DNA from: Candidatus Schekmanbacteria bacterium
GTDB taxonomy: Bacteria; SZUA-182
Assembly: GCA_016235675.1 (NCBI GenBank)
Contig: JACRJN010000187.1
Coordinates: 1-40,659 of the forward strand
DNA: 40,659 nt
Direction: 5' to 3'
The notes under the pieces: generated by a model
Told to the model about the DNA's origin: nothing
What the model saw: the letters and a program-made list of their open reading frames with translations, nothing else
Database searches by the model: none
Shown: positions 1 to 40,659 of the stretch, one piece after another
Position numbering within the stretch: the stretch's first letter is position 1
Layout: each line of letters begins with the position of its first letter
Translations under genes and position numbers: made by a program

Positions 1-2140
1 TATGACCTTCTAAAACAGTTATTATTTCACCGCTGCTCACATCCCAGAGACGAATATTGTGATCCTCTCCGGCTCCGGCTAAAATTGTGCCGTCCGGACT
101 AAAACAGATACACAATACAACGTCACCGTTAAAGGTATTGATCAAATTCCCGCTGTTGCTGTCCCATAACCGGATCGTCTTGTCATAACCGCCGCTGGCC
201 AATATTGATCCGTCATTATTGAAAGCTACGCTCATAACCACATCATCATGCCCGCTCAAAACCCCTTCCACCCTTTTTTGTACCACATCCCACAAGCGCA
301 CGGTTTTATCATCGCCGCCGCTGGCTAATAATGCCCCGTCGGGTGAAAAACATACACCGCGCACCCAATCCTCATGACCTTGCAACGTAGCGATCAGTTC
401 TCCCTGAGGGATGCTCCACAAGCAGACATTCTTATCATCGCCGCCGCTGGCCAATATCGACCCGCCGCAGTTGAAACTCAGACTGTTGACCTGGGCGCTG
501 TGTCCGCTCAGTCGCCGGATTAACCGGCCTGAGGCCGCTTCCCATAAGATAACGGTACTGTTGCTGTAACCTGCGGCTAAGATAGTGCCGTCGGGGGAAA
601 AGGCCAGGCAGCGCGCCGGGCTGTCGAGCGTTTCGATATAAGGGAGATCGACAAATTCCACCTCCTGTAAATAACAATCGGTCAAAACTGCGTCTTTGAG
701 AAAACTGTTTCTCAGGTTAGTACCGGAAAGATTAGCACCGGTTAAATCGGTTTGTTCCAGCATCGCATCGGATAAGTCCGCCCCCGGAATCTGCGCTCCG
801 GCCAGATTCAGGCCGGAAAAGGAAAAATGGGAGGCATTAAGAATGGATGCGGCATTCGCTGATGCCTTGTCTATATCGGTGTTATTTTTAGATTTTTCAA
901 TTATTTGCAACAAATTATCATTGGTGGTTTTCATCTCCGCCATAAAATATATAATGGCCGGGTCTTGAGTCAGCAATTTTTTGTTCAGATTTTCCCATTT
1001 GTTATTGATCGTCTCCGAATATAACTTATGGGCGGCAAAATATTCCTGAAAGGACTGGTGGATAAACCGCAAAGCGTTCTCGCCACATTTTTGAATAGGA
1101 AAAAGAGAGCTTAGGGTATTGTCTAAACTCAATCCATAAGATTCTAAAAGTCCCGGCTCTGCGGTCTGATTTTTACCGGCTAAAAACATGGCAAAAGCCA
1201 AATCCTGCGCCAGGTGGAAAAACTTTTCCCACCCTGACGCCGATTGTCCCAGGGAAAATTGCAGTTCGAAAAAAGCCTGATAGAGTTTATCCCTGGTATA
1301 ATTGTTTAACTGTTCGCCTCTTTCTGACAGCCCAGGCAGGATACTTACAATAAGATACAGCAATAAGGGGTTAGCGGCTTGTCCTTTTAATGTATGGGAG
1401 CTATCGATTTTTTGCAGGTATTGCTTCCAATCTTTCCAGGGACTTTCATCCGCCGCGGCATATTTTTTCAGATATTCCGTTAGTTGGGCAGGGGAAAAAG
1501 AAGCAATGTATAACGGCTTTAATAATTTTCCCTCGTGAACGTTAGTATCAAGGTTCAATGGAGTAAACAGCGAGATTTCTTCGTTGCGGGTTAAATAGCG
1601 ATTCCGGCAAGAGATAATAATTTTAGCCTGCCATTTATCAAATTGATTTAATAGGTTTCCCTTGCTTGCGTATTCATCATAAGCGTCAAGAATGAAAATG
1701 AATTTTTGCTTTTTACGCAGGGATTCTATCTCCGCTTCATTTAACCCCGCCCGGTTTAAGGTAGTTGTGATTAATTGATCTTTCGGCGCTGAGCCTAAAT
1801 CCAGGTAAAGCGGCAAAGGCGCTTGATTATCTGCTAAATAACCGTCGATTAATTTAAGCGTCAAATATCGGCAAAAGGTGGTTTTACCGGCTCCGGAATT
1901 GCCTAATAACAACAATAGCCGGGAATTGTTTTGCAAAAACGCCAGGGCTTTTTCTTCTAAGTCGATGTCGCTATGCTGGCTATAGATGGTATCGGCGCAT
2001 TTTAGGGGGATATAAAATTTTAAGGCCGGATGATTTTGGATAAGCGCCGAATTTTCGGAAATAGTGTACGTTTCCGGTGGATTATTTCCCCAGACGGAGG
2101 AAAAAAGGATGTTGATTATTGGTTCTATATAGTTAATCAT
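1..2140 (-). CDS. NACHT/STAND NTPase with pentapeptide repeats and C-terminal WD40 repeats (C-terminus cut by window edge)
   Basis: Own reverse-strand translation from ATG at 2140: Walker A LLLLLGNSGAGKTTFCRYL, Walker B KFIFILDAYDEY, pentapeptides GLNLAGAQIPGADLSDAMLEQTDLTGANLSGTNL, WD40 blades GHEDWVRGVCFSPDGALLASGGDDKTVRLWD. Open to position 1, absent from the supplied ORF track. Confidence 0.9.
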   Translation of the reverse strand, partial: MINYIEPIINILFSSVWGNNPPETYTISENSALIQNHPALKFYIPLKCADTIYSQHSDIDLEEKALAFLQNNSRLLLLLGNSGAGKTTFCRYLTLKLIDGYLADNQAPLPLYLDLGSAPKDQLITTTLNRAGLNEAEIESLRKKQKFIFILDAYDEYASKGNLLNQFDKWQAKIIISCRNRYLTRNEEISLFTPLNLDTNVHEGKLLKPLYIASFSPAQLTEYLKKYAAADESPWKDWKQYLQKIDSSHTLKGQAANPLLLYLIVSILPGLSERGEQLNNYTRDKLYQAFFELQFSLGQSASGWEKFFHLAQDLAFAMFLAGKNQTAEPGLLESYGLSLDNTLSSLFPIQKCGENALRFIHQSFQEYFAAHKLYSETINNKWENLNKKLLTQDPAIIYFMAEMKTTNDNLLQIIEKSKNNTDIDKASANAASILNASHFSFSGLNLAGAQIPGADLSDAMLEQTDLTGANLSGTNLRNSFLKDAVLTDCYLQEVEFVDLPYIETLDSPARCLAFSPDGTILAAGYSNSTVILWEAASGRLIRRLSGHSAQVNSLSFNCGGSILASGGDDKNVCLWSIPQGELIATLQGHEDWVRGVCFSPDGALLASGGDDKTVRLWDVVQKRVEGVLSGHDDVVMSVAFNNDGSILASGGYDKTIRLWDSNSGNLINTFNGDVVLCICFSPDGTILAGAGEDHNIRLWDVSSGEIITVLEGH

Positions 2141-2438
2141 AGGCTTTTATGATTTTGGTCTTTCGGCTTGCCCTCAAAATTAATATCGTAGTTCCAGCCC
2201 TTTAGGGCTGATCTTCATGGCATAAAGCCATGCGATAAAGACTTACAAATAGTTTAATTTTCTCAGTTTTAATTCAAGCCTTCCAGACGACCATACCTTT
2301 AGCCTCAGCCTAAGGCTGAAAATGCGTGGCTAAAGCCACGGGACTACATCTTTTATTGAACGTTACCCCTTGGTTGTTTCGGCGTGGGAACACGCCGAAA
2401 CATCAACTTGGTAGCGTTCTCAATAGGAGACCCAAAGC

Positions 2439-2516
2439 GTCATTGCGAGCGGTAGCGAAGCAATCTCCATGCGAGCCTCTGAGATTGCTTCGGCGATAAG
2501 GCTGCCTCGCAATGAC
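2439..2516. repeat. Palindromic family C (GTCATTGCGAG...GCAATGAC)
   Basis: Recurs at 9973-10034 (truncated), inside 10698-10859, at 32665-32700 (half) and inside 39111-39270. Confidence 0.85.
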
Positions 2517-2522
2517 AATTTT

Positions 2523-3407
2523 TTAACAAGACCTCACAATCTCGGTACCAATCCCTTCATCGGTAAAAATTTCCAGTAACAGCGCATGAGAAATACGCCC
2601 GTCGACGATGTGCGCCTTATTGACACCGGCGCGCAGGGCGTATAGACAGGATTGAATCTTGGGCAGCATTCCTCCGGCAATCGTTCCCTCCAGGATCATG
2701 GCCTGAATTCTTTCCTCGCTGATGCTGGATAAGATCTTTTCATCTTTATCATACACCCCGGCCACATCGGTAAGATAAACCAGCTTTTCCGCCCGCAGCG
2801 CTGCGGCCACCGCTCCGGCCACTTCGTCGCTGTTGATGTTGTAGGTGGTGCGATCATGACCCACCCCGACCGGGGCGATAACCGGGATAAACCGATCGCT
2901 GTCCAATAATTCCAAAACCCTGGTGTTGATATTAATCACCCGTCCTACCAATCCGATATCTATCCCTTTATTATTACCGGAGAAGGGATTTTCTCCCAGA
3001 TAGCGTTTTTCCGCCTGAATCAAATCGCCGTCTTTGCCGCTCAAGCCGATGGCCTTTCCTCCGTGATGATTGATCAGGCTGACCAGGTCTTTGTTGATTT
3101 GACCGGTAAGCACCATCTCCACAACTTCCATAGCCTCAGGAGAGGTGCAGCGCACACCGGAGGCGAATTGGATTTTGATCCCCAGACGGCGCATCAATTC
3201 ATCGATTTGAGGCCCCCCGCCGTGAACTACGATTGGATTTATTCCGATACACTTGAGTAAGACTAGATTGCGGGCGAAATCCTCCTTTAATTGCTCGCTG
3301 AGCATGGCGTTGCCGCCGTATTTGATGACGATGGTTTTACCGGAAAACTTGCGGATGTAAGGTAAAGCTTCCATTAGTACCTGGGCTTTTTCGATTAATG
3401 TTTCCAT
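2523..3407 (-). CDS. argB: Acetylglutamate kinase
   Basis: KTIVIKYGGNAM, VVHGGGPQIDELMRRLGI, EKLVYLTDVAGVYD, GGMLPKI motifs of the ArgB amino-acid kinase family. Confidence 0.95.
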   Translation of the reverse strand: METLIEKAQVLMEALPYIRKFSGKTIVIKYGGNAMLSEQLKEDFARNLVLLKCIGINPIVVHGGGPQIDELMRRLGIKIQFASGVRCTSPEAMEVVEMVLTGQINKDLVSLINHHGGKAIGLSGKDGDLIQAEKRYLGENPFSGNNKGIDIGLVGRVININTRVLELLDSDRFIPVIAPVGVGHDRTTYNINSDEVAGAVAAALRAEKLVYLTDVAGVYDKDEKILSSISEERIQAMILEGTIAGGMLPKIQSCLYALRAGVNKAHIVDGRISHALLLEIFTDEGIGTEIVRSC

Positions 3408-3551
3408 TTTTTCTCCCGGATTAAAAGGCTATAGAGCTATGCAGTAACTATTAATTACCACGAAGGACACGAAGAAGAAATATTGGGTAGCGTACTCGTA
3501 GTGCCAGGGCTTTAGCCCTGGAAATTCAGCCCTAAAGGGCTGGAACTACGA

Positions 3552-3746
3552 TTAAGCTTCTTTAAAGCATTCAATAAAACGCTTATAGGAGCGGTCATAT
3601 GTACGCTCTACTTCTTTTGGGAAAAAACAGGCCGGCAACTGCCGGGCTTGGCGATGATATGAGACACATTCACAGCATTTACCTTTCCGCTCGCAAGACG
3701 GATAACTGCAAGCGCATTTCTGTAAATTAGCTTCGTAACAGTCCAA
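3552..3746 (-). CDS. Small cysteine-rich protein (DUF6485-like); likely TTG start at 3746
   Basis: CACSYPSCERKGKCCECVSYHRQARQLPACFF motif; AGGAGGG lies just upstream of the TTG. The ATG at 3773 given in the track sits upstream of that RBS. Confidence 0.65.
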   Translation of the reverse strand: MDCYEANLQKCACSYPSCERKGKCCECVSYHRQARQLPACFFPKEVERTYDRSYKRFIECFKEA

Positions 3747-3778
3747 TTTATTCCCTCCTGTTTTATCACACAAAGTTT

Positions 3779-3881
3779 TGTAGGGTGGGCTGTGCCCACC
3801 ACATTTGATGGCCTGACATTATTTATGCCGGTCAAATATTAACCGATAATAGTTTAAAATGGTGGGCAAAGCCCACCCTGC
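3779..3881. repeat. Family B palindromic element (GTAGGGTGGGCTGTGCCCACC ... GGTGGGCAAAGCCCACCCT)
   Basis: Same ~100-bp core (GGCCTGACATTATTTATGCCGGTCAAATAT) occurs at 10116-10203 (inverted) and, diverged, at 25099-25206. Confidence 0.85.
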
Positions 3882-3912
3882 TATTGCTACTTTTTTCCGT
3901 CTTCACCCGTCA

Positions 3913-5160
3913 TCAAAACTCTGCCAAAAAAACAGCATTCCGGCCTTCTTTCTTGGCCTTATAAAGAGCCGTATCCGCCGCCTGAACTACGGTTTCCACG
4001 CTATTGCCGTGTAAGGGAAAAGCGGCTACGCCGATGCTGACCGTAATTTTACTTTTACCGGTAAAAACCGTCTGGACTTGATTGCGAATCCGCTCCGCCA
4101 GGCTAAGAACTCCCTCCAGGGCGATTTTTTTTCTGATTAGTTCCGCCTGCATAACCCCGTAAGAGGGAGAAGATTCCGGGAGGATAATAATAAACTCATC
4201 TCCGCCGTAACGAAAAGGTATGTCCACATTATAAACCGCTAAATTGCAGTCGGCGCGGATATTGTGTTTTAAGATACCGGCTACCCCTTGCAGGAGTTTA
4301 TCGCCTTCCAGATGGCCGAAAGTATCATTAAAGGCTTTAAACCCATCCAGATCGATCAATAACAGCGAAACCAGATGATTGAAGCGGTGCGCCCGCTCGA
4401 TTTCACTCTGCAAACTGTGAAAGAAATGTTTGCGATTATATAATCCGGTCAAATGATCGCGAATAACTTTCTCTTTTAAATTTTCCTGATTGCTTTTATG
4501 CAGCCGCATAAAATAGGTTCCCACCGAAGCGGTGCAAATCGTGATAAAAGCAATCCAGGAAAAAAATACCCAAACCAGATTTTCGCCGTAACCTTGTGCA
4601 TAATCATAAAAAGGCATCTTGACTTGCGGGATTATGCCTCTTGTTTCCAGAGAGAAAAGCCAACCTAAAGAGCAGATAGCAAACAGCGCTACCCCCCAGG
4701 TATCTTTAGCCTGGTCGAAAACCAAAGCCGATTCCAGCACGATCAGCGGACAGATAATCCAGACCCAGCTTATCACCCCTCCGGTATAATGGATCACAAA
4801 AATGACTAAAACAACGTCCAATAAAACATGTAGCTGCCGCAACCCACGCAAATGGGAAAGCCAATGATAGCTATATTGGTACCAGATATTGGATAAAACG
4901 GTGCCAAAAAAAATATAAAATAAGGGTAAGGCAAATTGCCGCACCGCGGTAAATAAATCGGATTTAAAACCAATTATGGAAGTCAGAACAAGTGCATAGG
5001 TTAAACATGTCCCGCTGAAAATCCACCTGGCCCTGATCATTTTTCCCAGATGCTGTTCAAAGCGGGATACCTGTTCGATTTCAGATGTGACCGGGTCGGC
5101 GGAGGTATAAAAACTAAGCGGTTTTATAAATCGATTGATTAAATTAACCAATTTATTCAT
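3913..5160 (-). CDS. Membrane-bound GGDEF diguanylate cyclase
   Basis: N-terminal multi-TM region, then DHLTGLYNRKHF and FRYGGDEFIIILPE; the residues at the I-site position are YNVD instead of RxxD. Confidence 0.9.
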   Translation of the reverse strand: MNKLVNLINRFIKPLSFYTSADPVTSEIEQVSRFEQHLGKMIRARWIFSGTCLTYALVLTSIIGFKSDLFTAVRQFALPLFYIFFGTVLSNIWYQYSYHWLSHLRGLRQLHVLLDVVLVIFVIHYTGGVISWVWIICPLIVLESALVFDQAKDTWGVALFAICSLGWLFSLETRGIIPQVKMPFYDYAQGYGENLVWVFFSWIAFITICTASVGTYFMRLHKSNQENLKEKVIRDHLTGLYNRKHFFHSLQSEIERAHRFNHLVSLLLIDLDGFKAFNDTFGHLEGDKLLQGVAGILKHNIRADCNLAVYNVDIPFRYGGDEFIIILPESSPSYGVMQAELIRKKIALEGVLSLAERIRNQVQTVFTGKSKITVSIGVAAFPLHGNSVETVVQAADTALYKAKKEGRNAVFLAEF

Positions 5161-6199
5161 TGGCTGAATCTTTTAATGGCTTCTTCAATATTTGTATCTC
5201 TTTTTCCAGCAATTTAATTTTTGCGTATAAATCCGGCAATTTTCTGGTTATCGCTTCTGTTTTGCGCCATTCCTGATGGGGGACTCCGATAAAACCCGCT
5301 AAAACAGTTCCCGGCGCGGTGTTTTTGGTTACCCCCGCTTTGGCCGCGACCTTGGTGTCATCAGCCAGTTCGATATGGCCGACTACCCCGACTTGCCCGC
5401 CTAAAACCACCCGTTTCCCCAATTTGGTACTCCCGGAAATGCCAGTTTGGGCGACGATAATAGAATTTTCGCCGATCACCACATTATGGGCGATTTGCAC
5501 CAGGTTGTCGATTTTAGTACACCGTCCGATACAAGTAGCTCCCAGGGCACCGCGGTCGATGGTGACGTTGGCGCCGATTTCCACCTCGTCTTCAATCTCC
5601 ACCGTCCCCACCTGGGGAATTTTTTGCTGCTTGCCCTGGGCGAAAACATAACCGAAACCGTCGCTTCCGATGACGGTTCCGCTGTGGATGATAACCTTGT
5701 TGCCAATACTGACTTTTTGGTAAATGCTTACATTGGCGTGGATGACGCAATTGTCGCCGATACGGCAGTCATTAGCGATAGATACGCCGGGATAGATATA
5801 AGTCCCGTCTCCGATGTAACTATTTTCTCCAATCGCCGTATGGGCGGCCAGATAGACGTTTTGCCCGATTTGGGCGCTTTGGGCGATTACCGCGGTAGGA
5901 TGAATCCCCGGAGCGGGCGGGCGATCAGGATAGATCAGGGTCATTACCAGAGCAAAGGCGGCGTAGGGATTATCGACTTGTAAAAGCGCAACCGGGGCTT
6001 GTTCGATTTGACGGGAGACTATTACGGCCGCGGCTTTGGTGCTTTCTAAGTATTGGGCGTATTTAGGATTAGAGATAAAAGTGATTGATCCGGTATCGGC
6101 GGATTCTATCGGCTTGACGGCTGTGATCATTGTTTGCGGGTCGCCGATTACGCGCCCGCCGGTGATTTGGGCTAATTGTTGCAAAGTATAATTTGGCAT
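5153..6199 (-). CDS. lpxD: UDP-3-O-acyl-glucosamine N-acyltransferase
   Basis: Left-handed beta-helix hexapeptides (GENSYIGDGTYIYPGVSI, IAHNVVIGENSIIVAQTGISGSTKLG); likely start MPNYTLQQLAQITGG at 6199. Confidence 0.93.
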   Translation of the reverse strand: MPNYTLQQLAQITGGRVIGDPQTMITAVKPIESADTGSITFISNPKYAQYLESTKAAAVIVSRQIEQAPVALLQVDNPYAAFALVMTLIYPDRPPAPGIHPTAVIAQSAQIGQNVYLAAHTAIGENSYIGDGTYIYPGVSIANDCRIGDNCVIHANVSIYQKVSIGNKVIIHSGTVIGSDGFGYVFAQGKQQKIPQVGTVEIEDEVEIGANVTIDRGALGATCIGRCTKIDNLVQIAHNVVIGENSIIVAQTGISGSTKLGKRVVLGGQVGVVGHIELADDTKVAAKAGVTKNTAPGTVLAGFIGVPHQEWRKTEAITRKLPDLYAKIKLLEKEIQILKKPLKDSANE

Positions 6200-6321
6200 T
6201 AATTTGTTTCCGGTTTCATATCGGTTTGAGGACAAACCGAAAGATCGTGAAAAATTTATCGGTGTTTCGGTGAAAATATCCCAAAACCCGAAACAGAAAA
6301 CGCATCATAGTAATTGACAAA

Positions 6322-6692
6322 GGCTCAATATGGATTTCAGGGGCTTACAACAAAGTGTAGGTTGGGTTGAGGAACGAAACCCAACAAAATCAAATAAAAT
6401 CGTTGGGATACACCCGCTCAACCCAACCTACTTAACCTGAGTTCGGGATAACAAGCTGAGTTTTCCCCCTTTAGCAAAGGGGGATTAAGGGGGATTTTCA
6501 TATTATAATCTTCCATAACTTATTGTATTTGAATAATTACTTAAGGTTAGATTCAATTAGAAAATCTCCCCCACCCCTCTTTGCCAAAGAGGGGAAAATT
6601 ATTTACAGATATGTCTAACTTATTGTATTTGCGATGAACTTATCCCGAACTCAGGTTACTTAAGTTCAAGCCCCCGAAATCCATATTGAGCC
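6322..6692. mobile_element. Nested composite of palindromic elements
   Basis: Outer IR GGCTCAATATGGATTTC(A/G)GGGGCTT flanked by direct repeat TTGACAAA; inner element 6435-6656 flanked by TACTTA. Confidence 0.85.
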
Positions 6693-6721
6693 TTGACAAA
6701 AATATTTAAGCCACTTATACT
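6693..6721 (+). promoter_or_regulatory. Sigma70 promoter TTGACA-17-TATACT
   Basis: TTGACA 6693-6698, 17-nt spacer, TATACT 6716-6721; 6 nt between the -10 and ATG 6728. Confidence 0.75.
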
Positions 6722-6727
6722 GAAATT

Positions 6728-6925
6728 ATGAAATTAACCATAAAACAAAAGGAACATTTAGGTAATTTCCTTACCGATATGGTTAAAACCACTATGACAG
6801 TTTTTGTAATTGGAGGTCTTATCCCAGCCGCAAATATCCCAAGAGGTTATATTGTGCTTGGATTTTTTGCGGCTTTCCTTCTGTTAATAATTGGATTAAT
6901 TCTCATTACTGGAGAAACATCATGA
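6728..6925 (+). CDS. Small two-TM membrane protein
   Basis: 65 aa, two hydrophobic segments (TTMTVFVIGGLIPAANIP; GYIVLGFFAAFLLLIIGLILI); well placed behind a strong promoter; ATGA overlap with the next ORF. Confidence 0.7.
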   Translation: MKLTIKQKEHLGNFLTDMVKTTMTVFVIGGLIPAANIPRGYIVLGFFAAFLLLIIGLILITGETS

Positions 6926-7026
6926 CTAACCAAACCATAGTAATTATATTTTTATTTCTTCTGGCTCTAGGTGGATTGATTGTCGCACTTACCACCAAGG
7001 AAAAGAAAAATCAGCATAAAAAGTGA
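6922..7026 (+). CDS. 34-aa single-TM peptide, translationally coupled to the upstream small membrane protein
   Basis: ATG 6922 overlaps TGA 6923-6925; MTNQTIVIIFLFLLALGGLIVALTTKEKKNQHKK. Below the length cutoff of the ORF track. Confidence 0.6.
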   Translation: MTNQTIVIIFLFLLALGGLIVALTTKEKKNQHKK

Positions 7027-7035
7027 TACGTACAT

Positions 7036-7067
7036 TTTCTCTCGGCTTGGGGACAAGCCGAGAGAAA
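7036..7067. terminator. 14-bp perfect hairpin with GGGA loop between convergent genes
   Basis: TTTCTCTCGGCTTG-GGGA-CAAGCCGAGAGAAA; no long T-run, so terminator function is uncertain. Confidence 0.5.
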
Positions 7068-7073
7068 TAAAGC

Positions 7074-7643
7074 CTACTTCTTCCCCTTCTCTTTGGCCTC
7101 GGATTTATCATAGGCTTCGATCACTTTATCCGTTAAATCGACATGCGGATCGGCATAGAGGACGTTGCTTTCCCGCAGTTCCAATATCAGCAGATATTTT
7201 TCCTCTTCCCCGATTTGTTTAATAATATCCATAGCAGTGTCGTTAATGGTCTTTAGCGCCTCTTTTTCGTAACGCTTTAAGACCAAAAGGGAATCCTCCT
7301 GATAGCGTTTCAAATCTATTTCTTTCTGGCGCAGTTCTTCTTCCATTTTATTTTTAGCATCCAATGATAAGATAAGACGCTTTTTGTTCAAATCCTCTTC
7401 CAGTTTATCCAGTTCGTTTTTCATCATCTCCAGCTTGGTTCTTTTTTCTTTGGCGATGTCATCCAGTTCCTTTTTTATCTTTTTCCCGGCCTTGGTTTCC
7501 TCTAAAATTCGCTGGGCGTAAACATAACCGATTTTAGTCCCTGCCGGTTTTTCGTTGGTGCTTTTTTCAGCCGCCCGGACTAATCCCGCCGTCAGTAAAA
7601 AACTTAAACACCCGGACAAGGCTACGATTTTAACTTTGGACAT
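7074..7643 (-). CDS. OmpH/Skp-like periplasmic chaperone
   Basis: Signal peptide MSKVKIVALSGCLSFLLTAGLVRAAE, KIGYVYAQRILEET, long charged coiled coil. Confidence 0.85.
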   Translation of the reverse strand: MSKVKIVALSGCLSFLLTAGLVRAAEKSTNEKPAGTKIGYVYAQRILEETKAGKKIKKELDDIAKEKRTKLEMMKNELDKLEEDLNKKRLILSLDAKNKMEEELRQKEIDLKRYQEDSLLVLKRYEKEALKTINDTAMDIIKQIGEEEKYLLILELRESNVLYADPHVDLTDKVIEAYDKSEAKEKGKK

Positions 7644-7722
7644 TAAAAAAACCCTCCTTTCTATTTAACCTAAGCTTAACATAAAACCATAAAAATTAAA
7701 ATGCCCACGTTTTGATCATGTC

Positions 7723-7757
7723 TTTGGTAGCACAGGCTTCCAGCCTGTGCTACCAAA
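7723..7757. repeat. Palindrome family F (GGTAGCACAGGC...GCCTGTGCTACC)
   Basis: 16-bp perfect inverted repeat with 3-nt loop; same family recurs near 29085, 35036 and 38917. Confidence 0.85.
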
Positions 7758-7775
7758 TGGGGGGAGGCAGCTAAG

Positions 7776-9857
7776 TCACTCTTTCCCCTGCTCCTTTTGC
7801 GCCTCGGCGATAATCCTCTCACTCAAATGGGTCGGCACCTCATCGTAATGGGAAAAACTCATACTGAAAAGGCCCCGCTCGCTGGTCATGGAACGCAAGT
7901 CATTGGCATATTGGAGCATTTCCGCCATCGGTACCAGGGCATGGATATTTTGGCTGTTGGCCCGCGGTTCCACTCCGGAAACCCGGCCGCGGCGGGAATT
8001 TAAATCCCCGATGATTTCGCCCATCGCATCTTCGGGCACCGTGATTTCCACATTCATAATCGGTTCCAGGATCACGGGATTCGCCTCAGCCGCAGCCTTT
8101 TTGAAAGCCATGGAGCCGGCAATTTTAAAGGCCATTTCCGAAGAATCGACAGGGTGATAGGAACCGTCATACAGGATAGCGCGCAAATCCACGACCGGGA
8201 AATTTCCTATAATTCCGTTATGCAGGGATTCTGCAATCCCCTTTTCCACCGCCGGTATATATTGCCGCGGAACTACCCCGCCTACAACTTTATCCACAAA
8301 CTCGAAACCGGAGCCGCGCGGCAGCGGTTCGATTTCCAGCCAGGCATCCCCGTATTGACCGTGCCCGCCGGTTTGTTTTTTATACTTGCCTTGAGCTTTG
8401 GCCGGTTTGCGGATGGTTTCCCGATACGGGACATGCGGCGTGCTCATGAGTACATCCACCCCAAACTTGCGTTTAAGTTTATCGACGATGACCTCAAGAT
8501 GAACCTGCCCCATGCCGGCCACTAAAAGCTCATGGGTGTCTTCATCGCGGTGCAAATCAAGCGAAGGGTCTTCTTCCAGAATTCTGTGGAAAGCTAAGCT
8601 GACCTTATCCTCTTCTCCCTTGTTCTTGGGCTTGATGGCATAGGAGATGACCGGTTTGGGGAAATCGATGGGAGGAAGTTGGATGTCGATATTTTCAGCA
8701 CATAGAGTATCGCCGGTCAGCGTGTCCTTGAGTTTGACGGCGGCGGCAATATCCCCGGCTTTAATCCGGTTGACGCCCGTTTGATTTTTCCCTTCCAGGA
8801 AAGAGAGATGACCGATGCGCTCGCTTTTATTCCGGTTAGGATTGTAGACGTTAGTATCCGATCCCAAAGTGCCGGAAAATACCCGGAAGATACTCAATTT
8901 GCCGATATGCTGATCGACGACGGTTTTAAATACCTGCGCAACATATGGCCCGTTCTCGTCGGCGGTCAGTTTTATCTTGCCCTTGTCGGTGTCTATTTCC
9001 AAAACATGACGCTCCAGGGGCGACGGCAGATAAGAGACGATCGCGTCCAGTATGGGTTGTATCCCCGTATTCTGAAGGGCGGAACCGCACAGTACCGGCA
9101 CCAGGCGCGAGGTAACCGTAGCCTCCCGTAAGACTTTAACCAGTTCGTCTGCGGTCAATTCTCCACCGTCCAGGTATTTATTTAACAGATCGTCATTGGT
9201 TTCGGCGATGGCCTCGACTAATTTTCCCCGATATTTTTTCGCTTCCGCTTCAAACTCAGACGGGACGTCTTTTTTCTCGAATTTTCCGCTGCCGTCATTT
9301 TTAAAAAAGCAGGCTTTCATGCTCAGAAGATCGATAACCCCCTGGAATTTTTGTTCGGCACCCATAGGAATTTGGATCGGCAAGGGGGTAATCTTCAGAT
9401 TTTGCTCGATGTCACCCAAGGCGCGTTCGAAGCTGGCGCGCTCTCTGTCGATTTTATTGACAAAGATCAAGCGGGGCAGGGCAAGTTCTACCGCCCATTC
9501 CCAAACCTTTTCCGTCTGCACCTTGACACCGGATATCGCGCTGACGATGACCAGCGCCGCATCCGCTGCCCTCAGACCGGCCTTAGTGTCGGCGATGAAA
9601 TTGGCATAACCGGGGGTATCAATAATGTTGATGCGATGATTGTTCCATTCACAATAGCCCACCGCCGCCGAAATGGTGATCTTGCGTTTGATTTCATCCG
9701 GATCGAAATCCAGACAAGTATTGCCCTCATCCACTTTGCCTAAACGGGTCACATGCCCGCTGTCGAACAGCATACATTCGGCAAGCGTCGTTTTACCGGC
9801 CCCACCGTGAGCGATAATAGCCACATTACGCAACTGGGCTATCTTGAATTCCTTCAT
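7776..9857 (-). CDS. Elongation factor G-like translational GTPase (FusA2-type P-loop)
   Basis: NVAIIAHGGAGKTTLAECML, NIIDTPGYANFIADT, VNKIDRERASFERAL, GGVVPRQYIPAVEKGI; likely start MKEFKIAQLRNV at 9857. Confidence 0.9.
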   Translation of the reverse strand: MKEFKIAQLRNVAIIAHGGAGKTTLAECMLFDSGHVTRLGKVDEGNTCLDFDPDEIKRKITISAAVGYCEWNNHRINIIDTPGYANFIADTKAGLRAADAALVIVSAISGVKVQTEKVWEWAVELALPRLIFVNKIDRERASFERALGDIEQNLKITPLPIQIPMGAEQKFQGVIDLLSMKACFFKNDGSGKFEKKDVPSEFEAEAKKYRGKLVEAIAETNDDLLNKYLDGGELTADELVKVLREATVTSRLVPVLCGSALQNTGIQPILDAIVSYLPSPLERHVLEIDTDKGKIKLTADENGPYVAQVFKTVVDQHIGKLSIFRVFSGTLGSDTNVYNPNRNKSERIGHLSFLEGKNQTGVNRIKAGDIAAAVKLKDTLTGDTLCAENIDIQLPPIDFPKPVISYAIKPKNKGEEDKVSLAFHRILEEDPSLDLHRDEDTHELLVAGMGQVHLEVIVDKLKRKFGVDVLMSTPHVPYRETIRKPAKAQGKYKKQTGGHGQYGDAWLEIEPLPRGSGFEFVDKVVGGVVPRQYIPAVEKGIAESLHNGIIGNFPVVDLRAILYDGSYHPVDSSEMAFKIAGSMAFKKAAAEANPVILEPIMNVEITVPEDAMGEIIGDLNSRRGRVSGVEPRANSQNIHALVPMAEMLQYANDLRSMTSERGLFSMSFSHYDEVPTHLSERIIAEAQKEQGKE

Positions 9858-10115
9858 ATTAGACCTCCTTGAGCAATCCAGCAAAAGATGAACTAACATA
9901 CATCGGATATTAATTTATTGGTAGCATAGAAATGCAGAGACTTGAGCAATAATTTTCTTTCGGCTGAGAAATGTCATTGCGAAGCAGCCTTATCGCCGAA
10001 GCAATCTCTACGCACGCATGGAGATTGCTTCGCTATTTATTTTAACGCAGCGGATGAGGAAAGTAAATGTTTTTATGAATGCCTGACGATAATCAGTAGA
10101 TTAATCCCAAGCAAT

Positions 10116-10203
10116 AGCCCACCATTGTAAATTATTCTTGGTTGATATTTGACCGGCATAAATAATGTCAGGCCATCAATTTGGTGGGCACAGCCCACCC
10201 TGC
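10116..10203. repeat. Family B palindromic element, inverted copy
   Basis: ATATTTGACCGGCATAAATAATGTCAGGCCATCAA is the reverse complement of the 3779-3881 core. Confidence 0.85.
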
Positions 10204-10300
10204 AAAACTGGGGAAAACAAATTTCGTGCTTACAAAAAAATCCCCTGCATCTTTTAAACAAAAATGCAGGGGAGGTAAAACTTCAATAACACTAAAAAAA

Positions 10301-10549
10301 CTACATCTCGCGCATAATCTCCCGATCGATCGCTTCCTGTACTCGTTTCACATGGTTCTGTTCTTCTTCGGCTAATTCCCGGAATAAAACCTTTACCCCC
10401 GGATCAGTCACCTTTTTCGCCCCCTCGCGGTAAAACTCCACCGCGGCATGTTCCCTTTTCAAGGCGATTGCTAAGGCCGTTTGCAGATGGGTGGTTTCGT
10501 CGATCGCTTCTTTTTTAACTTCACAATTGCCTTTTTTGGTTTCGCACAC
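10301..10549 (-). CDS. Short ferritin-like/rubrerythrin-type protein (two-helix), GTG start
   Basis: ALKREHAAVEFYREGAKKVTDPGVKVLFRELAEEEQNHVKRVQEA: one ferritin-like helix pair with an ExxH motif. Confidence 0.75.
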   Translation of the reverse strand: MCETKKGNCEVKKEAIDETTHLQTALAIALKREHAAVEFYREGAKKVTDPGVKVLFRELAEEEQNHVKRVQEAIDREIMREM

Positions 10550-10605
10550 CTATTGGTTCCTCCCTATGTCCTGTAACAATAACATTACTATTGCGCTGGC
10601 CGCTG

Positions 10606-10634
10606 TTGACATCGGCACCGCAGCTTGGTACTAT
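10606..10634 (+). promoter_or_regulatory. Candidate sigma70 promoter TTGACA-17-TACTAT
   Basis: TTGACA 10606-10611, TACTAT 10629-10634, 17-nt spacer. Confidence 0.5.
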
Positions 10635-10697
10635 TTTAATATAGACAGTTTAGTTTTACAAGGGGTTTATTGAGCATCTGTCCCTCCATATATACTT

Positions 10698-10859
10698 TAA
10701 GGGACTTGGAACGTATTAAAATACCGGATACTGAATTGTCAAAAGCGAGGCAGTCTTATCGCCGAAGCAATCTCAGACGCACGGGCAGAGATTGCTTCAC
10801 TCACCTAAAGGTCGCTCGCAATGACATAAACGGTATAATTGAAATTTCTAAGTCCCTAA
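10698..10859. mobile_element. MITE-like element D copy 1 with family C nested inside
   Basis: Ends TAAGGGACTTGG and TAAGTCCCTA; near-identical over its length to 39111-39270. Confidence 0.85.
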
Positions 10860-11049
10860 AAGGTCATAAATTGTGATTTCTAAAACCGACAAATTAAAAA
10901 TTTAAAAATAAAAATGCAAAATTGCAATTCAAAATTCAAAAAGATTTTTTGACAGGATTAACCGGATGGACAGGATAATTAATTTAATTTTTTATCTTGT
11001 AAATCCTGTTTATCCCGTCTAAATAATTCTTCCTTTAAAGATTCGAAAC

Positions 11050-12123
11050 ATGTATAACGATTTTTACGGTTTGAAAGAAAACCCCTTTAGTCCTACCATC
11101 GATCCGCGCTTTTTCTTTAAAAACCAAATTTTTGAAGAAGCGATTAAATACATGAATTACATGGTGGAAAGCCGTCAGGGGTTTTTTGAAATTACCGGGT
11201 CTGGCGGATGCGGCAAAACATTATTGTGTAAAATCTGGATGAAGCAATTGCCTGTCAGCGTAAAAACCCTTTTCTTCTCCCACCCGGAAATAGCGGAACT
11301 GGATTTTTTAGAAGAGGTAGGGGAAAAATTGGGGCTGGTTAATAAAGGCAATACTTACAGCGAATTTATTCGTTACCTAAATGAATATTTATTGAAGCTT
11401 TACAAGAAGGGCGAAAACGTAGTATTTATTTTCGACGACGCCCAAAAAATCCCCCTGGATTTGCTGGAGGCCATCCGTTTATGTTCCAATCTGGAAACGG
11501 AAAAGGAAAAGCTGCTGCAAATTGTATTGGTCGGTTCCAATGAGTTGGATGTGAAATTGCGCCAAAAACATATGCGTCAGTTGGATCAGCGCATCGCTTT
11601 GCGGTATCAGCTTACGCCCCTGAAAAAAACCGAATTGCCGGATTATATAGACATGCATCTGCAATTGGCCGGGCTGGAAGGGGAAATTATTTTTACCAAA
11701 TCTGCCCTAAGAGCGATTTATAATTTTTCCAAAGGTATACCCCGTGAGATCAATAAACTCTGTGATAAGATTTTACTCCTGGGTTATTTTTTCAAAACCC
11801 GCAAGATTAGTGCAAAACTGGTGGATGCAGCCGTCAAGACTACCCAGGGACGCTTCAAGCAATCTCCCGGTTTGTTTTTCCTCTCTTTATCCCGCAGTGC
11901 GGTTTGGGTGATTTTGTTCTTTTTAGGCGTATCGATTATTTTATCCTGGCGTTTTCAGGAACGGATAATCGGCTGGACAAATAAAATTACCCCTACCCTG
12001 TCTGTGATAAAAGTCAGTTTATTGCATCGATTATTTCTTCCACCTGTAGTTCCCCCCCCAAAAAAAGAGCCAGGACAGCCAGCGACTAAAGATGACGGGA
12101 TTAAGGATTCGAAAAAACGATAA
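11050..12123 (+). CDS. ExeA/GspA-like AAA ATPase with C-terminal TM segment
   Basis: MYNDFYGLKENPFSPTIDPRFFF, GSGGCGKTLLCK, NVVFIFDDAQKI, GIPREINKLCD; TM VWVILFFLGVSIIL. Confidence 0.85.
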   Translation: MYNDFYGLKENPFSPTIDPRFFFKNQIFEEAIKYMNYMVESRQGFFEITGSGGCGKTLLCKIWMKQLPVSVKTLFFSHPEIAELDFLEEVGEKLGLVNKGNTYSEFIRYLNEYLLKLYKKGENVVFIFDDAQKIPLDLLEAIRLCSNLETEKEKLLQIVLVGSNELDVKLRQKHMRQLDQRIALRYQLTPLKKTELPDYIDMHLQLAGLEGEIIFTKSALRAIYNFSKGIPREINKLCDKILLLGYFFKTRKISAKLVDAAVKTTQGRFKQSPGLFFLSLSRSAVWVILFFLGVSIILSWRFQERIIGWTNKITPTLSVIKVSLLHRLFLPPVVPPPKKEPGQPATKDDGIKDSKKR

Positions 12124-12207
12124 GCCGAAACACACATCTGTGAGGTTTATTTACTTCGAAAAGAGAATTCTTGAATTCCATAGTGTAAAGCCCTTTAGGG
12201 CCAATAC

Positions 12208-12362
12208 TGTTCACTTAACGTAGTGCAGACCTTCAGGTCTGCTCCTTCGTTCCTGCCAAAGCCACCCCATAAGCAGGGATAGAAGCCCTGCGCTACGTTA
12301 AGTGAACAATATTGACATTAAACCCGGTAGCCGGTAGCAGACCTAAAGGTCTGCGCTACAAA
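12208..12362. repeat. Nested palindromic elements (family E TAGTGCAGACCTTCAGGTCTGC... and TGTTCACTTAACGTAG inverted pair)
   Basis: TGTTCACTTAACGTAG (12208-12223) is repeated inverted at 12294-12309; GCAGACCTAAAGGTCTGCGCTAC at the right. Confidence 0.75.
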
Positions 12363-12549
12363 CTTCTGATGTTTCGGCGTGTCCTCACGCCGAAACTCCC
12401 AAGGGGTAACGTTGCCCCTTTACTGTTTCAGTGTGGGGACACACCGAAACATCAATTTTACCTGTAACACATTTTGGCACCAGTTTTAAAATGCAGTGCA
12501 AACCGTAAGCGCTGTCAGATGTTGCCACCTGACAGCGCCATGACGGCTT

Positions 12550-15500
12550 TTATCCCTCCTGCTTTTTGGGGATGTAGATAACTGCCTGCCGGTTTGTTTC
12601 CGGTTGTTTGTTTGAATAAGCTTTATCGGCGCTGCCGGTTTCGCCCAAGAAATTCTGCACCAGCCACACCACCGGTCTTAAGCTCGCCCGCACGATCGTT
12701 TTCAGAAACGCGTTCTCTTTGATAAACCCGGCAATGGGCGGGCTTAACTGATAATAAAGAGCAACAAATTTCCGGCCAAACGCGTTAGTTAAAAGGTAAT
12801 CATTCCGGAAATGCCGCAAAATCCGGACTTCACTGGCCATGGGGGTGCCAAAGGCTGCGGTGGCGATAAAACAGCGGGAGTCGCCGCCAGAGCTTTCCGT
12901 ACCGGCATCCTCAACCGGTTCACCTACGGCAAACACAGAAAAACTGCTGGTCTGACCATAGATTATATTATTAGCAGTGTCTCTGACGGTAGTTATCTCA
13001 ACCCATTCGTCATTATCATAATGGTACAACCCCAAAGATTTCTCAGCATCCGCACTCAATCCGGTGTCATCATAGTAAAAACCGACATCGGCGGAATTAA
13101 ACGCAGCCGAGGTTTTAATCTCATAATATTTCCCGATTAATGTAAAACCTCCCAGAGCGGGGTCCGGTCCGGTTTCTGTAACGTTAACATTGGTATATCC
13201 GCTGGTGATGATATTGTCAAAGATTATGGATGTAACGGTAAGTTCCGCTGTCGCACCGGAGAAATACAGCGTCACAGCAGCCCCTGATTGCGTCCACTTG
13301 GTATCTGCCGAATCACAAACATCGCCCACCCCATCCCCGTCCAGATCCGATTGATCGGGATTGGAAACAGCGGGGCAATTATCACAGTTACCGAAGCCAT
13401 CTTCATCGGAATCATCGCCGGTAGCGGGATTGATAGCCGGATCAGTGTCGTCGCAGTCGGTTTTGTCAGTTACATAATCCGCAGGGGCGGAACAAGCCTG
13501 ATCAGATACATCAGGATTGCCGTAACCGTCGTGATCTGCATCCTGATAATAGGTGTTTTTTACACCGTCATCAACCTGTCCGTCGCAATCGTTGTCTATG
13601 TCATCGCAAACCTCAGGTGTCGGATTACCGGCGGTACAAGTATCGACCAGGACGCCGTTGGTACAGCTTTCCGTACCGGTACTGCTGCAAGCCCCTACTC
13701 CGCAGGTAGTGGTACGGGTCAGATTCTCATCGGTCTGCCCGTCACAATTATTATCTATTCCATCGCAAATCTCGGCGGATTGACTACCCTCGGTACAGGT
13801 ATCGCCGCCCCAGACCCCGGCGCTACAGGTTTCGGCTCCCGTTCTGGCACAGGCCCCGGTACCGCAGGCGGTTGCCTGGGTCAGATTTTCATCAATCTGT
13901 CCGTTGCAGTCATTGTCTTTGCCATCGCAAGCTTCTGCGGTGGGATTGCCCTGAACGCATGTTTGCGGCTGGCCGTTCACGCAATTGTCGACCGTCCGCT
14001 GGCATTCACCAGTACCGCAGGTGGTAGTGCCTAATTCTTCATCAGTCTGTCCGTCGCAGTTGTTGTCAATCCCATCGCAAATCTCAGCGCTGGGAGTACA
14101 CTCAGTAGTGATAAACGCGGCATATTTGCTTAAGTGGTTTACGTCAAAGGTAATCGTATAGTTGTTCCAGTTGATCTTGACGTTGGAGATACCGTCGGTG
14201 ACCCAGGTCTGGGAATTGACATTGAAATAGCGCACCTGAAAGGTGTTCTGGAATTCAGCTTGCGTCATGCCCGCCGGAAGTTCAAAACTCATGGTAACGG
14301 TCAGGGTCTTGTTTTCCGCCACCGTAACCCCTGCCTGATCGAAACTGAAATCATAAACCGCGCTGACCGATTTAGCGTTGGTGCCCGCAACAGCATCACC
14401 GGGGTCGCCATAACGCTCGATCTTCAAAGCTATAGCAGTAGTATCACCCGCACCGGCCAAAGCAAAGGGCGGCACATAGACGGCGGTGTCATCCTGAGTG
14501 CCCATCATGGTGGTTTCGCCGCCGGCGGCGTTGGTTACATTGGTGCTGGCGGTCTGCTGCAACTCGCTGCCTACCTCGAAGCTGAAGGTAGCCTCACCCG
14601 CTACAGTATTATGACTGCCCTGAATCTTAATCCGCACCAGGGTATCGCCGGGGTTGGCCGTATAATCGATCCCCCACTGTGTGGCCGAAACTTTATTCAG
14701 CGTACCCAAAGTGCCGTTGCCGGTTACTATATTGAAAACCGGATCACTGTCCAGAGATTCGTCGGCGTAAAAGGTCAAAGACAGCGTCGAGCCGCTTACC
14801 GAAGAGGATACGCTGAATTTGGGGGGAGAACCGGCCAGGGCAAAGTCAATCCCGCCTGGGTTGGGAGTCGTCCCGTTGATCGTAACGTCAGACGGATAAA
14901 CCAGCGTATCGTAACCGGCGGCATTTACCGCCACCTTATAAGTGCCGTAGATCAAATCGGTGATGCTGTAGGCTCCCCCTACCGTAACGGCGGTTTTATG
15001 CTTGCCGCTTGCGGTATTATAGGCTACCACCTTAGCTCCGTTGACATTCACCGCATTGGCGGTAACGACCCCGGAAACAGAGCCTACCTGAGAATTCAAC
15101 CCGACATTCAGGGTAGTGGTGGAGCCGCTGGTAATGGATGCGGTTTGAGTGTTGGTAGCATATCCCGCCGCGCTGACTTCTATAGTGTAACTGCCTGTTC
15201 CCAGACCGGGTATGGTGTATGCTCCGCCGGCGTCGGTAAAAGCAAAGCCGCCGGTTTCCACCACCTTAACCTTGGCGCCGGTTATTGCAGCGCCGCTGCC
15301 GCTTGCGCTGACCGTGCCGGAAAGCGCTCCCCCGGCGATAAAACTGATGTCCAGGGTGGTAGTCTGCCCTTCCGTAACACTCACATGCTGATATACCTGA
15401 GTGACAACACCCTGACTAATCGCCCGGATGGTATAAGTTCCGGCAGGTATTTGGGCAAAATTATAACTATCAGCAAACCGCGGCCAGACAAAGGCATCTA

Positions 15501-17826
15501 CCAAACCGGGACTGGCATCGGCTTCATTGAAGGCCATAATTGTAGTCCTGTTGGGATTCAGACTGCCGCCTGAGATACTGCCTTTTAATGTACCGTAATT
15601 GGTCTGGGCGGTGAAATTCTGCCCTGACAATACCGCCCCCGCTGTCAGCATTAAGCTGTGCCAGTCGTGCAGAATGATGTACTCTCCATCCTCCGTTCTC
15701 ATATAAGAGTACATGGAAATATCGGTTTTGCCTGCCGAGAGTACCAAATTGAAATTCCCGGCGGTTTCTGTCGCACTGATTTTAAAGTAATTCTCATAAC
15801 CGTCATCGGGGGTTCCAAAGCCGGTAATAAACTTATCTATGAACCAATAATCCGCATCGCTGGGGCTGATATTGCCCAAGAACGCGACAAATCCGACACT
15901 CGGATAACCGTAGTTGTCATACTGATTATCGGCCTCTCCAAAAGGCAAAAACACCCCATTTACATCCTTAGCCGCAATAGCGGTAAAATTGGTAATGCTG
16001 CCGGATACGGTAGCCGCGGAAGCCGTACCGCGCATAACCAGGTCGCTGTCAATCTGACTGCCCGCCGTAACCGCTACATCCGCCTTTACCCCATCGCTGA
16101 AGCCATCTTTCATTGCTCTTACGATATATGTACCCGGAGACAGATAATCCAGGGTAAACTGACCGAAGGCGTCCGTATAGACATCCTCTGACCAGACCTC
16201 ATCGCCGTTTAGATCCTGGCCGGAAACCTCCATTTCTGCCCCGACTATGGGTGTTCCGTTTTCATCGGTAACCTGGCCGGTAATCTTGCCGGCTTTAAGC
16301 AGGGTGATGGTCGGAGCCTCGGCAGTCGCGCCGGCGGTAACCGTCAACGGCCCCACAGATATTTCACTCCGGCCATATTTAATATCGCCGTAAATCTCCT
16401 CTATCGACCAATCAGCTACCACGGCAAAAACCTTATTGCTGGCTGGTACGCTGCCTATGGTGTAATAGCCGTCGGCATCAGTCCATGTATCTTCATGACC
16501 GATCGCACCGTTAATCCAAACCCGCGCCCTCATTTTCAGATGTTCTACCGGCTGACCGTCTTGGTTGACCACCCGCCCGTGAATCTTGCCCGCTGCGTTT
16601 AGCGCAAAATCCGGGCCGTGCACTTCATTAGAAGTCGCCTGATACAGCCCAGGGGCGATCTTGGCCTCGTAAAACGCCGGTTCGGCTGGCCGCCCATCAT
16701 TCACAATGTGCACGGTGATCCCGGTATTGCCGGCGCCGGGGTCAAACCTGAGATAGCCGCTCTCATCCTCCTGACCCGGATGTGAATTAATGGAGGCTGC
16801 CTGTCCATCCGGGGAATTGCCGTTAACGCCGCCCCAATCCTCCGTATCCCACCCACACTGCGACCACAAATAAGAACCATTTGAGCCTTGCACCGCATCC
16901 ACCTTGGCCAGGTAGCCGGGTTCGGCCAGGATTATATAATATGGGTAAGCGCCGGAGAAGGTTTTAGTGGCGGTACCGCTGCCTAATAAGGTGTAGCCGT
17001 AGTTCTCCGGGTGTAACCCATCCCGATCGCAGATAGCATTGTTTCCGCCATAAACCTTATAGGCAGTCCCCGGAGTTAAGGCTTCAACTACCTCGATGGG
17101 GTAAAATTTACCCGGCGAGGGCAGTAACCAGAGTTCGTACCTGCCGTTATCTGCCGGTTCTATCCGATCCTCATGCCAGTCATGGTTGTTTTCGGTGTAT
17201 GAAGCGCGGGCTACTACCTTGGCATATTGTACAGGAACACCGGCGGCATCTTTGACGTAGCCCCAGACCAGACCGGCCCGGCGCAGGGCCAGGTTGATAT
17301 TGGGCGTGTTAGCCCCATTAAATACCTGCACCTGAAATTGATCCGCCTCTACATAATGATTGCCCGCACTTTGCTGCCCTTCATAAATGCTTACACGATA
17401 GCGGCGTTCAGTCAAACCGTCAAACCGGTAGGAGCCGTCCGCTCCGGTAGTAGTATTAGCTACATATTCCCAGGATTCGTCGTCAGCCCAGTTGGGGTCC
17501 TCCCCTTGGTTAAGCTGGATTTGAATGTTTGCCAGGGGGGAGCCGTCAACGGGAGTACCGTTCGCATCCTCGGCATAGGCCCTCACCACCCCGGAAATAG
17601 AACCGCTGTCCCCGACAGACTTGGATAGTGACTTTGAAGCGATTGATTTGGCTACAGGCTTTGCCACAGCGGATTTAGGAACCTGCACCTCTTTGGCCGG
17701 GTTATGCCGGTTGGGAATGCGTGTTCCCCGATCAGCAAAAACCCCCGCCTGTACCGGAAAAGCCCCTAAAACAAAACACAGAAACATCAATACGGCTAAT
17801 ACCTTACTGCCTCTACTGCTTTGCAT
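12550..17826 (-). CDS. 1758-aa secreted protein: signal peptide, multiple carboxypeptidase-regulatory-like/CNA-B-like beta domains, four MopE-type CDGxDNxCDGxxDE repeats, thrombospondin type-3 Ca-binding segment, CFI-box C-terminus
   Basis: Repeated GxVTDENGTPIVGAxMEV units, ICDGIDNNCDGQTDE, DLDGDGVGDVCD, CFIATAAFGTPMASEVRILRHFRNDYLL; GGAGGGG RBS upstream of ATG. Confidence 0.9.
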   Translation of the reverse strand: MQSSRGSKVLAVLMFLCFVLGAFPVQAGVFADRGTRIPNRHNPAKEVQVPKSAVAKPVAKSIASKSLSKSVGDSGSISGVVRAYAEDANGTPVDGSPLANIQIQLNQGEDPNWADDESWEYVANTTTGADGSYRFDGLTERRYRVSIYEGQQSAGNHYVEADQFQVQVFNGANTPNINLALRRAGLVWGYVKDAAGVPVQYAKVVARASYTENNHDWHEDRIEPADNGRYELWLLPSPGKFYPIEVVEALTPGTAYKVYGGNNAICDRDGLHPENYGYTLLGSGTATKTFSGAYPYYIILAEPGYLAKVDAVQGSNGSYLWSQCGWDTEDWGGVNGNSPDGQAASINSHPGQEDESGYLRFDPGAGNTGITVHIVNDGRPAEPAFYEAKIAPGLYQATSNEVHGPDFALNAAGKIHGRVVNQDGQPVEHLKMRARVWINGAIGHEDTWTDADGYYTIGSVPASNKVFAVVADWSIEEIYGDIKYGRSEISVGPLTVTAGATAEAPTITLLKAGKITGQVTDENGTPIVGAEMEVSGQDLNGDEVWSEDVYTDAFGQFTLDYLSPGTYIVRAMKDGFSDGVKADVAVTAGSQIDSDLVMRGTASAATVSGSITNFTAIAAKDVNGVFLPFGEADNQYDNYGYPSVGFVAFLGNISPSDADYWFIDKFITGFGTPDDGYENYFKISATETAGNFNLVLSAGKTDISMYSYMRTEDGEYIILHDWHSLMLTAGAVLSGQNFTAQTNYGTLKGSISGGSLNPNRTTIMAFNEADASPGLVDAFVWPRFADSYNFAQIPAGTYTIRAISQGVVTQVYQHVSVTEGQTTTLDISFIAGGALSGTVSASGSGAAITGAKVKVVETGGFAFTDAGGAYTIPGLGTGSYTIEVSAAGYATNTQTASITSGSTTTLNVGLNSQVGSVSGVVTANAVNVNGAKVVAYNTASGKHKTAVTVGGAYSITDLIYGTYKVAVNAAGYDTLVYPSDVTINGTTPNPGGIDFALAGSPPKFSVSSSVSGSTLSLTFYADESLDSDPVFNIVTGNGTLGTLNKVSATQWGIDYTANPGDTLVRIKIQGSHNTVAGEATFSFEVGSELQQTASTNVTNAAGGETTMMGTQDDTAVYVPPFALAGAGDTTAIALKIERYGDPGDAVAGTNAKSVSAVYDFSFDQAGVTVAENKTLTVTMSFELPAGMTQAEFQNTFQVRYFNVNSQTWVTDGISNVKINWNNYTITFDVNHLSKYAAFITTECTPSAEICDGIDNNCDGQTDEELGTTTCGTGECQRTVDNCVNGQPQTCVQGNPTAEACDGKDNDCNGQIDENLTQATACGTGACARTGAETCSAGVWGGDTCTEGSQSAEICDGIDNNCDGQTDENLTRTTTCGVGACSSTGTESCTNGVLVDTCTAGNPTPEVCDDIDNDCDGQVDDGVKNTYYQDADHDGYGNPDVSDQACSAPADYVTDKTDCDDTDPAINPATGDDSDEDGFGNCDNCPAVSNPDQSDLDGDGVGDVCDSADTKWTQSGAAVTLYFSGATAELTVTSIIFDNIITSGYTNVNVTETGPDPALGGFTLIGKYYEIKTSAAFNSADVGFYYDDTGLSADAEKSLGLYHYDNDEWVEITTVRDTANNIIYGQTSSFSVFAVGEPVEDAGTESSGGDSRCFIATAAFGTPMASEVRILRHFRNDYLLTNAFGRKFVALYYQLSPPIAGFIKENAFLKTIVRASLRPVVWLVQNFLGETGSADKAYSNKQPETNRQAVIYIPKKQEG

Positions 17827-17871
17827 ATTACCCCTCCTCGTGTGAAATGTCTTTTGTTATATCTTGAATTT

Positions 17872-18816
17872 TCATTTAAACAATTCAGCCACTTTCGGCG
17901 ATTTCAAGGCATTCTCTACACTGAATTTAGGTATCCCGCTGGGAACTACGTAATACGCCAGGTCAATATCCTGCTGCCGGCGTTTCAGATTCAGATTAAT
18001 CGTCGGCGCCTTTCTGATTTGCTGATAAACTTCATAAGCGGCAGCCAAACTGTCTATAGTCTTGCCGTTGATCGCCGTGATGATATCTCCGTCTTCAATC
18101 CCCAATTCTTTAAACAACGCTCCTTGTTCGATCTCATTTACCATGAAACCCCTGTTTTGCCCGGTATCGGCACAGCGCTGAATACTGGCCTGGGTCAGGA
18201 ATTTAAAGATATTTTCCGTCTTCCCGATCAGATTATTGGGACGGATAAGCCATTCATTTTCATTAACCTGCTTATAGCCTTTTGATCTTAATTGCACCAC
18301 ATTCTCTAAATCGCCGGTCTCTTCCCCGATTTTTAATTGTTTTTGAAAACCGTCTTTTTGCAAAACAACCCCTTTCTCATCAATGCAGATTATCCGGACT
18401 CCGTAAGGGATTTCTGAATCTGTTGCATACGATTTATTGCGCCAAGTCAACAGGTCTTTTATGACGGCTTTATTCTTTTTATGATTGAGTCCCAAAACGG
18501 TTGTTCCGGTCAGTCTTAAATAGCCAAAGAAGACATTTATATGGGAATTTACCGGCAAAGCGGCGGGATTGACTGTCGATACCAAGTTGCGTTCAAAAAT
18601 GTAGTTACCTGATTTATCAGGTTCTTTCTGCCCAATGAATTGGGCAACTACAAAAGATGAACTACAGGCAGGTTGGTCGATAAGATTATTTACGTCGGCG
18701 GCTAAACTCAAATTATCATCAATTGATTGAAAATAATAACAATAAAGACTAAGTACAATTAGTATAAAAAATATTTTAGTCCCAATTAACTGGTGATTAA
18801 TTTGAACAGTGGGCAT
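17872..18816 (-). CDS. gspC: Type II secretion system protein GspC (PDZ-containing)
   Basis: N-terminal TM, conserved GspC HR domain, C-terminal PDZ (GALFKELGIEDGDIITAINGKTIDS). Confidence 0.85.
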   Translation of the reverse strand: MPTVQINHQLIGTKIFFILIVLSLYCYYFQSIDDNLSLAADVNNLIDQPACSSSFVVAQFIGQKEPDKSGNYIFERNLVSTVNPAALPVNSHINVFFGYLRLTGTTVLGLNHKKNKAVIKDLLTWRNKSYATDSEIPYGVRIICIDEKGVVLQKDGFQKQLKIGEETGDLENVVQLRSKGYKQVNENEWLIRPNNLIGKTENIFKFLTQASIQRCADTGQNRGFMVNEIEQGALFKELGIEDGDIITAINGKTIDSLAAAYEVYQQIRKAPTINLNLKRRQQDIDLAYYVVPSGIPKFSVENALKSPKVAELFK

Positions 18817-18926
18817 AAATTTAACTATAAATCTGGTTGAAAGATAAGCCTAGTGCTGATATTTTAACCAGTTGGTTATTAATGTGTTCCTAAGCATCCC
18901 CCCTTAAGATGTCATCTATGAAACTG

Positions 18927-18955
18927 ATTATATAGTAACATGAGTGCGGTGTCAA
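18927..18955 (-). promoter_or_regulatory. Perfect-consensus sigma70 promoter TTGACA-17-TATAAT upstream of gspC
   Basis: Minus strand: TTGACA, CCGCACTCATGTTACTA, TATAAT. Confidence 0.8.
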
Positions 18956-18988
18956 CGGTTGTTTTCAAAAAATCCAAGACGGTGAGGT

Positions 18989-20749
18989 TTATTTTCTGTC
19001 CGCGGTTTTCTCGTTTGGCTTGTGTCCGAAATATTGCTTGACCAAATTGTCCAGATAACCGTCCGGGTTTTCCACCCCTTCTGCGGTGATGGTAAAATCC
19101 TGTTTGCCGGTATTGTTCTTGATCAAGGTCAGTCCGTGTTCGTAGTTGAGCATCACCTGATGACAGATATCGGGAATGGACTTTTGCTCCTCCCAATCCC
19201 GCTGAATAATCAAATCCCGCGCCTGTTGATCGAATCTGATTTTCAACCCGCTTTGTTTGTAGAAGCCCTCTTCCTGCTTATCTATTTCCTGATAAAGTTG
19301 TATCAATTCCCGACAGACGGTTTTTACGCTATAACCCGATTCGCGCACCTTTCCCACAATTCGATTTTCAATGGCGGGATCGAACTGCGCTACCCCGGTT
19401 TGTTTTACAAATTCCTGAATTTCTGAAATCAGGGCGTTATTTTCTTGTGCTATCATGCCTTGGTACAACATTAATTGTTTAGGAGAGGAGGGATCGGTCA
19501 AAAGATTAGCCAGTTCCTGTTCCGGATGCTGTACCATCTCTTTGGTAACCACCAAACGTTGTATTGGGGTGGAAGGCAGTTTCTTTTCGAACTTGAGCAG
19601 GACGCGCTCGACCGCGCTTACCAGCCCGCGGGCGCCGGTTTTTTCCTGATAGGCTTTCTGCGCGATGCCGTGCAGGGCTTCGTCTTCAAATTTAAGGTCG
19701 ATTCCATAAGCCTTGAAATCCAGTTTCTTGCCTTGGATGACGGAACAATTGGGGGCGTTTAAAATCTGATATAAGTCATCGACTTCCAGGCTATCCAAAA
19801 CCGCCCAGACCGGCAGGCGTCCCACAAATTCCGATTCAAAACCATAGGCAATCAAATCCTCAGACTTGACCTCATGTAGATGATCGCCGTCTTTGGCGCT
19901 GACGCTTTCCGATTTGAAGCCGATATTTTGGGTCTGCAAGCGTTTGTTGATAATAGTGTTTAAGCTGTTGAAAGCCCCGCTGACAATAAAGAGTATATTC
20001 TTGGTGTTGATCTTTTTGCGCTCAATCTTGCCGGTTTTCTGAAAGCGCATGGCGGCTTCCAACTGGGAGGCCAAGTCATGGGGGATTTTTAAATCTACCT
20101 CGGTTTCTTCCATCAACTTCAATAAATTACGCTGCACACCGGTACGGGACACATCCGGCCCGATGACCGTATTCCCGGCCGCGATTTTATCGATTTCATC
20201 CAGGTAGATTATCCCGTACTGGGCTAGTTCGATGTTGCCGTCGGCCTCATGCACAAGGTCGCGTACCAATTGCTCCACATCCCCGCCGACATAGCCGGTT
20301 TCGCTGTACTTGGTAGCGTCGCCCTTGACGAAGGGCACCCCGATTTTGTCGGCAATCAGCTTGATGAGGAAGGTTTTACCGACGCCGGTGGGACCGATAA
20401 GAATGATGTTGTTCTTGATGTTGCCCAGCGGCCCGGCCTTTTCCCCAAGTTTGATGCGCTGAAAATGGGTGCAGATTTTGGTGGCCAAAATCTCCTTAGC
20501 CTGCTGCTGTTTGATGACATATTTATCCAGATAGGCTTCCAATTCCTCCGGCAGCATATCGAATTTGATTTCCACCTTCTTTTGGGTGGCGGCTTCTTCC
20601 TCTTCCTCCAGGTTATCTTCTTTGGGAACCGGAAATACGGAGCCGACGCGCACGCTGTCCCCGTATTTCCTGGAGAGGAATTCATTGAAATCGTGCTCCA
20701 GTTCGCTGGGGGAGGGGAATTTGGTGGTTTTATTTTTATCTTTATCCAT
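18989..20749 (-). CDS. ClpX-like AAA+ unfoldase lacking the N-terminal zinc-binding domain, with a C-terminal extension
   Basis: GPTGVGKTFLIKLIAD, GIIYLDEIDKIA, LQTQNIGFKSES (IGF loop), EFVGRLPVWAVLDSL, KTGARGLVSAVER; no CxxC zinc finger at the N-terminus; start MDKDKNKT at 20749. Confidence 0.9.
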   Translation of the reverse strand: MDKDKNKTTKFPSPSELEHDFNEFLSRKYGDSVRVGSVFPVPKEDNLEEEEEAATQKKVEIKFDMLPEELEAYLDKYVIKQQQAKEILATKICTHFQRIKLGEKAGPLGNIKNNIILIGPTGVGKTFLIKLIADKIGVPFVKGDATKYSETGYVGGDVEQLVRDLVHEADGNIELAQYGIIYLDEIDKIAAGNTVIGPDVSRTGVQRNLLKLMEETEVDLKIPHDLASQLEAAMRFQKTGKIERKKINTKNILFIVSGAFNSLNTIINKRLQTQNIGFKSESVSAKDGDHLHEVKSEDLIAYGFESEFVGRLPVWAVLDSLEVDDLYQILNAPNCSVIQGKKLDFKAYGIDLKFEDEALHGIAQKAYQEKTGARGLVSAVERVLLKFEKKLPSTPIQRLVVTKEMVQHPEQELANLLTDPSSPKQLMLYQGMIAQENNALISEIQEFVKQTGVAQFDPAIENRIVGKVRESGYSVKTVCRELIQLYQEIDKQEEGFYKQSGLKIRFDQQARDLIIQRDWEEQKSIPDICHQVMLNYEHGLTLIKNNTGKQDFTITAEGVENPDGYLDNLVKQYFGHKPNEKTADRK

Positions 20750-20945
20750 TATCGTTGTTTTCCTTGCTGTAAAGCCTCTGTTTTTGTTGAAATCGCTCCC
20801 AGGCCCGGCGTTTTTTAGCCGGGACGAAGTTATTGACAAATTCGTTAGCGTCTTTCAGCCACTCTAATTTTTTACGGGCGGAAAGATGGCTGAAATAAAT
20901 TAAATCCTCCAGGCTGGGGGTATGGGTAAAGGGTTTATTTTTCAT
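20742..20945 (-). CDS. 67-aa conserved-looking small protein, overlaps the ClpX-like gene by 8 bp
   Basis: MKNKPFTHTPSLEDLIYFSHLSARKKLEWLKDANEFVNNF...; ATGGATAA overlap. Confidence 0.65.
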   Translation of the reverse strand: MKNKPFTHTPSLEDLIYFSHLSARKKLEWLKDANEFVNNFVPAKKRRAWERFQQKQRLYSKENNDNG

Positions 20946-20950
20946 CTGCT

Positions 20951-21021
20951 GGGCTTTGGGCTTTGGGCAAAAAATGTCTTTTACGCTTGTCTAAAGCCCA
21001 GAGCCTATAGCCTAAAGCCTA
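20951..21021. repeat. Inverted pair of 7-bp repeats (GGGCTTT... / GCCTATA GCCTAAA...)
   Basis: GGGCTTT GGGCTTT GGGCAAA, then GCCCAGA GCCTATA GCCTAAA GCCTA; same style as 33567-33688. Confidence 0.7.
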
Positions 21022-21497
21022 TTTATAATTTGTTCCAATGCCGCAATGTCGGCTAAATCCTGAGGACGGCCTGCGAAACGTTTCATTTGAATTAGATCCG
21101 CCGCCGATACGATAGGAATGTTGATCCCTTTAGCCGTGAATGTTTTTTTGTGCTTTGCGCTTGGGGAAAAATCCAATGGCGTATTCAATAAAACATTGAC
21201 AATTTGATAACCGTTGGTATTAACGAAGGAAAAGGCCGAAAGATTTTTTTCCAGAACCCATTTTTGTCTGGTTTGGGAGTCTAAAAAATCGTTTATGGCA
21301 ACAGGCAATTTAGGTTTATAATCCAATGCCTGCATAACTTCTACAAATTTAATCAAATTCGCCGTTTCCATGTCAAGAAGTAAATCAAGATCGGCGGTAA
21401 GTCTCAAAACCCCATGCAATACTAAGGCAACGCCTCCGGCTACCAGGTATTTTATTCGTCGATGGGATAATTCGCGGAAGATTTCTTCATAGTACAT
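21012..21497 (-). CDS. MNT/AbiEii-like nucleotidyltransferase (DUF6036-like)
   Basis: YLVAGGVALVLHGVLRLTADLDLLLD (GG-x-ALxxHG...TxDxDL), AADLIQMKRFAGRPQDLADIAAL. Confidence 0.85.
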   Translation of the reverse strand: MYYEEIFRELSHRRIKYLVAGGVALVLHGVLRLTADLDLLLDMETANLIKFVEVMQALDYKPKLPVAINDFLDSQTRQKWVLEKNLSAFSFVNTNGYQIVNVLLNTPLDFSPSAKHKKTFTAKGINIPIVSAADLIQMKRFAGRPQDLADIAALEQIINRL

Positions 21498-21498
21498 A

Positions 21499-21813
21499 TT
21501 ATAAATTTCGAGAACTCTTAGTTTTATTAATTTTTAATTTTGAAAATTTACGTTTAGTATGAATTAAGGCCAGGATTTCAATTCTATCGGAAAATATTTC
21601 ATAAATAAGACGATACGAATAAATAATAATTTCCCTTATATTAGAATTTGTTATTTCCGGTACAATTCGTCCAATTTTTGGGAAAATATTTAATTTTTCT
21701 GACTTTTCTACAATTTCTTGCGCAACTTTCTTTGCATAAAGGCTGGAATCTCTCGCGATGTAATCATGAATTGCCTTCAAATCCTCACGAGCGATGGATG
21801 TCCACCTTACCAT
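21499..21813 (-). CDS. RelE/ParE-family toxin
   Basis: WTSIAREDLKAIHDYIARDSSLYAKKVAQEIVEKSEKLNIFPKIGRIVPEITNSNIREIIIYSYRLIYEI. Confidence 0.88.
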   Translation of the reverse strand: MVRWTSIAREDLKAIHDYIARDSSLYAKKVAQEIVEKSEKLNIFPKIGRIVPEITNSNIREIIIYSYRLIYEIFSDRIEILALIHTKRKFSKLKINKTKSSRNL

Positions 21814-21986
21814 GTCTGAATTTCCTTTTTCAATTCTTCACTGGATATCGATTTGCCGTATTTAACCGCTTCCCGACCTTTATTGACTTTATCGAGAACA
21901 TAAAGTTCATACATCATATCATCGATATCGGCGGTTTCGGGCAATTGTGCGATTATTTTGATAGCTTCTTTTTTTAAAGTTTCCAT
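21807..21986 (-). CDS. Antitoxin of the ParE-like toxin
   Basis: 59 aa, KKEAIKIIAQLPETADIDDMMYELYVLDKVNKGREAV...; overlaps the toxin start by 7 bp. The track start at 22082 lies inside a repeat. Confidence 0.8.
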   Translation of the reverse strand: METLKKEAIKIIAQLPETADIDDMMYELYVLDKVNKGREAVKYGKSISSEELKKEIQTW

Positions 21987-22004
21987 GATAGTTTTCCCTA
22001 TGTT

Positions 22005-22168
22005 AACCTGAGTTCGGGATAATTTCATAAGATTGTGGGCAACAAAACTTGTAGGGGCGGGGTTTCCCCGCCCTTGGTACAATTGTGCGCAAATGGCGCA
22101 TTTCCACCAGGGCGAGGAAACCCCGCCCCTACAATAGATTGCCTTGATACCTTATCCCGAACTCAGGT
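22005..22168. mobile_element. MITE-like element, TIR (A)ACCTGAGTTCGGGATAA, containing a family A palindrome (GTAGGGGCGGGGTTTCCCCGCCC)
   Basis: Left AACCTGAGTTCGGGATAA and right TTATCCCGAACTCAGGTT; imperfect flanking repeat TATGTTA/TATGTCA; same TIR as 6435-6656. Confidence 0.85.
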
Positions 22169-22704
22169 TATGTCATGTTATGATAACTAAGAATATTACT
22201 CAGCTCTTTGCGCTGTTTAGTTTCCACCGTCAAGGGGGTGAGCGGATAGCCGACAGCCAGCAGAGTCACTATTTCAAATTCTTCCGGTAATTTGAGAAGT
22301 TTTTTTGCCTGATTGAGGTTGAACGAAGCGACCCAGCAAGTGCCCAAACCCTCGGCGGTAGCGGCGGTAATAAATTCCGTTACCGCGATGGAGACATCCA
22401 CCCAGGCATAATTTTCCCCGTCTTCCTTGCGTACCCAAGCCTCATCAGGTACGGCGCAGGCGACAATTATTATCGGTGCGCTGTGAAAGCCGTCCTTGGT
22501 TAAAACCTCCTGATCGAATTTTTCCCGTCCCTTTTTGGGTAACACGATAAAATGCCAGGGCTGACGGTTAGCCGCACTGGGACTGCTGCGCAGGACTTCC
22601 CAAAGGCGCGCCAGCTTTTCCTCTTCGATCGCTTTGCCTGAAAACTGCCTGATGCTTTTGCGTCGTTTCAGGATGTCGTAAAATGCTTGCAGTCCGGCTT
22701 CCAT
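22168..22704 (-). CDS. Nitroreductase-family protein
   Basis: ILKRRKSIRQFSGKAIEEEKLARLWEVLRSSPSAANRQPWHFIVL, GLGTCWVASFN. Confidence 0.92.
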   Translation of the reverse strand: MEAGLQAFYDILKRRKSIRQFSGKAIEEEKLARLWEVLRSSPSAANRQPWHFIVLPKKGREKFDQEVLTKDGFHSAPIIIVACAVPDEAWVRKEDGENYAWVDVSIAVTEFITAATAEGLGTCWVASFNLNQAKKLLKLPEEFEIVTLLAVGYPLTPLTVETKQRKELSNILSYHNMT

Positions 22705-22725
22705 GATACGCTCCTCTCATGATTA

Positions 22726-23220
22726 TTATAAGACCCCTTTAGGCTGTACCAGCTTTTCTATCAAGCTTTTGAGAAACTTCATTTCATCTTTCTGCGTTTC
22801 CAGGGCTTCTTCCATGTGTGCCTGGCGCTTGTTCATCTGCCATTGCATACGGATGACGAATCCTAAAATAACAATAGAGATGCTGATATAGAGATGTAAA
22901 TCCCAACGCAGGTCATCAATCCGCTTGTCTAAAGCTTCAAAGCGGGAATCCATGGCTTGGAAACAGTCATCTACTGCTTTGAAGCGGGCGTTCATTTCTG
23001 AGCGTAAGTCGTCAAAACGCCTATCTACATTCTCAAACCGTGCGTTCATTTCCGCTTGTAACGCATCGAAACGTTTGTCGATATTCTTCTGCCCCTCTTC
23101 CAGCCGGGAAAGTTTCTCAATGATTTCCCGATCGGAAATACGCGGGGCAACTTCCACCGCTGAAACCTGAGCAGGTAAAAATAAAGATAAAAACAGCACT
23201 GACAACCCAATCTTTTTCAT
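22726..23220 (-). CDS. Exported/membrane coiled-coil protein
   Basis: Signal peptide MKKIGLSVLFLSLFLPAQVSA; repeated ...QAEMNARFENVDRRFDDLRSEMNARFKAVDD...; one TM. Confidence 0.7.
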   Translation of the reverse strand: MKKIGLSVLFLSLFLPAQVSAVEVAPRISDREIIEKLSRLEEGQKNIDKRFDALQAEMNARFENVDRRFDDLRSEMNARFKAVDDCFQAMDSRFEALDKRIDDLRWDLHLYISISIVILGFVIRMQWQMNKRQAHMEEALETQKDEMKFLKSLIEKLVQPKGVL

Positions 23221-23239
23221 GCTATGTTCCTTGCTGCTA

Positions 23240-24481
23240 TTAAGGTTCAATCTTCATCCCTTTTGGGATAACAACAATGCCGCCCTCCGAAACAGTATAT
23301 TTCTTGCTGTCTTCTTCCAGATCGAAGCCGATCTTAGTGCCTGGCGGAATTCTTACCTCTTTATCTATTATAGCATTTTTTATCATTGCATGCCGACCGA
23401 TTTCCACCTCTTCAAAAATCACGGATTTATAGACAAAACTATAGCTGTTGATGCGCACATCTGGAGAGAGCACGGAATTTTGCACCCGCCCGCCGCTGAT
23501 AATGCAGCCGTGGGAGATGACCGAATCCAGCGCCACTCCCATCCGGCGCGGTTCCTCAACGCTTTCATCTTCCTGGGCGAAAACCGTTTTGGAGGGGGGG
23601 TATTGCCCCTGATAAGTGCGAATCGGCCAATTCTGGTCATACAGGTTAAAGACAGGGCTGACCGATACCAAATCCATATTGGCTTCCCAGTAGGAATCGA
23701 TAGTTCCTACATCACGCCAATACTTGGCCTCGTTCTTATTTTCATCTTTAAAATTATAGGCGTAAACCCGATAATTATGTTTTATCATAGCGGGGATAAT
23801 GTTTTTCCCGAAGTCGTGTTCGGTGGTGCGCAAAGCGTCATCCTGCAAGACATCGGACAATGTTTCGGTATTGAAGATATAAATCCCCATAGAGGCAAAA
23901 CAATAATCTTTATTAAAAGGCAGCGGCTTGGGATCGGCGGGCTTTTCCGTAAAATCCAGAATATGATATTTCTCATCAACCTCAAATATGCCGAAATGGG
24001 AACCCTGCTTACGCGGTATTTCAATAGATGCAATAGTTAGTTGGGCGTTCCGCTCATGATGGTATTGCAACATATCGGCATAATTCATCTTATAAACATG
24101 GTCACCGGAAAGTATTAAAATATGATCGGGTTTTTCTGCATGGATGGTATAAAAATTCTGATAGATGGCATCGGCTGTACCCTGATACCATTTATCACCG
24201 ATGCGCTGCTGCGGATGCAGCGAGGTTATAAATTCCCCCAGTTCGGAATTAAAAATATGCCAGCCCAGGCGCATGTGCCGGTCTAAGGAAAGGCATTTAT
24301 ATTGCGGCAAAATCAAGATCTTGCGCAAATTGGAATTAACGCAATTACTTAAGGTAAAATCGATTAAGCGATATATCCCGCCGAAGGGTACCGCCGGTTT
24401 AGCCCGATCACGGGTCAGAGGATATAAGCGTTTGCCTTCTCCACCTGCCATAATAATGGCTAACGTTTTTCTCATGAGCAT
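23240..24481 (-). CDS. glgC: Glucose-1-phosphate adenylyltransferase
   Basis: [70 protein letters not shown]. Confidence 0.95.
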
Positions 24482-24506
24482 GAGGTCTTTCCTTAATGCG
24501 GGTGTT

Positions 24507-24633
24507 ATACCATTTTCCAGTTGTCATTCCCGAATGGTGTTATCGGGAATCTGCTTTTAACTGTTTGAAAAACCATATCCCCGATAAAGGCATTCGGGGA
24601 TGACAATTGTGTCGTATCAACTAAAAATGATCT
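24507..24633. repeat. REP-like element family I, no coding cargo (TTGTCATTCCCGAATGGTGTTATCGGGAATC ...)
   Basis: ATACCATTTTCCAGTTG ... CAACTAAAAATGATCT outer imperfect IR with hairpins inside; matches 31412-31519. Confidence 0.75.
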
Positions 24634-24649
24634 TAGGGAAAAAACCTAT

Positions 24650-25015
24650 TTATTTTTTTTTACGATAATCGTCGATAGCTGACTGCAAGGCCTGCTCAGC
24701 CAGGACCGAGCAGTGCATCTTTACCGGCGGCAGACCGTCCAAAGCCTGCGCCACCATTTCATTGGAGATGGTCAAAGCTTCTTCCAGGGTCTTGCCCTTC
24801 ACCATTTCCGTTACCATAGAACTGGTGGCGATGGCTGCCCCGCAGCCGAAGGTCTGGAATTTGGCGTCCACGATGCGGTTATCCTCTACCTTGATAAACA
24901 GCTTCATCATATCCCCGCACTGAGGGTTGCCGACTTCTCCGACACCGCTGGGGTTTTCGATTTCACCCACGTTACGCGGGTTACGAAAATGTTCCATGAC
25001 TTTAGGGCTGTACAT
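24650..25015 (-). CDS. iscU: Fe-S cluster scaffold IscU/NifU N-domain
   Basis: MYSPKVMEHFRNPRNVGEIENPSGVGEVGNPQCGDMMKL, FQTFGCGAAIATSS, VKMHCSVLAEQAL. Confidence 0.9.
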   Translation of the reverse strand: MYSPKVMEHFRNPRNVGEIENPSGVGEVGNPQCGDMMKLFIKVEDNRIVDAKFQTFGCGAAIATSSMVTEMVKGKTLEEALTISNEMVAQALDGLPPVKMHCSVLAEQALQSAIDDYRKKK

Positions 25016-25098
25016 TCGATTAACTCCTTGTTATATTTATTATATAATCCCTTGTTTTTTAGCAGCCATAATCTCGTTATGAATATTGTGAACAGTTA

Positions 25099-25206
25099 AT
25101 GTAGGGTGGGCTGTGCCCACCATTTTAAACTATTCTCTATTTAAATTATGCCGCTCATAAATAATGTAATGCCGATCAAATCTGGTGGGCAAAGCCCACC
25201 CTACAT
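25099..25206. repeat. Family B palindromic element, third copy
   Basis: ATGTAGGGTGGGCTGTGCCCACC ... GGTGGGCAAAGCCCACCCTACAT. Confidence 0.85.
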
Positions 25207-25242
25207 TAATATATGATACAACCCGTTGTTCTATAAACATTT

Positions 25243-26238
25243 TTAAATCCGACACTGAGCGATAACCTCATCACCGCCCGGCGCTACGGTTATCTCCTGG
25301 GCATGGTTTTCGCTGAAGCGATTATATTTTACCAGAAGCCGATCGCAGTTTTTCCCGTCGCTGTAACGGGCGGTGATGGAGGCCGCTGGAGTTATGGCGG
25401 CTTGAGCTTCCCCGCGCAACAACGCCAGCGGGCCGGGGTGATCGACTACGGTAAACAGCAAATCGCCCGGATTGGCTAACTGCATGATTTTGGTGTTTTC
25501 GGCTTCATCCCGTCCGACGATTAATTTGGCTTGGGGATTTAGCCGGAAATGACGCCCCACTTTGAGCATTTGCATGTCCCGATTGCTCACCTTATCGCTA
25601 TGATTGAACAAATCCCGGAGTTTTATAGCAAATTGCTGATCGGTTAACAAGCAGCCTCCGGCGGGACAGGGATAATCGTTGATCCCCAATTCCTCGGCCA
25701 TAGCCATCTGAGGTTTGCGGGTGCGGCCCTGCATCTCCAGCAGCTTGCTTCTGTCCACCAGACCATTTTGTTCGGCGATGGTAGGCTCCAGCAATCTGGC
25801 TGATAAGGGGCGCAGCACCTGTCCGATCAAACCGGCTTCCTTTTCAATCAGGTTCATGGCTTGCTTATGTTGGGACATTGGTCGTTGTCCAAGCACCTCC
25901 CCGGTAAAGATAAAGGCCGCTTTCGTTTCATCCATATATTGTTTAGCCTTTTTATACAATAAGATACGGCAATCCAGGCAAGGATTCATATTCCTGCCAT
26001 AGCCGTGCTTGGGGTTGCGCACTATTTCCAGGTACTCGTCGCCGCCGTTGAAAACCTTCAACTCAATACCGAATTGCTCCGCTACATGCTTGGATTCACA
26101 GCGTCCCTGACTGTTGCAGTTACAGAAGGGGGTGACCATGTTGACGGCGGTAACGTTAATACCTTGATCGAGAATCAGCTTGACGGCCAAAGTGCTGTCC
26201 AGACCGCCGGACAATAAGGCGATAGCCTTTGTTTGCAT
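25243..26238 (-). CDS. MnmA/ThiI-like tRNA thiolation protein with C-terminal DUF814-like domain
   Basis: ALLSGGLDSTLAVKLIL PP-loop, NPCLDCRILLY, YPCPAGGCLLTD, C-terminal VGRDEAEN... Confidence 0.85.
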   Translation of the reverse strand: MQTKAIALLSGGLDSTLAVKLILDQGINVTAVNMVTPFCNCNSQGRCESKHVAEQFGIELKVFNGGDEYLEIVRNPKHGYGRNMNPCLDCRILLYKKAKQYMDETKAAFIFTGEVLGQRPMSQHKQAMNLIEKEAGLIGQVLRPLSARLLEPTIAEQNGLVDRSKLLEMQGRTRKPQMAMAEELGINDYPCPAGGCLLTDQQFAIKLRDLFNHSDKVSNRDMQMLKVGRHFRLNPQAKLIVGRDEAENTKIMQLANPGDLLFTVVDHPGPLALLRGEAQAAITPAASITARYSDGKNCDRLLVKYNRFSENHAQEITVAPGGDEVIAQCRI

Positions 26239-26257
26239 GATATTTCCTTAAATAATG

Positions 26258-26341
26258 AACGTAGCGTTGGGGTTTATCCCCAACATGGCAGACATAGGGC
26301 TGTCCTATGTCGGAAGCAGGGGATAAACCCCTGCGCTACAT
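26258..26341. repeat. Palindromic family G (GTAGCGTTGGGGTTTATCCCCAAC ... GGGGATAAACCCCTGCGCTAC)
   Basis: Inverted ends; related arms at 27544-27565 and 27695-27775. Confidence 0.75.
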
Positions 26342-27367
26342 TTAATTCAGATTAGCCAGGGCTGCCGTCAATAACTCCTGAGCGTTTGCACCCCCGGATT
26401 GGTATTCCGACAAACCTATTTTAATTTCTAATTTTTGTCCCAAATCGACACTATAATTATGACTTTCGAAACTCTCTTTAAATCGCTGCACCGGAAGCGA
26501 TGCTGCTTCTTTATCAGTATAAGGCAAAATAACCCCAAAACGGTTACCGCTCAATCTGGCTATGGTTTCCGAACGCCGGGTATTATTTTGTAATAAGTTG
26601 GCCGTCTCTTGTAAAATTACATCACCGATCTGGTACCCTTGTTCTTGATTTATCGCCGCCAAATTTCCTATTTCCACTACCAGAAAACTTAAAGACTCAT
26701 GATAACGACTGGCGCGGGCGATTTCCTGCTCCAGACGCTGAATAAGATAATGGGGAGAAAAAACGCCGCTTATTTTATCGATGACGTTATCCGCGGCATT
26801 ATCGTAAATCCGGGAACGGATATGGTTTTCCATCTGAATTTGATGCTCTTGGCGCAAAAGATTATTAATAAAAGGCAGGGCTACATTTTGCATGATACGG
26901 GCGATTCCGCGTAATTCATCCTGAGGCATATTTTTGATTTTTTCAACGCTTTTCTTGTTTAGTTCAGTATCTATATGCAATTCTTCTAACAATTTCAGGG
27001 CTTGGTAAATGTCCTTTTTTTCTGCAAAAGCCGCGCCGCCCACAATTGCCCCTAAAATTTTCCCTTCATATTTTAAAGGCAGATAAAAATTGCTCAATCC
27101 GGCATGGCAGCAAAAAATATTGACATCCTCCGTTGAGGGAGTTAAAGCACATAACTGGGCGTAATTCTTACGACAAGAATTTAGTCCGTATTCTGTACTG
27201 TGAATCAAGTTACACAGAGGAAGGGTGGGTTCCTCCCCTACAACAACATTGCCTTCATTATCCAACAGACGCACATTTCCCCCGATTGACCGTTGAACCA
27301 GGGCTTCCAGCCTTTCCCATTCTCCCAGCATAAGCAGCAAATTAGCCGCAGGATTAAATTCCGCCAT
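26342..27367 (-). CDS. PocR ligand-binding domain fused to a degenerate GGDEF domain
   Basis: LCNLIHSTEYGLNSCRKNYAQLC...FCCHAGLSNFYLPLKYEGKILGAIVGG; GGDEF position reads RLSGNRFGVIL. Confidence 0.85.
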   Translation of the reverse strand: MAEFNPAANLLLMLGEWERLEALVQRSIGGNVRLLDNEGNVVVGEEPTLPLCNLIHSTEYGLNSCRKNYAQLCALTPSTEDVNIFCCHAGLSNFYLPLKYEGKILGAIVGGAAFAEKKDIYQALKLLEELHIDTELNKKSVEKIKNMPQDELRGIARIMQNVALPFINNLLRQEHQIQMENHIRSRIYDNAADNVIDKISGVFSPHYLIQRLEQEIARASRYHESLSFLVVEIGNLAAINQEQGYQIGDVILQETANLLQNNTRRSETIARLSGNRFGVILPYTDKEAASLPVQRFKESFESHNYSVDLGQKLEIKIGLSEYQSGGANAQELLTAALANLN

Positions 27368-27569
27368 TTTATTTACTCCTTCACATAGCGTCAATTACCG
27401 ATTGGAATAAAGCCCCCCTCCTTAATCTAACAAAGTATTGCTTCACTGTCAATATAAACGCTCCTTTCTAATAGTTAAAAAAATCTTGAGCTATTGCAAG
27501 AAAAATGTTATTGTTCTGGTTCCATGGTTTTTCACCTGAAGGTAGCGCGGGGGTTTATCCCCAATGTTG

Positions 27570-27690
27570 TTGACTTAAGCTCCTTCTCCCCTTGGGAGAA
27601 GGTCGGGATGAGGGCACAAAAGCTTAAGAAATTTAATTATGGTACCCTCACCCTAGCCCTCTTCCAGAGGGAGAGGGGATGAGTTTTCAT
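27570..27690. repeat. Palindromic element family K (CTCCTTCTCCCCTTGGGAGAAGG...CCCTCACCCTAGCCCTCTTCCAGAGGGAGAGGGG)
   Basis: Inverted complementary arms; flanked by family G arms. Confidence 0.7.
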
Positions 27691-27824
27691 AGCCTGTAGA
27701 GCGGGGGTTTATCCCCCGCTTCCGGTGCAAGGTTCCTGCATCTGCATGTTGGGGATGAACCCCAATGCTACGTTGGGGTTTCTTCGCCGGGTTTATTTTA
27801 TTCCGAAAATAGGTGTTCCCATTT

Positions 27825-27900
27825 GTAGGGGCGAGGTCTCCTCGCCCTTGGTACAATTGGTGGAAACGGTACCAAAAGGGCGGGGAAACCCCGTCCCTAC
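27825..27900. repeat. Family A palindromic element (GTAGGGGCGAGGTCTCCTCGCCC ... GGGCGGGGAAACCCCGTCCCTAC)
   Basis: Same family as inside 22005-22168 and 32541-32743. Confidence 0.8.
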
Positions 27901-27967
27901 AATAAATTTTCATATTTTGTGGCGCCCCGAAGGGGCATGACCGTTTCGTATAAAAATGGAGTTTTAA

Positions 27968-29029
27968 ATGAAAGCTCTTGTTTTGAGCGGCGGAAAAGGA
28001 ACGCGCCTGAGGCCGCTGACTCATACCAGCGCCAAGCAGTTGGTGCCGATTGCCAACAAGTCAATCCTTTTCTACTGTTTGGAATCGATTAGTGAAGCGG
28101 GAATCAAAGACGTCGGAATCATCGTCGGAGATACCCACCAGGAAATCAAAGATGCGGTAAAGGATGGTTCTGTCTGGGGGTTGCAGATCACCTATATCAA
28201 ACAGGACGCCCCCCTGGGGATTGCTCATGCGGTGAAAATCGCCCAGGATTTTATCCAGGATGACGATTTTGTAGTTTTTCTTGGGGACAACCTGATTCGC
28301 GGCGGGATCAAGGGGTTTGTCAACGAATTCTCCGCCCGTAAAAGCAACTGCCAGATTCTTCTGGCCCAGGTCGCCCATCCGCAGGAATATGGGGTGGCCT
28401 ATTTGCAGGAGGGAAGGGTACTTAAGCTGGAAGAGAAGCCCAAAAATCCTAAGACCGATTTGGCTTTAGTCGGCGTCTACATGTTCGATTCCCATATTTT
28501 TGAAGCGGTTGGAGCTATTAAACCCTCCCGGCGCAATGAACTGGAAATTACCGATGCCATCCAATATCTTTTAGACGCTGGCTATCAGGTAAACTCTCAT
28601 ATTATTGATGGCTGGTGGAAGGATACCGGGAAGCTGGAGGATTTGCTGGAAGCAAATCGTCTGATGCTGGACAGCTTTACCGGTTCTATCCAGGGGGAGG
28701 TGGATTCCGATTCGCAAATCGAGGGGCGGGTGGTGATTCAAAAAGGGGCGAAGATCATCAACAGCCGCATCCGCGGCCCGGTGATTATCGGAGAAAATAC
28801 TCAGATTATAAACTCTTATATCGGGCCTTTTACTTCCATAAATTATAATGTAAAAATAGAAAACAGTGAAATCGAGCACAGCGTGATCTTGGAAGAGAGC
28901 GCCATTATGGATATTCCCGCCAAAATAGCGGATACCTTAATCGGGAAAAATGTCCAAATCACCCGTTCCAATCACAAACCGCGTGCTTACCGTTTTATGT
29001 TGGGGGATAACAGTCAGGTTTGGCTTTAA
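27968..29029 (+). CDS. rmlA: Glucose-1-phosphate thymidylyltransferase (long form)
   Basis: MKALVLSGGKGTRLRPLTHTSAKQLVPIANKSILFYCLE; left-handed beta-helix C-terminus. Confidence 0.92.
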   Translation: MKALVLSGGKGTRLRPLTHTSAKQLVPIANKSILFYCLESISEAGIKDVGIIVGDTHQEIKDAVKDGSVWGLQITYIKQDAPLGIAHAVKIAQDFIQDDDFVVFLGDNLIRGGIKGFVNEFSARKSNCQILLAQVAHPQEYGVAYLQEGRVLKLEEKPKNPKTDLALVGVYMFDSHIFEAVGAIKPSRRNELEITDAIQYLLDAGYQVNSHIIDGWWKDTGKLEDLLEANRLMLDSFTGSIQGEVDSDSQIEGRVVIQKGAKIINSRIRGPVIIGENTQIINSYIGPFTSINYNVKIENSEIEHSVILEESAIMDIPAKIADTLIGKNVQITRSNHKPRAYRFMLGDNSQVWL

Positions 29030-29051
29030 ACAACCGAATGATCAAAAAAAT

Positions 29052-29160
29052 GTAGTGCAGACCTTTAGGTCTGCCGCTTATTTTGGCAGCACAGGCTGGA
29101 AGCACATGACACAGGCAAGATGCCTGTGCTACCGGAGGCAGACCTAAAGGTCTGCGCTAC
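29052..29160. repeat. Family E palindrome with a family F palindrome nested inside
   Basis: GTAGTGCAGACCTTTAGGTCTGCC ... [GGCAGCACAGGCTGG...GCCTGTGCTACCGG] ... GGCAGACCTAAAGGTCTGCGCTAC. Confidence 0.8.
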
Positions 29161-29185
29161 AGGTCTAAAAGGAGGAACAGCAGAA

Positions 29186-30940
29186 ATGAAAAGGTGTTGC
29201 TGCTGGAAAAGCCGTTTATTTATATTGGTTTTTTCAGCGTGTTCTTTGTTGTGGAGTTATCAAAATGCTTTTGCGGGACAAGGCAAGGTAACCGGTATCA
29301 GCGGACGAACTATTGAAATAAATTTAGGCCGGGCGAACGGCTTGAACGAGGGTTCCCAATTGAAGGTAGTCCGCAATGTCGAGATAAAACGCGGCGATAC
29401 GGTTCTTAAGACCGAGCAACTGGTTATCGGAGAAGTTGAGATAGTAACCTTAGAGGAAAACAGCGCCGCGGTAAAGATGTTGCGCAGCTATCGTCCGATT
29501 CAGGCGGAAGATACTGTTTTAGCTCCTTCGGAAGCGCCCAAAACCGTGGTCAAAGCGGGGAAAAAGCCGGCTGCTCCTAAAGTGGAAGAAAAGCCTAAAC
29601 AAGTTGCTAAGGCTGAAGCTAAACCTAAAGCTGCTCCTGTATCTGAACCTCCGGTGCTAAAAGAAGATAAAATCACCCCCAAGCCGGAACTTAAACCGGA
29701 GCCGGTTGTCGCTCCTCCCGCTGAATCTCAAAAAGAAGAGGAAAAGGAAACTAAAGAAGAGGCTGAGGTTGAAGCGCAGCCAGCTTTGGCAGTTACCGGG
29801 AACCTGCCGGAATCCGCAGCAAAACTGCAAGTCAGGGTAAACGGTGAATTGGCCGTTACCTCTGATCCGGCCGACGCCGAGCTATATCTGGACGGCAAAC
29901 ATCTGGGCACGACCCCCAAGACCCTCTTTGATTTGGAGGCTAAAAAATATCAAATAAAGCTAGTTAAAGACCAATATTACCCCTGGTCAGGCGAGGCTCA
30001 GATTGTGGCCGGACAAACCAGGAAACTGGATGTCGATCTCAAAAGATTTGAAGGCAGTTTACAGGTCAATTCCATGCCTTCCGAGGCTGAAATTATCAGC
30101 GATGGCAGCCCCCTGGGAATGACTAATGCACAGGTCTGGCTAAAACCCGGCGAACACTCCCTATTGGTGAAAAAAACCGGTTATAAGACCTTGGAAAAGC
30201 AGGTTAATTTAACGGCGGGAAAACCGCAAACGCTCAATCTGGTGCTGGAACGGGTCGGGGTGGCGGAAATTGCCGATATGATTTTTATCCCCAAAGGGGA
30301 ATTCGGCATGGGCAGCGCCAACGGTTTATTACCTCACGAGTCGCCCAAACATGCGGTAAGTTTAGAGGGATTTTATATCGACAAGCACGAGGTGAGCAAT
30401 GCCCAATATGCCGGGTTTATGAAAGCCACCAGGCGCAATCCTCCCGCTTTCTGGCACGATAACGATTTGAATAAACCCGATCAGCCGGTAGTCGGCGTAT
30501 CCTGGAATGATGCGATGGCTTACGCTAAATGGACCGGCAAGCGTTTGCCCACCGAAGCCGAATGGGAAAAAGCCGCCCGCGGTTTCGATGGCCGCATCTA
30601 TCCCTGGGGGCACGACAAAAGCCGGGAACTGGCTAACGGCGCAGGCAAGGCCGACGGTTATTTGTTTACCGCTCCGGTCAGTTCACTAGCTGCGGGAGCT
30701 AGTCCGTATGGCGTATTGAATCTGGCGGGCAATGTCTGGGAATGGTGCGCCGATTGGTACGGCAAAAATTATTATGCCGACTCCCCGTCCGAGAATCCGC
30801 CCGGCCCGGCCTCCGGCAAGCTTAAGGTTTTACGCGGCGGAGCCTGGGATTCGGGAGACGACAGCCTGCGTACCACCAACCGTTACGCCGAACCTCCGGA
30901 TTTCTGGGGAAATAATGTTGGGTTTCGTTGCGCGAAGTAG
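29186..30940 (+). CDS. Secreted PEGA-domain protein with C-terminal FGE-sulfatase/SUMF1-like domain
   Basis: AGGAGG RBS upstream of ATG 29186; Lys/Pro/Glu-rich linker; PEGA TSDPADAELYLDGKHLGTTPKTL; FGE fold MIFIPKGEFGMGSANG...GFRCAK. Confidence 0.88.
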   Translation: MKRCCCWKSRLFILVFSACSLLWSYQNAFAGQGKVTGISGRTIEINLGRANGLNEGSQLKVVRNVEIKRGDTVLKTEQLVIGEVEIVTLEENSAAVKMLRSYRPIQAEDTVLAPSEAPKTVVKAGKKPAAPKVEEKPKQVAKAEAKPKAAPVSEPPVLKEDKITPKPELKPEPVVAPPAESQKEEEKETKEEAEVEAQPALAVTGNLPESAAKLQVRVNGELAVTSDPADAELYLDGKHLGTTPKTLFDLEAKKYQIKLVKDQYYPWSGEAQIVAGQTRKLDVDLKRFEGSLQVNSMPSEAEIISDGSPLGMTNAQVWLKPGEHSLLVKKTGYKTLEKQVNLTAGKPQTLNLVLERVGVAEIADMIFIPKGEFGMGSANGLLPHESPKHAVSLEGFYIDKHEVSNAQYAGFMKATRRNPPAFWHDNDLNKPDQPVVGVSWNDAMAYAKWTGKRLPTEAEWEKAARGFDGRIYPWGHDKSRELANGAGKADGYLFTAPVSSLAAGASPYGVLNLAGNVWEWCADWYGKNYYADSPSENPPGPASGKLKVLRGGAWDSGDDSLRTTNRYAEPPDFWGNNVGFRCAK

Positions 30941-31019
30941 GCAAGTTAGGGGAGATATTGTTTAATTCTCCCAATTGTCATTCCCGAATGCCGTTATCGG
31001 GAATCTGGTTTTTTAAATT

Positions 31020-31304
31020 ATGAAAAAGCTATATTTTGTTTATATCATGGCAAGTAAACAAAATGGCATACTTTATATTGGTATGACTTCAAACTTAGCA
31101 AAAAGGATTTATGAACATAAAAATGATTTAGCCGAAGGGTTTACAAGTAAATATCATATCCATAACCTCGTTTATTTTGAAGTAATAGAAGATGTAACCA
31201 GCGCTATATCAAGAGAAAAACAACTTAAGAAATGGAATAGAGCCTGGAAAATAGCTTTGATAGAAAAAACAATCCTGAATGGAAGGATTTATATCAAGAT
31301 ATAA
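31020..31304 (+). CDS. GIY-YIG family single-domain nuclease (UPF0213-like)
   Basis: FVYIMASKQNGILYIGMTSNLAKRIYEHKN...AISREKQLKKWNRAWKIALIE; YI..LYIG, Arg and Glu positions retained. Confidence 0.9.
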   Translation: MKKLYFVYIMASKQNGILYIGMTSNLAKRIYEHKNDLAEGFTSKYHIHNLVYFEVIEDVTSAISREKQLKKWNRAWKIALIEKTILNGRIYIKI

Positions 31305-31411
31305 TAAGTTAGAATAGCTATTCCATTTTGTTTTAACCTTTGTGCCTCTCAACATGTCATCCCCGAATGTTGTTATCTCCGATAAAACCATTTGGGGACG
31401 GATATGGTGTT

Positions 31412-31519
31412 ATATCATTTTCTAGTTGTCATTCCCGAATGGTGTTATCCCCGATAAAAACATTCTGGGATAAAGGCATTCGGGAATGACAGCGTGCCAT
31501 ATCAACTAGAAAATGATAT
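31412..31519. repeat. REP-like family I element nested inside the GIY-YIG element
   Basis: 17-bp perfect IR ATATCATTTTCTAGTTG / CAACTAGAAAATGATAT enclosing inverted TTGTCATTCCCGAATG units. Confidence 0.8.
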
Positions 31520-31578
31520 TAATTCCGAAAACAGGATTCCCGATAACGGCGTTCGGGAATGACAAGAAAAACAAATAT

Positions 31579-32532
31579 ATGCAAGCTCTGGTATATCAAA
31601 ACAAGCGCTTAATATTCAAAGATGACTGGCCGAAGCCTCAACCGGTTGCGGGAGAAGCCCTGGTACGGGTACTGATGGCCGGTATCTGTAATACCGATCT
31701 GGAAATCACCAGGGGCTATCTGAATTTTGCCGGTGTTTTGGGGCATGAGTTTGTCGGTGTTGTGGAAGAAAGCTCTAATCCCAGTCTGCTAAGTAAACGG
31801 GTGGTTGGGGAGATCAATTGCGCCTGTGGGGAATGCTCCTGTTGTCAAGTCGGATTAGGTCGCCATTGTCCGCAGCGCAAAGTATTGGGCATCGCCGGAA
31901 AAGACGGGGCTTTTGCCGAATATCTAACCGTTCCCGAACAAAATCTTCATTTGGTAGCGGATAATGTCGCCAATCAGGCTGCGGTTTTCTGCGAACCTTT
32001 AGCCGCCGCCTGGGAGATTTTGGAACAAACTCCGGTAACTCCGCAAGACGATGTTTTGGTTTTAGGCGACGGCAAATTGGGAATGCTGATCGCCCAAGTA
32101 TTGAAAACCACCGGCTGCCGCTTGTTGGCAGTGGGTAAGCATAAAGAGAAATTAGCGCTGTTTGAATCTTGGGGAATACAGACCGGATTACTGACGGATT
32201 TGGGCATGCGCTTATTCGATATAGTTGTGGATGCCACCGGCTCTCCGCAAGGATTGCGAACTGCAATAGAGCATACCAGGCCGCGGGGGAGAATCATTTT
32301 AAAAACTACAGTAGCGGAAAAGCAGCCATTCAGTATGGCTGCCGTAGTGATAAATGAACTGACCATAATAGGTTCCCGCTGCGGGTTGTTCCCTCCAGCG
32401 CTTGAGGCTCTTTCAGGCAGGAAAGTTAGTATAGAATCGTTAATTAGCGCTATTTATCCCTTGGCTAAGGGATTGGAGGCATTTCAAAAGGCGATGCAAC
32501 CCGGTGTATTGAAAGTTTTGTTGCAAACATAG
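31579..32532 (+). CDS. Zinc-dependent medium-chain alcohol dehydrogenase
   Basis: GICNTDLEITRGY, GHEFVGVV, CACGECSCCQVGLGRHC structural Zn loop; likely start MQALVYQNK at 31579. Confidence 0.88.
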   Translation: MQALVYQNKRLIFKDDWPKPQPVAGEALVRVLMAGICNTDLEITRGYLNFAGVLGHEFVGVVEESSNPSLLSKRVVGEINCACGECSCCQVGLGRHCPQRKVLGIAGKDGAFAEYLTVPEQNLHLVADNVANQAAVFCEPLAAAWEILEQTPVTPQDDVLVLGDGKLGMLIAQVLKTTGCRLLAVGKHKEKLALFESWGIQTGLLTDLGMRLFDIVVDATGSPQGLRTAIEHTRPRGRIILKTTVAEKQPFSMAAVVINELTIIGSRCGLFPPALEALSGRKVSIESLISAIYPLAKGLEAFQKAMQPGVLKVLLQT

Positions 32533-32540
32533 AAAATACT

Positions 32541-32743
32541 GTAGGGGCGAGGTTTCCTCGCCCTGCTACATAATATCAATAGGGGCGGGCGGGGAAACCC
32601 CCAATGCTGTTGACTTAAGGAATAATGGGAAGGTTTTTCCATAATCTCTAATTCCGAGCGGCTGGAGATTGCTTCGGCGATAAGACTGCCTCGCAATGAC
32701 AAATCCTTAAGTCAACAGCATTGGGGGAAACCCCGCCCCTACA
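32541..32743. repeat. Family A element with nested inverted repeat and a half family C element
   Basis: CCCCAATGCTGTTGACTTAAGGA (32599-32621) inverted at 32704-32726, enclosing GAGATTGCTTCGGCGATAAGACTGCCTCGCAATGAC. Confidence 0.8.
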
Positions 32744-32762
32744 AATCAGGAGGAATGGATTT

Positions 32763-33560
32763 TTGCAGGACTGGCTCAAATTATTTTGGTATTCTATTCC
32801 TCTATACCTGGTCGCCGCGATAATAGAAATAATCTTCCGCCTTAAACCACATGCGTTTTGGCGCTGGTGCGGGCTGTTATGCGGATGGACAGCCTTTTTT
32901 ACCCATACCGCTTTTTTGACCCTGCGCACCCTGGAATCCCGTCAACCCCCTTTATTCGGCCTTTTTGCCTCCCTTAATGTCTTTATCTGGTGCCTGGGGC
33001 TTTTTTACTTTACCTATTCCCTGCGCTGGCATCTGCGCCAAACCGGAATAATCATCCTGCCGATGATCACCTGGTTGTTGTTTATCGCAGCCAAAGCCCC
33101 GCAGAAAGAAATCACCAGTATGCCTTTGGTTTTAAAAACCGTCTGGTTTTGGATACACGTAGCCTGTGCCTTTATCAGCTATGGCCTGTTTTGTTTGGGA
33201 GGCAGCGCGGCCATACTTTCCCTGATCGGCGGCAAACAGCTTGAAAGTAATCCGGCCTTGTCGGAATTGTGGGACGATTTCACCTACCGTTCCAGCGCCT
33301 GGGGCGTATCGGTTTTTTCGGTGTCGATGGTCAGCGGCGGGATTTGGGCCTATCTGGCCTGGAGCGATTACTGGGTCTGGACGCCCAAGGAACTCTGGTC
33401 AAGCATTATCTGGGTCTATTATTATACTTACCTGCACGCCCGTATCATGCGGGATTGGCAGGGCAAACGGGCGCGGATTATGGCCGTAATCGGCATGATG
33501 ATTGTGCTCTTTACCTATTTGGGGGTGGGGCTGTTGATGAAAAGCTCCCATCCGCTGTAA
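32763..33560 (+). CDS. ccsA: CcsA/ResC-type cytochrome c assembly protein, likely TTG start
   Basis: WIHVACAFISYGLFCLGG and WAYLAWSDYWVWTPKELWSSIIWVYYYTYLHAR; AGGAGG at 32749; the track ATG (32721) lies inside a repeat. Confidence 0.85.
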   Translation: MQDWLKLFWYSIPLYLVAAIIEIIFRLKPHAFWRWCGLLCGWTAFFTHTAFLTLRTLESRQPPLFGLFASLNVFIWCLGLFYFTYSLRWHLRQTGIIILPMITWLLFIAAKAPQKEITSMPLVLKTVWFWIHVACAFISYGLFCLGGSAAILSLIGGKQLESNPALSELWDDFTYRSSAWGVSVFSVSMVSGGIWAYLAWSDYWVWTPKELWSSIIWVYYYTYLHARIMRDWQGKRARIMAVIGMMIVLFTYLGVGLLMKSSHPL

Positions 33561-33566
33561 GGTACA

Positions 33567-33688
33567 GGCTTCAGGCTATAGGCTTCGGGCTTCAGGTTAA
33601 AAAACATTCGCTGTTTCGGTGTGAAGATATACCAAAACATCAAAAATTGTATTTGTTTTAGCCCAAAGCCCAAAGCCTATAGCCAATT
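33567..33688. repeat. Inverted heptamer arrays (GGCTTCA GGCTATA GGCTTCG GGCTTCA / GCCCAAA GCCCAAA GCCTATA)
   Basis: Tandem 7-bp units at 33567-33594 and 33661-33688 in opposite orientation. Confidence 0.75.
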
Positions 33689-33695
33689 AAAAACT

Positions 33696-35039
33696 ATGAA
33701 AAAAATCTGGCAATTTTTTTGTTCACTCAACCTGACCGTCTATCTGGGACTGGCTTTGTGTGTTCTGCTGCTTATCGGCTCTTTCTGCTTCATGCTAAGC
33801 GGGGAGAATCTGGCGGGGTTAAACAGCGAGGTGCTTTTCCCCTGGCTGATTAAATGCGGATGGGCGGGGCTGACTTATACCTGGTGGCTCTGGCTGACCT
33901 TAATCGTGATAGCCTTGATGGGAATCAATACATTTGTTTGCAGTATCGATCGCTTAAGCGTCCTGGTGCCTAAGGTATTGCGCCCCAAGCTGGATGTAAC
34001 CCGGCAATATTTGTCCGGCCTTGCGCTTTCCCAGGAAATGCTTTTGTCCGCACCCGTACCGGAAATCCAGCATCTTTTACAAAAAGCCTTACCTTTTAGC
34101 GGGTTTAAAAAGTTTCAGCAAAAGCAGCAGGCAGACGGAAGTCTGGTAATCTTTGCCCAAAAAGGGCGCTGGGCGGTTTTCGGCCCCTATATCGCCCACT
34201 TGGGATTCTTGTTGGTTTTGACCGGGCATTTAATCGGCAGCATTTTTGGCTACAAGGATTTCGGAGCGCCCGTCACTCATGAGGAAAAATATTTTATTGC
34301 CGACAGTTCGTTGTGGATCAGGTTGTTGGGGATGAATCCCTGTGTTAAAGGGGATAAAACCTCCGGAGATTGCGGGACTATCAATATTGGAGAGAATAAC
34401 ACCTTTTTGCAAAAATTCATGTTCGGCCCCAATCAGCCTTTGTTTTACCGGGGGTTCGCTATTTATCAGGGTGACTGGGAAAGACGGCTTAAAGCGGTTA
34501 ATCTGACGGTTAAACATAAAGACGGCCAGGAAAACCTGCTGATCCGGATGGGGGAGCGGAAAAATTTGAATCCCCAACTCAGCCTCATGCCGTATCTGAT
34601 TTTGCCGGATTTCGCTTTTAGTCCGGAGGGGAGGCCCTCTTCCCTTTCCGAAAAGTTTGATAACCCGGCCTTATATTTATTGGTTTTCCAAAATGGAGCG
34701 CCGGTTAAGCAAGGCTGGCTGTTTTTGCATAATTATAAATTACAAAGCCTGTATTATAATGATTGGGAGATAAAATTCAGCGGACTGAGTACTTATACGG
34801 TGTTATATGTCAACATCGCCCGCAATCCGGGGGCTTATCTGGTTTTAACCGGGGGAATCATCTTTATTTTAGGCAGCGCCTGGTTTTTATTGGGCAATCA
34901 TCGGCGGGTGTGGTTTTATCTCCAGCCTCAGGAAGACAAGACCTTACTCATTCTGGCCGGTTTGGCGGGGCAAAGACGGACTAAATTACGCGCTCAGATG
35001 GAACATATCGGGGAGCGTTTGAAAAGACACTACCGGTAG
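33696..35039 (+). CDS. resB: ResB/Ccs1-like cytochrome c biogenesis protein
   Basis: FFCSLNLTVYLGLALCVLLLIGS, GRWAVFGPYIAHLGFLLVLTGHLIGS, FYRGFAIYQGDWE. Confidence 0.88.
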   Translation: MKKIWQFFCSLNLTVYLGLALCVLLLIGSFCFMLSGENLAGLNSEVLFPWLIKCGWAGLTYTWWLWLTLIVIALMGINTFVCSIDRLSVLVPKVLRPKLDVTRQYLSGLALSQEMLLSAPVPEIQHLLQKALPFSGFKKFQQKQQADGSLVIFAQKGRWAVFGPYIAHLGFLLVLTGHLIGSIFGYKDFGAPVTHEEKYFIADSSLWIRLLGMNPCVKGDKTSGDCGTINIGENNTFLQKFMFGPNQPLFYRGFAIYQGDWERRLKAVNLTVKHKDGQENLLIRMGERKNLNPQLSLMPYLILPDFAFSPEGRPSSLSEKFDNPALYLLVFQNGAPVKQGWLFLHNYKLQSLYYNDWEIKFSGLSTYTVLYVNIARNPGAYLVLTGGIIFILGSAWFLLGNHRRVWFYLQPQEDKTLLILAGLAGQRRTKLRAQMEHIGERLKRHYR

Positions 35040-35085
35040 CACAGGCTTCCAGCCTGTGACACAGGCAAGATGCCTGTGCTACCGG
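35036..35085. repeat. Family F palindromic element between resB stop and terminator
   Basis: GGTAGCACAGGCTTCCAGCCTGTGACACAGGCAAGATGCCTGTGCTACCGG. Confidence 0.8.
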
Positions 35086-35088
35086 TAA

Positions 35089-35122
35089 AAAAACCGGGAG
35101 TTGTTGCCAACTCCCGGTTTTT
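35089..35122. terminator. Bidirectional rho-independent terminator
   Basis: AAAAACCGGGAGTTG-TTGC-CAACTCCCGGTTTTT, 15-bp perfect stem between convergent genes. Confidence 0.92.
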
Positions 35123-35141
35123 GATTTCTGCTTACAGATGA

Positions 35142-35471
35142 TTAATAGCGGTTGCGTCCGCCGCCGAATCCACCTGAGCGACCACCACCACCGCCGCCGA
35201 AACCTTCACGACGATTAGTGCTGCGGGCAGCCTTCGGACGTGCCTCATTTACGGTAATGGTTCTTTCGCAAAGCTCTGTGCCGTTCAATGCTTCAATCGC
35301 GGCTTGTGCTTGCTCTTTTTCAGGCATCTCAACAAAACCAAAACCCTTGGAGCGGCCTGTTTCGCCATCGACGATAATCTTGGCGGTCTGGACTTCTCCG
35401 TATGCCTCAAAGGCTGTTTTCAGGGCGTCTTCAGTCAACTGGTAGCTGAGATTGCCTACATAGATATTCAT
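35142..35471 (-). CDS. RRM-type glycine-rich RNA-binding protein
   Basis: MNIYVGNLSYQLTEDALKTAFEAYGEV, GRSKGFGFVEMP, Gly-rich tail. Confidence 0.93.
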   Translation of the reverse strand: MNIYVGNLSYQLTEDALKTAFEAYGEVQTAKIIVDGETGRSKGFGFVEMPEKEQAQAAIEALNGTELCERTITVNEARPKAARSTNRREGFGGGGGGRSGGFGGGRNRY

Positions 35472-35916
35472 GCTTCTTCTCTTTCTCTTTTGCCATGTTT
35501 TAGTGTTCAATCGAAGGTCTGTCCATGGCATTGTGACATATTTCGATGGTACCTTTTCTTAAGGGATACCAGCCTTTTTCTTGAAAGCCTTTAAATTAAA
35601 TGCCGTTTCCTATATTTGTGTATTTTTTATTCCTAAACAACATAAACCACACATATAGAACTATTACCGGTCTTTTAAACTATTTTAAGCTTTAAGTAGA
35701 TGAAAGAGCAGTTTTCGGAGAGCTTAAAAGGCATTTAATCAATTGGGCGGATAAAAACATCACTCTATGAACGGTAGGAACCTCGCAATAGAGAACTCAC
35801 CAAAAGATAAAATAGACTGCAACTCACTGAAAACACATTTATTACAACAAAACCATAATGTCAGACGTTATGGTCGCCATAATCAAGAAAGTTAGCTTTC
35901 ATATATTTATGAATTA

Positions 35917-35945
35917 AGTATACTGATTTGTTATAGACTTGTCAA
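35917..35945 (-). promoter_or_regulatory. Sigma70 promoter TTGACA-17-TATACT with a ~440-nt leader to the RRM gene
   Basis: Minus strand: TTGACA, AGTCTATAACAAATCAG, TATACT. Confidence 0.7.
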
Positions 35946-36116
35946 TTAAAATTTTAACAATTTTATTTTTTATATAAAAATTCATATCCTTGCCCCTTTA
36001 TATATCCCTTGGCAAAACACCATTATTTTTCTGGTTAATAAATATGTCTTTCATGATACTATAGATTTATAGGTTTGCCAATCCACTTCTATAGCGCGCA
36101 GGAAAAGAGTAACTCT

Positions 36117-38234
36117 ATGTCTCTGTTGTCAATTATAGCCAGAGCCAACAATAAAGACTTAAGTTTGCTGGAATTGCGGGCGATTCTGGATGCCCACGAT
36201 CGTTGGATAAAAACCGAGGGCCGGGAGGGGCAGCGCGCCGATTTACGCTCGGCTGATTTGCGTAAAACCAATTTATGGCGGGCGAATCTGCAAAATGCCG
36301 AATTGCGCTGGGCGAATTTAGAAGGCGCAAATTTGTTTTGCGCCAATTTGCAAGGTGCGGATTTGGGGGAAGTCAAAACAGGGAAAGAAACCGCCTTCGG
36401 CGAGGCGACTAATTTAAAGGACGCTGTTTTACGTGAAGCTGATCTGGAATATGCCGATTTGCGGAACGTCAAAGGCTTTTCGTTAAAACAACTGGCCGGA
36501 GCTAAAACCAGCGGATTGAAATTGCCGGAGAGTATCGGCAGCCTGGATAAGGGATTAGAACGGGCGGCGGAGATTATTAAAAGCGCCCGTCATGTATTCC
36601 ATATACTGCTTTTAGTTTGTATTTATACTGTATTTGTGCTAATCGCCACTAAAGACCTGCATTTAATTTCCCCATCCGCCGCCATCACCTTACCGCTGCT
36701 GGGCACACCTTTATCATTAACGGTTTTTTACCTGGTTGCCCCGTTGATACTGTTTGGCTTAAATATTTATTTTAATCTTTATTTACAGCAGCTTTGGGAG
36801 GAATTAAGTCTACAGCCGGCTGTTTTCCCCGACGGCAAACGGCTTAATGAGCGCGCCTATCCCTGGTTTTTAACCTGCATCGCCTTTACCCGCTTCAAAC
36901 ACCTGCGGGAAAATCCAGCGTCTTTAATCCGATTTCAAAAACCACTGGCGGAATTTTTGGCCTGGGGTACGGCGCCGCTGACTATGGCTATGCTTTGGTG
37001 GCGCTATATGAGCGGCCATGACTGGGCGCTGACGTCTTATCATATTACTGTATTAGCTGTAATCCTTTGGACATGTAAGCGATTCTACGATTTGGCCCTG
37101 GCAACTTTTTCCGGGAAAAAGGGCGATTTTTTCGGATTGAATGGAAAAGAGAAAACACGGTGTGTGCTGCGTAATTTAAGGCTATTTTTTTCTTTGGCCC
37201 TATTCTTTTTATTCCTATCCTTCATATCGATTAATTTTATCATAAATCTCAAGCTACCGAGAGCCGGATTATCCATAAAACCGATTTCATGGAGCACCGG
37301 AGCCAATAACCAGGTAATCGGTATCAATTTAGAGGGCAGAAACTTGCGTAATGCCGACTTAAGAGAATCTTTTTTGGTGCGCGCCCGGCTCAGATTCGCC
37401 AATTTGGAAAAGGCTTGCTTAAATCTGTCCAATATGCAGGAAGCCGATCTACAGGGAGCGAACTTAAAAGAAATTTCCATGCAGGGAGCCGATTTGCACC
37501 AAGCCAATCTGACCGAAGCTAATTTAACCGGCGCTAATCTGGAGAAAGCCAATTTATCTTACGCTGGTTTATCTAAAGCCGAAATGAACTTAGCCATTTG
37601 CTACCAGGCTGATTTGAGAAAAGCCGAATTAAGAAACGCTCAAATGAATAATATTTGTTTGCAGGAGGCAAATTTAACCTCAGCGGATCTCACTTTAGCT
37701 AAAATGATGGCGGGTTTATTTGCTAACGCGGTTTTGATAAAAGCCGATTTGCATGAAGCCGATGCCAGTAACGCTGATTTCCGGGAAGCAGATTTGACTT
37801 TTGCCGATTTGCGGGAAAGCACGCTCATCGGAGCTAATTTTCAAAAGGCAAAACTAGTGGCCGCCGATTTTCAGAAGGCGAATCTGAGTCTGGCTGATTT
37901 TCAAGGCGCGGACTTACGAAGAGCGATATTTCACGGGGCTAAATTAGAGGGAGTAAATTTTAAAGGCGCGGATTTGACCGGTTCCGCAGGCTTGGCTAAA
38001 GAGCATTTAATCAGCGCCCAAATTGATCAGATGACTAAATTACCGGCTGATTTGAATTATATTTTAGCCGAACGGAAAGACAAAAAAATACTGATCGGGA
38101 TCAGGAGCAAAAACCGTAGAAAACGCTACCCAAGTGAACTCCTTGTTTCAGATCAGGAGGACATGGATTACGCCCAAACCCTGGATAATATAAATGTTAT
38201 CGATAAGGTGGACAACAAGGATGTTAACTTTTAG
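36117..38234 (+). CDS. Membrane protein with two pentapeptide-repeat domains flanking a multi-TM domain
   Basis: ADLRSADLRKTNLWRANLQNAEL..., several TM helices, then ~45 further A(D/N)LxxA pentapeptides; RBS AGGAAAAGAG upstream of ATG 36117. Confidence 0.88.
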   Translation: MSLLSIIARANNKDLSLLELRAILDAHDRWIKTEGREGQRADLRSADLRKTNLWRANLQNAELRWANLEGANLFCANLQGADLGEVKTGKETAFGEATNLKDAVLREADLEYADLRNVKGFSLKQLAGAKTSGLKLPESIGSLDKGLERAAEIIKSARHVFHILLLVCIYTVFVLIATKDLHLISPSAAITLPLLGTPLSLTVFYLVAPLILFGLNIYFNLYLQQLWEELSLQPAVFPDGKRLNERAYPWFLTCIAFTRFKHLRENPASLIRFQKPLAEFLAWGTAPLTMAMLWWRYMSGHDWALTSYHITVLAVILWTCKRFYDLALATFSGKKGDFFGLNGKEKTRCVLRNLRLFFSLALFFLFLSFISINFIINLKLPRAGLSIKPISWSTGANNQVIGINLEGRNLRNADLRESFLVRARLRFANLEKACLNLSNMQEADLQGANLKEISMQGADLHQANLTEANLTGANLEKANLSYAGLSKAEMNLAICYQADLRKAELRNAQMNNICLQEANLTSADLTLAKMMAGLFANAVLIKADLHEADASNADFREADLTFADLRESTLIGANFQKAKLVAADFQKANLSLADFQGADLRRAIFHGAKLEGVNFKGADLTGSAGLAKEHLISAQIDQMTKLPADLNYILAERKDKKILIGIRSKNRRKRYPSELLVSDQEDMDYAQTLDNINVIDKVDNKDVNF

Positions 38235-38258
38235 GGGGCATAGAAATTTCAATTATAC
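38229..38258. repeat. Solo terminal fragment of element D
   Basis: TAGAAATTTCAATTATACC is identical to the reverse complement of the right end of 10698-10859. Confidence 0.7.
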
Positions 38259-38882
38259 CAGTTTATTTTCCAACATTTTCTTCAACGTCCGGGCAGCCAA
38301 AGTCACATCTTCCGCTTCGCTGATGGCGGAGACGACGGCGATGCGTTTAGCCCCCGCCGCGATAACATCCGCTAAGTTGGATGAATTGATTCCGCCGATG
38401 ATTAGCCAGGGCAGGGCGGTTATTCCGGCGATTTGGGTTAAAAAAGCCGTCCCCAGAGGCGGTGAGGCCATTTTCTTGGTGTTGGTGGAAAAGACGGGGC
38501 CTACGGCCAAGTAATCGATGGGTTCATTTTGCGCCGCTTTGGCCTGCTCCAGGCTATGAGTGGATAAGCCGATGATTTTATTGGCTCCCAGGATTTGACG
38601 CGCCTTTATCGGGGGTATATCCTCCTGTCCCAGATGAACGCCGTCGGCGTCCAATATTTGCGCTACATCCAGGCGATCGTTGATAATCAGAGGGATGTTT
38701 TTAGCCTTTAAAATCGGTTGTATTTTTTGCCCAAGGTCCAATAAAAAACGGATATTTTCTTCTTTATACCGCAACTGGACAATATCCACCCCCCCGGCTA
38801 CTGCCATTTCAATTAGTTGCAGCGGCGGATATTTCATATTGGATTTTATGTCGGCGACAAAATAAAGTTTGAATTCTTGCAT
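38253..38882 (-). CDS. thiE: Thiamine-phosphate synthase
   Basis: VDIVQLRYKE, LIINDRLDVAQILDADGVHLGQEDIP, IIGLSTHSLEQA, DYLAVGPVFSTNTK. Confidence 0.93.
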   Translation of the reverse strand: MQEFKLYFVADIKSNMKYPPLQLIEMAVAGGVDIVQLRYKEENIRFLLDLGQKIQPILKAKNIPLIINDRLDVAQILDADGVHLGQEDIPPIKARQILGANKIIGLSTHSLEQAKAAQNEPIDYLAVGPVFSTNTKKMASPPLGTAFLTQIAGITALPWLIIGGINSSNLADVIAAGAKRIAVVSAISEAEDVTLAARTLKKMLENKLV

Positions 38883-38916
38883 AATGGTTTGTCAGGTTTT
38901 TCATGACGGTATCTAC

Positions 38917-39016
38917 TGGTAGCACAGGCTTCCAGCCTGTGTTTGCGGCGGCTCCAGCGATTGCGCCATTTTTGTGCGGGCGCTGCCCGCATCACAGGCA
39001 AGATGCCTGTGCTACC
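38917..39016. repeat. Family F element, interrupted copy
   Basis: TGGTAGCACAGGCTTCCAGCCTGTG ... CATCACAGGCAAGATGCCTGTGCTACC. Confidence 0.75.
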
Positions 39017-39052
39017 GTATTGAGGAAGGCAAGCCGTCTCTACAATTCAAAT

Positions 39053-39094
39053 AAAAAGGCTATTTCCGCCCTGTCAGACCGAAATAGCCTTTTT
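39053..39094. terminator. Rho-independent terminator
   Basis: AAAAAGGCTATTTC ... GAAATAGCCTTTTT, 14-bp perfect stem. Confidence 0.9.
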
Positions 39095-39110
39095 AATATA
39101 CTGAAATAAC

Positions 39111-39270
39111 TAAGGGACTTGGGACGTATTAAAATACCGTATACTGAATTGTCATTGCGAGGCAGTCTTATCGCCGAAGCAATCTCAGACGCACAGGCAG
39201 AGATTGCTTCGCTCACCTAAAGGTCGCTCGCAATGACATAAACGGTATAATTGAAATTTCCAGGTCCCTA
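39111..39270. mobile_element. MITE-like element D copy 2 with family C nested inside
   Basis: Near-identical to 10698-10859; sits between the thi4 stop codon and the terminator. Confidence 0.85.
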
Positions 39271-40059
39271 AGCAATCAATTTGGAAAGTAACGAGTCGAT
39301 AACCAAATCAGCGGCTTTCTTCCCGGATAACAGCATACCGCCGAAGGTCGGGCCCATACGGGGAATACCGTAAGCGGTGGAAACCGACATACCACATACC
39401 ACCAGGCCGGGGAAAATCTGTCCGGTCTTTTCTACAATCCCGTCTTCAGAGGCCATTATATCCATCGCGCCCATGCCTTCCATTTTAAGCAAACCGCGTT
39501 TTTCCAAGGATTTAACTACCCAGGCATCATGACCGGTGGCGTCGATGACTACCTTTGCCTCCAAGGCTATCGGATCGACACAGGTGATAGCGCGGGGCAG
39601 GGCGGAAACCGGCGTCCAATTGACTACGGTGCCTTCGACACGGCCATTACGCAGCACCACATCGTCGAATTTAGTCATGTTGAGAAATTTGGCTCCGGCT
39701 TCACAGGCTGCGGCAATCAATTTGGAACAGGCATAAGGGCCGTCCGCGACATGCAGTCCCGGACTGACTTGTTTCATCGGTACCTTTAATTCTTCCAGAA
39801 CCTTCTGTCCCGGTTCACGTACCGTCAATTTATTCATCAAATAACCGCCGATCCAAAACCCTCCGCCTAAATAATTGTTGGATTCCAGAACCAATACCTT
39901 AACGCCTTGATCGGCCAAATGACGGGCGGCGACCAAACCGCTGGGGCCGGCGCCGACAATAATGACATCATTTCTGATAAAACTCTGTAAATCTTTGGAA
40001 AATTCGCTGACAATCGCCATACTGACATCAGCTTCAGAAGCAGGATGAAATATTGCCAT
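39268..40059 (-). CDS. thi4: Thi4-type thiazole synthase
   Basis: DVIIVGAGPSGLVAARHLADQGVKVLVLESNNYLGGGFWIGGY, VIDATGHDAWVV, GMSVSTAYGIPRMGPTFGGMLLSGKKAA. Confidence 0.92.
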   Translation of the reverse strand: MAIFHPASEADVSMAIVSEFSKDLQSFIRNDVIIVGAGPSGLVAARHLADQGVKVLVLESNNYLGGGFWIGGYLMNKLTVREPGQKVLEELKVPMKQVSPGLHVADGPYACSKLIAAACEAGAKFLNMTKFDDVVLRNGRVEGTVVNWTPVSALPRAITCVDPIALEAKVVIDATGHDAWVVKSLEKRGLLKMEGMGAMDIMASEDGIVEKTGQIFPGLVVCGMSVSTAYGIPRMGPTFGGMLLSGKKAADLVIDSLLSKLIA

Positions 40060-40434
40060 AAGTAAAAACCCCCTTTCAGTTATTATAAATCGTCATTCAA
40101 AATAATGGGAACTTTAACATATCACTTGTGTATCGGTCAAGCAAAAAGCAAAAATCTAGATAGAAATGTCTCTTCAAGGTAGCATTAGCCGGTTGTTTTT
40201 ATGCAACTTTTCTACCCCGTACTCCAATTCTTCAGGGATTGCACAGAAAGCAACCGGACAACATTGGCATAATACACGAAAGAAGAAAGATAAACGGCAA
40301 GAAATTTAAATCAGGGGTCTATGCAATATATTGAGATTTACTAGCGAAAAATATAAACATTCTGAAATATTACTTGACGATAGGTGACTATAAAATAAAC
40401 AAGATAACAAAATATCAATAATTATTTTTCAGTC

Positions 40435-40463
40435 TTGACAAAATAGCTTTAATAGCATATCAT
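40435..40463 (+). promoter_or_regulatory. Sigma70 promoter TTGACA-17-TATCAT
   Basis: TTGACA 40435-40440, 17-nt spacer, TATCAT 40458-40463. Confidence 0.65.
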
Positions 40464-40518
40464 AACATATATGCAATATAGTTGTAAAGCAATTAACATC
40501 TAAACGAGGTATGCTAAC

Positions 40519-40659
40519 ATGAGAAAATTGTTTGGTTTTGCCGCAACGGCCTTATTTATTTTGGGCTTATTTAATTTAGCTTCTGCTGCGGAATTTGCCA
40601 CCGGATTTGAGGAATTTGCCACCGGCAGCTATGCAGCAATCGATTTGCCTTGGGTGAAA
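40519..40659 (+). CDS. Secreted protein, N-terminal fragment (runs off window)
   Basis: MRKLFGFAATALFILGLFNLASAAEFATGFEEFATGSYAAIDLPWVK: signal peptide; ORF open to the window end. Confidence 0.75.
   Translation, partial: MRKLFGFAATALFILGLFNLASAAEFATGFEEFATGSYAAIDLPWVK

Follow-up and report, generated by a model that had tools for sequence, protein, structure and literature searches.

Five minus-strand genes lie close together in the window (the whole stretch of DNA analysed, 40,659 nucleotides, which is an entire contig of a 2.98-Mb assembly that is 89.65% complete), and the locus raises the question of whether a ClpX-like AAA+ unfoldase has been joined to toxin–antitoxin (TA)-type genes as a single system or has come to lie beside them by chance. 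The arrangement given in a preliminary description was recovered in full when the coordinates were re-derived: the antitoxin and toxin frames overlap by 7 bp, the nucleotidyltransferase begins 1 bp past the toxin stop, and the frames of a 67-aa protein (p67) and the AAA+ protein share 8 bp (ATGGATAA). The genes and associated elements are as follows.

21807–21986, minus strand: antitoxin of a ParE/RelE-type pair, 59 aa, with homologs upstream of toxins elsewhere; no Pfam family
21499–21813, minus strand: ParE/RelE-family toxin, 104 aa (Pfam ParE_toxin, NCBIfam RelE_StbE)
21012–21497, minus strand: MenT/AbiEii/DUF6036-like nucleotidyltransferase, 161 aa, probable toxin of a second pair
20742–20945, minus strand: p67, 67 aa, helical; probably the antitoxin to the nucleotidyltransferase
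18989–20749, minus strand: ClpX-paralog AAA+ unfoldase without the zinc-binding domain, 586 aa
19028–19258, minus strand: second, degenerate AAA+ small domain within the C-terminal extension of the paralog (hhalign, profile)
20946–21011, no strand: dispersed repeat between the nucleotidyltransferase and p67 (genome self-matches)
22004–22170, no strand: MITE-like repeat upstream of the antitoxin (inverted repeats, genome self-matches)

Pfam and NCBIfam identify the toxin as ParE/RelE, the nucleotidyltransferase as DUF6036-type, and the AAA+ protein as ClpX-like, and return nothing convincing for p67 or the antitoxin. The array consists of three separable modules (21499–21986, 20742–21497, and 18989–20749) and is not one system. 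Very probably it is a chance juxtaposition, in which two mobile TA-type cassettes of known type lie beside an old, widely conserved ClpX paralog.

The first module is the most familiar. Its toxin scores 64.1 bits against Pfam ParE_toxin (cut-off 23) and 32.2 bits against NCBIfam RelE_StbE (cut-off 27.9), and 28 of 193 genomes contain a homologous toxin. An antitoxin homolog lies directly upstream of the homologous toxin in 24 of 29 other loci (E<1e-3), which together with the above-cut-off Pfam call bears out the proposal that the two genes are a pair; none of these 29 loci adjoins the nucleotidyltransferase. Judged by sequence, this is an ordinary mobile type II pair, whose antitoxin would be expected from its family to bind and silence the toxin. 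It shares with ParDE and RelBE systems the ParE/RelE-fold toxin and an overlapping upstream antitoxin gene conserved with it, and shows no notable difference from them beyond an antitoxin that falls in no Pfam family.

The nucleotidyltransferase had been labeled MNT-like; Pfam, PDB profile, and fold matches place it instead with MenT/AbiEii/DUF6036-like enzymes. In a profile search of the PDB its best match is MenT1 (8AN4, E 4.7e-10, covering most of the length), and the AlphaFold2 model (pLDDT 95) likewise finds MenT1 first (8AN5/8AN4, E about 1e-6, TM 0.68–0.70). Residues T34, D36, K139, and D150 are invariant among 29 family members and align with T39, D41, K137, and D152, the catalytic residues of MenT1 (PMC10435456). 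Residue 101 (window 21195–21197) is aspartate in 27 of the 29 members, glutamate in one, and asparagine in the window copy alone; the window enzyme may therefore be weakly active or inactive. A minimal MNT with a HEPN partner was considered and ruled out, p67 having no HEPN match in Pfam; the same domain search recognised a true MNT-HEPN pair at once in another genome (G005). Counting the window copy, the source genome has three nucleotidyltransferases of this family; those outside the window include one at C115:6626–7060.

The enzyme is paired with p67. Among 386 genomes searched, relatives of p67 lie directly after a homologous nucleotidyltransferase at six of six loci; starting from the nucleotidyltransferase, a p67-like ORF is found directly downstream in 25 of 29 loci outside the window (the 6 loci found through p67 plus 19 of 23 further loci, 17 of these at E<0.01). 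This linkage, with MenT1 as the best match, sustains the suggestion that the two genes form a second TA-like pair, whose function would follow that of its relatives. The two frames overlap in most other loci and stand 66 bp apart in the window. The AlphaFold2 model of p67 has three helices (pLDDT 84); p67 has no Pfam family, no match in the PDB by sequence profile or by fold (MenA1 and AbiEi included), and no match in plasmids and viral contigs.

By analogy with MenA1, p67 is likely the antitoxin of the nucleotidyltransferase, and the pair most likely works like MenT1–MenA1 (PDB 8AN4, 8AN5). MenT1 is blocked by MenA1, a helical protein of 68 aa that also induces auto-phosphorylation of the enzyme (PMC10435456, PMC11375011). 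Both systems are two-gene modules with a DUF1814-type nucleotidyltransferase carrying T-x-D and K...D catalytic residues and a helical partner of nearly the same length (67 and 68 aa). They differ in gene order, p67 following the toxin gene whereas menA1 precedes menT1; in the lack of any detectable sequence or fold match between p67 and MenA1; and in the enzyme itself, which is shorter in the window (161 residues versus 196 in the 8AN4 chain). In operation, the nucleotidyltransferase would stop growth by adding nucleotides to the ends of tRNA or to another RNA, and the small helical p67 would bind and block it.

That the pair is not a TA module at all, and is instead an enzyme that modifies small molecules or RNA, with p67 as its helper, strikes us as rather unlikely. 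Such a reading would fit the resemblance of the fold to the antibiotic nucleotidyltransferases LnuA and ANT(2''), the asparagine at position 101, and the missing match between p67 and MenA1, but MenT1 is the best match by both sequence and fold, and the residues equivalent to its catalytic four are invariant. The genes also occur as two-gene cassettes across many genera, sometimes beside other TA pairs, and a scattered distribution of this kind is typical of TA modules. A useful by-product of the search is a widespread pairing of a MenT1-like nucleotidyltransferase with a small protein for which there is no Pfam family model.

The third module had been described as a ClpX variant that keeps a ClpP-docking loop, lacks the zinc-binding domain, and has an extra C-terminus. 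Its motifs were confirmed (Walker A and B, GYVG pore loop, Arg finger, GARG sensor 2, and NIGF loop), as were the missing domain and long C-terminus, and the loop suggests that the protein can dock ClpP. The start at 20749 agrees with the N-termini of relatives (KFPSPxExExDFNEFLSxKYG). Scores against the NCBIfam ClpX equivalog models fall below the cut-offs (319.3 bits versus 359; 301.4 versus 370.75), and four relatives are likewise under the cut-off. A branch with SH-aLRT 100 sets the 41 rows of the paralog clade apart from 26 rows of canonical ClpX in a phylogenetic tree. All 26 canonical sequences have the C4 zinc-binding domain, which is found in none of the paralog-clade members with an N-terminus. 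An (I/V/L/M)GF loop is present in all 47 clade rows and in 18 of 19 further loci, the remaining one being a partial frame.

The C-terminal extension contains a second AAA+ small domain, because hhalign aligns it with the family's own small domain at E 1.1e-11 and 29% identity, against E about 0.3–0.4 for control regions, and because the profile of the second copy also detects the first in several relatives. The second copy has no sensor-2 GAR motif. Compared with canonical ClpX of E. coli and B. subtilis, the protein shares the AAA+ core, GYVG pore loop, Arg finger, sensor 2, and IGF loop; it differs in the pore-loop context (SETGYVGGD versus TEAGYVGED), in lacking the zinc-binding domain and the canonical RKH loop, in not adjoining clpP, in its C-terminal second small domain, and in belonging to a separate clade.

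The closest described analogue is ClpX3 of Myxococcus xanthus (MXAN_2743). It has neither the N-terminal domain nor the RKH motif, it is isolated from clpP, and its deletion impairs growth at high temperature (PMC11423568); the likeness is one of description, and the part of that report considered here makes no mention of a C-terminal extension. A literature search on ClpX paralogs and DUF6036 returned this paper alone as relevant. Shorter ClpX-like frames (356–388 aa) in some of the searched genomes may be of the M. xanthus ClpX3 type.

Relatives of the AAA+ protein occur in genomes of the same class, in distant genomes, and at 40 loci of a second collection, with phyla that include KSB1, Calditrichota, Spirochaetota, Zixibacteria, Cloacimonadota, Gemmatimonadota, Myxococcota, and Thermodesulfobacteriota; the second small-domain profile matches in 29 of 386 genomes. 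The protein is a paralog and not a replacement, because all eight class relatives carry canonical clpP and clpX elsewhere as an adjacent pair, and it co-occurs with orthodox ClpX in most genomes examined. No orthodox ClpX or ClpP was found in the source genome, where the paralog could be the only ClpX. A real absence of orthodox ClpXP was considered; an assembly gap is more likely, because clpP and clpX are adjacent in eight of eight class relatives and are missing together from an assembly that is 89.65% complete.

The paralog is most likely a hexameric unfoldase that would use its IGF loop to dock on the ordinary ClpP of the cell, picking substrates without a zinc-binding domain and carrying the second small domain. 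Judging from the loop, it is likely an alternative ClpP partner with a different choice of substrates. The chances seem about even that it represents a second, widespread ClpX lineage not described before, one that works with the same ClpP as orthodox ClpX and feeds it a different substrate set. With its duplicated small domain and strictly conserved docking loop, such a lineage offers a way into how two unfoldases share one ClpP. The novelty at this locus is confined to this ClpX variant and, less markedly, to p67, which has no family model.

The preliminary description had further proposed that a dedicated unfoldase is joined to the toxin modules. This does not stand, as the AAA+ gene is conserved in relatives without TA genes nearby, the very finding that the preliminary description had named as grounds for rejecting its proposal. 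Profile searches of 714 kb around these relatives found no p67, nucleotidyltransferase, toxin, or antitoxin, and comparison of their surroundings with the window genes revealed no relative of the four TA-type genes. Conversely, none of the nucleotidyltransferase and toxin loci contains the AAA+ gene, and no second genome with the same linkage was found. Searches with PADLOC defence models gave nothing beyond weak hits to generic AAA+ models and two antitoxin hits at chance level; rejecting a TA–unfoldase system prevents a false "defence operon" entry.

The surroundings of the array point the same way. The supposed operon is not seamless, because a dispersed genomic repeat fills the 66 bp that separate the nucleotidyltransferase from p67. 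The repeat (20946–21020) has about 70 matches in its own genome and recurs near 33566–33684; it is rich in GGCTTTAGG/CCCAAAGCCC. Upstream of the antitoxin lies the 167-bp MITE-like element (22004–22170), whose 19-bp terminal inverted repeats are perfect and which also contains a nested GC-rich palindrome. The genome contains about 77 matches to it, the best of the other copies at 92%, and a further partial copy lies at 27823–27908. In the nearest syntenic genome (G007) the AAA+ gene again has a nitroreductase homolog upstream, as in the window, and the interval between them (L036 2427–3634) holds other gene pairs (PBECR3-like with DUF2283, and DUF7718 with DUF5647). The G007 nitroreductase beside the ClpX paralog is frame-broken. 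In G003 and G005 the AAA+ gene has other neighbors, and in G005 a nucleotidyltransferase–p67 pair sits between V/A-type ATPase genes beside the MNT-HEPN pair. That G005 locus (L088, contig C141, about 3000–5650) is itself an array of RelB-like, nucleotidyltransferase–p67, and MNT-HEPN cassettes.

The mobile repeats, together with small genes that vary, identify this as an insertion region, and the context looks like cassette insertion into a chromosomal interval. Both gene pairs would have come to lie between the nitroreductase gene and a pre-existing chromosomal gene for the ClpX paralog, which would have no dedicated role in toxin control. The nitroreductase was also considered as an obligate partner of the AAA+ protein and rejected; it recurs only in some KSB1/Calditrichota (downstream) and in G007 (upstream).

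Against this background a true five-gene system is very unlikely. In such a system the ClpX-like unfoldase, alone or with ClpP, would respond to a signal by unfolding one of the antitoxins, so freeing a toxin; the common strand, tight spacing, 8-bp overlap of the p67 and AAA+ genes, and retained IGF loop would all suit it, and antitoxins are known to be degraded by ClpXP-type proteases. It is opposed by the mutual absence of AAA+ relatives and the four TA-type genes from each other's neighborhoods, by the dispersed repeat that splits the array, and by the variable syntenic interval. The same 8-bp overlap, seen in one genome, is what might suggest p67 as an adaptor or substrate of the ClpX paralog in place of a nucleotidyltransferase partner; with p67 relatives following the nucleotidyltransferase and never the AAA+ gene, and no AAA+ relative having a p67-like gene, we consider this extremely unlikely.

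Chance juxtaposition, the preferred reading, leaves room for local effects on expression. Co-transcription is likely here because of the 8-bp p67/AAA+ overlap and the common strand, and in view of this some regulatory coupling of the AAA+ gene with the TA-type genes is possible in the source genome. A scan for terminator-like and promoter sequences between the modules gave counts at chance level inside the array.

Just after the AAA+ stop, at 18927–18955 on the minus strand, is a sigma-70 promoter matching the consensus at 12 of 12 positions (TTGACA-17-TATAAT). It precedes a GspC/PDZ-like gene (17872–18816) and suggests that this gene is transcribed separately. Adjoining the GspC-like gene is a gene for a 1758-aa secreted-looking repeat protein (12550–17826, minus strand) with a CFI-box-CTERM domain near its C-terminus.
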